DNA of 64,000 bases, taken from NCBI GenBank assembly GCA_963920765.1, contig OY987247.1, forward strand, positions 12,496,471 to 12,560,470, given 5' to 3'. The stretch is from Ulota crispa. Its lineage: Eukaryota; Streptophyta; Bryopsida; Orthotrichales; Orthotrichaceae. Position 1 is the first letter of the stretch. Each line of letters opens with the position of its first letter. A model generated the notes under the pieces. That model did no database searches. It saw only the letters and a program-made list of their open reading frames with translations, and was not told the origin of the DNA. Of the stretch, positions 1 to 64,000 are shown piece by piece. The position numbers and the translations under genes are program-made.

Positions 1-564
1 CATTTTGGGATTAAAATGACCAACTAAAACCGACCATTAGTATACAACTTGGGAATCTGGTTCTCCCAATTTAATGAATATGGCGTTATAGAGAAAAAAA
101 GTTAGTAGTAACTAGTGAGTACTTAGGGTATAGGGTGTAGGGTATAGAGTTTGGGGCCATGGGCTTTAGGGTTCATTCACCAAGAACAAAAAGTACGTTT
201 TATTGTTTAAAATTTGTGGATGGATGGTTGTCACCAACCGCTTGGTCATTGCTGGAGAAATGGGTATCCAATGGTTTTAGTATTACTTTCTAGACTTGCC
301 TTCACTGTTGTGGGGACGCTAATGGAAGTTAAAGTTGTTTGAAAAAAAATTCCTGCCTAATTGCCTATATGCTGCGTACTCCCAGACAAACTTTGAATAG
401 CAAATGTATAGCAATGGATGGCACATGTTCCCATCCTTCGCTGTGTTTTTCAACACAAACTATACTCTTCTATTGTTTCTTATGTTACCATATGTATTAC
501 CAAGGCTTCTACTGGCTCTTCTTTGCCTTTGGTTTCCTATGTTGAAATTGTGTATATGTCATTG
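1..564. other. Gene-free flank; possible end of a TIR element
   Basis: I see no convincing gene here. Positions about 64-95 (CCCAATTTAATGAATATGG followed by CGTTATA) resemble the right terminus of the MITE at 32082-32382, so the right end of another copy may enter from outside the window. The remainder is AT-rich and unassigned. Confidence 0.35.
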
Positions 565-719
565 CACTAGTAGAAAACTCCTTCCAAAACAACAGAAAAC
601 CAACAGTTTTTTGTTGATTTGGGCACTTGCCCATGCTAATTGACTAATTTAACAGAATTCTGTAAAAAACTAAATACGTTCTGTTGATTTGGACACCATT
701 GTTTAAATCAACAGAAATT

Positions 720-1445
720 TTGGAATCTTTTGAAGATAATTTGGGAATTTTTTGTGAATCTTTAAGAATCTTCAAGAATCTTTTGGGAATCATAAAGAAT
801 CTTTTTAGGATTTTTAAGAATATTTAAGAATCTTTTTGAGATTTCAGAATCTTTGAGAATCTTTGAGAATCTTTTTGAAATCTTTTGGAATCTTTTGGAA
901 TCTTTTCAAGCTTTTTTGGAATCTTTGAAAAAGTTTCAGAATAATTGAGAATCTTTGAGAATCTTTGAGAATCTTTTTAGAATCTTTGAGAATCTTGTGG
1001 AATCTTTGGAAATCTTTTCAAGTTTTTTTGGAATCTTTGAGAATGTTTCAGAATAATTGAGAATCTTTGAGAATCTTTTTGAAATCTTTTGGAATCTTTG
1101 GGAATCTTTTCAAGTTTTTTTGGGAATCTTCAAAAATGTTTGAGAACAATTGAGAATCTTTGAGAATCTTTGAGAATCTCTTTGGAATCTTCAAGAATCT
1201 TTGGAAATCTTTGAGAATCTTTGAGAATCTTTGAGAATCTTTTAGGAATCTTTGAGAATCATTTAGAATCTTTGAGAATCTTTTCAAGTATTTTGGAATC
1301 TTTGAGAATGTTTGAGAATAATTGAGAATCTTTGAGAATCTTTGGAAATCTTTTGAGAATCCTTTTTGAAATTCAAAAAGTCTTTGAAAATCTCTAAGAA
1401 TTTTCAAGAACCTTTTTGGAATCTTTTAAAATCTTTTTAAAATCT
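720..1445. repeat. Degenerate GAATCTTTGA tandem array inside CACTA copy
   Basis: Dozens of short units of the form GAATCTTTGA or GAATCTTTTTGA run head to tail, interrupted by a longer higher-order unit with AAGTTTTTTTGGAATC and AGAATAATTGAG. Minus-strand open frames through it are a repeat artefact (Phe/Ser/Lys/Asp-rich) and are not called as a gene. Subterminal satellites of this kind are common in CACTA elements. Confidence 0.75.
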
Positions 1446-2301
1446 TTATGGAATTTGTTAAAGTACTTCAGAATACTTATAGAAATAGAATCTCTTAGAC
1501 TGAATTAGAATCCTTTATGAATCTTTTTGTAAATCATCAAAATTCTTTCAAAAAAACTATCACAATAGTTTAGGTTTGTTTTTGAAATCTTTCTAAAATC
1601 TTTTTGGACCTCATTAAATTTTTTTGAAGTTTTAAAAAATAAAAGAAGTTTTCTGAAAAAAAGAATCTTTTAGAAGTTTGAGTGTACATTGATTGGTTTT
1701 ATTTTCTTTACTTTTCACAATTTGGTAAGATTTAAACTTAGCAGCCTTTAAAGTCAGGTAAAAACATGACCATAATAACAAAAAACTCAACATTTTTTTG
1801 TTGATCTAGATACTTTTGGACACAACTTCAGTAATTCAACAAAATTTTATATAAAAATTACAACATTTTGTTGTTTTAAATACCAAAATTTCTTTACAAA
1901 CAAATGTAAATGATGCTCCTCAATTCTTTGAAGAAATCATAAATGTCCCTTAAGGATTAAAAGTACCAAAAATATCTTTGTGTTACATGATAACCAAGTG
2001 TATAGTTTAATGCAAATTCTTACAAGAAACCAAAGGTGATTTTTACATTTCAAATAACACAAGGATATATTTAACATTTCAAAATAGAAGAGTTTTTTAT
2101 TAATTTTCCAAAATAATATGAGTATAATTGATATTCCTACAAAAAATTAGGACTATTTTTTATGTTTCACATATTTTTGGCGTGAACTTGATATTTTGAA
2201 AGACTTAAAGGGTATTTTTAGTAATATTCCTTCTATTACTAACCAAATGAATTAAAAAAAACAATCTTATAAAATATTTTTATAAGTTTTAAAAGATGGG
2301 A

Positions 2302-2701
2302 ATTGATATGTGTACCACACCCTTCTACTATACCACACTACGAGGTAAATTTTAGATTTCTACCATCAAAAAGCTGAATTTGAAAATTTTGAATTCAGAT
2401 TTGGACTTAGAGACCATGGTATTGTCTAGAACCATAAAAAAAGTTGCAATTCAACAACACCCAATGAAAAAGTTTAGTTAGGGAGAAAATTGTTAATTTT
2501 ACTTTTGTTTGTAAAAAAAGATAAGCTTTTTCATTGGGTGTTGTTGAATTGCAACTTTTTTTATGGTCCTAGACAATACCATGGTCTCTAAGTCCAAATT
2601 TGAATTCAAAATTCTCAAACTCAAATTTTTGATGGTAGAAATCTAAAATTTACCCCAAGGGTGTGGTACAGTAGTTCAAAGGGTGTGGTTCACATATTAA
2701 T
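2302..2701. mobile_element. Foldback MITE nested in CACTA left copy
   Basis: A roughly 400-bp element whose two halves are inverted copies. Termini are ATTGATATGTGTACCACACC and the inverse of ATTAATATGTGAACCACACC, and the arms share a long stretch around TTGCAATTCAACAACACCCA. The arms meet near 2470-2520, so a transcript would fold into a long hairpin. A terminal fragment of the same family lies at about 16968-17035. Confidence 0.65.
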
Positions 2702-3221
2702 GGCCTTACAAAATATCCAAAACTATTCAAAAGTCAATAGAATTTTGATTTTATAATTGCAAGGATTTGATTTCGTAACTTTTCACAACTTCATGTTATT
2801 TGAAGCTATCAAACTATGGAGGCTATTTTAACAAAATAAGGTTCTTTTTACAAAAAAACTAACACTAAATAATAATTATTAATGAATCCAACCTTTGCCT
2901 GCAACAATCCTTATGAGATTTGTGAATTCCAAAAAAAAATTATATACAAAATCAAAAGGATGGAAATAAACAATTTATTTAAAATTTCTAAACACCTTCT
3001 TTGATTTTAGCTCATAACTTTTGATAAAAAGATTGAAATCCAAAAGAAATTGTTGGAGGTGAAAGAAAAACACATTTACCAACTTTTCTTAGTTCTAAGT
3101 TTTTTGAAAAAAAGTCCTTGAATGGGCGGAAATAGCCTCCAAAGTCTATTGGATTACTAAAGACATGAACATTTAATGTACAAATAGAATTAAGATACTA
3201 ATGCATACATGTGCATTTGCA

Positions 3222-3300
3222 CATTCTCTAGTGGTTTTGAGAATGTGCTAAAGTTGTGGAGTGTGAGAGGAGAGATGGAGGGTTCAAACCCCGCTGTCGG
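3222..3300 (+). other. tRNA-like A/B-box pair (SINE head-like)
   Basis: CTAGTGGTTTTGAGA at about 3228-3242 resembles a plant SINE A box. GGTTCAAACCCC at 3281-3292 matches the pol III B box apart from one base. They are about 40 bp apart, as in tRNA-derived SINE heads. No acceptor stem or anticodon arm is evident, so it is not a functional tRNA. The inverted CACTA copy carries the same block at 18526-18604. Confidence 0.35.
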
Positions 3301-3602
3301 CAATTGCCCAAGAGTTTGGGCAGCTGCCCAAAAAGTTCGGGCAGCTGTCCATCCCCCTAAAAAGTTCACATTTTCGTAAAATAATAACAAATTCTATGAA
3401 AAAAAAATTTAAAAATGAAAAGAAACAGAATTGAACAACATAAAATACGTAGTAGAAATCAACACCAAATTAACAGAAAACTGTAAGTAATCAACAAAAA
3501 ATCAACAGAAAAGTACCCAAATCAACTTGACCAAATTCACAGAAAAAATCAACAGTTTTTGGTTGAAATTCTGTTGATTTTGTGCTGAATTTTCTACTAG
3601 TG

Positions 3603-5100
3603 CAACAACACTTGAGCAACATAAGAGTAACTTGCTATCTCTCTCTTCAACCACAACAGAATCACTCAAGTTGAACAAAGTCTAGAAACTTACCATAATT
3701 GCTCAAACTGTCTGGCTAGCTCAAAGATAGGAATTGGCGCCTTACGTAATAAAACGCAGCTAGATCAAATTAACATTTAATAATTGATTCAATGCACTGC
3801 AAATTGTGATAAGCAGCAAATCATGTCATTTTAGATGGAGAGGAGGGAGATATTTACACCTAAAGTGAAAAAAAAGGTTTTATTTTGTGCTATCCAAAAA
3901 ATTTCAAAAGCCTTTGTCCACACTTATATGAAAAGAATTACTCTACACAATTTGAGGTTTATTTTTTCCATGTAGCAGACCAAGTTAGGTATGTGTGGGA
4001 GAATGTTCAAATCAATTGGACATATACAACACATAACGGAAAATAGTAAGTAAAAAAAAGTGGAGAATGAGTCAAATCACTAAATTGTTAAGAATTTAAT
4101 TATCAAAATGAAAAAATAAAAATCCCAATGGTTATAATGTTGTGATAAACAATTTACTTCCTTAGGTTTAGTTTTTTTTCTTCCAAAATATTAAAAATTG
4201 TGGAAAATAAAGGACTTCAAAGTTTATTTTAGAGTAGAGAATCCATAATTGGCCACAAACTAAAACATCTCATAATTCTCATATCATCAATTGAGGTTGA
4301 ATGATTCAAAGCTTCCCACATATAAAAAAATCTAAAGAACCAATTTCAGATTTCTATTTTTAGAAAATACAAATTTTTAAGAAGTTTGTGGGCTGCCTAG
4401 ATTGCCCTCCCTCCCTCGGGCAGCATAAATTCTTGCATATCTTCTTTATCAAATGTCAAAATGACAAAAAAATTAGATTCTCAGGTAGGTCTTGGAATTC
4501 CCCACCTTTAATAAAAATTTAAAAAAATCACAAAAACTAAATTAGCTATAGGTACATGCCCAAAATCTCAATTGTCCCCCGGGGGATAGTTAAGCCTTTA
4601 GGGATTAACATGACTAATCAAGATCTTGTGTGGAGTCCAAAAGTTATTTTAATTACTACAAGTCTTTAACTACACTAAATATTGCATTTAGGACTTTAGG
4701 TTGCCCCACACTAATTTCTCAACTCTTTACACTATACATGGCCTCATGTCCTGCAATAAGGCCTCACCAAATTGTTCAATAGGCTCCTTTTTATACCTCT
4801 CTAGCGTTGCCTCCGACAAATTTATCAAATCTTCCTTCAACTTCCAATTCTTCAATTACTTGGCCAACACCCCAACTTCACCTTTTTTGCAACTCATAAA
4901 CAGTTGCATTGCAAGTTTCTAGTCTTTTTTAAGAAAGTGTTGCAGTGTTGCAACATTGTAATTAAATGATGGTGTGTACACTATGTACTTTAATTCTACG
5001 CACACAAATTGCTATTTCATGGTGTCAACGCTCGTGAAAATACTACCGTTAAAGACACAACATAAAAGCTGTCACCCAATTCTATAATAAAAATATTAAG
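3603..5100. repeat. Gene-free AT-rich DNA with a diverged inverted repeat of 10.97-11.76 kb
   Basis: About 3830-4615 is a diverged reverse-complement copy of about 10965-11765. Shared blocks include CCCACACATACCTAACTTGG, the GGGCAGCC region, and the ends GGCATGTACCTATGGCTAA and AACCCCTAAAGG. It therefore looks like a decayed copy of the TIR element called at 10971-11921. No gene is seen in the rest. Confidence 0.55.
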
Positions 5101-5104
5101 CAAA

Positions 5105-5400
5105 AAAATTTGTATACCGACAAACCGGTACAATATATGGAATCAGGGTTGTCTAAACCGATGTGATGTTGGGTTTTCACGTTTGGATGTCATAAAGCAT
5201 CCATCCTAATGTGTCCAAACGCGGCAGGATCCGTCGGCAATGCTGGTGGGCCGTTCAGGCCGTGGATGAAGTCCGTCAATTGGACGACAAGGCCGTCGAT
5301 CAGACGGCGAGTTTGTTGTTTGGATGCCGAGTCCGTCGACTAAACATTGAGTCCGTTGACTAGACGCATGATCCATCCACTGGACAGCCCGACAACGTTT
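5105..5400. repeat. GC-rich patch with degenerate GTCCGTCGACTAGACG units
   Basis: A locally GC-rich stretch in AT-rich surroundings. Variants of GTCCGTCGACTAGACG recur about every 25-30 bp (for example near 5271, 5331 and 5351). No open frame of note crosses it. It may be a remnant of a repeat-derived element. Confidence 0.4.
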
Positions 5401-7369
5401 CTAGTCCTTTGAGCAAGACTGGCCGTCCACGAAAATCTTAGGATTTAGGGACCATAAGAAGGACTCCCTCATATTGAAGGTCACTTTTCCTTGTTCATCT
5501 TTGCTCCTATGACTTGGTTGGTTTACAACCATTGTACTAGAGGAAAGTCCAAGAAGAGTGTGTGTAGGGAGCACTTGTTGTGAGATCAACAAATGTTGTT
5601 TCTTCATCACATTTCATTCATAATACTAATCTTGCTCTCTTCTTTGCAAGGTTAGGTAAAAGAACAAGTAGTGGCAATGGGAGGGGGGAGGACTCAATGG
5701 GACCTTGTGAGACCTAGATTCAGCACCAGAAGTCTTGAATTTATTTTTTGTTTTATTTAGATTTGAAATTACATCAATATAAGTGGAATAACCATTTATG
5801 TTGATTTGGACTAGTTAAACCAACTGGTTAATGGTACACTATTTACCCTACTCCATTTGATAGGTCATTAAGAGTGATTTAGTGAGATTTATTAGTTTTT
5901 AGCTAATTTGAGCAACACACATACTTGGGGCTTGGGATCCCCTCCAAAAGCCCCCACTAGCCTAATTAGAAAGGGTTAATTTAGGAAATGTCACTAGGGG
6001 CTTGGGATCTCCTCCAAAAGTTCCCACTAACCTAATTAGAGAGGGTTAGTTTAGGAATTGCTCAGTTACGCCTTTGTCAAAGGCCACGTTATCAGCTTAC
6101 AACTCAACAACTAACAACAACAACATTTGGTGCATCTATGCCCAAGGTCCCCCATACCCTTTGCTCCTCAGAAGGTGTGATTCCAAGTGGTCAACCCAAC
6201 TAGACAATTGGTCAACCCCGGTCAAAGGAGGTTGACAAATGGCAATAAAATGCCACCAAAATTCAAGGAAGAGTTTCTCAAGGATTCAAGACAATCTTTC
6301 AAGTTTCAAGTCATTTCGATAGTGGCAAGGCTTCGAACGACCACATCTAGCTTATTTCAAGAACGCGGGCAACATCCAATTTCAAGATATCATCCAATTG
6401 GAGCCCAATTGACGGAAGCAAGGAGTGTTTTCTGGCTCCCCCAACAATGTTGAAAGATCTCAGGAAGTCAATTTCTCAATTTTGGATGAATTCCCAATTT
6501 TGGATTTTTCATCCATCCACCTCTTACCCTTCATTCAAGATTCCTAACGCCTTGTAGCTTGGAATTGGAAGTGTGAACAACCAAAACCGGCTATTTTGGG
6601 TCCAAGGAATCCAATACCATCATCCATTTGTTGTTTGGAGCTACGCTCCAAAAGTTATGGCGAATTCATCTAGATTTCATCTATTTTGAGTTTTTCTTAG
6701 ATTTTAGGTAGATTTCAAGGGATCTATGGATCTCCTAGATAGAGGGCCGAGGCATCCTCCCCCAAATGTATAAAGGGAGGCCCATCTCCTCCCAAACCAT
6801 CACTCATCACTCTCATTTCTCTTTTTTGGTTACCATCACTTGCTTATGAATAGATCACTTCCATCATTACATGTAGCTTCACTTCCTTTGTAACCCATCA
6901 CCTTTACTTGTTCTTAGCCTTACTCTCCCACTTGGGTCCATGTTCCATCCCTCCTCCTAAGCTTGTTGTGCCTCACCTAGTAGGAATTAGGAGTTGATTG
7001 TCAATTGCAAGTGGTCTTACTAACCCATAAGGAGTTGGATTATGATTGGCGATGCCGCTTTTCCATACTTCCTAGAAGTCCTCATTAGTCATTGTGGTTA
7101 TTGTTAGAGTCCATTGTTAGTTAGAGTAGGAGCCCTTACCTGAGACTCAGCTTACCAATTGCTATCAGGATTTCCATACTAGAACAAGCCCTCATAGTAG
7201 CTTGTTGGGAATCCTTTCAGCTCAGCCTTGATTGGCTAACTCTCTACTCAATTCCCTAAGCAATTCCTTGAAAAGTCACCTTGCTCACTGATTCCCTTAG
7301 CTTGAGGCCTGCCTCGCTACCCAAGTCTTTCAGCAGGTGAACCTGCTTTCCCTCCAACACCATTGGCCA
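5401..7369. other. Gene-free; tandem duplication and weak LTR-like signals
   Basis: Contains two 70-bp direct repeats (5927-6062). CAACATTTGGTGCATC near 6122-6137 resembles the LTR/primer-site junction of the intact retrotransposon in this window, which has GACATTTGGTGCTTC. GTATAAAGGGAGG near 6769-6781 is TATA-like. Together they hint at a decayed LTR element, but no gag or pol is recognisable. Confidence 0.3.
5927..6062. repeat. Two tandem 70-bp units
   Basis: Two adjacent copies beginning GGGGCTTGGGATC and ending near TTTAGGAAWTG are offset by exactly 70 bp, with a handful of substitutions. Confidence 0.8.
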
Positions 7370-8765
7370 CCCCTCACAACAGCCAGCTCTCTCAATCAGC
7401 CTTTCATACTTAGAATTCCAAGCTCTTAGCATTCCCCAATTAGCTCTCGGAGCACGGCCAACTCTTAGAATCCCCCAGTTAGCCCTCGATCCAGCCTTAG
7501 TGCTTAGAATTCCTTGCTTTCGAGCACAGTAGCCTAGCCCTTAGAATTCCTAGCCCTCAATCACATCCAACTCTTAGAATTCCCCAGTTAGCCCTCGAGC
7601 ATAGCCTTAGTGCTCAGAATTCCTAGCTCGTGAGTACAGCCTTTCTGCTCAGAATTCCGAGTTAGCTCTTAACTACAGCCTTAGTACTTAGAATTCCTAA
7701 CTCTCAAGCATAGCCAGCTCTTAGAATCCCCCAGTGAGCCCTCAATCACAGCCTTAGTACTCAGGATCCCTAGCTTTCGAGTACAACAGCCTAGCCCTCA
7801 GAATTCCAAGGTAGCTCTCGACTACGGCCTTTTTGCCCAAAATTCCTGGCTCTCGAAGCACAGTCAGCTCTTAGAATTCCCCCCTAGCCCCCGGACCCAG
7901 CCGTAGTGCTAAGAATTCCTAGCCCTTGAGCATAGTAACATTGGTGCTCCGAATTCCTAGCTTTCGATCACAGCTCAATTCTTAGCATTCCCCAGTTAGC
8001 TCTCAAAATATGGCCAGCTCTCTCGATCACAGCCTTAGTGCTCAAAATTCCTTGCTTTCAAGTACAATAGCCTAGCCCTCAGAACTCCTAGCGCTCGAAG
8101 CACAACCAACCCTTAGAATTTCCCCCCTAGCTCTCGATCCCAACCTTAGTGCTCAGAATTCCTAGCTCTTGATCACAGCCCGGCCCTTAGAATTCCCCCC
8201 TAACTCTTGATTACAACCCAGCTCTCAACATTCCAGTTAGCTCTTGGTCGCAGCCAGCTCTCAGTCCTCAGAATTCCTAGCCTTCGAGCATAGCAGCATT
8301 GGTGCTCCGAATTCCTAGCTCTCGGTCACAGCCAGCTCTCAGCTTTTGAGCTCAACAGCTGAGCGCCAGAATTCCAAGCTCTCGATTGCCGCCTAACTCT
8401 CAGAATTCCTAGCTCTCGATTACAGCCCGGCCCCTAGAATTTCCCCCTAGCTCTCAATTACAGCCCATCTTTCAATTACAGCCCAGCTCTCAGTATTCCA
8501 GTTAGCTCTCGGTCGCGGCCAGCTCTCAGCACTTAGAATTCCTAGCTCTCAGAATTCCAGCTCTTGAAGCACAGCCTAGCTCTTAGCTTTTGAGAATAGC
8601 CCAGCTCTTAGCTTTCGAGCACAGCAGTCAAGCTCCCAGAATTCCAAGCTCTCGATTGCAGCCTGGCTCTCAGAATTCCTAGCCTCGAGAACAGCAACAT
8701 TGGTGCTCCGAGTTCCTAGCTCTTGGTCACAGCCAGCTCTCGAAGCTCCGAACCACCGATCACAG
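7370..8765. repeat. 1.4-kb degenerate minisatellite (AGAATTCCTAGCTCTCGA units)
   Basis: Thirty to forty degenerate head-to-tail units of roughly 30-40 bp are built from AGAATTCCTAGCTCTCGA, then a TCACAGCC or GCACAGCC block, then TAGTGCTC or CAGCTCTC. GAATTC recurs in most units. Open frames across it are short and inconsistent. I see no coding potential. Confidence 0.8.
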
Positions 8766-10968
8766 CAGCCTAGCTGCAGTCACGGCCGCCGGAGGACCTG
8801 CCCCCCGGACCCTTGGTCCATACCCGGATCCTATCCGTGCCCGGGCCCACCGCCGGGTCTCGACCCTCCTCCAGCCTCAAACTCCGCCCCCCTGGGCCAG
8901 CAGGTTTGCCTCCCAATTTTCAGAGTATGTTTTACTTAGGAAGGAGGGGAAGTAAAGGCCTTAATTGAGCTCATCTACCTCTTGTCTTGGCTAAATATTT
9001 AACAATTGTCCCAAAGCACGGGGAGACCCTCATTTCATTTGAACTAGGAGTGCGTCATAGGTGAGCACGTAGAATCACAAATCATCATATTTTCATTAAG
9101 TGGCCAGGAAAGGAGATAGTCTCTGGCATTCAAGATACATTCACAACTCACAAAAGGATTAAGGTAATCCTTGATTCTCGGGTAGAGAAGTCGGTTTATG
9201 TTATGATTATTTGTCACAAGGTGATAGTATAACCGGCCCATTAGGACGGGTTGAGCTACCAACCCACTAGAATGTTGTGATTATTTGTCCCTAAAGTAGA
9301 GTCACCATCCGTTTGATCCAACATCACCACATCCACACTCACAAGAGAATGGAGGCCGTTAACAACCCAACCGTAGGGTATGTTGGACCCCATGATGAGG
9401 TATGATCACTTATGCCCCCATTTTGATTAGCCAGATCAGGCATAAATTATTCTATTTCTTTGTTCATCATTGGATGTTGTAGGTTTGTTAGTAAAGATCC
9501 ATTGCTTGGAAGGCATTTTTAGTTGGAAATTTACAACCAAACCCACCCTCTTGCTATTATAGCTCATTTTCCAATTTTTGTTAGAACTCGGTTGTGCTTG
9601 CGTTCACTTCTTGAGGGGGAGGTTTGAGCACTCACACCCCTCCAACCACTTCCCATAGGGGCCTTCTCTTGAGCTAATTTTTCCTCTTATGGCAGTTACT
9701 TCAATAGTGCTTTGCTTGTGGGTTGAACATTCTATTAATATTTAAAAATGCTATTGCTTCCCCTTGCTCAATATACCTCAAAGTTTAGTAGAACTTTTTG
9801 TCTCCCATTCTAAGCTTTTGAAAATAGTCAGTTTTAAATTTGGCAAAGGATGATTTTATATGGAAAGGATGCTAGAGACAAGAGTGGGTGGTTTTTTTAC
9901 TTGGACACTTTATCAAATTGTAACAAGCAGCTATTGAATTGTGATACGTTCAACTTTCAATCATTATTTTGTAAATCAATTATTGTGTAACGCACATATA
10001 AATCGTGATAAAGGTCTATTTTGCACACTAATATTTGTGATGTTTTTCACAATATCGAAGTCTCTTTTATTTTATCGCATTCTTCAAATGCAGTTTTTGT
10101 TTTCATAAATAAAAATGAGTGGAACATTCAAGGCTTTTCAACCATATTTCTTATTGTAAGGCAACATGTGAAATTGTCCATGTAATGATTTGAAGGTTCA
10201 CAATGTATCATAGGGCTAGAAAAGCATGCATAATATACAATATCAAAGAATGTATTTATGTTGCACTGCTTTGTTTTGTTTTTTTTTTTTGTGGATTTTA
10301 TGTTTTTGTTAATTTTGGTAGCTTTCGTTTTAATGTTCGATTGGCTTTCTAACTTTTCTAACCAAAGTTTCCAACAAATGCTCATCAAACCTCTTTAATG
10401 GTATGTACTAAAGAGATCTGCTTAGGTGCATTTTTGCCACAATCTTATGTAATTTTGACACTGGCTACCTTAACACTAAACAAATTGGGTGAAGAAATTA
10501 ATAAAATCGCCAAAATTCCTCTCAAATAAACAACATGTTAGCCAAATTTTGGATGGTGTACTACCATTAGTAGATTGTTTGGATGAATGTACACATGTGG
10601 ATGATTCTATGCATTTTCTCCTTCCCTGCTTGCATCCTTGGGTGCATGTTGTTCGACCAAAAAATAAAACAAAAAATGTCCTCTGGTATGCATGATGCTC
10701 CCGATTATTTTGAACACTTCTAAATTATCAGTTCTATGGCTTGTTACTGGAATACTGGGTCCATGTGGGTCAGTTGAGGAGGTCATTTCAATTCAGTCTC
10801 TGATGGCCCAACTTCGAAGTGTCCTGTGCGCTTTGTCTGCTGGATTGATTTGCCGATTGAGAGCATCCACACCTTTCCATGCAATCATTGACGCGTTAAG
10901 AGCATCTTTAGTGTATGCACTGCAAACGGGACTTGGAAGTAGCCGGTCCTGCGTCGCTCCTTGTCCCT
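8766..10968. other. Gene-free; short GC-rich block then AT-rich DNA
   Basis: 8770-8905 is unusually GC- and C-rich for this region (CCGCCGGGTCTCGACC and similar) and directly abuts the minisatellite. The short open frame over it has no recognisable similarity. 8930-10968 is unassigned, with a poly-T run near 10270-10290. Confidence 0.35.
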
Positions 10969-10970
10969 TA

Positions 10971-11921
10971 ACCCCTAAAGGATTGTTGTCCCTTCGGGGG
11001 ACAAATTGGATTTCGGGCATGTACCTATGGCTAAACTACTTTGCATGATTTTTTGAAACTTTTATTGAAGGTGAGGATTTCAAAGATCTATGTGGAAATG
11101 TAATTTTTTCTTCATTATGACATTTATTGAAAAAGTTATGCATGAGTAACTGAAAAACAGGGGACTATCGGGCAGCCAAAAAAATTTGAATTTTTTTTTA
11201 TTTTTTTTTTGAAATTGGTTCTTTAGATTTTTATGTATTTGGGAAGCTTTGAATCATTCAATTTGATAAATGAGATGAAAATTATGAGAAGTTTTAGTTT
11301 TGTGGGTAGGTATGGGACACCCAAACCATCATTCCTTTCCCCCTTATAAAATTTTTTGCTTCTTTTTTGAGCTCTTTGTGTATTTGTTTTTTTACTTTCT
11401 TTTTCCAAGTTGTAGTAGACTAAGATTCCTTGGTTTTCACCTTTTGGATCAAAGTAATTCAAATTTCTAAATTTTACATAAATCCTCCAATTTTGCCTAG
11501 TGTATTTGTAAAATTCTAAACCTTCCGGCATTGCAAGATTTTATAAAGTATGATCCACATTTCCAATTCATCTGAAAATTCTCCCACACATACCTAACTT
11601 GGTTTTGGACATGATAAAAAAAACCCCAACTATGTGTAGAGTAATTTTTTTGGGTTATCAATGGTCAAAGGCTTCTGAAAATTTCAGGCAGTAAAGAAAA
11701 AAACTTTTTTCTTCACTTTGGATGTAAATATTTCACTCCTCAACATTTAGATTGAGCTGATTTTTTCCCAAGAAGTACCTCCCGTAGTCTAGGCCAAGAT
11801 CCTATGGTTGGATTTTCCAAATAAAAGTTTTTTTTTTTTTTTTTTTCTATTCTACTCACTCTCCCAAAAGTGGCAATTTTACACTAAACTTCACAGAAAA
11901 AGGCCGCAGTCCTTTGGGGGT
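10971..11921. mobile_element. Non-autonomous Tc1/mariner-like TIR element
   Basis: Termini ACCCCTAAAGGATTG and CAGTCCTTTGGGGGT are inverted repeats flanked by TA on both sides (10969-10970 and 11922-11923), consistent with a TA target-site duplication. It has no transposase. Diverged relatives are 3830-4615 (inverted) and 14330-14566 (right end only). The element at 28609-29261 has similar ACCCCTCACC termini. Confidence 0.6.
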
Positions 11922-11923
11922 TA

Positions 11924-12835
11924 AGTATGCAATTTCTTTCACCGGCTAGATCCTCCCAATGTTGACACAACTCTTGTAGCAGATTCAAGCACGGCAGAAG
12001 AAGAATGTAAGTACTTGTAAGTTGTTGCTAGGAAACTGCAAGCTATTGTAAGCTATCGCAAGCAACGTGTCACTTTGTTAGCAAATGCAGTACGCATTGG
12101 GAAAACAAGCTGGGGCATGGGAAAACAAGACAATATGCTGCTCCAAGAGGTGGTTTTAACGGGGTCAATTCCGGTGTTTCCGTTCCCGTGACAATGTTGG
12201 AGCCCTAAAAGTACCTAGAATTCTTGTTAAAGTGGCCCCCACCCAGAGAAATGCATGACCAGCCCATTCCCAGTGCATACATTGAAAATACTCTGAGTGT
12301 CTACATCTATTTTGAAAAGCTCTCAAACAATTTGCCCCCACCCTTGCTTTTAAAGTATGTTCCACAAATAGTAAATTGACCAATTATCAAGTGGAATGTA
12401 GGATGAAGCTCACCAAACTCAAGATGAATAATGATTTTGAGGATTGTTGCTTGACACGCTCAATTTGAGTGTTAAGAGAACATGTTGAGGGGCCTAGAGC
12501 ACTTTCATACAAGTATTGCTTGTGTTACTCCTTAAGCATGTGTGAGTGCAAATGCTATAAGGTTGCAAGTTCTATGGTTCTCCCTCTTTAAAAAAGTTGC
12601 TTCTTTTTCCCCCTTCCAGGGAAATGTATTAAAAAAGAAAATTGAAACATTACAACTACAATTTGTAATATAGGTTAGGTACATCAATTTGTTCAAAGAA
12701 ACTCAATGTGATACATTCAATGCATAAAGGGGCATTTCACACTGTCCCATAACCGTCTTAGTTTACTAGATTTCTTCATGATTTTTAAATTTTGTTTGGC
12801 CAAACGTAGAAAGTCGGGAACTTGGCAATTTGCAC
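11924..12835. other. Gene-free interval
   Basis: Unassigned AT-rich sequence. Short open frames have no recognisable similarity. I see no supported feature. Confidence 0.3.
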
Positions 12836-12837
12836 TA

Positions 12838-13151
12838 AGGTAGGAACACTCATAAGCGTCAATGTCTCCATAACTATTACCTCTGAAGTTTTGGAAAATT
12901 TAAGGAAGTGAATACGTGTAATGACAAGGATGTACAACATGTGAACATGAAATCTTAAAAGTGGTTATGGGTGCAATGGCTGTTTGCTCTATAAAAATTC
13001 ACAACTTATTCTCATAGTATCCAAATAATACATTCAAAAGTGCAAACTCATCTTTTTTCTGTTCCTAGTAAGATCCTATAATTTGCTAGTTGTGTGTTAA
13101 TAGTCATCATGTTCAAAACCCTTAGTTTGACGTTTATGGGTGCTCCTACCT
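12838..13151. mobile_element. AGGTAG-end MITE, uninserted relative of the VOC intron
   Basis: 314 bp with terminal inverted repeats AGGTAGGAACACTCATAA and TTTATGGGTGCTCCTACCT, flanked by TA at 12836-12837 and 13152-13153. Its interior aligns block by block with the intron of VOC copy 1. Shared blocks include AAGGATGTACAACATGTGAA, AAAATTCACAACTTATTCTC, ATCCAAATAATACATTC and TAATAGTCATCATGTTCAAA. It lacks the two MITEs nested in that intron. Confidence 0.8.
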
Positions 13152-13157
13152 TATGTT

Positions 13158-13308
13158 CACTACAAGGGAAACTATCCAATATGACAAAAACATGTCCAAA
13201 TCAACATGGCTAAATCTATAGAATTTGTCCAATTTGACAGACTTTTTGTCATTTTGGACGCATTTGGTCAATTTGGACATGTCAATTAGGACACAATTTC
13301 TTGTAGTG
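13158..13308. mobile_element. Miniature CACTA element with GTT target duplication
   Basis: A 151-bp element starting CACTACAAGGGAAAC and ending ATTTCTTGTAGTG, flanked by direct GTT repeats (13155-13157 and 13309-13311). Interior copies of TGTCCAAAT- and GTCCAATTTGACA-type motifs in both orientations resemble CACTA subterminal repeats. It sits six bases from the MITE at 12838-13151. Confidence 0.8.
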
Positions 13309-14722
13309 GTTCCAAGTCCCACAACATAACATAGTTAGAAATGCTTACATAGCAGCATTCTTTTTGGAAGGTTTTGCTCTAAGATGGTGGAAGTTCTCTC
13401 AACAATTAGGCCAAGCAAAAGAAGATTCCAACTTGGGCCCAAAGTTCCACCAACTCTTTTGCTTGGAACATATAAAACTTCTATTTGGTGTTTCTTTTTA
13501 CCCTTTATTACCCAATAAAGCTGCAATCTTGCATAACTTTTGAGAGGCTAGAGTAACAATTTGACTTTTCAAAAAAGCCCATTCATGTACTAGGGAGAGC
13601 CTCACTAAATAAAGTCATACAATTTTAAACTATAGACAGCACTAAGCTCTAAGTGCATATAATTGATAATAGACTTTAGCACACTTTTATGTGCTAGCAA
13701 AATTGACAAAGAATCTCAACTCTTTTATTGGAGTTGATAAAGTGCTTTTCCACATTGACAAACATGAATTTTGTCAGGCATTTCCATGGGACTAATGTGG
13801 AGACAAGTGAAGGATTTGAATTGTCTTGGTGTCAATGAAACTCAATATGATGAAACCCAATATGATGAAACTCTCAATTTGTTGTCATCATATTTCTAAC
13901 AAATTTCCACAAATAGATTCTTAAACAAATCGAATGCATGAAATGCCACTAGAAAACTGTACAACTTACCTATTCAACAATACATTGTATGCTCCGTTTG
14001 GAACAAATTGGCAGCTTTTAGTACTTGTTATAGTAGGTTGCACAAGAATGACTGTCTACTACAAGTCAATATTAATCACAAAATCCGGCCAAGTTTTTAG
14101 TCAACACTAAGCTTTTGAAACACAATAGCATTGTCCTAGCATGCCATCCAAATTTACCAATTCTTGTCGTGCTAATTAGTTAGACTTGCATGGATTTTTT
14201 GGCAAAGTCAACAATTAGTGCATTGTTAGCCAATAAAAATTCAAAAAGGTTAAAATTGGAACACGATTGTCAAGAAGAAACCAAATAATAGTAGAAATAT
14301 AGGGAATATCCATGTGTGCATGTGAGCAAGGTGGAAAAAAGTTTGTGTTTCCCACTTTGAACGCAAATATCTTGCAATCTGTGCAGTCAAAGTTTATGAA
14401 TTTTTGTTAACACACTCTCATACTAGTCTAGTACAAGATCCTATGGTTAGATATGCAATAATAGCAATTTTCAAATTTTTTTACTCTTTGCAATAGAAAT
14501 GGCAGTTTTGAGTGTTTTTTGGCATAATAAAGGCCCCACGGCTTCAGGGGTTAAGGGTTAATAATCCCTAAGTTGAGCAAGCTCTACCACTCTTAGTTTT
14601 TTTAAGATTATCCTTGGTTGAGTAGAATGGCAAAGCAAAGCATGTGCGTGGAGCACTGCTCCTCCGCTCCACTCAGCCAAGCAGCAAGAAGGGCCTCCCA
14701 CCCACACCTCCCCATGTGTCAT
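13309..14722. other. Gene-free; right-end fragment of a TIR element at 14330-14566
   Basis: 14330-14566 resembles the right third of the element at 10971-11921: ATCCTATGGTTRGAT, a T-rich run, GGCAGTTTT or GGCAATTTT, and CAGGGGTTAAG. Otherwise no feature is supported. Confidence 0.4.
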
Positions 14723-14788
14723 GGCGGATGGATGGCGGATGGATGGCAGATGGTGGCGGATGGATGGCAGATGGTGGCGGATGGCAGG
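14723..14788. repeat. GGATGGCAGATGGTGGC minisatellite
   Basis: Short tandem units built from GGATGGATGGC and GGATGGCAGATGGTGGC are repeated three to four times. Confidence 0.8.
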
Positions 14789-16560
14789 GCGGGCTTGCAG
14801 CATGTGCGCTGTCCTAGTGTCCCCAATTGTGCTAGCTCTTGCATACACTGCAGGGCCTGTATCAACGCCCGTTGCATCTCAACGCTAGTGCCATTCTCTT
14901 CCTACAGAGGGAAAAGGGACTGGATCGACCACAAAGTGGTCGACCGGTCCTTGATTGGTTACCTTCAACAATTCATAATATACTCATAGGATCTTAGAAA
15001 ATTCCAAAAACAATTTTGCTTGAACTTGTACTCATTGCCTAACAAGCACATGCCATTAGATTCTCAAAAGACCTTCCCAATTATCATATCTAAGGTAAGT
15101 GTCACTTTTGGGTGTACATATCTTACTTTTGAGTGAGGGTCCGGTTGGGATACCCAAAAAAACTGTCTTACCTACAATTTCACTATGTGTTGGTGTGTCA
15201 AACACATTCAATTTTTAATTAGAATAAAGTAAGACTTCACCAAATGTGGTTTTAGTTCTCTACACTTATAGCGTATCAATAAAAAAATTTGATTACAATC
15301 AAAGATTTTTAAGGAAATTTATTTGAATTTTTAGTTGAAAAAGTATACTTGTTTTGTCTTACTTACCTAGAATCCCCAAAATCAAGCATTTGGAATATCA
15401 AACAATTTTATTTTAATATCATTTCTGAATATGACATACATTTAATTGTGTAGAGTACAAAATAATTTATTTTTTCAATAAAAAAATTAATAAATTGTGC
15501 ACTCTGATGCTTGCAAATCGCAAAATTTAGGATTTTTTTGACACCTATGAATGGATCCAAATTTTTTTCTTAAATTTAATAAAATTCTTTAGACATTTAC
15601 ATCTTGATTCCACTGAGGTGCACAATTTGTTTACCCTCATTTTAAGGTCTTTTTACTTGATCAAAATGAACAAGTTAAACAAACTTTGGAGGTTTTAAAC
15701 AAAAATAACCTGATTAGTGTGTCCAAAAAGTGATACCCCAAGTGGACCTCCTCCCTACTTTTGATACAAAGGTAGAGAGAAATTGAGCTCTTAAAATTGT
15801 AGACTGCGGGGACTACAAGGACTGCAGAGCCTGCGATGTCATCTTGGGGGATTGCTCTTTGTATGTTGGGTACCCCGCTTGCGGCAAGGGGATTATTTAT
15901 AGGGGCTATTTAGTTCCTTGGGTTGAATAAAAGGGTCTCTATGATTATATAATTTGGCCAAATGAACTATTTTAAGGCACTCTTTAATTACTTATAAGGG
16001 CTAGGCAATTCTTTCTTTTTAAGCTATTTTCTTTATAATTAAAAAGCATGAGTTGTTAAGCAAAGTGACAAGTTAGGGTTTAATGCACCATAGCTTTACA
16101 AGTAAGGTCAAAACAGAGAGCATATTCTTAATCAAAACATACAATGCAATAACTTCAAGAGTTCATAAGTAACTAAACTAAAAATCAAAACAAGTGAATG
16201 ATCTTCATTTACATGTATGTATTATGCAAGACAATTCATACTCATCCAACAACACCTGGCACCTTGTATACCACCCTGTTATACTAAATATAGTACCAAA
16301 CATAAGATACCCCCGTCTTTGGCCCCTTCATTACTTATAAAAATAATTGATATCCCATGTTTTTTCACTACCTATATTACTTATAATGAATGCATCCCTT
16401 TTAATGTACCCTTTCTTAGTTGTAAGCTCATTATAATTTTTATCTCAAATGAATAAATCCCTCCCTATATTATGTTGCACAATAAATCTAAAATGCGGTA
16501 AGTTATCCACCCGGGGATGTCATTGGAAGGTGATTGTAGTCTTTTGAGGAATCAACGTGC
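14789..16560. other. Gene-free AT-rich interval
   Basis: Only short open frames without recognisable similarity occur. I see no supported gene, RNA or element boundary. Confidence 0.3.
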
Positions 16561-16562
16561 TA

Positions 16563-16894
16563 AGGTAGGAGGCACATGATGGAGCATCTAAGTGTTGAAA
16601 TTGAAATTTGGGGACGTGAAACTTCTTGAAATATTTTTCAATAAATTTTCTTTGAAAGACAAGAGGAATCAACATCTAACTCAAGTTGTTTCATATATTT
16701 TGGAGCTTTGTGGAATTAGTTATGAAAATTTGAAAAAGAAAGACCGTAGGGCTCTAAAATGGTGCATAGTGCATCTCCTCAAATCTATAGTATCTATACA
16801 TTTTGAAGGGTTATGAAAAGCAACATGTACAAACAAATTACATTTTAGAAGGTACACCATTTTAGAGCCTGCAATCTTTTAGAACCTCCTACCT
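16563..16894. mobile_element. AGGTAG-end MITE (second subfamily)
   Basis: 332 bp beginning AGGTAGGAGGCAC and ending AACCTCCTACCT, flanked by TA on both sides (16561-16562 and 16895-16896). The terminal inverted repeat is short (about 10 bp) but shares AGGTAGGA with the element at 12838. The interior is unrelated to it as far as I can see. Confidence 0.6.
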
Positions 16895-16967
16895 TACTTT
16901 GGATATGATACTTTCTCACGAATACACCCTATGTCCCATTTGAAATTAAAGAGTCATTTTCTAATGG

Positions 16968-17035
16968 GAATTGATATATGTACCACACTCTTTATACTAT
17001 TCTACCACACATACTATATATGGCCTATATTTATG
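16968..17035. mobile_element. Terminal fragment of the foldback MITE family
   Basis: GGGAATTGATATATGTACCA and the following pyrimidine-rich block match the terminus of the foldback elements nested in the CACTA copies. The opposite arm is missing. Confidence 0.45.
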
Positions 17036-17261
17036 ATATTATAGTAGGTGTGGACCATGGACAAAACGTCACTAAATTGAAGATACAACCTGACTTAGAA
17101 GGTGTAACTTCAGCTTTGTTTAATAGCTCTAGATCTTGTGCATGGTATTGATTTAAATCTTTAACTAAAACTTAGCTTATTTCTTATTTCTTATTTCTTA
17201 TTTTTTATTTGATATTATGAATAGGATCTAGAGTTGAATAAAAAGATGAAGTTACAACCTA

Positions 17262-17851
17262 CTCCCTTTGTCCCTCTAAAAACATCCAAATCAAATACAT
17301 TTCTTGTATCACTAAAAGGCTCTCTTTTGTTGATTTAATACAATGAGAAAGCGTTTGTTATGTTCAATGATCTCATGGAGGCAAAGTTAAGCTATAAGGG
17401 AGCATTCCTCTCCTAGCAAGTTGGTCTTGACCATATGAGCCTATGAGGTACCATTGTTGCTACTAATCTTAAAATCATTAATAATGAGGAGCTAGCAGCA
17501 TGCACAAGTATGGTATTTTCTGCATGGAATTTGGGTGCCCAAGCAACATCATCACAGCTAGAGGGTTTGCATACATTTGGTAGATGGTATATTGATTCTA
17601 CAGTGCATGTGTCATTACCAAAAAGACTAAAATATTGAGGAGCTAGCAACATTCACAAACTAAGCACAAATATGATACTTATTGCATGGAATTTGGGTGC
17701 CCAAACAGTGACATCAAAATTGGAGATTTTGCATACTTTTGGTAGATGGTATTTTGATTCTAGAATACATGTGTCACTTGCACAAAGACTAAAAACACAG
17801 TTAATCCTCTGCATGGAAACTTTTTGGACAATTTTAGAGGGACAGAGGGAG
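17262..17851. mobile_element. Stowaway MITE with internal duplication
   Basis: Termini CTCCCTTTGTCCCTCTAAAA and TTTTAGAGGGACAGAGGGAG match the classic Stowaway signature. TA flanks the left end, and the right flank has decayed to TG. At 590 bp it is long for Stowaway. Two roughly 170-bp interior blocks (about 17470-17640 and 17645-17800) are tandem relatives, sharing TGCATGGAATTTGGGTGCCC. A related fragment is at 23442-23686. Confidence 0.8.
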
Positions 17852-19124
17852 TGTATGTTAGGTTGTATTTTCAATTTAGTGATGTTTTCTCTCAAGGAGA
17901 TCACTCCCTCTAACATTTTGCATACACTTACAATATTGACCTATTTAAATGGGAGTTATTTTCCTTGTCAAAAAAATTATAAGCTCATTATAAAACATGG
18001 TGTTTTTTTAAATAAAGGTAAATGTTGGTGATTAAGTGCACCATATTGGTGGTACTCATAATTTCTCTAGGGGCTCATGTTAAGTTACCATATATTACTT
18101 AAAATCCTTTATTTTCTTTAGGCCCCATTTATTCCTTGTAAATCATTCTATCTGTTATATGCATTTTATTTCCTAAGTTTAGCACTATCTTGGAAAGATC
18201 TAGTACTATGAACCACTGTGCAACACTAGTAGAAAATTCAGCACAAAATCAACAGAATTTCAACCAAAAACTGTTGATTTTTTCTGTGAATTTGGTCAAG
18301 TTGATTTGGGTACTTTTCTGTTGATTTTTTGTTGATTACTTACAGTTTTCTGTTAATTTGGTGTTGATTTCTACTACGTATTTTATGTTGTTCAATTCTG
18401 TTTCTTTTCATTTTTAAATTTTTTTTTCATAGAATTTGTTATTATTTTACGAAAATGTGAACTTTTTAGGGGGATGGACAGCTGCCCGAACTTTTTGGGC
18501 AGCTGCCCAAACTCTTGGGCAATTGCCGACAGCGGGGTTTGAACCCTCCATCTCTCCTCTCACACTCCACAACTTTAGCACATTCTCAAAACCACTAGAG
18601 AATGTGCAAATGCACATGTATGCATTAGTATCTTAATTCTATTTGTACATTAAATGTTCATGTCTTTAGTAATCCAATAGACTTTGGAGGCTATTTCCGC
18701 CCATTCAAGGACTTTTTTTCAAAAAACTTAGAACTAAGAAAAGTTGGTAAATGTGTTTTTCTTTCACCTCCAACAATTTCTTTTGGATTTCAATCTTTTT
18801 ATCAAAAGTTATGAGCTAAAATCAAAGAAGGTGTTTAGAAATTTTAAATAAATTGTTTATTTCCATCCTTTTGATTTTGTATATAATTTTTTTTTGGAAT
18901 TCACAAATCTCATAAGGATTGTTGCAGGCAAAGGTTGGATTCATTAATAATTATTATTTAGTGTTAGTTTTTTTGTAAAAAGAACCTTATTTTGTTAAAA
19001 TAGCCTCCATAGTTTGATAGCTTCAAATAACATGAAGTTGTGAAAAGTTACGAAATCAAATCCTTGCAATTATAAAATCAAAATTCTATTGACTTTTGAA
19101 TAGTTTTGGATATTTTGTAAGGCC

Positions 19125-19524
19125 ATTAATATGTGAACCACACCCTTTGAACTACTGTACCACACCCTTGGGGTAAATTTTAGATTTCTACCATCAAAAA
19201 TTTGAGTTTGAGAATTTTGAATTCAAATTTGGACTTAGAGACCATGGTATTGTCTAGGACCATAAAAAAAGTTGCAATTCAACAACACCCAATGAAAAAG
19301 CTTATCTTTTTTTACAAACAAAAGTAAAATTAACAATTTTCTCCCTAACTAAACTTTTTCATTGGGTGTTGTTGAATTGCAACTTTTTTTATGGTTCTAG
19401 ACAATACCATGGTCTCTAAGTCCAAATCTGAATTCAAAATTTTCAAATTCAGCTTTTTGATGGTAGAAATCTAAAATTTACCTCGTAGTGTGGTATAGTA
19501 GAAGGGTGTGGTACACATATCAAT
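19125..19524. mobile_element. Foldback MITE nested in CACTA right copy
   Basis: Mirror image of the foldback element at 2302-2701, sharing its long inverted arms. Confidence 0.6.
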
Positions 19525-20380
19525 TCCCATCTTTTAAAACTTATAAAAATATTTTATAAGATTGTTTTTTTTAATTCATTTGGTTAGTAATAGAAGGAAT
19601 ATTACTAAAAATACCCTTTAAGTCTTTCAAAATATCAAGTTCACGCCAAAAATATGTGAAACATAAAAAATAGTCCTAATTTTTTGTAGGAATATCAATT
19701 ATACTCATATTATTTTGGAAAATTAATAAAAAACTCTTCTATTTTGAAATGTTAAATATATCCTTGTGTTATTTGAAATGTAAAAATCACCTTTGGTTTC
19801 TTGTAAGAATTTGCATTAAACTATACACTTGGTTATCATGTAACACAAAGATATTTTTGGTACTTTTAATCCTTAAGGGACATTTATGATTTCTTCAAAG
19901 AATTGAGGAGCATCATTTACATTTGTTTGTAAAGAAATTTTGGTATTTAAAACAACAAAATGTTGTAATTTTTATATAAAATTTTGTTGAATTACTGAAG
20001 TTGTGTCCAAAAGTATCTAGATCAACAAAAAAATGTTGAGTTTTTTGTTATTATGGTCATGTTTTTACCTGACTTTAAAGGCTGCTAAGTTTAAATCTTA
20101 CCAAATTGTGAAAAGTAAAGAAAATAAAACCAATCAATGTACACTCAAACTTCTAAAAGATTCTTTTTTTCAGAAAACTTCTTTTATTTTTTAAAACTTC
20201 AAAAAAATTTAATGAGGTCCAAAAAGATTTTAGAAAGATTTCAAAAACAAACCTAAACTATTGTGATAGTTTTTTTGAAAGAATTTTGATGATTTACAAA
20301 AAGATTCATAAAGGATTCTAATTCAGTCTAAGAGATTCTATTTCTATAAGTATTCTGAAGTACTTTAACAAATTCCATAA

Positions 20381-21106
20381 AGATTTTAAAAAGATTTTAA
20401 AAGATTCCAAAAAGGTTCTTGAAAATTCTTAGAGATTTTCAAAGACTTTTTGAATTTCAAAAAGGATTCTCAAAAGATTTCCAAAGATTCTCAAAGATTC
20501 TCAATTATTCTCAAACATTCTCAAAGATTCCAAAATACTTGAAAAGATTCTCAAAGATTCTAAATGATTCTCAAAGATTCCTAAAAGATTCTCAAAGATT
20601 CTCAAAGATTCTCAAAGATTTCCAAAGATTCTTGAAGATTCCAAAGAGATTCTCAAAGATTCTCAAAGATTCTCAATTGTTCTCAAACATTTTTGAAGAT
20701 TCCCAAAAAAACTTGAAAAGATTCCCAAAGATTCCAAAAGATTTCAAAAAGATTCTCAAAGATTCTCAATTATTCTGAAACATTCTCAAAGATTCCAAAA
20801 AAACTTGAAAAGATTTCCAAAGATTCCAAAAGATTCTCAAAGATTCTAAAAAGATTCTCAAAGATTCTCAAAGATTCTCAATTATTCTGAAACTTTTTCA
20901 AAGATTCCAAAAAAGCTTGAAAAGATTCCGAAAGATTCCAAAAGATTTCAAAAAGATTCTCAAAGATTCTCAAAGATTCTGAAATCTCAAAAAGATTCTT
21001 AAATATTCTTAAAAATCCTAAAAAGATTCTTTATGATTCCCAAAAGATTCTTGAAGATTCTTAAAGATTCACAAAAAATTCCCAAATTATCTTCAAAAGA
21101 TTCCAA
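20381..21106. repeat. Degenerate AAGATTCTCA array inside CACTA right copy
   Basis: Reverse complement of the array at 720-1445. A plus-strand open frame at 20419-20778 arises from the repeat and is not called as a gene. Confidence 0.75.
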
Positions 21107-21261
21107 AATTTCTGTTGATTTAAACAATGGTGTCCAAATCAACAGAACGTATTTAGTTTTTTACAGAATTCTGTTAAATTAGTCAATTAGCATGGGCAAG
21201 TGCCCAAATCAACAAAAAACTGTTGGTTTTCTGTTGTTTTGGAAGGAGTTTTCTACTAGTG

Positions 21262-23189
21262 CTTGCTCTTGAATTGTTGTTGCTAGATGAAGTGTCATCA
21301 AGTGTCCCTCCTCTAGCTTCTTGATATTAGGTAATTTTTTGTGGAAAAAATGAGTTTTTTTTTTATATGCTTAGAGAATGTGACATAAATGAAGCATTTT
21401 CATTTACCTTTGTGTTTGCGTTTCTCTTCTATTTTTGATGCAAGTTAGATGCAAGGAAGCATTGACTATGTTGGGATAGTTCACACGATTAGCAAAGATA
21501 TGTCACTAATCATGTGCAAACATATATATGTTGTTAAATTTGTGTGCAAGGTTGAGTTTTGACTTTTGTTTGTGTTTTTGTCCAAGCATTTTTGTTTTAA
21601 CATGTTATTAGAGAACATGAGTTTCAGAAATCACCAAATACCACATCAATAAGTGGTGTTGTTTTTGCATCAGTATTTCCATTCTTGATTTATTTCTTAC
21701 AATATAAACTTGTGTAAGATGCAATGTCCATCATTGTTTTTTATTCAAAATTGTACAGAGCTTTATTGTATATAAAGATATAATAAAAGTATGAGGTTTA
21801 AATTGTTTTTTTCTTTTTGGTATTTGCAGGCAAACTTGTTCATGCTCATGTTCAACTTGAAGTTTTTAGTGATAGTCGCTTGCTACAACCTAAGCGCGCA
21901 AGGCTAAGGATGAGCAAGCACTGCCTCTATCGCTGCAATTTGAGCGCATTTGCTAAACATTGCAATGGAAGAAAGATTTTTGATTTGAGTGAGATGTAAT
22001 TTAGGTGTTAGTCATTTTACTTGTTCTTTTTATTTTGCCTACAATTCTAGAGTCACAATTTCAGTGATAGTTTTTTTTGTTGTGAAGTGTAGGTATTTAC
22101 TAATAGTTTTGTGAGATTCATTTAGTTGTTGTTGTAGAACTTATTCTTGTAATACAACTGGCAAAAATTGTGGATTCAGTTTCTATAAGAAGGGTAGTTG
22201 CAAGAAACACTTCACAGTTTACTCTCAAACACCCTTAGTACTGGGAGTACTAGTAGTACTACCGAGCTTTTGGGATAATTTTTAAAAAAATAAAATAAAA
22301 TACGGAAAATTTGTATAGCACTTAAAATAGCATACTTGTGAAAATTCAGACCTAGAATTTTTTTATTCTAAAAGTTATGTGCAAAAAAAAATCACCAACA
22401 AAAAGCCAATTTCTTTCTTTCTTTTTAGAAAATGGTAAAATAATTCAAAAAATAAAAATAAAAAACGGCCGTTTGAGAACCCATTAAACACATTCACATG
22501 GTACAATTGCTTTGCTGAGGAATTTCTTTGTATTTTGCCAATGAAGGGAGATAGGATGTCCACTTTGGGACAATGTAGATGCCATGAAATTTATAATTTT
22601 TAAAAACCCTTCTATACATGTGTGTAAGCATGCTTCATAAACAACATCCCTAATTTATAGCCCTAGAAAAGCTTTTTTGGACCCAAAATAGTACTAAAAA
22701 CCCCCAAAATGGCCAAGGTAGACACCTATTTGGGAGCTGTTTAAAAATAGTAAAATAATTTTAAAAAAAATTGCAAAAATTAGGGAAGGTCTATAACTAT
22801 GAAATGTACATTCCTCTGAAATTTCAGCTCAAAAGAACTTGCTGTGCAAAAGTTACAAGCCAAAAAGCACTTGCGGAGGTGAAGGAGACAAGAAATAGTA
22901 CAAGTGTTTCTTGCAATCACCCAAGAAACAGAAGATTTCATGAGCTTTGTAAACATTTTACTACATCTTGTTTGAATGTATATTTTGCAATACAACCAAC
23001 ATGTACATCTTGCAAATCCCATTACTTACATTCAAATCTTCAAATTAGGAACAATTCAGAATTCTTCAAATCTTTTGACAAATAACACCTAGGGTGTCAT
23101 TCAATAGTTGACACCCAAGAATGACATCCCCATGTCTTAGTGTTAAAAAATGACAAAGGGTGTCATTTAGGGGTGTCATACCAACCCCC
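21262..23189. other. Gene-free; one exon-like fragment
   Basis: At 21830-21999 a slightly less AT-rich open stretch follows a good splice-acceptor-like sequence (TTTTTCTTTTTGGTATTTGCAG ends at 21829, pyrimidine-rich tract then CAG) and runs to a TAA stop. The translation is not recognisable and no upstream exon is evident. It may be a captured or decayed exon. The rest is AT-rich and unassigned. Confidence 0.25.
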
Positions 23190-23203
23190 CTTTTCTACTA
23201 GTA
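23080..23203. mobile_element. Truncated CACTA-like right end
   Basis: CCCCTTTTCTACTAGTA at about 23187-23203 resembles the CTAGTG terminus of CACTA elements with one terminal change. It is preceded by inverted and direct repeats of GTGTCATT and TGACACCC. No partner 5' end was found. The corresponding site upstream of VOC copy 2 (about 34072) lacks it, consistent with an insertion. Confidence 0.35.
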
Positions 23204-23204
23204 T

Positions 23205-24760
23205 AAGGTGGAAAAACTTCATTTTTTATTTTCATTTCTTTCACTAACAAACAAAATATAGTAAACACCCGCCCTTACTTTGTACTTGTTTGTTTTTGTT
23301 CAATTCAATCTTAGGTAGCTAATTGAGGGTCCCTAAACGGCTATTTCCAAATCTAACTTCGTGTAGTAAATTTTTAAATTTGAGAGTTTTCCCCAAATCA
23401 AAATTTCTGAAAACTTTCAACTGTCATCCACTTAAGTTATACTCCCTCTATCTCAATATAAAGTTTCAAATTAGGCATAGTTCTTGTCCCACTAAAAAGC
23501 TCCCTTTTGCTGATTTCAATTGTTGAGAAAGTACTTGTCATGTCCAATGGTCTCATAGGGGCAAGTTAAGCAATTAAAGAGCATTCCTCTCCTAACAAGC
23601 TTGGCCTTGCCCATATGAGGTACCATTGTTGCTACTCATCTTTAAATCATCAATAATGAGGAGCTAGTAACATGTACTATGGCCTCCAAGCTAGTTTCAT
23701 TCACCTTGTTTTACCCTTCAAAATTTTGGTATTTTATAAAATAAAATTAGCATTTTAGAATCTTGTTCCATTATTTTTTTAATCTTACTCAATCCCAATC
23801 AAGCATATCATATTTTGAGTTTCAAAGAACCAAAATCCTATTTCTGGTGAATTGTTTTACATAATAGTCATGGTTTTACATGATAAATGATTAAAAGAAA
23901 TTGGTAATGAATTTTTGAGATTTGGTTGCATGGATACATAGGAAACATCCATACACACATCTTTTCTTCTAACAAGCATCTCCAAAAAGAGCCAGTTTGG
24001 CAAAAATCTAATAGATATCTGCCACTCCCAACCGGTCCCTCCAATTTTTCTCAACTTCCTTGTCAATACGTGTTTTTTGGCAAACGAGAAAAAATGCGCT
24101 ACTGCTTACAGGTCGCTCTACCCAGCGTAAATTTTCTTAGCAAATAGTCGCCTAAATCTTACCTTGAAACCAGTCTGGCAAACACAACACTAGAAAAAAT
24201 CTCTGAAAAAATCTCTGAAAAAATGGATGAATTTGCCGGACTCCTCCCGAGGTTTGCAGCAAAGTTACTAAAATTAGTACATTTATGGATGAACAAGCAG
24301 ACGTCGATGAATCTGTCTAAATTTTCCTTACCTGCTCGCATGTGGGGTGCGTGTCGCTCTACCTAGGGAGAATCCAAAAAAAATACGCTGCTCTACCCTG
24401 ACCAAAAAAGAAACCCTGCCCGTCCTGCTGTAAGCTACTGCCCGTGTTTTTGCTCCCTCGGGAGTCGGGACTATTCAAAGCTGCGGGTTCTCCACGCATG
24501 TTTCTACCGGCAGATTTTGCGCGAGTTGTTCCGGATTTACTTTCTCACAAATGGCAGAAGTTTTGCTAATTTTAGCCTCAAACTCTGAACAGGATTGGAA
24601 GCGCCGGATCACAATTACTATTGAAAGCATATCCACAGCACGATTGACGAATAAAGAAAACTCACATCGACTCAATTCCACCCTTGCGATGAATTCTACA
24701 GTGTTGTAATTTTCCATGCGGAACTTCTGACCAGTTTCGAACGTTACTCGTGATTCACGG
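23205..24760 (+). promoter_or_regulatory. Upstream region of VOC copy 1, shared with copy 2
   Basis: 23205-23440 matches 34070-34440 upstream of VOC copy 2 (GGTGGAAAAACTTCATTT, AATCTTAGGTAGCTAATTGA, CCAAATCAAAATTTCTGAAA). This shows the duplication covered flanking DNA as well as the gene. A Stowaway fragment (23442-23686) interrupts the homology here. About 24060-24480 contains two CGCTCTACCYAG copies about 240 bp apart. The promoter core itself is not identified. Confidence 0.5.
23442..23686. mobile_element. Stowaway-like fragment
   Basis: Starts CTCCCTCTATCTC after a TA dinucleotide and aligns with the first part of the Stowaway element at 17262-17851 (GAGCATTCCTCTCCTA, GGTACCATTGTTGCTACT, AATAATGAGGAGCTAG). 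The 3' half is absent. Confidence 0.6.
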
Positions 24761-26228
24761 CAGCTTGAGCTTGAAGCTTTTCATTCAAAATAAGCATTCA
24801 TGGCTGTTCCTTTAAATATGATTAGAAATTGACTGATTCTACCATTGTAACGCCGATAGCACACTCGCTCTTGCGCATCTTTGTTTCCTTGCTACTTAAC
24901 AGAAGCTCTTGTACTAACACAGCGGCGATCATTTCGTGTTGGGAGAGATCATCTTTTTGTGTGCTTGGATCGTTGATCTCCAAGTCTTCCAGAGGTTTGA
25001 TATCTTTCTTTCTCCTTGACGGTCTTGATTGCACAATGTGGATCATTTGGAAATCCTAGGATGAGGGAGCTAAAAGAAGAGAAGCTTTTGTTTGTTTTTT
25101 GAATTTGTAGTTGCGTCTCTGCGATCGAGCTCCTTAATAATGTGGCATTTGATTTGATCGAAATTGTATGTGTGTCTATATATTTGAATTCTTGTGTTGT
25201 TTCTTTGATGTTTGATCGAGCGGAGAAATTGGAGAGTTGGAGAGCTCTTGGAGTGTAAGGTCTGCAATGGAAACATTTAGTAAGCTCTTGTACACAGTGT
25301 CGACCTCTTCGTGTTTTGAGAGATCGAAATTTTGTGTGCTTAAATCGTTAGATTTGTTTTCGCCATTCCAAGTCTTGCAGAGGTTTGATAACTTTCTAGT
25401 TCCTTGGCGGTCTTGGTTGCGCAATGTGGATTTGGAAATTTTAGGATGAGGGAGCTAAAGAAGATTGAGAAGCTTTTGTTTGTTTTTTTGAATCTGTAGT
25501 TGCGTCTCTGCGATCAAGCTCAATGATCATGAGGCATTTGATTTGATCGAAATCCTGTGTATGTCTTACATTTGAATTCTTGTGCTTTTTTTTTAATGTC
25601 TGAGCGGAGAAATTGGAGAGCTCTTGTGTAGTTGTACAATGTGAACATTAAGTTTGAGGAGAAGCAAAATGAAACAATTCTAAGTTAGTAAACCGTGATC
25701 ATTAAGTTGAGGAGAAGTGAAGTGAGAGAATTCTAATTTAGTGAACTATTTTGTGTTCACGTAGTGCGTCTCTGCGATTGAGCTCATTCATCATGTGTTA
25801 TTTGATCTGACCGAAATCCTGTTGTGTCTTATATTTGAATTCTTGTGTTGTTTCTTTAATGTTTGAGCGAGGAAATTGGAGAGCTCTTGGAGTGTAGTTC
25901 TACAATGGAAACATTAAGTTTGAGGAGAAGCAAAGTGAGAGAACTCTAATTCAGTGAACTACTGCGTTCACGCAGTGCTTTCTTGAATTTATAGTTGCGT
26001 CCTTGCGATCGAGCTCATTGCCAAAATCCTGTGTGTGTCCTTATATTTGAATTCATGTGTTGTCTCTTTAATGCTTAAGCGAAGAAATTGGAGAGCTCCT
26101 TGGAGTGTAGTTCTACAATGGAAACATTAAGTTTGAGGAGAAGCGAATTGAAACAATTCTAATTTAGTGAACTATTTTGTTGCGTTTCAATCAGTAGTGT
26201 GCTTGTGGATTCAAAGAAGAGACTCGCC
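24760..26228 (+). repeat. Tandemly duplicated leader of VOC copy 1
   Basis: The segment that is single-copy ahead of VOC copy 2 (34587-35184) occurs here as a series of tandem partial duplications. The marker GTTGCGTCTCTGCGATCGAG and its variants recur at about 25111, 25497, 25761 and 25992. Each is followed by CATTTGATYTGA, GAGCGGAGAAATTGGAGAGC and ACAATGGAAACATTAAGTTT. The first duplication unit is about 386 bp and later ones about 264 and 231 bp. Each later unit brings upstream ATGs (AATGGAAAC). If transcribed, it would give a leader of over 1 kb with several short upstream frames, or alternative start sites. Confidence 0.75.
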
Positions 26229-27526
26229 ATGTCGACGAAGGTATCGCCCTGTCTCTGGTTCGATCGAACGGCGGAAGAGGCGGCGAACTTCTACAGCACG
26301 CTTCTCCCGGACTCTCGCGTAGACGAAGTGGTGCGTGCCCCGGCGGACAATCCCAGCGGAGCCGCGGGATCGGTGCTGCTCGTCAAGTTCACGGTCGGGG
26401 GGCAGAAGTTCCTCGGTCTTAACGGAGGGCCGCATTTCAATTTCACGGAGGCTGTTTCGTTCACCATCGACTGCGACGACCAAGCGGAGGTGGACCGGCT
26501 CTGGGAATCGCTGACGTCCGAGGGCGGCGAGGCGAAGCAGTGCGGGTGGCTGAAGGACCGCTATGGCCTGTCGTGGCAGATCGTCCCTAAGGTAGCAACA
26601 TCCATACACCATCACCTCTCAAATCTTGGGAAATGTGTGGAAGTGAATAGATGTAATTATGGTAGTGCCTTGCTAAGATGAATCTTTATGAGAAAAAACG
26701 CTTGGCTAAGATGAAGTAAATGATTGTTTCTGGTGGTTGGGGAGTTACAAAAGATTTTTTAGTTACAATGAATGTTTTCCTTACATGAAATGAATATGCT
26801 GTCCGGATACCTTCATTGTATTGAGGCACTACTATACAAGGATGTATAACATGTGAACATGAAACCTTAGTGTTGGTATTAAGTGCAATTTTAGTTGGCT
26901 TTTTAAAAATTGGGAAAATTTCAAGGATATTCCTTGAAACTTGCGATATTTGCATAGATACCCCTGCTTTTTCAGAAATATCACCAATACCTTTGGACCA
27001 GAATTTTCAAGAGTTTGTTTTGGTGTGCATGCCACTTTCCTTCTTCCTTTGTGCGCACGCGTAACAAAAAAGTGTGCACTCAAAGGGAGAAGAAAGTGAC
27101 ATGCATAACAAAACAAACGCCTAAAATTTTTGGTCCAAGGGTATTTGTGAAATTTCTAAAAGAATGGGGATATCCATGAAAATATGGCAAACTTTAGAGG
27201 TATTTATGAAAATATGACAAACTTTAGAGATATCTATGAAATTTTCCCTTAAAAATTCACAACTCATTCTCACAATATCCAAATAATACATTTGAAAGTG
27301 CAAACTCATCATTTTTCTCTTGCTAATAGGATCTTATAATTTGGTATATGTTTTTATTAATAGTCATCATGTTCAAATCCCTTAATTTGACGGTTATGGG
27401 TGCTGCTACTTGAAGGTACTTCCGCAGCTCATGTCGGACCCCAAGGACCCTGCGCGCGCTGCACGTGTGATGCAGGCCATGATGCAGATGACTAAGCTCG
27501 ACATCGCCAAGCTCTCAGCTGCCTAG
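26229..27526 (+). CDS. VOC-family PhnB-like protein, copy 1 (two exons)
   Basis: Predicted join 26229-26591 and 27416-27526, 157 residues. It is a small cytosolic-type VOC (glyoxalase/dioxygenase fold) protein of the PhnB-like group, often annotated from the '3-demethylubiquinone-9 3-methyltransferase' domain name, which does not establish that activity. Substrate is unknown. Visible family blocks are PCLWFD near the start, AANFYSTLLPDSR, FLGLNGGP, TIDCDDQAEVDRLW and CGWLKDRYGLSWQIVP. ATG 26229 was chosen over an in-frame ATG 30 bases upstream because copy 2 starts at the same point. Unspliced, the frame runs to a stop at 26681 with an unrelated tail. Splicing AAG|GTAGCA to TTGAAG|GTACTT restores the conserved C-terminal end, which finishes KLSAA in copy 2. 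The intron appears to be transposon-derived. The coding sequence is clearly GC-richer than its surroundings. Confidence 0.8.
26660..26834. mobile_element. Small MITE nested in the VOC intron
   Basis: 175 bp with ends TGGTAGTGCCTTG and GAGGCACTACTA, flanked by TA. The element at 12838-13151 is uninterrupted at the matching position (GTGTAATGACAAGGATG), which defines this insertion. Confidence 0.6.
26912..27248. mobile_element. Mutator-like MITE nested in the VOC intron
   Basis: 337 bp from GGGAAAATTTCAAGGATA to ATGAAATTTTCCC, flanked by perfect 9-bp direct repeats TTAAAAATT (26903-26911 and 27249-27257). A 9-bp target duplication is typical of Mutator-like elements. The element at 12838 is uninterrupted at this point. 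Relatives lie at 42072-42333 and 42770-43068. Confidence 0.8.
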
Positions 27527-28608
27527 AATATGATCCATCTCTCTCTCTCGCTCTGTCTCTTTCACCACCGTGTCTTGACGTCTTGCCTAAGCTTCGCTTA
27601 TTTCAAATTTTCCGGCACTCAAAATGCCTGTGTCTTTTTCCATGACCTCTAGAGTTGAACAATGAAGCTGAGCGTTGCCTGCTAAGCACAACATCAATGT
27701 CAACTCCCTGTGTTGAATCCTGTGGTCCTTTTTCGAATACACGGAATCCCCTTTCTCGAAATTCGTAAGGCGTGCAGGATCTCTGGCTCTTTTCAAGATC
27801 TCGTCCTTCTGCACATGAAACCTGCTATTGTTGTAGAATTGTGAGTCTCGCAGCTGCGTCCTTGTCTCCCTGAGATATGGCTGGCTGTGAATGTGCTCAT
27901 GTGCTCATTTGGCCGTATTTTTATTGCTGTGAGCTATTGCGCATCCTTTTGAATGTATATTCCTCGATATTGGTGCCGTTATTTTCTCAGACCGGTGTTG
28001 CACTGCGTCAGGGCGTGGACACTCTGCAGTCTGCCCTATCTATAAGGGTTTTGAGTGGAGTACCCTGTGGCCGTAATGGTGCATAGCTTTATGTTGCACT
28101 AATGTGTTCTCTCCATATTCTCATATTTATAGGAACTGTTTTTAGGTTTTTCTCTGCTACTTTTTTTGTATTTGAAAATGCAACTATTCTTGGGCTACTC
28201 CAGAGGATCTGAATTGGTTGTTAGATTACGGGAGAGTAGAATGGGAAGGAATTCAGTATGGTAGGAAAAAGGGACCTGCTACTTGGTTAAGCTTCTTTTC
28301 ATTTCTGTCAAAAAAATATATACGTTTGCAACTGTTCTGATAGACTGCCCGATTTACTTGAGATCGTAATTCCCTGAACTCCCTCGAGCCATCCAACTTG
28401 GCCCTGCTTGCTAATCCCGTGTGTTTTCTTCAGGGAAATCTTTTTGCTGATTCTAGTAAGTGCCTTCGATTCATGATATATTGTGGGCTGTAGATATTAA
28501 TATGAACTCTAAATGCCTGCAATATATGTTGATGTAATTGCATGCCTCTATGTGTTTTAGATCGATCCCAGGAAGTCCCTTAACCGTCAATGGCTAGTTC
28601 AACATTTA
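27527..28608 (+). other. 3' untranslated and downstream region of VOC copy 1
   Basis: The first 600 bases or so match the downstream regions of copy 2 and of the pseudogene (TTTCACCACCGTGTCTTGAC, TTTGCACATGAAA-type block, GGCTGTGAATGTGCTCATG). They therefore probably belong to the ancestral transcript end. A CT-rich microsatellite follows the stop (27538-27565). No further gene is seen. Confidence 0.5.
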
Positions 28609-29261
28609 ACCCCTCACCAGTCACCGCCCAAGGGGCCCAAATCGGGCTTCTCTACATTTTATTCAAGGATGCACAGCCTTTCTACAAATTTTTTTTAGTG
28701 ATTATTATAATTTTTTAAACTCTCATTGAAGTTTAGTTTCAGCATCAAGAGTTTAATTTTGAAAATGAATTAAAATGATTTGTCTATCCAAGATTTTGTG
28801 CAAGGGTGTCCATTGCAAATTCTTCACTTTCTAGTGTTGAAAGTTCTTGGAAATGAGCTTCAAGTACACTAGAACTTGGAGAAAAAACCACTTTAAAAAT
28901 TCAATTTAAAAATTGTAGAATAGATTTTGTGAAGCTATAAATTGATTGGGGTTAAGCATGTTATACCCTACAATACTCATATTCTTTTACCCTCAATTTT
29001 AGGTTTGAGATGCAAAAAGAGGATTGAAAGGCTTCAAATCACTTTTGCAATTTTAACACCCTCATGATCAAACATGACAATCTTTCAATCCATGAACAAT
29101 ATTGTTGTGATTTCCTTGCCTATGTGATCTATAACATGTCTACTTTGAATTTGTATGGTTGTGCTTTAGAGAAATTTGATAAGATTGATCAAAATGCTAG
29201 TATTTTGTTCACTTTCAAGCAAATTCTAAGATACTCCAAACTACCATGGGTGGTGAGGGGT
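28609..29261. mobile_element. Tc1/mariner-like TIR element, ACCCCTCACC ends
   Basis: 653 bp with inverted termini ACCCCTCACC and GGTGAGGGGT, flanked by TA (28607-28608 and 29262-29263). There is no transposase. Short open frames inside are unassigned. Termini resemble the element at 10971-11921. Confidence 0.55.
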
Positions 29262-30052
29262 TAATGATTTTTGCACATTTTGCACATGAACATCCATTCT
29301 TGGGATAGGTTTTCTAGTTGAAAAAAAATATGCTTTGTGTTTACAATGTCATGCTGCATGTTTATGGGACATTTGGATTGAGACCAAGGAAGATATGCTT
29401 ACAAAAATTGTATGGGTGCATTTTCAACTTCTTCAATTTAGAAAAATGTATATCCATGTGCAAAAGAAATTACCAAATTTGGTCTTATAATGAAGTAATG
29501 TGTCAAAAGCACCCTTTAACCTTTGAACAATAGATGGGTGGCTGTGCTTGCTCTTTACAATGGTTTACAGAGGTTTCTACAATGGTGTGGCAAGTGCTCA
29601 CTCATAAAAATTTTAAGGGAGTGCACTCCTGGTTTTTTTTGGTACAATACACGTGCAATCAAATGAAGGGTTATTTTAATTACCTTGGTCCTAAATTTTT
29701 GACATGGCTTGGAAATAAATAAGCTTCACTTTAATAGGCTTTGGGTCTTTATAAGTAATGAAGGGTAGTGTTTATTAATCAGGATTACATATTCTTTAGT
29801 TCTACAATAGGGTTGTTAAAATAAAAAATAAAAAATCAAGACTTTTATTAGCTATAGGTCTAGGTTTTCTTTCATGGTTAATACTCTTGTAGGTATCCAA
29901 AGTAGGATCCAATTCCTTGTGTTAAGCAGCTTCTTCATGGTTATTTATGGGCTATCAGGACATGCCATGTGTTGTTCAAGCATGGAGTTTAGAGATACAT
30001 TATTGGGGTAAGATGGGAATTAATTGATGCAAGCTTTATTGTTCAGGGGTTA
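29262..30052. other. Gene-free interval
   Basis: AT-rich. Short open frames near 29318-29722 lack any recognisable domain. Nothing further is supported. Confidence 0.3.
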
Positions 30053-30467
30053 GAGCATCCCCAATGTAGCCGTAACAAGGCACGGAATTTTTTTTACAGA
30101 TTGTTATGCCTTGCTTGAGTAAAAATCAAGGCTCCTATGCAATACGTACTTGCAACTATTTTTCAGGGCTCCCCATGCAAGAGCCCCTCCCTTGCATATT
30201 TGCACTATTTGGAGAGTCCTGCATACCACTCTAGAGTGTCTCATTCTTTAACGTTGACGCAATTTCAGTTGTTTTTGACATGAATCTCCTCACATAAACA
30301 CTCACAAAAGGCATAAACAATTAAAAAACTATGTGTAGTGAGTGTTTCAACTTGTTTACATTGGAGGCTAGGAGGTTGGGAAATGGCCTTGCTCTGTAAT
30401 TGAGCCACAGTTAGAGACATTAGATAGGGTTCTCTGTGCTAGTGTTCCGGCTACATTGGGGATGCTC
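30053..30467. mobile_element. MITE with GAGCATCCCCAATGTAGCC ends
   Basis: 415 bp with about 20-bp terminal inverted repeats, GAGCATCCCCAATGTAGCCG on the left and its complement on the right after one extra base. The element is flanked by TA (30051-30052 and 30468-30469). No coding content. Confidence 0.8.
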
Positions 30468-30699
30468 TAAGTTGATGTAATCTTCTTGTGTGGGCACAAT
30501 TAATATGTCTAGGTTACTTTTTAGCCACATTGCTCAATGGCTAATTGACAAGTGTTGTAAATGCGTTCATGATGAATCAAGGGAACTTTGTGTTTACAAG
30601 TGCAAGCAATAAGCCACTCTAAGTGGAGGGTTCAATTTCTGCATGCCTAAACCCTAACAATGAATGTCACTGATTTTGTAATTAGTGGATGAATTTCTT

Positions 30700-30930
30700 C
30701 CCATGACATTATGTATTTATAATGAACATAAGGTACAAAAAAAGATGAAAATAACTTTTTTAAAATGAAGTATAGGGTATATGAAATGCCTTCAATTTAG
30801 AAAGTTAGGTAAAAATAGCCTTATGAAAATCCAAATAATTTACCTACGTAGCCCCCTTTTTATCGGACCTTGCACACACGTTACCCACAAAAATACTATA
30901 CAGTGCACTCCCCGAGTGTTTTTTAAAGTT
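30700..30930. repeat. Dispersed repeat, inverted relative of 50155-50360
   Basis: Reverse complement matches include GGTAACGTGCGTGCAAGG against CCTTGCACACACGTTACC, GGCTATGTAGGTAAA against TTTACCTACGTAGCC, and the TTCATTATAAATAC block. It is an unclassified dispersed element of about 200-230 bp. Confidence 0.6.
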
Positions 30931-32081
30931 GCAAAAGTCAACAGTGCATGGTACCCTCATGAAAAATGTAAGATAGGCAGCATGAGACCTAACACCGTGT
31001 CTTTGAATCTTTTCACAGTTTGGATTATCGAAAAATATGAGTAAATTTCCTAAGATCATTTTTTGCCTTTCATGATGAATCATGTGTCTATGATCACTTC
31101 TACAAAAAAAAAATAGCTGAAAATCAACTTTTATTTGTAACTCAGCTTGTTTTTTGGTGGCTAGAGGACAATTTTTGTGCTTGTTAAGAACAGAGGAGAG
31201 TGTTTGTTTCTTAGGCACTCTTTGCAATCTCTAATATCAGTAGTGAGAGAAGTTAGGTTTTATTTCTTGCATCATTAAATAGGTGTGTGCAAAGGAAATT
31301 TTGTGACAATTTTGAGCATGTTCGTGTTTCAAATGCTAATAAATTGTGTCTAAAAAGGATGTTTCAAAAGTACAATATTCAACTATACAATATCATACGC
31401 CAGTTATCTTTTAAAAATCCTAGAGGAGCAATACTAATTTATGGCTAAATGCACAAAGTAATAAAAAGTCAACAGCAAAAATGCAACTCATAAAGAACAC
31501 ATCACAAAAAGCCCTTTAATCATTCAAAAAATGGCATCATCTAAACTAAACTTAAATTTGTTCAATATAATTATCAATTGCATGTTCTATATAGAAATTA
31601 CTATCCAAAATATTAACAATGCTCAAAAAAATGCTTTTTACATCTTAAATTTAGCATCCCAATACTGTATAAAGTACAAGGCTTAGGTACAAGCCTAAAA
31701 TTAGCCTTTTTGTTCTTCAGGTTTAAGTTGAAATTATAAATTAATTATCAATAAAAAAGTTACAAGCATCAAAACAATGATACATGTTTTTATTCATACT
31801 TTCATAATATTATAATCGTTGTGATGATGATCCCACGAAAAACCCTTAAAAAACAAGAGTAGCTCTTTGAGTAGCACCTACCAATTTATGTTTACCCTCT
31901 AGTATGAGCAACCTAATTTGAGCTTAAATCCCTAGATTGGATTTAAAAACCCAAAACTCGCGTTAAAATAAAACTTGATGATCAATATATGGATTGCGTA
32001 CGAAAAAATAAGAAGATGGATGAAGTTTCAAATTTAGTATACCACATTGCAAAACATAAGGATTAGGTTCTACGACCATAA
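30931..32081. other. Gene-free AT-rich interval
   Basis: No gene or bounded repeat is recognised. Open frames here are short and of low complexity. Confidence 0.3.
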
Positions 32082-32382
32082 AACGTCATATTCATTAATT
32101 TGGGAAAACAATGGGTACCATTTTGTACCTCACCTTAATCCAAAATTGTCACCTTAATTCAAATTAAGCAAGTCACCTAAAACCTAGTTAATGAACTTTT
32201 GTCCAAAAATTTTAGAAGCCAATGAACTTTCTATCCAAAAAGAGTGTATTTTGGATGACATATATCTCATTTCATTAGAAAATAGTCAACAAAATCCAAA
32301 TTCAATGAACATGGCAATCTTTGAAAAAAAAGCCAAAAGTCCCACTTTGTATGCTTTTTCCCAAATTAATAAATATGACGTT
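32082..32382. mobile_element. MITE with AACGTCATATTCATTAATTT ends
   Basis: 301 bp with terminal inverted repeats of about 26 bp (AACGTCATATTCATTAATTT then GGGAAAA, and the complement at 32357-32382), flanked by direct ATAA. Related ends are at about 64-95 and in the element at 43188-43442 (TTAATTTGGGAAA). Confidence 0.7.
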
Positions 32383-34060
32383 ATAAAACTTCAAAAGAGT
32401 GATTAGAAAACAAAAAAATCATTTTTGAATGAGGTTCTAAATGAAATATTTTAGGATTTTAGGAAAATCTAGTAAACAGAATAATCTGTTAGGCCAATTT
32501 TTTTGCATGTATCAAAAGAATTCAAAATAGTAAAAACTTCAGATTTAAGCCAAAATCTCAAATAAAATGGCCAAACAAAATTTCAAAACAGTAGTCACTA
32601 TAAATAGATGAAAACCTTTTGAATTTTTCTTGAACTCGGAATGATACGATAGGGTTGACTAGAATCCACAGAGTGAATATCAATTCTAACAATCAATATT
32701 GTATTTGAACTAAAAATTTCAAGAGATATCAATGGATGAAGTTTGTATACCCTAGAAACATGTATTCTTTGAGTTCTCATGTTTTTTCTTAAAAGGGTTC
32801 AAATCCAACTTGCCATTTCATTTCAAAAAGCTCAAAGAAAGGCCTCCAAATTAATATGAAAGATAAAACATGGTTAAATCTAAAAGTATAAGCCAATTTT
32901 TTTTGCTTCAAAAGATCCAATAGACAATAGACAATATTTAAGAATATAGGTAATATTTTTTTGACATTATACACTCTTGGAAATTAGGCAAGAAAGCAAC
33001 TTGTTCATTGATTGATAGGCCAATTAGACTTTCAAAGGTCAGCTAAAATTTTGACACTTTCACTACTAACATTACATTAATTGTTGATTTTCCCCAAACT
33101 CCTAGAGTGTTACACTAATTTTAAAATATTCCTTGGGGAACTTTAAAGTTGTTTTTTTCTCTTAGAATTGTGGACTTTTGTGATTTTAACCCTAAAAAGA
33201 AAGGAAGCATATTTTGAATGATGACGAAATACTTAAAATGGGATGATCATTTCTCGATGAAATACGTCCAACTACAGAAGCAAGTTTTGTTTGTTCCCCA
33301 ACCATATGATCACTTTGATCACTTGGTGCTTTATGACTTTCATACTAAACTCAACTTATTTGGAGATGAAAAAAAAAAGAAGACAAACTTGCAAAAATGA
33401 TGATTTACATTTGAAACAATTTAAGCACATAATATATCTTATACCGTATCAAAAGCTCCTCCAATCAATGCACTCTTAAGGGACAAGCATATGGTTGTTC
33501 ATATCTTGATCACTCTCTCAACTTCTTGTAGGTGAGAGCAAAGTTTGAGGAGAATGGAAAATTAAAGTATTGATACCCCTAAATATACCAAACAAAAAAT
33601 TGAAATTTGGAACTACATGACAAAAACTGGTTAGACTTTCAGAAAATGCCTGATTATAATGATATAAAAACCTTGTGCACTACACTAGATATTGCATTTA
33701 GGTTGCTTATACCATTAGGTTGCCTTACTTTGGAAAGTTACCTTGTAACTCATTGCTTGGACATGGCGAGGAACATGCACCTACATAGATACTAGGATTT
33801 CACATGGTTTTCATTTTGGATGTCACTAATTTGTTGTTTTGCAACTTCATTGTTGTTTCCAAGCCCTTAAAAATTTGTTCATTGTATTAATTATTAATAA
33901 AAGTTACTGTAGTAACTATAAGTATTTATATAGTATAAAATATTGAGGAATTAGAGTGGGCCAACCTAAATGCAATATTCAATGTAGAAGCAATTAGGAG
34001 GTGAATTTGCTAGCAAACATAGGGCGTTCTTCTTTCTTTCATCAAATCCCTTCTTTCTCT
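32383..34060. other. Gene-free AT-rich interval
   Basis: Short frames at 33218-33479 and 33607-33795 have no recognisable similarity. A segment near 33685-33735 (ATATTGCATTTAGGTTGC) resembles 4676-4703. Nothing else is supported. Confidence 0.3.
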
Positions 34061-35184
34061 TTACACTAACCTCAAGGTGAAAAAACTTCATTTCTCTTAT
34101 TAACAAATAAATAGTAAAAATCCACCCTTACTTTGTAGTTGTTTGTGTTTGCCCAATTTAATCTTAGACAACTAATTGAGGCTCTCTAAACCCAAATATG
34201 AATTCAAAATTTTCAAATCTTACTTTGGATATGTTCACAATTGATATCAATAGGGGTTTTTGCAATGTGAATGCAATTTATGAGTGTGACAAAAACATCT
34301 AATTTTCCTTGGCTACTACCACTCTTTAACACCAATCTTTAACACCAAGTCTGAACATACCTTTAGTGTGGTAGATTACTAAATTTAAGTGTTTTCTCCA
34401 AATCAATATTCCGAAAATTTTCACCCGTAGTCCACTTAAACAAAAAGAAGGAACAAGAAAAAGAAAGGATTAGTGAAAGATGGAGGCGGGCCCTGCGTTT
34501 ACTTTAAAAAAAGAGCTTCCCTTTGGATTCCTTCCGGTGTCCTGCCATGGCGTTTTCAGTACACTTCGTACATATCGAGATCTGTGCAGCTTGAGCTTGA
34601 AGCTTTTCCAAATTAGCATTCACGGCGACTCCATAAATTCGAGAAGAGGAATTCAAGAATTCTCTCATTCAAACGCCGATTGCTCATTTTACTTGCGCTT
34701 GTTTGTCGTCCCGCTAACAGAAAGCTCATGTAAGTTTGCTTAGTGGCGATCTCTTCGTGATTAGTGAAATTGTCGTTGTCTGTGCTCGTTATGAAGTGAT
34801 CCTTGCATCGTCGGTCTACTGTCGGTAATCCAAGTCGTTGAGAGTTGAGAGGTTTGATTTCATGTGGATTTGGAAATCATTAGACGACGGAACTGAAATG
34901 GAGAAGCGTTTCTTGATTTTTGAATCTGAAGCTGCGTCCTAAGCGATCGAGCACATTTCTTGTGTCATTTGATCTCACCAGAATGCTGTGATTTTGTGTG
35001 ATTGTGTGATGTATGTGAGGTTTTGTATTGTTTCAGTACTCTATGTTAGGAGAGGCGGAGTTGGAGAGCTCTTGGAGTGTAAGATCTGCAGTGCGAACAC
35101 TTTGTTGAGGAGAAGCTAAGTGATACTATTCTAAATCGTTAAACGGTTTTCCATTCGCGCAGTGGTTGTGCAAAGAAGACCGCC
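34061..35184 (+). promoter_or_regulatory. Upstream and leader region of VOC copy 2
   Basis: 34065-34440 and 34587-35184 match the upstream and leader regions of copy 1 and, from 34530, the pseudogene leader on the minus strand (GCAGCTTGAGCTTGAAGC, AACGCCGATTGCTCATTTTA, GGCGATCTCTTCGTGATTAG). The leader is single-copy here, unlike copy 1. A MITE at 34227-34370 interrupts the upstream match. No core promoter motif is assigned. Confidence 0.5.
34227..34370. mobile_element. Short MITE (ATGTTCACA family)
   Basis: Runs from GGATATGTTCACAATTG to CAAGTCTGAACATACC with CATCTAATTTTCCTTGGCTA inside. Relatives are at 36095-36207 (inverted) and 49197-49322. It is absent from the matching position upstream of VOC copy 1. 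Confidence 0.5.
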
Positions 35185-35655
35185 ATGGCGAAGATCGTGC
35201 CCTGTCTCTGGTTCGACCACAACGCAGTCGAGGCGGCGAACTTCTACACCACGCTGTTCCCCGACTCTCGCATCGTTGAAATTATCCACGCCCCTGCGGA
35301 CAATCCTAGTTGTCCAGCGGGAGCGGTGATCCTGGTGAAATTCACGATTGCAGGCCAGAATTTCCTCGGTCTAAACGGCGGGCCGCAATTCAAATTCTCG
35401 GAGGCTATTTCCCTCACTATCGACTGCGACGACCAAGCCGAGGTCGACCGGCTCTGGGCCACTTTAACCTCAGAAGGTGGAGAGCCGAAAGACTGCGGGT
35501 GGCTGAAGGACCGCTATGGCCTGTGTTGGCAGATCGTCCCTAAGGTACTCCCTCAGCTCATGTCGGACCCCAAGGACCCTGCGCGCGCTGCGCGTGTGAT
35601 GCAGGCCATGATGCAGATGACCAAGCTCGACATCGCCAAGCTCTCAGCTGCTTAA
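35185..35655 (+). CDS. VOC-family PhnB-like protein, copy 2 (intronless)
   Basis: 156 residues, complete and uninterrupted. One VOC/PhnB-like domain spans nearly the whole protein: PCLWFDHNAVEAANFY at residues 6-21, LFPDSRI, FLGLNGGPQFKFSEAIS in the middle, TIDCDDQAEVDRLW, CGWLKDRYGLCWQIVP near residue 110-125. The C-terminal helix region contains RVMQAMMQMTKLDIAKLSAA. There is no signal peptide or membrane segment. The length and motif order are those of bacterial PhnB-like proteins. Enzymatic role is unknown. It is the empty-site counterpart of copy 1: CCTAAGGTACT is continuous at the position where copy 1 carries its intron. GC content is high against an AT-rich background. A CT microsatellite follows the stop, as in copy 1. 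Confidence 0.85.
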   Translation: MAKIVPCLWFDHNAVEAANFYTTLFPDSRIVEIIHAPADNPSCPAGAVILVKFTIAGQNFLGLNGGPQFKFSEAISLTIDCDDQAEVDRLWATLTSEGGEPKDCGWLKDRYGLCWQIVPKVLPQLMSDPKDPARAARVMQAMMQMTKLDIAKLSAA

Positions 35656-37758
35656 GCTTTCATTTCTCTCTCTCTCGCTCTCTCTCTCTTTCACCACCAT
35701 GTCTTGACGGTCTTGCCTAGTTCGCCTATGACAAGTTTTCCAGCAGTTAAGTGCCTGTGTTGTTTTTCTTACACTCTCGAGCCGGACGGTGATTTTCGTT
35801 GTTATATCATTGTCATTTTACCTGTTTGAAGACTTCTGGTCTCTTTATAAATACACGGAAACCTCTTTCAGAAATTCGTAGAGCATGCAGGATCTCTGGC
35901 ACATTTTCAAATTTTCGTCCTTTTGCACATGAAATCTGCTGCTGCTCTTTGAATTGTGTGTTACGGATCTGCGGCCTACTCGTCCGTCTCTAAAATATGG
36001 CAGGCTGTGACTACGTTTTTATTGCCGTGGGAGGTTGCTTATTCCACTGGAATTCTGTTCCACAATGTTACTAACGACGTTTTATCATACTCAGGGTATG
36101 TATGTTCAGTGGTAGTAGTGAAGGAAAATTAGATGTATTTGGACATACCTTTAGATTGCATTCATGTTGCTAATACCCCTCCTAACATCAAGTGTGTACA
36201 CACCTTAAGTGCGTGAGTGAGCAGGTGTTTAGAGTCAGGCTCCTCACAGCCATGGGTGGTACATTCTTACCGTATCTCTGCATTCCTTCCCTCCATATCC
36301 TCAATTGCCAAACTTTACCATACAATGTGGTAGTAATCTCTCTGTATTCGAAATGGCTTCAGTTCTGACGGGTTGCCGGCATGACTTGAGGGAAAAATCC
36401 TCTTAAGCATTTTAATATGATGCCGATTCCCATTTCTGTAAGTACATGTTTTCCTCTAATTATGCTCATCCTTATGCTCTTCAAATCATACTTTTTAGAT
36501 CATTTCGCTTTGAGTTTTCCAAGTCTGTAATTCATGTTGGTATGATTGTGTGCTCGTGACGTGTATTCCAGTTGTTCAGGAACGTTCCTTGGGATACTTG
36601 ACAGTTATTTTGCAGGCATGTTTTTATGACTTCTCACTGAATGCATATGCTTGTTAAGTTTTCTCTCACATTCTACATTTCATGAGTTTAGAATTATACT
36701 AATTTGTCCTATTTTGAAGGGCGTGATTTTAGCGTCGCAAGAGTAAAGATTTTTTTAGTTTTTGATTGTTATGACCGCACGCACTCTAGAGTGCACGTAT
36801 ATAAGATAGATTCATTCATATGTGCATGTTCATTCAGAAAATTGGCTAAAATGATAACTCTTCATCCAAAATTCAGGCTCACTATATGATTTTATGAGAG
36901 ATTTGGTGAATTCATCTATTTTTCACCCAACTTTTTGTAGTATTCAGTCAGTGAGTGTGAAATTGAGGCAAATTTTTAATTTGCCCTGTAAAGTTTGTTA
37001 TGTAGGAGTGGCAGCATTCTGTAAGCTTAGTTGAATTCTGAATTGATATGCATATCTGAATTACAAACAGATTTGCCAGCACAAGAGTTTCAAAGTTGAA
37101 CATTTTGAAATGTGCTAGAGTCGTATAATTGGGTTATGATGTAAATTGCCAGCTGGCTGATGTCATTGGGTTGATCAAAATTTCATTTATTCAATGTCAT
37201 ACTAAAGCTTGTTTAGTATTCACCACTATCATTTGTCCCACACACCTGAAGAATGATTCTTGGACAAACTTGTGATGCAAGTTTATGTTGCAAATGGAAA
37301 TACTGAAAATTTTGAAAAGAGTGAAATTTGTGTGACAGTTATTTACAAGCCCTACTTTTGTTTGCCTTTAGAACTTCAAAATCTACACTCTCCCTCCTGT
37401 CATGCATTTTAAGTATTTCCCATTAAAGTTCATAAGGTTTTTCTATTTGGTCCCTTGAGAAATGCAACACTTTTGGAGTAAGAATTGTGGGTCTTGAAGT
37501 GTAAGTTAAATCTATGTGGTTGAATCTATCAACATTTACAGAAATGCAATAATATATAGTTTGAATCATCAAGATCAAAATTCTTTCAAAATTCGATCAT
37601 AGATGAATGTTGATTTTGGACTGATTTTTTAAGAAATGGACTTGAAAAATGATGATTACGTTGTGTTGTTTTCTTGGGATAATTCTACTTAGTCTACAAA
37701 TTTGTTCTCTCAAAAATCTTTTGAATTACAAGTCATCTCAAGAAGTTAAACACACATT
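35656..37758 (+). other. 3' region of VOC copy 2, then gene-free DNA
   Basis: To about 36060 the sequence aligns with the downstream regions of copy 1 and the pseudogene (TCTTGACGGTCTTGCCTAG, TTTTGCACATGAAATCTGC). Beyond 36210 nothing is assigned. 37500-37730 is a diverged relative of 38760-39030. Confidence 0.4.
36095..36207. mobile_element. Short MITE (ATGTTCACA family), inverted copy
   Basis: In reverse complement it matches 49197-49322 and 34227-34370, including TAAGGTGTGTACACACTTGA and ATGAATGCAATCTAA. Confidence 0.5.
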
Positions 37759-38082
37759 AGGGGCTTCAAACATCAAGTTTTGTAGATGACTCAAGTCATG
37801 ATTTCACCTCACTAAATTCACTAGTGCACAGCCATGTGACTCACCCCTAGAATTCACTCCTAAAGTGATTCACATTACGAGTGAACTCTAGAAATTCACC
37901 TTTGCATGACTCTTGGTGCAGCTCATTAGACCCCTTATTTGTACACAAAACCCTACTTGAGGTTGATAGCAAACTCACAGGTGTCAGACTTTGGGCATAC
38001 AAATGAACAAAAATAATTCACTAGTGAGCGGAGACCCTGTGAGGTGAGAAACTAGTAGACCAGATTTTATGTTTGAAGCCCG
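37759..38082. mobile_element. MITE-like element with AGGGGCTTCAAACAT ends
   Basis: Starts AGGGGCTTCAAACAT and ends ATGTTTGAAGCCC. The interior is crowded with GTGAATTC-, TCACTAG- and GACTCA-type words in both orientations. A relative is at 40908-41096. Confidence 0.5.
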
Positions 38083-40907
38083 AATTGTAGTTTCCATAAT
38101 TCTACTATAGTGCACATTCTAACCTTGCTAGGTGAAGATACTACTTTGTGCAACTCTTTAATTCAGATACTTCCATTATAGGTAATCACTTATAATGATA
38201 CCCTGAATTTTTTTATCCATGTCATAGGATTTGGCTTTGTGGATTATGTCTCTTGATTTGAAACTTTTTGTCGCACGCATTATTAGGATTATTTGTAGTT
38301 ATGGACTTTCTTTGTCCCCGGACATTTAAAAATCTTCCCAAATTTTTCATGCATCTCCCCATGTTGTTGTACATATATCTCTTGACGTTATGCAAATCAA
38401 AGGAATTAAGTTTCAAATTGGATATTTATTTCTAAACCTTGGATAGTCCACATGAAGATAAGGAAATGTGTCATGTTACAGGATGGTTTAATGAAATTGA
38501 AAATATAATACGTGTACATGCTTGAATCTCCTTAGTCTAACCTTGTAAAAAACGTAAAAATGGATTACACACCATACTATATTCCAGTTTGATTCCAATT
38601 GTCAAATATTTTTATTATCATGATTAACCCTTAAAAGTCACATAATCTCTTCATTTGTGATTCTTCTAAAGATTTACAAAGATCACTTGAAAAAAAGTTA
38701 CATTGATGGATGTTTTTTGAAGTTGATATTTAAGTAATGGTTGTGTTTATTTGAATTTCACCTTACGCCTTTACAATTGGATCTATCAATATTGTTACAT
38801 TTGCTTGTACATTTGTGATAATGTCAAATTTATTATTTTTATAATTTCCAAATTTGATCACAAATAAATGTTAATAACTTTGAAGTTGAACTTGTTGAAA
38901 TGGACTCGACAACCCCACCAAGCCCAAAAAGGCATTTCTATGAAATGGACTAGAAATTCACTGATCTAGGTGAAATGATTTTTTATGTGTTTTTTGATTA
39001 CTTGAATCTACATGCTCATTTCTTTCCAAGGGCTCATTTTAAGTAAACGTCAGTTTGATAAATATGTCTACACTGCGAATTCCATACTTTTATAACAGGG
39101 TACATTCTAGCAATATTTGATTGGGTTGTTGCTTATTGCATTTTTGTTGTTCACTTACACTTAAAAGACGCTTTTGATTGTGAGTAACTAATGTTTTAAT
39201 CTTTCATTAACATTTATTATGTTGCTAATACATTTTAAGGTTAAAGTATATTAAAATCCATTAAAGTGAACTTATGAACAAATGCAATAGTCTTAGATTT
39301 AAAATTCATTGTGATGATGAAAAGCTTTGAAAAATCTATGTACCATGAAATTTTACTATGTCCATTATAAACTTTACAACCTTCAACTAATTTGGAGCCT
39401 CAATGTTGGAGATATCATCTCCAAAGTAAGGGGAAGAGGAAGCCAAATTTGAATTGAAGATTAAGGAACACAAAATTCCAAGCTTTATAATTAGTACCAT
39501 CTAAAAATTTGCACACAAACTTCATTGGATTTTTTTGATTTTTTTTCAAACAATTCAAAGAAGTTGTTTTACCCAATATTTTTTAATTATTTTAAAAAAC
39601 AATATTGCTTGTTATTGAAGAAACTAAATCCTATCAAAGTGTAAAAACGATTGTTCTATACTTTTCAAAAATATTCGAGTCTTCAAAAGGAAATTCAGGT
39701 GATTAATATGGCATGGGGTAAGGACTTGTAGGTCTAGAGATTCATGGAAGAGTTAAACCAGCAGTATCAAACTTTAGTTTACCAAATCGATCAATTTTCT
39801 TACCTGAACAAACTCAAAAAACAAAGTTTACCAAGCAAATACTGTACTTTTTTATTTTATTGCATTATATTGCTCATCTTAAACTTCCATGATCTTGTGC
39901 AATTGAGCTTTGGCATAATGAAAATGTGATTTATCTTCAAAGTGCCTCATGGTGGTTGGCTATTTGCTGCCAAAAAACGATACAAGCGCTATATTGCATT
40001 CAACATTCATTAGTTATTATACTTCTTAACAAAGTTATTTTAGGCTCTTGAGAAAGATTTAATTGTAAAAAGGTTCAAAAAATTACCAAGATTCAACAAA
40101 GTAATTCCACATTTGAATGAAGAAAATTGATCAAAATAGTCAAAGTGAGATACCACAAGGAGAGTAAATGTTTGTAAACCCAAAATTCTATGCATCATAA
40201 TGTTCCAAAATTTCAGATTTTTTTGACACATAGGACCGTAAGTTTTGGAAAAACCTGAGGATTTTCAAAAACTAGAAAGTGAGTATAGGCAATTTATCCC
40301 ATTATCACTTGGCCTCAATTCAAATACTAATTACAAAAGCCACATTACTTGGGCTTTCTTCTTCCTTTCTTTGGCCTTTGTGGTCATTCATACATGCTAG
40401 CTAAGTTGACAAATTTTAGTTTTTTATGGTATTTTGCAATTAGCATTTCCATAGCTAAGGCGTTGGGCCAATAAATTGTATGTCAAATGGAGGTTTACAT
40501 AACAAATACGCACTATTTTTGCAAATTTTGGTCAAATAGAAAAAGATTACATTGTTAAATAAAGAAATTTGAGACCTTTCTTACAATACTTATAAACTCA
40601 AATTTAAAGCTAAATGCTACTCCATAGAAGATATGGATTTTTGAAGATAGGGAAGTTATGATAGGGACAAAGTCGTAATAGGGTAAACTATTGGTCTAAG
40701 TTGTGTGAGGACAAAAGAAAAGGAGTTTCTAAGCTTTATGAATAAGATCATCTCAAAAATCTGAAAAAAATGTTTGCATGTCTATTCTATTGTGGAATCT
40801 TTTCTTCTGTTTGGAAACATGCCAAAACCAAAGGTTTATTTGGTTTACCTTAGGATTTCTTAAAATAGTCACTACCATTATTGCAAAAATCAAGTCTGCA
40901 CACAACA
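38083..40907. other. Gene-free AT-rich interval
   Basis: 38760-39030 is a diverged copy of 37500-37730 (GATCACAAATAAATGTTAA against GATCATAGATGAATGTTGA; AAATGGACT). No gene, RNA or bounded element is recognised in the rest. Confidence 0.3.
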
Positions 40908-41096
40908 GGGGGTTTCAAATATCTCAAATAAGCAATGAATGAGTGGTTGTGAACAAGTGGTCGTTCATTGGTGAATAAGCAATCACTACCCCTAGGAGGT
41001 CGTCATGGCTTGTTCACACAATGACTTGCCCGAGTTGTTCACAAATCTAACTCACTTGAACAAAATTGGTGTGGAATGCCATATTTGAAACCCCCT
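40908..41096. mobile_element. MITE-like element with AGGGGGTTTCAAATAT ends
   Basis: 189 bp with inverted termini AGGGGGTTTCAAATAT and ATATTTGAAACCCCCT. The interior contains repeated GTTCAC, TTGTTCAC and GAATAAGCAAT words. No clear target duplication was found. Confidence 0.6.
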
Positions 41097-42071
41097 AATG
41101 TAAAAACCAATTTCACTTACTAATAACATTCATGTCATCATCAAGAAAACCTTCAAATATGGTTTTAAAAACCTATTCAAATTGTTAAAAAAAAAAACTT
41201 CTTGGAATTGGCTAATAGAGTAGGCAAATAGACCCCTTGGTCTACTTAGGCATGAATGGATTTATACCACCCTAGTAAAACTTGTAAACATTGTTGGCGG
41301 TTAAACATGGCAATATTATGTCAAAGAGATGTTTTACTTGGTTTTCAAATGCCACAAGTAGTTAACTAGAGTATAATAAGTAACTGACAGAACATGGCCA
41401 TCTATAGGATGATCAACTGCGCAAGCCAAAATGTACAGATATTTTGGAAGATATTACATTCGCCTTCATCTTCATGAACTTTGAGGACTTTGGATAAGAC
41501 TTAGATGTGCAATAAAATTTAAAATTTTATCATTTTAAAGTTTACACTTAGAAGATGAAATTTAGACAATATACGTGCAACTATTTTCAAATCGATTTAA
41601 AAATATACTATGTTGTGGACATTTGTCTAACCAATATGAAGCCGTTTCATTTCGTAAATTCATCAAAAAAATACACAAAAACGTGGAACTTGATTTTTGT
41701 GCTGCGTGCTAAATCAATGAAACCATCAATACAAAGTAAAAGTGAAATTTGGTGCTGATTGTGTTAAATGTACTACGAGAATCAATACATAGTGAATTTT
41801 TTAATGAAGGAAAAATCAAACTTATAATTTACGTTTATTTTTTTTCTTTTAAAATATGGTGTTCATCAACAAATCCCAAATAGATTTCATACTGAGTAAT
41901 TCTCCTTGAGCATTCAACAGGGTTTGTCATGAGTTTTCTTGAAAGCTTCTAATTATCTGGAAACTAGCACGAAGAAGACAAATTCTAATGGAAGTAGCAG
42001 CCAAAGCGAAAAGCTTTAAGTTGACATTTACATAGGGTTAGGGTAATTCAAAAGCCAACGTATCCAAGAAA
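41097..42071. other. Gene-free AT-rich interval
   Basis: Short open frames without recognisable similarity. No feature is supported. Confidence 0.3.
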
Positions 42072-42333
42072 GATTTACATAGATACCCCTGCTTTTTCAG
42101 AAATTACACAAATATCCTTGACATACCACAATTTTTAGGCATTTGTTTTTTGTGCTCATACTTCCTTCATGACCAATGTTGAAGAAGGGGAATGTAATGA
42201 AACAAAAAGAAGCAAACATGCGCACAAAGGAAGAAGGGAAGTGACATGCACAACAAAACAAAGGCCTAATTTTTTTGGTCCAAGGGTATTTGTGATATTT
42301 CTGAAAAAGCAGGGGTATACACGAAATTTTCCC
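42072..42333. mobile_element. Mutator-like MITE, diverged copy
   Basis: Matches the family at 26912-27248 and 42770-43068 (GATACCCCTGCTTTTTCAGA, GGTCCAAGGGTATTTGTGAT, CGAAATTTTCCC). The left terminus is shortened. CCAAGAAA flanks both sides, overlapping the right terminal CCC. Confidence 0.6.
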
Positions 42334-42769
42334 AAGAAAAAAACTTTCCCGTAATGAGATTATATACAGAAGCTACCAAGGGCCCGGCAAGATCAGCCGG
42401 ACGAATGAAAAAGCAACCACATATAAAGTTAACAGAAAAAAAGAACTAAGTTAAGCCATCATATGAGACTTAGATATGAACATGAGACAGACGAGTGAGC
42501 GGTAAGCTTACTTCGCAATATGCGCATCCCTCTGGAAAAAAAAACGCAGTCACATGAGCACGTTCACAGCTTGCCATGTCTCAGAGACAGATAAAAAGGG
42601 ACGCAGATCCGCAACACACAATTCAAAGAGCAGGCAGCAAATTTCATGTGCAAAAGGACGAGATTCTAAAAAGTGCCAAAGACCCTGCTGCACACTCTAT
42701 GAATTTCTGAAAAAGATTTCCGCAAAGGGACCATAAAGTCTCCACACAGGTAAAATGACAATGATATAA

Positions 42770-43068
42770 GGGGAAATTTCAAGGATACCCCTGAAGTTTG
42801 CAATATTTTCATGGATACCCTTGCTATTCGGAAATATCGCAAATACTCTTGGACCAAAAAAATTACGCCTTTTCCCTTCTTCCTTTGTGCTCATACTACT
42901 TTCTTGTTATGCGATGCGTACGTACCAAGGGAGAAGAAATGACATGCATAACATAACAAAACAAAAGGCCAAAAGTTTTTGGTCCAAGGGCTATTTGTGA
43001 TATTTCTGAAAAAGCAGGGGTATCCATGAAAATATTGCAAACTCTAGGGGTATCCATGAAATTTTCCC
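42770..43068. mobile_element. Mutator-like foldback MITE in the VOC pseudogene
   Basis: About 299 bp from GGGGAAATTTCAAGGATA to ATGAAATTTTCCC with long inverted arms (GATACCCCTGAAGTTTGCAA). VOC copy 2 gives the empty site. ATGATATAA before the element is repeated after it as a slightly altered ATGATA-GAT-ATAA, consistent with a 9-bp duplication. Confidence 0.75.
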
Positions 43069-43187
43069 ATGATAGATATAAACAACGAAAATCAATGTCC
43101 GGCCCTACTAGAGTGTAAGAAAGACGGCACGTGCACTTAAGTGCCGGAATAAACTTGACATAGGCGAACTAGGCAAGACCGTCAAGA

Positions 43188-43442
43188 ACATGATATCTGT
43201 TAATTTGGGAAAAAAAACCCCGATTTCAGGACTTCTGAATTTCTCATTTTTAAGAGGTTTTCGGTGATTTAAAGTGAATTTTATGATAATTTTTTCAAGA
43301 CATAACATCAATGATGAAATATCTTGAAGAAATTATCAAAAATTTCACTTTAAATCACCAAAATGTTCTCACAAATGCAAAATTTAATACCAACAAAATC
43401 TGTTTTGGGAAAGTGTATTTCCCAAATTAACGAATATTGTGT
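43188..43442. mobile_element. Foldback MITE in the VOC pseudogene
   Basis: 255 bp, nearly all hairpin. The arms around GGTGATTTAAAGTGAATTTT (about 43263) and AAAATTTCACTTTAAATCACC (split about 43346-43365) pair with each other. Outer ends include CTGTTAATTTGGGAAA and TTTCCCAAATTAACG. It is flanked by TCAAGA on both sides (43182-43187 and 43443-43448). The uninterrupted site is in VOC copy 2. Confidence 0.75.
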
Positions 43443-44005
43443 TCAAGACATGGTGGTGAAAGAGAGAGAGATCATACTTTCTAGGCAGCTGAGAGCTTAG
43501 CGATGTCGAGCTTGGCTGATTTTGCATCGTGGCCTGCATCACACACGCCACAAGAGCTCTCCAACTCTCCTCTCACAGAGTAATTAATGAATTGAACAAT
43601 ACAAAACTTCATATAAATCACACAATCACAGCAGTTGGGTCAAATCAAACGACACAACAACAAATGTTCCAAATCCACATGAAAAACCTTTCAAGGTCTC
43701 AATGACTTGGATTATTACCGACAATAGAGTAAACCGACAATGCAAAGGATCGGCTCTCATTACAAGCACAGAAAAGGATAATTTCTTTCTAATCACGAAG
43801 AGATCGCCACTAAGTTACTTACATGAGCTTCTATTGACAAACAAGCGCAAGTAAAATGAGCAATCGGCGTTACAGTGATAGAAAATCCTTCAATTCCTAA
43901 TCATATTTAAAAGAGCAGCCATGAATGCTAGTTTAGAAAGCTTCAAGTTCAAGCTGCACAAATCCTGAGCAACGTACGAAAACTGTACAGAAAACGCCCA
44001 TAGCT

Positions 44006-44655
44006 GCGCACTTACTAGTTATAACTAGTAACTGAATACACGAACCCCGACAAGTACAGTCACTCGTACGAATTGAGAAATCAATGGCATATAACAATCC
44101 CTTAAGTTTCAGAAATGAAAAAGAACCCGCCCTTGAAACTACGACAGATGGTGCCTTGCATGAGGGAAATGTACAAAAACTACGATTCTCTAATAAAAGG
44201 GATGTTTCGACGAGCTAAATCGGTGACCACCTCAACTCAGAAGAGTGACTGCGTGTCTTCACTGGCGCCTGAGTCTTCAACCAAATGTTATGCGCTATCT
44301 GTCATAAACACAAGCAAACTATTGTCAAGCTTATGCTCGTAGATGCTGCACTTAAATCTTTCAAAAAAATACCATAAATATCTGAGGAGAAGCAGACCCT
44401 GAGGCTCCAGCAGGTAACTGACTGATCACGTTTTACATGATAATGCCTCCATTCACTGGAAAAAAGACATGTTTAAGAACGGACAAGGTGTTCTAATGCA
44501 AAAAACCCTGAATGAATGCATATTTCTTATTTGTTTCCTCGCCCACATCATACATGAGAAAAATCCTGGAACAAACTATAGAAGTCTCAGAAACATATCA
44601 CAGCAGCCGAAGATGTTCCTAAGACAAGTGTAGAAATGTGGATGTCATTGTTCTC
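44006..44655 (-). other. Probable 3' untranslated region of PRP6 and spacer
   Basis: Lies between the end of the VOC pseudogene homology and the PRP6 stop. No coding potential is recognised. On the minus strand it contains several AT-rich stretches that could hold polyadenylation signals, but none is assigned. Confidence 0.35.
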
Positions 44656-47600
44656 TTACATGGTCTCTTCGTCCTTGGCAGCTACCACGAGCTTCTTCAA
44701 AATGGCCTCCGTTGAGAAATGTGCGTTCTCCACGGCCTTGGACACTTTGGTCCACCTCTCGCCATGCCGAGGCTCGGCAGCGGCGCACCTCTGCAACACG
44801 TCGTGCTGCACATCCTCGCCCGAGTGCTGAAGCTCGAACTTGTACAACTGAGCCCAGAAGTCTCCAATATCAGGACTCAAGGTCACAGCCCGGTTCAGCC
44901 AACTCCTCGCCTTGTCCACCTTCCGGTCCTGCCAAAACAGCTTCGCCACTGTCGCAATGACAAAGGAATCCTGGTCACACCGTTTCAACGCGTCCACGCT
45001 CTTGGACTTCCGTTGCGGACGAGGAGCCATGTCGATGGCTTCTGCCCACAGGCGTCCGCTTGAAGGGCAGTCCTGCAACGCCTTCGCCATCAATGACTCC
45101 GCCTCCTTCTTGTTCCCAGCATGCGCCTCCACGCGAATGGCGGCCAGCCACAACTCCGGATTGTGGGTGTTCTTCAACCTCGCCTTGTTGAGCACCGCGC
45201 GTGCTTTGCTCAACCCTCCCACCTTCTCCTCCAAAGCGGCGGCGGACAGCCAAAGCGGCGTGCTGTGAGGACAGTTCCTCAACGCCTTCTCGTATGTTTC
45301 GCGCACGGCTTCCAAATTCCCACCTCGCTCCTGCAGCTGCCCGAGCATCAACCACAGCTTGTGGAACTGCGGAAACCTCTCGAGCCCTTCCTCCAACAAC
45401 TCCCTCTCCTTCTCCACATTCCCAATCTCACGCTCCACGATAGCGGACTTCATCCACACGCGCTCCGTGCCTCCTCTCTCGCGCGCCTTTGCCAACAACA
45501 TACGAGCCCTCTCAGGTTCGTGGTTCTCGAACTCCAGCTTGAACGCGGCCAACCAAATCTCCTCCGAGTTCGGAATCGCAGCGTACGCCTCCTGCAGGAT
45601 GGCGCGCGCAGATGGAACGTCACCAGCCAGCCACTTCTCCTTGGCACCCATCAGCCACAACACTTCCGCTTGAGGGCAATACCCCACGGCCTTCTTCAGC
45701 ATGGCGTCCAGCGACTCGCGCGTCCCGTGGCTCTTCTCCAACTGCGCAGCTCGCAACCACACGCTCTTCTTCCCAGGGAACGACGTCAAAGCGTGAGCGT
45801 AGATTGCACGGGCTGTTTCCACGGAGCCGCGTTTCTTGCACTCGTCCGCATCTGCCACCCACGTTCTCTTCCTGTCCTCCTCTTCCACGCCGATGCCAAT
45901 GGTGGAGTTGATGATGGCCTGACAAGTCACCACTGACCCCGCGCGCTCCGCTGCTTCAGCCTCCTTCATCCACGCCTCTCTATCGATAGACACGTTGTCC
46001 CGTTGCAGCGTCCGGATAGCTCTGTCAATGATTCGTGCCACCATGGTCATGTTCCTGTTCGCCTCTTCTAGCTTGGCAGCAGTGATCCAGATACTCATCT
46101 CCGTGGGTAACGTCTCACGCGCCTTGTTCAGAACACGCTTCGCATTGTCGTACGTCTCCAGGCGCGCCAAAGCCAGCCAAAGCTCCACGTGAAGAGGACA
46201 ACATTCCACCGCGCGAGACAACAGAATCCTCGCGTCGTCTTCTTTCGCAAGCTCCACCACTGCTTTCCATATTCTCACCGAGTCTGGAATATGCTCCAAC
46301 GCTTTCCGCAGCACACGCGACTTGCTGATATCATCACTCTCCAGCTTCGACGCTTGCATCCACAGCTTGACGGAATTCGGAATCGCCTTCACTCCCTGTG
46401 CCAGCACAGCTTTGGCGGTCTTCGGAGTCGCCAACCGGCATGCCTCCAGCCACACGTCCTCATTCTGAGGACACTCCTCGCACCCTTGCTGAATGAAGTT
46501 CCGTGCAGCTTGCAACTTTCCTGCCACTTCCTCCAATCTTGCAGTTGCAATCCAACCAGGGCCGTGCTTCGGATTGGTCTGAATCACAGACTTCAGCAAC
46601 AATCTCGCCTTCTTGATGTCTGATATCTCCGCATCACTATTGATCTTCATGCTCTTCAGATCCGTCAAGTACCCCTTGGGATCCACCACAGTCAAACCGG
46701 TTACAGAATCAGACAAACGATCCAGTTTCAAAGACAACACGGTGCCTCGTCCCTCTCCCACAGCCGTGAGATCCGTCACTGGAGTCTGCCCATACGGCGT
46801 CTCCACACCTGCAGCTCGTGACCGTGGATCCAACGCCGTTGCATGCTCGTGCTCCTGCTTTGCACGCTCAAACAAAGTGTCCGGTGGAGGCACAAAGCTC
46901 TCGAACCGCTTCTTCTTGTTGCGCAACGAGTAGTCTCCGATCTCTGGAATGCTGTCCCACTCACTCGCCGACAACGTCACAAGCTTCCTCTTCAAGTCGG
47001 CAAACTGTTCTGTAATTTTAGGGTTAGAAGCACGGTACTTCTCAATCTCCTTCTTCAGTCGTGCTTCTCGCCTGTCTTTCCGTCGAGAGTCCATGCGCTT
47101 ATCGATGTCCTCCCACACAGCATCCGCCTCCTTGTCGTCTTCGTCATACTCTCCAGATGCAAACAATCCCACGTCGTTCCCTTCAAACTCATCAAACTTT
47201 TGGTTCTCGTCATACCCTTTCTCCTCTGCTTCTTCTTCTTCTTCTTCTCCTCCTTTCCCCCTCCCACGACCAGCTCCAGTTGGCGCTGCTGCAGCACCTC
47301 CAATTGTGGTAGCAGTTCTGTCAGGCAGATCTGGTGCAGCTCTTGCAGGTCCGATATCAGACCGAGTGGTGAATCCGGTTGCACCACGTCCCAGTCCAGC
47401 CACATAATTTGCTGGCGGACGTATAGTTAAAAAATCTAATCGTGGCTTCGGTGCCACTGGAGCTTGCATCCCGCCCAGCAGTTTGCCTGTCATAACGAGA
47501 GTGGCACCGCTTGTAACGCCATAGCTCTCGAGCAGAGGCGCATCCTGTGTTAACTGTTTGTTCAGATACAAAATACCAAAGTGATGCGCGGGAATATGCT

Positions 47601-47709
47601 CTCGAGCCTCCACCGCCTCCTTGAGCGCTTGCACAGTCGTAGTAGTGGTCCCTTCCGGCAACGACAGAGAGAGCGTCCTCCCCGAGAGATTCCGTACGAA
47701 TAAATGCAT
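44656..47709 (-). CDS. PRP6/STABILIZED1 pre-mRNA-splicing factor
   Basis: 1,017 residues in a single exon, close to the length of Arabidopsis STA1. PRP6 is a U5 snRNP protein that bridges the U4/U6.U5 tri-snRNP in the nucleus. Arabidopsis STA1 is also needed for stress-gene mRNA processing. An N-terminal ubiquitin-like domain (residues 1-80) ends in LLGG. The PRP1_N domain (about 90-265) contains [20 protein letters not shown], an acidic stretch at about 155-195 and [14 protein letters not shown]. From about 350 to the C-terminus run HAT/TPR-type helical repeats rich in WL-AA--LE patterns ([39 protein letters not shown]). Start 47709 was chosen because the ubiquitin-like fold begins there. 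An in-frame ATG 69 bases upstream (47778) would add 23 non-conserved residues. Numerous antisense frames are shadows. It appears intact. Confidence 0.95.
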
Positions 47710-47779
47710 TGTGGCAAACTGTCGCAACAACAAGAGCGAACTGTCAATACCAAAAACCCTAAATTCAACACAAATCACC

Positions 47780-48760
47780 TCAACAGAAAAGAATCTCTAC
47801 TCAGCAATTCCTTCAATCCTGAAGCACAAACGCCTCAGTGTCCATATAACAAGAACCTACGAAACCTCTCAAACCCTAAATGACAACTCTCGACTCAGCA
47901 ATTCCTTCAATCCTGAAACATAAACGCCTCAATTTCCAGATCACAAGAACCTCCAACACCTCTCAAACCTTAACCCTAAATGGCAACTCCACATCACACA
48001 AAAATAAAGAGTATTCTTCTCTTTCACTCTTCCTCTCGTTTCAACTCAATGCAGATTTAACTACAGCTTATCTTATCAGGCGGTCTCATAAAATTTCTTG
48101 AATTTTTTAAGCCCTAAAGAAGAACCGACTCTCTCGTCACGATACGCAAAACCTCTGAAAATCGACAAAAACGAATAACAAGAACCTCCGAAACCTCTCA
48201 AACCCTAAATGACAACTCCACAACACACAAAAAACGAGGTTTATTCTCTTTCACTCTTACTATTGTTTCAACTTAAATGCACAATCACCTAAAGCTTATC
48301 TAATCGAGCGGTTTCATACAATCTCTTGAAATTCTGAACTAAAAACCACGCAAACCTCTGAAAATCGCAAAAAAGGAGAATTTCTCTCTCCCTCTTTGTG
48401 CTGCAGATTCTCGATCAGCTTGAAGGTTGAATTCACAAACGGCACGTTTGCCTCACGGCGAACATCAAGCTCCAGCAATGGCTACAGAAGGAATCCTCCG
48501 AATGACTCCAAAATGAAAACCCTAAACCCCTACAGGAAATCTTTACGTCGTCGTCTAATGGAAAAAGAGAAATTTCTAGAAGGCCGAGTATGGAGAAATC
48601 CAAAGAATTCTTACCTTTTACAAACGAGAACTGTCACGAGCTTGCGCGTCACTCCATCACGTTTGCACCGATTCTGCGAGCGGGCTTTCTCCTCAAAGAA
48701 ACACAATCTTCGCGTTCGTGAAGCCTTGGGCTTAAAATGGCTGATTGGATGAAATATTAC
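47780..48760 (-). promoter_or_regulatory. PRP6 upstream region with repeated leader segments
   Basis: On the plus strand, blocks built from AGCAATTCCTTCAATCCTGA, AAACGCCTCA, AACCTCTCAAACCCTAAATG and ACAACTC recur at about 47800, 47895 and 48175. This gives two to three partial tandem copies just ahead of the gene. On the minus strand GATTTTCAGAGG occurs twice (near 48155 and 48360) and resembles a splice acceptor, so a leader intron is possible. No core promoter is assigned. Confidence 0.45.
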
Positions 48761-48815
48761 CGTTGGGATGAAACAGCATGATTGGGATCATGTAAATGGG
48801 ATGAAATAGCCAGAT

Positions 48816-49036
48816 TTGGATGAAATAATGTATTTAGGATGAAATAATGTATTTAGGATGAAATAATGTATTTAGGATGAAATAATGTATTTAGGATGAA
48901 ATAATGTATTTAGGATGAAATAATGTATTTAGGATGAAATAATGTATTTAGGATGAAATAATGTATTTAGGATGAAATAATGTATTTAGGATGAAATAAT
49001 GTATTTAGGATGAAATAATGTATTTAGGATGAAATA
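48816..49036. repeat. Perfect 19-bp satellite, 11 units
   Basis: GATGAAATAATGTATTTAG is repeated about 11 times without visible change. Diverged GGATGAAAT-containing units flank it on both sides (48750-48815 and 49037-49110). There are no spacers, so it is not CRISPR-like. Its homogeneity implies recent expansion. Confidence 0.95.
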
Positions 49037-49196
49037 GCGTGATTTGTATGAAATACCGGTAGTGTGATTGGGAGTGATTGGGATGAAATGCCGTGACTAG
49101 GATGAAATAGTACTGTCTTCTGTATCACACTGCTCATGCGCCCTTAGAGGTGGGACCATCAAAGTTCGAAACAAGGAATATTTTATGTAGTGACTT

Positions 49197-49322
49197 AAAG
49201 GTATGTTCACACTTAGTGTTACGAGGGATATTAGTAATATAAATGCAATCTAAGTGTGTGCAAATGCATCTAATTCTCCTTTGTTATTATCACTTTCAAT
49301 ATTGAGTGTGAATAAACCCTTA
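49197..49322. mobile_element. Short MITE (ATGTTCACA family)
   Basis: Runs from AAGGTATGTTCACACTTAGT to ATTGAGTGTGAATAAACCCTT (approximately inverted ends). Relatives are at 34227-34370 and 36095-36207. Confidence 0.5.
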
Positions 49323-49906
49323 TATGTATTAGAGCAAAAAAAAAAAAGATTTTGTTTTGAGGTTGTTTTTCAATTTTGATTCCACTCATTTACATTTATA
49401 TGTGTATTACAAGTGATTGGTAGTAATTTTTTTTGCCAAGAATTTATCAATTCTACATAGGATACACTAGATATCTAAGTATATGAAGAGGTATAATGCA
49501 TAATTTGGAGGAGCAATCAAATGATGGTTTTGGAAAAAGTTGTATAATATGTTTCAAAGATTGTATATATTCATACATTTAAGTTTATTGTTGCATTTAT
49601 TAATAGTTTTCAGCTAAGATTATTTGACAATTAGTTCAAGCATTAAATGTGTTTGTTTATCCAAAATGTTGGGGTTTTCAATGATTGATTGGTTATGGTC
49701 TTACTTAGGATGCTTTCAAGATTTCAATTTTTAACCTTTAGACCATTGAAGTACTTTGTAATAAAAAATGTCACAGTTTTTTTGCTTTATTGTAAATGAA
49801 GATCTGCCCAATTGTACGTTAGACAAGCTAGATTGGGATTATTGGTTTGGTTTAAATTCAAATTTAGGACTTCATTCCTCCAACACCAAGCTATTGGTAG
49901 TATATA

Positions 49907-50134
49907 AGGTAGTGTGCTCTAATTGCGCTCATGCTCTAATTGCGTTCAGCTCTAGGAACGAGAGACATTTTAGATGAAATATCTATGACCGCCATTGATG
50001 AGTTAGGTAGGCTTAGCATATTTGCTAAGCCTACCTAATTCATCAATGGCGGTCATAGATATTTCATCTAAAATGTCTCTTGTTCCTAGAGCCAAACTCA
50101 ATTAGAGCATGAGCGCAATTAGAGCACACTACCT
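49907..50134. mobile_element. AGGTAG-end foldback MITE (228-bp hairpin)
   Basis: Two arms of about 110 bp, nearly identical inverted copies, run from AGGTAGTGTGCTCTAATTG to its complement and meet at GCTTAGCATATTTGCTAAGC. Flanked by TA (49905-49906 and 50135-50136). It shares the AGGTAG terminus and TA target with the elements at 12838, 16563 and 26590. Confidence 0.85.
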
Positions 50135-50154
50135 TATGCTCCTACCATGTTAGC

Positions 50155-50360
50155 TCGGGGAGTGCACTATACATGGTTTTGGTGGGTAACGTGCGTGCAA
50201 GGCCCTATAAGTAAGAGGCTATGTAGGTAAAAAAATTGATTTCTATAGGGCTATCTTTACCTAAATTTCTAAATTGAAGGAATTTCATGTACCCTAACCT
50301 TCATTTAAAAAAAGTTATTGCCATTGTCTTGTATACCCTATGTTCATTATAAATACAAAA
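50155..50360. repeat. Dispersed repeat, inverted relative of 30700-30930
   Basis: Shares GTGCACTATACA, GGTAACGTGCGTGCAAGG, GGCTATGTAGGTAAA and the TTCATTATAAATAC block with 30700-30930 in opposite orientation. Unclassified. Confidence 0.6.
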
Positions 50361-51289
50361 TGACAAATAAAAAGAAGAAAAAGAAAAGATTGTTTATCAC
50401 TAAAACTCAATTTATGAAACTACACTTGCAAATAATGTTGTACAAAGTAAGAGTGATTTGTATATTGCTCTTGTAACCAATTTTTGGTTGCTATCATAGA
50501 GTATATCCAATGAATGTGTAGATCCCAACTAAAGTTATTGTGGAGGAAAATCAAGAAATATTGCTACTAGAAACAAAACATTTGACTAATTTCATAGTAT
50601 GTCCAATGAGAACTGCAACATGATAGTGAGCATGTAGAAAGAACTACCACATTTACATGTAGACTTTGTGTAGGGTTTGTTAACATTAACTAAAAACTAA
50701 TGAAACAAAAAATCACTTCAAACACAAAGTCTCAGCAAACTTAGCATACTTTGAACCATGCTTTTTTATAACACAAAGCCCATAAAATAGGTTATTTACA
50801 AGTGAAGAACACAGGCATACACTAGAAGAAAATGTGCAAACTAAGACTCTATAAACGACTCATTTTTGAGTCACTTAGGATACAAACAACTCTTTTACGA
50901 CTATACAACTATGCAGTCATGTCCCAGTTCTAGAAAACCTATTGTTTAGGACATTCCAGCAATACGATAGTTCTCATCCGTCTAACACAACTAACACAGT
51001 ATTAACTTCTCTATCAGATTTTTTTTTCCAGTGGATCATCAAATAAGTGCCCGGATAAATACTAGATTCTTTACTCACATACGACTATTCATGGATACGG
51101 TTACAACTGCAATACAATTTGTAGTAGGGCCCACTTTCTTCCAGTTGTTCTCATCCTATTTATTGAGAGCAACTTTATGGACATTTATTAACAATTATTT
51201 TGTCCCTAAATTACATAATGATAGTTATAGTTGAGTTGTAGGTTAGTCAAATTTCAATTGTGTAAGTCATTTATGGGAGTACTTTGAGT
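50361..51289. other. Gene-free; possible CACTA-like end at 50820
   Basis: CACTAGAAGAAAATGTGC at 50820 resembles a CACTA 5' terminus. It is followed by ACGACTCA- and GAGTCACT-type words in both orientations. No matching 3' terminus was found, so it is recorded only as a possibility. Nothing else is recognised. Confidence 0.25.
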
Positions 51290-51525
51290 TGTATTAGTGT
51301 AATTTTGTAGTTGTTATTGAATTGTGGTTGAGTCGTAATTGAGAGGCCATTGAGTTGTAGTTGAGCCGTGGTTGAGCCGTGGTTGAGTCGTGGTTGAGTT
51401 GTGGTTGAGTCGTGGTTGAATCGTGATTGAGTTGTAGTTGAGTTGTGGTTGAGTTGTAATTGAATCATAGTTGAGTTGTGGTTGAGACGTGGTTGAATCG
51501 TAGCTGAGTCGTAGCTTAGTGGTTA
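51290..51525. repeat. 11-bp GTTGAGTCGTG array
   Basis: Tandem units GTTGAGTCGTG and GTTGAGTTGTG or GTTGAATCGTG run through about 51310-51515. Looser relatives with CATAGTTTAGT and AGTCATA motifs continue to about 51900. The minus-strand frame (Asn/Thr/Gln/His-rich) follows the repeat and is not called. Confidence 0.85.
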
Positions 51526-53675
51526 CCTAAGCATCATACAGTCGTATGGTAGTTTTTGTTCAATCATAGCATAGTGATAATCTAGTATCCACAAAGTCAT
51601 GGCATAGTCATAGTGCTATCATAGTTTAGTTGTTAATTAGATACTGCAAAATCATATAGTGATGATCAATTGGTCATGCTATAGTACTACCTCAGTGGCC
51701 ACTAAGTCATACTAGAGTCACATTTTATTGGTCAATGAGTAACAATAAAATTATAATTTATTGGACAAGTAGTTATTGCAGAAGAGATTTTGTAGTTACA
51801 AATTCATGGCATAGTAGTAACGTACTGAACACTAAGTAATATGAGAGTCATGCAGTTGTACTAGTTCCTGAAAAGACCCTATTTGCTACAAACATATCTT
51901 ACTTGCCATTGAGTCCTACTAGAGTTGTATCTTTCTAGTATCTGAGTTCAATCACACTTCACATGAAATCCAGGAGTTGCCACCTAGTTGTCATCTAGTC
52001 ATCACTTACTCCATAATTAATACACACAATTACTTCAAAGTATGTATCAATTGTATACACCAGAACAAAAAGCTTCATATATATTAGAAACTCGTGGTGC
52101 ATCTACTAATTATTTAGCAATCACAGATTATAACACATTGTCTTTTGTATCCACTCAACATCATGTGCATACGCTTGCAATTCCATATAGATAATTAAAA
52201 CAAAACATCAAACTTAGTTACAATGTGGTATTGCTCAGAGACAAAAAACCATAATAAGTGTGCGAAATGAACAAATTTGCAAAGAACATAAAGCCAACAA
52301 ATCCAAAGACGAGCACGAAGCCAACAAACTTTCACAAGTACAGGGTGCAAGCAAACCTGAGAAGAGCACAGAGCGCGTAAACTTGAGAAAAGCGTGGAGC
52401 AAACAAACTTAAGAAGATTGCAATGCAAACGAACATGAGCGGAGCAAACAAACATGAGAAGAGTATAGAGCCAACAAACTTTGACAAATGCACAATGTCA
52501 ACAAACCCTCAAAAGAGCACAGAGCTAGCAGACGAAGTCTGCGGAGCTAAACCCTAAATTCAAAGGTGGCGGCCACATCTTCACCCTACAAACTACCAAC
52601 CCTAATCTCAAAATGAAGGGTCTAAACTGACTCTAAAACTAAAACTTGATTTTAGAAGTGATTGCTATTAAAACTTAAATAATTTGTTTTTGGCAAATTT
52701 AACATAAAAAATGTGTCTAAAATACATATTTATCTCAAAATGGACTATTTATATGCTAAAATCCAAATTGTAAAGCATTTGTAACAAGTTTTTTGCAAAT
52801 TTTAAAATTTTAATTTCTAATATTGGAATGTGTTAATTTTCTTTTTTAAAACAAATCATATCTTTTTTATTTCTGTCTATCTTCAAAAAAAAATATGAAT
52901 TTTTTATTATTATTATGAAACATAAAATTTTAAGCTTTCAAAGAGCTTTAATAGTAGCTTTTTAATTGTTGTTAATAATTGTAATAATAATAATTGAATT
53001 TATGACTCAAATATAACTAAGCTACAACTAGCACATGCTTGGAGAATATTATAATGATCTCACTACGACTCACGTAAACCCAAAATACGACTAAAGTTCC
53101 GCTAAACCTATGGTTTAGTAAGCTAGCAAAAACACACCCCTTTTAAATAGTTGGTTGGAATTGGAGTAGGAAGAGCATGACATTTCTTGTTTTGTAAACA
53201 TTCTCTAGTAGGTGCTATTGAATTGTCCGCCGAATAGGATTTATTAGCATGTGTAAGGTATTAGTAAACATTTGGTTATTGGCACTTTATATAATGCACT
53301 TATTACTAACATTGATGAGATGAGCTAGTCCGGACATTTTAAACAACTCAAGAGAATGGGTTAAAAAGAATAAGAACAAGCAATAAATGATTGGACTAGA
53401 ACAACTACATAACAAGTACACAATAATTGTAGCAGTAACTGAGTCAGTTTGTAGTCGCTTAGTAGTCGGTGTATTGTCTTGTAATTGTTGTTTAGCCAAT
53501 GTAAAGTGAGAACTTAGCCTTGTAGTTGTTGTGTAATTGATATCAAGTCAATTTACAATTGAGTAGTTGTTTAGCAGTGGCAATAATCTAGTTGTTTTCA
53601 TGACCAAATTTGAAGATAAAACCTTCAAATATGTATCACAAGTGGCAAGATAGTTCAATTGAGAAGAAGAAACGC
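51526..53675. repeat. Gene-free; degenerate repeats
   Basis: 52255-52530 is a degenerate array of about 27-33-bp units around CAAACAAACTTGAGAAGAGC and ACAGAGC. The rest, including an AT-rich stretch 52650-53000 and GTAGTYGTT-rich sequence near 53400-53570, has no supported gene. Confidence 0.5.
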
Positions 53676-55836
53676 TGTCCTGATGGACTTCCCTCCATCA
53701 TGTAAATACTTGTTATTTCTTTATATTTGTGTTGATTTCAATAAATCAACAGTTGAGGCAAAAGGGGTGGTCGTGGTGAGGACCACGGTTTGGTGACAAC
53801 GCAGCGGCCATAGATTCCAATGCGCTGCGCCGTCTTGTCACATGCACAGCTCAGGGGGGTAGGTAGCGGGTTGGCTGGGCCAATTTCCTGCCTCACTAGC
53901 TGCCAAGCCGTGAGCCGCCATCACCGCTCGACGAGTTCGATGGGATTCGAACCCGGACCGGCGGGCGGCCAGAGACGATCGCTTTTCCAGCCAACCAAGT
54001 CCACGACTTGGCAACTGAAGACAAGCGTTTGACGCTATTATATGCTCGCAAGAGCACGTGGCCATTTTACGATGGTGTTTATTTTGTAATTTAATCATTT
54101 TCATATGTTTATCTAGAGATTTTGGAAGGCTCATATATTTTGCCTTTGTTTGAATAAAAATACTAAGGATTTAGAAGTCAATGGGAAAGGTGTGAAAGGA
54201 AAAGGGTTTTGGCATCTATGGTGGGGTTAGGATAAGGAGGAGCATGGGCTGATGTGCCCCACCTCCCTACCTTAGATAGGGTCGAAATTGTGGAGGAAAG
54301 ATCCCTTAGTTGTTGGAAGTTAGTGTATGAGGGTTGGTGGGAAGAAAAAAAAAAATCCCGAAACTTGGAGAGGAGATTTTTTTCTGTGTATACATGATTT
54401 TGAATTGAAATTTGAGGAGGTTGTTCCTTGTGTGATTACCTTTCCAAAATGAGTTTGCAAGTTTGATTTGGAGTTGTGATGCAAAGGTTATGAGTGTTTG
54501 AATTTTGGAGTCAAAAAGCCAAACTATGAAGAAAGGCTGAGACTTCGACAAGCCATAACTTATGATCTGTATATCATTTTGCAACAAGATTTGGAGAGAG
54601 TGTTTATCTTGTTATTGGCTTTCTAGAAAGTCTTTAAACTTGAAGTTTGAAGCTTGGACGAGAAAGTTATGGAAGTGTGAAGGTTTGGAGGTGGCTGCCC
54701 TTTTGTTAGGAGAAAGCCGAGATTTTGAAGAGCTACAACTTTTGGACAGTATGAGATTTTCTTCTCAAAATTTTAGGAGTGATAGTTTGTTGTCATAGCT
54801 TTTCAAATTGTCTTTAATCATTTCATTTGGAGTTTTATTGAAGAAGTTATAGTGGGTAGAAGTTGCGGGTTTGGGTGCTCTCTAAAAAATTGAGACCCAC
54901 ACTTTGATTGACTAGAGCTTTCGGACAAAGTTTTGTTTTGAAGTGCAAATTTTATGGATTGAAGCCAGTGATATCATCTTTCTAAATTGATATCACGTTT
55001 CTATGGGTGATGTATAGAACAAAAGTTATAGAGGTTTTTAGAGGCAGTGTTTAGTTTGTAAAGAGGAAGAAGAGCCTCTACTTTGAACTTGCATAACTTT
55101 TGGACAGTATCTTAGATTGAGTTGAAATTTAGAGGGATGTTAGAAGGTTAGGAGAGCTTTTCAAATTGCTATTACACTTAGCATTTGAATCTTTGAGCCA
55201 TCTGTGGCATTAGATAGAAGGTTGCTGCCTTTTCTAGGACTTGTTATTTGTGATTTTCCCCATTGTTTTTATTAAAACATGAAGACTTGAAGACTTGAAG
55301 ACATGAAGATTTGAAGATCTGAAGATATGAAGATTTCAAGAGGAATGTTTTGGGTTTATTTTTTTATGTATGTGTGGGATGTGGCTTTGTTATTCCTAGC
55401 CGGTTTTGGAGGCTCGTTTGTCAATTCATTTCCATTCTGTTTTGTAAACCTTGTTGCGGGCAGTTTGGGTTAAACCAAACTTAACCCCATTTATTGTCGT
55501 GGTGACGAAGTGGGATTGATCACCCACATGGTCGAGACTTGCTCTGTTCTCACGATCTGGAGTTTTGGCCAGCAGATCGTGAATTTGATTTTAGGATCCC
55601 GTCATACGGACGGCAGCTCGTGTCTGCTGTCCCGATCTACCCGTCCCGTATCCAGTGGGCTCTTATCCCTACCTTGACCCTTATACCCTTAGAGCCAGCC
55701 ACAGGATAGGCCAACGGAAGACTGAAGACTAAAGATTTGAAGAGAAGATCAAGATTGACAACGTTTTCAGTCGGCAACGCACGATCGCAGCAAGACACCC
55801 TGCGTGTTCCCAAGGCGCGCTCCTCTCAACCCGACA
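53676..55836 (+). repeat. 5' LTR
   Basis: About 2.16 kb from TGTCCTGATGG to CAACCCGACA, the last CA before the primer-binding site (end inferred). The interior contains about four degenerate tandem units of about 179 bp (54480-55240). Markers are AGTTATRGWRGTG at about 54487, 54663, 54842 and 55021, and ACTTTTGGACAGTAT near 54737 and 55095. A TGAAGAYWT repeat is at 55279-55343. A tRNA-like B box is on the minus strand at 53942-53954. Confidence 0.85.
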
Positions 55837-55838
55837 TT

Positions 55839-55856
55839 TGGTGCTTCCACTGAGAG
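55839..55856 (+). other. Putative tRNA primer-binding site
   Basis: TGGTGCTTCCACTGAGAG lies two bases after the inferred LTR end. It begins TGG, complementary to the CCA end of a tRNA, and the placement is as expected. The priming tRNA was not identified. Confidence 0.6.
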
Positions 55857-55886
55857 AGCTTTGGGGCGATTATTGCGTTTGTTGAT

Positions 55887-58475
55887 ATGGGAGACAGTAA
55901 CGAGGCTTTCGGCGCCAATACCGGTGGTGCCAGTGGAGCTGATTTGCCTCGAGAGGTTCCAAGCGCCACTACCAGAGGTGTTGGTGGACCTCAGATGCCA
56001 ATGGAAGATCTCCTAGGAGCATTGGCCATATTCATGGAGCAACATCGAGCCAACCAGGGTGGTCAAGTAGCCACCGAGGCATTGAAAGCTGTTGTTGTGA
56101 AGACTGGTAGATTTGACGGCAAGAACATAACGAAGTTTTTGCGAGCCTATGTTTGCGAGATGGAGGTGCATCAAGTTGATGAAAATCGAATGATGGCTAC
56201 CTTCGACATGGCAGTTGTGCCTGACATTCGTGACCGTGTGCGAGAGATCCGCGAAGGAGTTCACACTTGGATTGCCTTTGCTGAGCGTCTACGTGACGAG
56301 TACTTTGACGAGGACACGGAAAGGATGACCAGAAGATCTTTTCTAGAATGGGTGGAGCAGCGGCCAGGAGACAACATGGGTGCTCATGAGCTGCTGAAGG
56401 CCTTTGAGAAGAAGTTTTCTCAGTTACCCATGATTGAGAGACGCCTCCTCAACACCAGGAAGGCAGAGCTTTTCCTTCAAGCAGCTGATGCTGCATTGGA
56501 GGATAGACTTCTTCTACTTCTTGGAGATCGTACCACAGAAGGTGGTTTTACCACCGATTGGAGAAGGGTGGAAGAGACCGTGACCTTGTTGGCCAAACAA
56601 CAACGTGTGAGGTCAAGAGGATTTGGAGCAGGAGTAGACACTAATCCAATTTTAGTTCCAAAAAGTCCCAAAGTATCTTTTGCACCATCATCATCAACAA
56701 CTCCAGGGTCTATCTTGAAGACCACCAAAACCAACGAAGGTAATGCTCTTGAAGAACTCATCAAGAGTTTTAAAGAGCTGAAGGTGGAGTTTATTGAGTT
56801 GAGGAAGTCTCAGGCATCAGGCTCTTCTTCATCGTCGCAGCCATCTGATGGAGGGAGGACACTCCCTTGGAGATGTATATGGTGTGACAAGAGCGAACAA
56901 GATGGCAAGCATCGCCTTCGAGACTGTACAGAGTGCGACGAGGCCTTGAAAGATGGCATCGTTGAATTTATTGACGGCAAGCTTCATGATTCATCCACAA
57001 AGACACCATTGAAGACCAACTTTGGCAGAGGAGGGATGAAGAAACTGATGGAGGGAAAGATGGGACGATCTAGTTCCATACATGTACGTGAAGCTGATTC
57101 ATACCACATTGAAGTGGAGCAGCACTCAATTGGAGCTTCACCCACTCAGAGAGCCACACTAATGAAACGAGGAGCTCAAGCCATCAGAAATGTAACTGGA
57201 TGGGAAGACCCGGTTGATGCAAGCAGCATCAAAGCATTTTTGGAGAGAGATCAAGCCAATGTTGATCACTATGAGGCTTCAGTTGAAGAGAAGCGTGGGA
57301 GAGTTGAAGCCGAAGATGGTGAAGAGCCTTCATCAAAGAAGAGGGCTCAAGCGCAGAAAGATTCTGCAAATGAGTCGAGGCGCAGAGTACAAACGCGCTC
57401 GAAGACACAAAGTCCAAGCTTTGTGCACCCTGAGGATGATTTGCTTCCTGATAGAGACTGGGGGCAGTCTAGCGGCAGCGGAAGAGGCCATGAGAAAGAA
57501 GACTCTAGCAAGCCAAAGGGGAAGAGCCCTGCTTATAAGCTCCAGTCCGACATTGAGACCTCCATTGATATGAAGGGAATATTGGAAGAGAGGATCTTGG
57601 ATGCCAAGATCGAGTTCACATTGAGGGAAGCACTTGGCATAGCCAAGAAAGACTTCCATGAGCTGATCATCGACATCATCAAGCGAAAGAGACAGATGAC
57701 AGCAGAGACTGTAATGGTGAGTGCTTTGGACACTCACATGACCATCGATGAAGAGATTGAGATTGGCGAAGTTTTTGCCATGATGGGAGACCATGAGGCT
57801 CACTGCAGTGAAATTACACTCACGGAGATAACAAGAAAAGAGCCAGAGAGGGTGCAGCGCTCAAATGGAAAGGCTAATGAGGCAAAAGTTCAGACAATTG
57901 ATGATGAAGTATCAAAAGTTGAAGCTAAGATTTTTGAGTTCAGTTGTGATCATTCTACTGATAGACCTCATGATGTCGAGACTGAGTTTCAGCAACCGTA
58001 TTGGGCTAGAGCCACCACTGAAACAAGAGTGAAGCTTGGTGGAATGGATGAATCTGTTTTGGCCCTTGTAGATCATGGTTCAGAGATCAACATCATATCT
58101 CGCAAGACCTATGAGAAGGGCAAATGGCCAATTGACACAGAACATGGCTGGGTGATGAGAGCAGCTAACAATGGGCGCAGTTCATTGTATGGAGCTTGCC
58201 CTTCAGTGCCAGCAAAGATTGGAGATGTGGAGGTTGAGCAGAATTTCTTTGTTCAAAATACTGGGGCATATCCAGTGCTTCTGGGCCAACCTTTCATCAC
58301 TGCTTCACGCATGGAAACCAAAGTGTTGGATGATGGATCTCACTATGCTCGAATTCGAAGTATAGATGGGAAGAAGTCAGTGCAGTTCTTAACTGTGAGA
58401 GCTGACAATGAAAGGCATCGAATGCAACTCAGAGAAGTATCTTTGCCGACTTCTCTGAATTTTCCGGATTTCTAG
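55887..58475 (+). CDS. Retrotransposon Gag-protease polyprotein
   Basis: 862 residues, starting 30 bases after the primer-binding site. Residues 1-320 are capsid-like, rich in charged helices (TGRFDGKNITKFLRAY near residue 73). A zinc-knuckle-like motif follows, with C330, C333, H342 and C347. Spacing is CX2CX8HX4C, longer than the canonical CX2CX4HX4C. A long charged linker (about 400-690) includes basic SKKRAQ-type stretches. The retropepsin-like aspartic protease has active-site DHGS at residues 729-732 in ALVDHGSEINIIS. Plant elements usually have DTGA, DSGA or similar there. The stop lies within a 64-base overlap with the open Pol frame, which is shifted by -1. Confidence 0.9.
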   Translation: MGDSNEAFGANTGGASGADLPREVPSATTRGVGGPQMPMEDLLGALAIFMEQHRANQGGQVATEALKAVVVKTGRFDGKNITKFLRAYVCEMEVHQVDENRMMATFDMAVVPDIRDRVREIREGVHTWIAFAERLRDEYFDEDTERMTRRSFLEWVEQRPGDNMGAHELLKAFEKKFSQLPMIERRLLNTRKAELFLQAADAALEDRLLLLLGDRTTEGGFTTDWRRVEETVTLLAKQQRVRSRGFGAGVDTNPILVPKSPKVSFAPSSSTTPGSILKTTKTNEGNALEELIKSFKELKVEFIELRKSQASGSSSSSQPSDGGRTLPWRCIWCDKSEQDGKHRLRDCTECDEALKDGIVEFIDGKLHDSSTKTPLKTNFGRGGMKKLMEGKMGRSSSIHVREADSYHIEVEQHSIGASPTQRATLMKRGAQAIRNVTGWEDPVDASSIKAFLERDQANVDHYEASVEEKRGRVEAEDGEEPSSKKRAQAQKDSANESRRRVQTRSKTQSPSFVHPEDDLLPDRDWGQSSGSGRGHEKEDSSKPKGKSPAYKLQSDIETSIDMKGILEERILDAKIEFTLREALGIAKKDFHELIIDIIKRKRQMTAETVMVSALDTHMTIDEEIEIGEVFAMMGDHEAHCSEITLTEITRKEPERVQRSNGKANEAKVQTIDDEVSKVEAKIFEFSCDHSTDRPHDVETEFQQPYWARATTETRVKLGGMDESVLALVDHGSEINIISRKTYEKGKWPIDTEHGWVMRAANNGRSSLYGACPSVPAKIGDVEVEQNFFVQNTGAYPVLLGQPFITASRMETKVLDDGSHYARIRSIDGKKSVQFLTVRADNERHRMQLREVSLPTSLNFPDF

Positions 58476-58489
58476 AGGGCACACGTGGG

Positions 58490-61400
58490 ATGTGGGGATC
58501 CACGGGTGCCAAGGATATCAATACTAGAGAATTCCCCAATATACATACTGCTATCAAGTGTGGATTTTTGAGCGTGACAAAGTGTGGATTTGCGAGTTTC
58601 ATGGATGCCAAAGATTTGGACCATGTACATAGAAGATTTATCAAAAAGAAGGAGAAAAACCTAAAAAAAATGAAGGTTCTTGAAGAAGATGAGAGCATTA
58701 CTGGTGTGTATGAAGAAAGTGGCATGCCAGATGATATCTTGCATACTCTGCAAGATTTGAAGACAAATGAGGATGCAGAGCCGACTACTCATTGTCTTAT
58801 TGATGTCCATACAGCTGCAATGCATCATGAGATTTACACAGCAATGGCAAAGCTGTGTTCTTCTAATATCGATGAATATAGACCTGAAGCTGCAGTACAT
58901 ACCAAGTACAAGACTGTGAACAAGAAGGTGAAGCCAGTGGCTACTCAGCTACCATTTGACACTGATGATCACATCAAACAAGCTGAAAAAGAGCCAAGTT
59001 TGAGAGAGTCAAGGAGAATTGGACACAAATTCACCGAAGAGACTCTAGCTAACCTCAAGATTGGAGGAGATGGTTTCCTGACTAAGCCAGAGAAAAAGAA
59101 ATTTCAAGACATGCTTTTGATGCATGGAAAGGCTTTTGCTTCTTCTTCAGATGAGATTGGGTGTGTGCAGCCAAGTGTTGTAGCACCAATGGTCATATTC
59201 ACAGTACCACATATACCATGGGATTTGAAGCCTATTCCAGTGCCTAGAGCTCTACTGCCAAAATTAGTGGAGTTGCTCAAAGAAAAGACGCGCATGGGCA
59301 TACTAGAGCCTTCAATGGCTCCATATTCAAACCGTTGGTTTACTGTGCCAAAGAAGTCAGGAGCATTGAGGTTCATCCAAGATATGCAGCCTGCAAACAA
59401 AGTTACAATCAGAAACAAAGGATCAGGCCCTGTTGTTGACGAAGTGGCGGAGGCATTTGCTGGACATGCAATCTATTCCATTGGAGATCTATACTCTGGT
59501 TATGATCAATTCCAACTTGCTGCTCAAAGCAGGGATTTGACGACCATGAAGACTCCTCTTGGATTGGTGCGTATGTGCACATTGCCTCAAGGCGCTACTA
59601 ATTCAGTGGCACATATGCAAAGCGCTATGAATCAAATTCTAAGAGACTTTGTGCCAGAGAAAACCATACCTTTTGTGGATGATATCCCAATAAAAGGATG
59701 CGAGGAGAATCAAAAAGACTTGACAGTTCAGAGTGATGGTTGCCGAGCCTTTGTAAGCAACCATATCCATGACGTGGCTCAAATCTTGGGCAGACTTGAG
59801 GAGGTGAATTTGACTCTATCCATTGATAAGTCAAAGTTTGGGGTGAATGAAATTCTGGTGGTTGGGCACTTATGTGGCTCTTATGGAAGAAAACCTAATC
59901 CTGAAAAGGTTGATGCTATTGGAAGAATGAAAGCCTGTAGCAATATCACCGAAGTAAGGAGATTTCTTGGAGCTTGTGTCTTCTACCACATATGGATTCC
60001 CCATTTTGCTCATATATCAGAGCCTCTCTACAAATTATTGCGTAAGAGGACCAAATTCATTTGGGAAAATGAGCAAAACTTGGCTATGGAAGAGTTGAAG
60101 AGGATTTTAGAGTCGCCACCAGTTCTCAAGCAAGTAAACTATGATTGCAAGAGGCCGGTGATCGTGACTGTTGACACAAGTCCAATTGCCATAGGTTGGG
60201 CTATTGGACAAGATGATGAGGAAGGCAAAAGATTTGCTATTCGATTTGGAGCAAGGATTTTGACAGAGCGTCAGAGAGCATATCCACAAGTGAAAAGAGA
60301 ACTATGGGGTGCTCTTACAGCTCTGAAGGCGGACAGAAACTACCTTATTGGAGCAGAGGTGGTACTGGAGACTGATTGCTTACCTTTGCTGGGGATGATA
60401 GCAAATTGTTCTTCACCAGACATTGCAATGCTTCGATGGATCGCCTACATCAAATCTATGAATCCGGTTCTAGTACACATTGAAGGAAAAAAAAATTCTG
60501 TTGCCGATATGTTGTCTAGAGCAAGGTATTCTAATGAAGATGAGATGATGGGCTACGAAGATGTCGAAGATTTATTGCATGGAGGCTATGTGGTGACGAT
60601 AGATGCTGAGAGCTCATCGATCGATGCTTTGCCATTCAAAGCTGAGCTTTATGAAGAAAAATTGAGAGACATTGGGCTATATTTAAGCACAATGAAGCTG
60701 CAAGAAGGATGGACAGACAAAACATTCAAAGACATCAGGCATCAATCCTATAGATATCTTTTGAGAGAAGGATTTCTATGGAAGAGGGGAAAAAGAGCTG
60801 ATGAAGTACCATTGAGAGTGGTGGGGGACTCTAAGACCAAAGTTGAAGTTCTCAAGGAGTTCCATGATACTCTTTGGGCAGGTCACAGAGGTGTATGGGC
60901 CACTTATACAAAAATCAAGGAGAGGTACTGGTGGAAAGGACTTTACAAAGACGTTGAAGAGTTTGTAGTTTCTTGTGTGGTGTGTCAACTGCAATCCAAG
61001 GTGCGCCACAGAGATGAATTACATCCTACTTACCCTCTAGCGATCCATTTTCAGTGGATGATAGATTTGGTAGCCATGCCAAATGCTATGTGGGGAATGA
61101 AGTACCTTGTTTTGGCACGAGAGGAGCTCTCAAACTTCGTTGAGGGCAGAGCCTTGAGGACTAAGGCTACCGAAAATGTATGCCGATTTATACTCGAAGA
61201 CATCTTCAGTCGTTATGGCAGCATTGGCCGAATGAGAGCTGACAGAGGAGAACTAAATGCCACTGAGGCCAAAGAGTTCTTCAAACGTTATGGTGTGCAG
61301 TTGAAGCTGACGACAGCTTACAACCCTGAGGCTAATGGCAAAATTGAGAGAGGGCATCCTCCGATCATTCATGCTTTGGTTAAAGCTTGTAAAGGCAAAC

Positions 61401-62077
61401 CAAATATGTGGCCAAAGCTATTACCATTTGCTTTGTGGGCCGACAGAACTACGCACAGTACAGTTACTGGTTACATGCCTGTCGAACTTGTGTATGGGCA
61501 GAAACCTATTATGCCGGCGGAAGAGGATATTCCCACATGGGTGTTTCTTTCATGGGAGGACGGTATAAGCAGAGAAAGATTGTTGGAACTTCGGATTCAG
61601 CAGCTTGGAAGGTTGTCAAGTGACTTTGATATCGCATTGGAGAAGATGAAGACAGCGAGGCTCAGTAATAAAGAGCGATTTGACAAAACACACAGATTAA
61701 GAACCAAGCAGATCAGAGAGGGTGATTGGGTCCTTGTATTTGACAGTACATTGGAGCATCAGCATAGTACAGTGCGCAAATTTGCTAAGAGATGGTTTGG
61801 ACCCTATATTGTGATGAAAGTGCACACCAACGGCACTTATTCACTTAGGGAATTGGATGGGACTTCTCTGCGCGTGCCTGTTGCTGGTAAACGAATCAAA
61901 GCTTTTCGAAGGAGTGGAAAATTTCATCATGAAGACCTTGAGGAGATTTTTAACCCTCAAGAGATGGAAAGCCACGAAAGAGCTGAAGATAAAGATGAAG
62001 ATTCAGAAGATGCAGAAGACAACCAAGATATTCATGACGAGCAAACTTGGCACATACCGGAGGATGTGCAGGTTTAG
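58490..62077 (+). CDS. Retrotransposon Pol: RT, RNase H, integrase
   Basis: 1,195 residues from the first ATG. The frame is open back to 58412, overlapping Gag-protease in the -1 frame. The reverse transcriptase runs about 240-500 with catalytic FVDD at 395-398 and VRMCTLPQGATN upstream. RNase H about 540-680 has VDTS, KRELW, ETDC and VADMLSR acidic positions. The integrase has a zinc-binding region with HDTLWAGH and CVVC. Its catalytic core reads WMIDLVAMP, RADRGELN and GKIERGH, with 34 residues between the last two acidic residues by my count (35 is usual). A GPY/F module (RWFGPYIV) follows near 1100. The tail is acidic and I see no chromodomain. Translation could use -1 frameshifting or reinitiation at the ATG 14 bases after the Gag stop. 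No canonical slippery heptamer was found. Confidence 0.93.
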   Translation: MWGSTGAKDINTREFPNIHTAIKCGFLSVTKCGFASFMDAKDLDHVHRRFIKKKEKNLKKMKVLEEDESITGVYEESGMPDDILHTLQDLKTNEDAEPTTHCLIDVHTAAMHHEIYTAMAKLCSSNIDEYRPEAAVHTKYKTVNKKVKPVATQLPFDTDDHIKQAEKEPSLRESRRIGHKFTEETLANLKIGGDGFLTKPEKKKFQDMLLMHGKAFASSSDEIGCVQPSVVAPMVIFTVPHIPWDLKPIPVPRALLPKLVELLKEKTRMGILEPSMAPYSNRWFTVPKKSGALRFIQDMQPANKVTIRNKGSGPVVDEVAEAFAGHAIYSIGDLYSGYDQFQLAAQSRDLTTMKTPLGLVRMCTLPQGATNSVAHMQSAMNQILRDFVPEKTIPFVDDIPIKGCEENQKDLTVQSDGCRAFVSNHIHDVAQILGRLEEVNLTLSIDKSKFGVNEILVVGHLCGSYGRKPNPEKVDAIGRMKACSNITEVRRFLGACVFYHIWIPHFAHISEPLYKLLRKRTKFIWENEQNLAMEELKRILESPPVLKQVNYDCKRPVIVTVDTSPIAIGWAIGQDDEEGKRFAIRFGARILTERQRAYPQVKRELWGALTALKADRNYLIGAEVVLETDCLPLLGMIANCSSPDIAMLRWIAYIKSMNPVLVHIEGKKNSVADMLSRARYSNEDEMMGYEDVEDLLHGGYVVTIDAESSSIDALPFKAELYEEKLRDIGLYLSTMKLQEGWTDKTFKDIRHQSYRYLLREGFLWKRGKRADEVPLRVVGDSKTKVEVLKEFHDTLWAGHRGVWATYTKIKERYWWKGLYKDVEEFVVSCVVCQLQSKVRHRDELHPTYPLAIHFQWMIDLVAMPNAMWGMKYLVLAREELSNFVEGRALRTKATENVCRFILEDIFSRYGSIGRMRADRGELNATEAKEFFKRYGVQLKLTTAYNPEANGKIERGHPPIIHALVKACKGKPNMWPKLLPFALWADRTTHSTVTGYMPVELVYGQKPIMPAEEDIPTWVFLSWEDGISRERLLELRIQQLGRLSSDFDIALEKMKTARLSNKERFDKTHRLRTKQIREGDWVLVFDSTLEHQHSTVRKFAKRWFGPYIVMKVHTNGTYSLRELDGTSLRVPVAGKRIKAFRRSGKFHHEDLEEIFNPQEMESHERAEDKDEDSEDAEDNQDIHDEQTWHIPEDVQV

Positions 62078-62083
62078 AGAGGG
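62076..62083 (+). other. Polypurine tract
   Basis: AGAGAGGG overlaps the Pol stop codon and lies four bases (TGCA) before the 3' LTR. It is the likely plus-strand DNA synthesis primer, although short and not directly abutting the LTR. Confidence 0.55.
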
Positions 62084-62087
62084 TGCA

Positions 62088-64000
62088 TGTCCTGATGGAC
62101 TTCCCTCCATCATGTAAATACTTGTTATTTCTTTATATTTGTGTTGATTTCAATAAATCAACAGTTGAGGCAAAAGGGGTGGTCGTGGTGAGGACCACGG
62201 TTTGGTGACAACGCAGCGGCCATAGATTCCAATGCGCTGCGCCGTCTTGTCACATGCACAGCTCAGGGGGGTAGGTAGCGGGTTGGCTGGGCCAATTTCC
62301 TGCCTCACTAGCTGCCAAGCCGTGAGCCGCCATCACCGCTCGACGAGTTCGATGGGATTCGAACCCGGACCGGCGGGCGGCCAGAGACGATCGCTTTTCC
62401 AGCCAACCAAGTCCACGACTTGGCAACTGAAGACAAGCGTTTGACGCTATTATATGCTCGCAAGAGCACGTGGCCATTTTACGATGGTGTTTATTTTGTA
62501 ATTTAATCATTTTCATATGTTTATCTAGAGATTTTGGAAGGCTCATATATTTTGCCTTTGTTTGAATAAAAATACTAAGGATTTAGAAGTCAATGGGAAA
62601 GGTGTGAAAGGAAAAGGGTTTTGGCATCTATGGTGGGGTTAGGATAAGGAGGAGCATGGGCTGATGTGCCCCACCTCCCTACCTTAGATAGGGTCGAAAT
62701 TGTGGAGGAAAGATCCCTTAGTTGTTGGAAGTTAGTGTATGAGGGTTGGTGGGAAGAAAAAAAAAAATCCCGAAACTTGGAGAGGAGATTTTTTTCTGTG
62801 TATACATGATTTTGAATTGAAATTTGAGGAGGTTGTTCCTTGTGTGATTACCTTTCCAAAATGAGTTTGCAAGTTTGATTTGGAGTTGTGATGCAAAGGT
62901 TATGAGTGTTTGAATTTTGGAGTCAAAAAGCCAAACTATGAAGAAAGGCTGAGACTTCGACAAGCCATAACTTATGATCTGTATATCATTTTGCAACAAG
63001 ATTTGGAGAGAGTGTTTATCTTGTTATTGGCTTTCTAGAAAGTCTTTAAACTTGAAGTTTGAAGCTTGGACGAGAAAGTTATGGAAGTGTGAAGGTTTGG
63101 AGGTGGCTGCCCTTTTGTTAGGAGAAAGCCGAGATTTTGAAGAGCTACAACTTTTGGACAGTATGAGATTTTCTTCTCAAAATTTTAGGAGTGATAGTTT
63201 GTTGTCATAGCTTTTCAAATTGTCTTTAATCATTTCATTTGGAGTTTTATTGAAGAAGTTATAGTGGGTAGAAGTTGCGGGTTTGGGTGCTCTCTAAAAA
63301 ATTGAGACCCACACTTTGATTGACTAGAGCTTTCGGACAAAGTTTTGTTTTGAAGTGCAAATTTTATGGATTGAAGCCAGTGATATCATCTTTCTAAATT
63401 GATATCACGTTTCTATGGGTGATGTATAGAACAAAAGTTATAGAGGTTTTTAGAGGCAGTGTTTAGTTTGTAAAGAGGAAGAAGAGCCTCTACTTTGAAC
63501 TTGCATAACTTTTGGACAGTATCTTAGATTGAGTTGAAATTTAGAGGGATGTTAGAAGGTTAGGAGAGCTTTTCAAATTGCTATTACACTTAGCATTTGA
63601 ATCTTTGAGCCATCTGTGGCATTAGATAGAAGGTTGCTGCCTTTTCTAGGACTTGTTATTTGTGATTTTCCCCATTGTTTTTATTAAAACATGAAGACTT
63701 GAAGACTTGAAGACATGAAGATTTGAAGATCTGAAGATATGAAGATTTCAAGAGGAATGTTTTGGGTTTATTTTTTTATGTATGTGTGGGATGTGGCTTT
63801 GTTATTCCTAGCCGGTTTTGGAGGCTCGTTTGTCAATTCATTTCCATTCTGTTTTGTAAACCTTGTTGCGGGCAGTTTGGGTTAAACCAAACTTAACCCC
63901 ATTTATTGTCGTGGTGACGAAGTGGGATTGATCACCCACATGGTCGAGACTTGCTCTGTTCTCACGATCTGGAGTTTTGGCCAGCAGATCGTGAATTTGA
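62088..64000 (+). repeat. 3' LTR, cut by the window edge
   Basis: The 1,913 visible bases repeat 53676-55588. All open frames match with a constant offset of 8,412, and an 11-A run is of equal length in both. No difference was found in the segments I compared. Confidence 0.9.

Follow-up and report, generated by a model that had tools for sequence, protein, structure and literature searches.

We have found, in Ulota crispa, a MITE that entered an uninterrupted exon of a VOC gene at a TA target, and that is now very probably removed as a GT-AG intron. Pre-mRNA splicing appears, judging from the sequence, to be efficient enough to hold the full-length protein under selection. The gene is copy 1 of a pair in a window of 64,000 nucleotides, which is the whole stretch of DNA that was analysed. 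The insertion and its probable use as an intron are well supported because the empty site is preserved elsewhere, the TIRs and target-site duplication (TSD) give the insert the anatomy of a mobile element, the splice signals are placed at its ends and exon 2 has been kept free of replacement changes. As in a single-event gain of an intron from a transposon, the insertion is derived, its empty site is seen in the paralogue and in bacterial relatives, and the interval has GT-AG ends. The coordinates of the features are collected in Table 1.

Exon 1 of copy 1 is free of stop codons from its start to CCTAAG, where the insert begins, and the conserved C-terminus picks up again directly after the insert. 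Both copies match PF06983 (E = 4.7e-48 for copy 1 and 1.3e-47 for copy 2); the match in copy 1 covers residues 4-119, all of them within exon 1. The alignment with the solved protein 1u69, which we take to be bacterial, covers residues 1-155 and runs across the insertion site. Just two loci in the whole genome (275 Mb) encode this VOC protein. They lie in tandem, 9 kb apart, and share non-coding homology both upstream and downstream. Copy 2 is uninterrupted at the corresponding site, as the first-pass annotation of this DNA had reported.

Table 1. Features of the interrupted VOC gene, its insert and related sequences, in positions of the window
Feature	Position	Strand	Details
VOC copy 1 exon 1 (coding part)	26229..26591	+	121 codons; PF06983, PhnB/glyoxalase-like; ends in CCT AAG
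Left TSD, TA	26588..26589	+	Of the 93 family copies surveyed that had an identifiable left end, 79 carry TA before it
MITE	26590..27411	+	822 nt with nested inserts; termini AGGTAGCAACATCCATA...GGGTGCTGCTACTT; TIR AGGTAGCAACATCCATA / ATGGGTGCTGCTACTT
Probable spliceosomal intron	26592..27415	+	824 nt; donor AAG/GTAGCA, acceptor TTGAAG/GTACTT
Nested element 1	26660..26834	+	175 bp; TIR T(A/G)GTAGTGCC; TA TSD; diverges by 7.0% from a consensus built on 10 close copies
Nested element 2	26912..27248	+	337 bp; termini GGGAAAATTTC...; 9-bp TSD TTAAAAATT; diverges by 11.4% from a consensus built on 10 close copies
Candidate branch site TTGAC	27387..27391	+	A at 27390; the acceptor follows 25 nt downstream; subterminal region of the element
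Right TSD, TA decayed to GA	27412..27413	+	
Host AG	27414..27415	+	Directly after the right TSD
VOC copy 1 exon 2 (coding part)	27416..27526	+	36 codons and stop TAG
VOC copy 2	35185..35655	+	Uninterrupted; 156 residues; empty site CCTAAGGTACT at 35539-35549
Stand-alone copy of the MITE family	12838..13151	+	314 bp; TA flanks intact on both sides

The VOC gene is of a bacterial type, its best relative in the bacterial collection (L102) being 64% identical, and it may have been acquired horizontally, going by a comparison set of bacteria and no other eukaryotes. In an alignment of the best 80 of 525 bacterial relatives, there is no inserted column at the junction. The C-terminal part continues in these bacteria, with at least 25 of the 36 positions filled in all 80 loci, and the stretch encoded by exon 2 is as conserved as the rest of the protein (mean top-residue frequency 0.676 each). 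At the 30 residues that differ between the two Ulota copies, the state nearer to the bacterial one is found in copy 1 for 10, in copy 2 for 10 and is unclear for the other 10. Copy 1 is therefore not decaying faster than copy 2. The region upstream of copy 1 (25086-26181) contains repeated units: an 83-nt unit is present four times, with two of the spacings at 213 bp, and a 92-nt unit three times. Several of these copies match one single stretch upstream of copy 2.

The insert follows CCTAAG in copy 1, and the 824 nt are fully accounted for by the MITE, two nested elements and TSDs. The first-pass annotation had placed an insert of this size with MITE termini here, flanked by TA on the left and a decayed TA on the right, and all of this holds. 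It had treated the insert as one MITE, however, and in this respect the picture has to be revised: the MITE anatomy stands, while the two nested elements, which had been missed, make up much of the 822 nt, and the MITE by itself is about 300 nt long. Without the nested inserts it measures exactly 299 nt against a subfamily consensus of 314 bp, and it differs by 6.4% from a consensus of the 39 nearest among 74 copies compared, a consensus that leans towards the VOC element because 6 of the 74 were found by searching with it. We take nested element 2 to be Mutator-like from the length of its TSD. A search of Rfam gave no match at its cut-offs.

Could the composite have arrived as a unit? We reject this, as the 3′ junction of nested element 2 has 264 places in the genome within 3 mismatches and is exact at the VOC locus only; many of the near-matches look like an empty site of the family. 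Nested element 2 nevertheless stands further from its relatives (11.4%) than does the MITE that hosts it (6.4%). This misfits a simple chronology in which the host came first, unless nested element 2 decays faster or its consensus is off, and the older look of this element leaves a little doubt on the rejection.

The relationship of the insert to a MITE family is beyond chance. Of the 40 places that scored in a search with positions 27220-27416, 39 lie outside this locus and match at 92-94% across the MITE part, and a pattern for the exact end of the family has 5147 matches genome-wide against 0 for a reversed-pattern control. The stand-alone relative with intact TA flanks that had been noted earlier in the same window is indeed a member. 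The family has the properties of MITEs, being short (consensus 314 bp), bounded by TIRs, present in high copy number (5147 exact ends) and associated with a TA TSD (79 of 93). This TSD would fit Tc1/mariner elements of the Stowaway-like kind, although the TIR, AGGTAGSA, differs from the Stowaway consensus.

The window contains several other repeats. An inverted repeat of 3039 bp (564-3602 and 18224-21262) has arms that are 99.93% identical and 14.6 kb apart, and contains 10/11-bp tandem arrays as well as a shorter inner inverted repeat. A direct duplication (53676-55588 and 62088-64000), 100% identical over 1913 bp with its copies 8412 bp apart, reaches the end of the window and is either a recent duplication or an assembly artefact. 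There is also a near-perfect palindrome at 49904-50137, with 115-nt arms that are 96% complementary and separated by 4 nt, and there are tandem arrays at 48730-49090 (19-bp units) and 51287-51528 (11-bp units).

The splice signals of the proposed intron are divided between the element and its host. The donor lies 2 nt within the left end of the element and the acceptor 4 nt past the right end, so that, as had been proposed, the donor GT comes from the element and the acceptor AG is the host dinucleotide after the duplicated TA. The AG of the Lys codon that closes exon 1 (26590-26591) likewise consists of bases supplied by the element. Spliced RNA would equal the pre-insertion sequence, because the element's AG remakes the codon and the host AG serves as acceptor. 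Joining exons 1 and 2 gives a protein of 157 residues. The restoration of the C-terminus in frame had been put forward in the first-pass annotation, and it does occur, yet it is less surprising than it seems, since the host sequence returns whenever an insertion is taken out together with one TSD. More telling is that splicing by the GT-AG rule can restore the frame; this requires an AG right after the host TA, which is present at just 7.6% of the exact ends in the family.

The strength of these signals is middling. Scored with an approximate plant matrix over the region 26500-27460, the donor ranks 4th of 51 GTs and the acceptor 3rd of 46 AGs. The base at donor position +5 is other than G and the acceptor carries A at -3, two weak features by the plant splice consensus. 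Mis-splicing is possible, because two AGs (26975 and 27329) and two GTs (27141 and 27200) inside the insert outscore the proposed sites on this matrix. Use of an alternative acceptor at 27427, 12 nt further downstream, would keep the reading frame but delete four residues from the protein. Besides the candidate branch site in Table 1 there is a second, TTAAT, 30 nt upstream of the acceptor, both having been picked by a motif rule. The G+C content of the insert is 0.34, against 0.63 for exon 1 and 0.60 for exon 2. According to the sections cited here of PMC4974935, a low-G+C intron between exons of higher G+C is a contrast favoured by plant splicing.

We propose the following sequence of events. 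The host site CCTA^AGGTACTT would have received TA[AGGTAG...CTACCT]TA. The first bases of the element, AGGT, beside the duplicated TA, recreate the Lys codon and an AAG/GT donor, and the displaced host AG right after the second TA would serve as acceptor. Subterminal YTRAY motifs of the element, lying at branch-site distance, would offer a branch site, and the spliced product would equal the sequence before insertion. Two nested insertions bring the interval, which would otherwise measure about 300 nt, to 824 nt.

Another reading of the same locus is that the insertion truncated copy 1 and left exon 2 as a relic. Without splicing, translation would run on into the element and stop after 29 element-coded residues, giving a product of 150 aa. 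That this frame stays open for 29 residues, that the PF06983 match ends before the insert and that the splice signals are of middling strength are all in keeping with such an outcome. The state of exon 2 argues against it. Comparing copy 1 with copy 2, silent and replacement differences number 38 each in exon 1 (dS 0.686, dN 0.152), whereas exon 2 has 5 silent differences and 0 replacements (dS 0.236, dN 0), with TAG as the stop codon in one and TAA in the other. All 36 of its residues are therefore identical to those of copy 2, despite the 6.4-11.4% decay seen in the insert, and this in a region, from exon 2 to about 370 nt past the stop, where the two copies are just 76% identical overall. 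Had exon 2 gone untranslated since the insertion, a decay of 6.4% over its 83 replacement sites would lead one to expect 5.3 changes (P of none 0.005), and a decay of 11.4% to expect 9.5 (P of none 0.00008), with the proviso that decay from a consensus can overstate the age of an insertion if the source copy already differed. We consider truncation unlikely.

It is more improbable still that gene conversion from copy 2 overwrote exon 2, in which case the intactness of exon 2 would say nothing about splicing. The copies are in tandem, and silent divergence is lower in exon 2 than in exon 1 (Fisher P = 0.035), as conversion would predict; past conversion could have added to the likeness of the two exons 2. 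On the other hand, the silent divergence of exon 2 amounts to about 0.118 per lineage and exceeds the decay of the MITE (0.064-0.067), although with 5 silent changes this is a weak comparison. Any conversion would thus, with the same weakness, have preceded the insertion.

An ancestral intron that copy 2 lost by retroposition was among the refutations envisaged in the first-pass annotation; the MITE would then merely have entered the intron. Even though certain comparisons among plants count more losses than gains (PMC2682935, in the sections cited), we reject this reading as barely credible: the insert is wholly mobile-element sequence, the MITE's ends match both splice sites with zero non-element intron sequence, copy 2 keeps non-coding homology with copy 1 on both flanks, and the bacterial homologues aligned (the best 80 of 525) have no insert. 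Nor can an older intron be hidden in the interval, because the MITE, the nested elements and the TSDs explain all 824 nt.

The probable conversion of one exonic MITE into an intron stands on good grounds. Is the whole family an introner family, with several exonic copies spliced in this plant? This reading would add to the explanation given above for the VOC locus, and the VOC element resembles introners in being exonic with its ends near both splice sites and, at the level of sequence, in combining element-borne and host-derived splice sites with an unchanged mRNA. The family is also well equipped. TAAG follows 392 of the 5147 exact ends (7.6%), making them splice-ready, 83 of the 93 copies surveyed have AGGT at their left end, and 68 of 74 copies have a YTRAY motif that lies, in the VOC orientation, 15-36 nt short of the right end.

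We surveyed the first 100 of the 392 TAAG-flanked ends, all of them on the two largest contigs; a left end could be recognised in 93, the basis of the counts out of 93, and the other 7 were set aside. The first-pass annotation had proposed counting the copies of the AGGTAG-end family that coincide with introns, and in this sample a role of the family as introners is unsupported: there is no convincing exonic intron at these 100 of 392 ends, in a survey whose pattern requires an intact right end and is blind to copies as decayed as the VOC one. Of the 93 joined host sites, 4 are open for 90 nt or more in both directions, against 19 of 179 controls (positions 120 nt away); by the same measure the VOC site is open for 110 nt. 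Ten of the 79 junction ORFs were scanned against Pfam, and among these ten none scored above the curated cut-off besides those at two loci, L049 and L101. At L049 an NDUFS7-like exon (PF01058, NADH dehydrogenase 20-kDa subunit) begins about 40 nt downstream of the MITE copy, which is apparently inside an existing intron, and it was rejected as an exonic intron. At L101 a copy (element at 1206-1519) sits at GGTA^AG in a gene with a ZF-HD match, whose left part has a sole other match, at 34%. We rejected it as a second new intron, since the frames disagree at the exact junction and, by eye, a nearby older donor fits equally well.

It seems doubtful, then, that this is a true introner family. That it is a latent one, in which exonic insertion at TA^AG would yield a seamless intron, is similarly unlikely, even with the donor AGGT and a branch-site-like motif present in nearly all sampled copies. 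That further cases exist among the remaining 292 of the 392 ends, or among decayed copies, is likewise a slim prospect.

ONSEN is an LTR retrotransposon, and the elements behind the maize Ds and rice catalase introns belong to classes other than MITEs with a TA TSD. The VOC case differs from the maize and rice cases in involving such a MITE, in its nested insertions and in the selection seen on the downstream exon. What they have in common is a plant transposon credited with an intron in a host gene: the cited parts of a review (PMC3443670) list introns of transposon origin in Oryza (rice catalase, Iwamoto et al. 1998) and in Zea (maize Ds, Giroux et al. 1994). ONSEN insertions in Arabidopsis, including exonic ones, become introns, as demonstrated by cDNA sequencing in the sections cited of PMC12112155. 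There, as very probably at the VOC locus, an exonic mobile-element insertion is removed as a plant intron, although the ONSEN insertions are new laboratory ones with cDNA evidence, whereas splicing of the VOC MITE is deduced from sequence.

The AGGT model, as outlined in the same review (PMC3443670), shares with the VOC case a proto-splice site of the AGGT type where the element inserts, and an unchanged transcript. In that model the duplicated target provides AGGT on both sides, whereas at the VOC locus the TSD is TA and the AGGT of the donor is the end of the element. A further close parallel is with the introners of Chrysochromulina, which, in the sections cited of their survey, carry the 5′ splice site and co-opt a 3′ site (Gozashti et al. 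2022, PMC9860276). An exonic element, a TSD, a donor from the element, an acceptor from the host and an unchanged mRNA are common to both. In Chrysochromulina, though, the TSDs of the introners are 4 bp long and TIRs are absent, whereas the VOC MITE has a TA TSD and TIRs; and the introner families in that survey have anywhere from 5 to over 2000 copies in a genome, against one case here and none convincing in our sample. Those sections of the survey report no Introners in land plants. Among the literature matches listed (subscription papers fell outside their scope), we found no MITE-derived intron in a land-plant exon. The cited portions of PMC4522979 and PMC8227079 contain none either; the carrot paper deals with MITEs in splice variants.

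The VOC intron is thus a candidate, and an unusually readable one, for a further case in a land plant of a known route from mobile element to intron. There is a small chance that the genome of this plant contains more such introns, and if the family were a true introner family it would, going by the cited sections of the survey (PMC9860276), be the first in land plants. A single locus displays the source element, the empty site, the origins of both splice sites, growth by nested insertion and selection on the downstream exon. It provides a concrete picture of the way in which a common plant MITE can give rise to an intron, and perhaps also of why this may happen so seldom, as a host AG is needed right after the TA, a setting found at 7.6% of the exact ends of this family.
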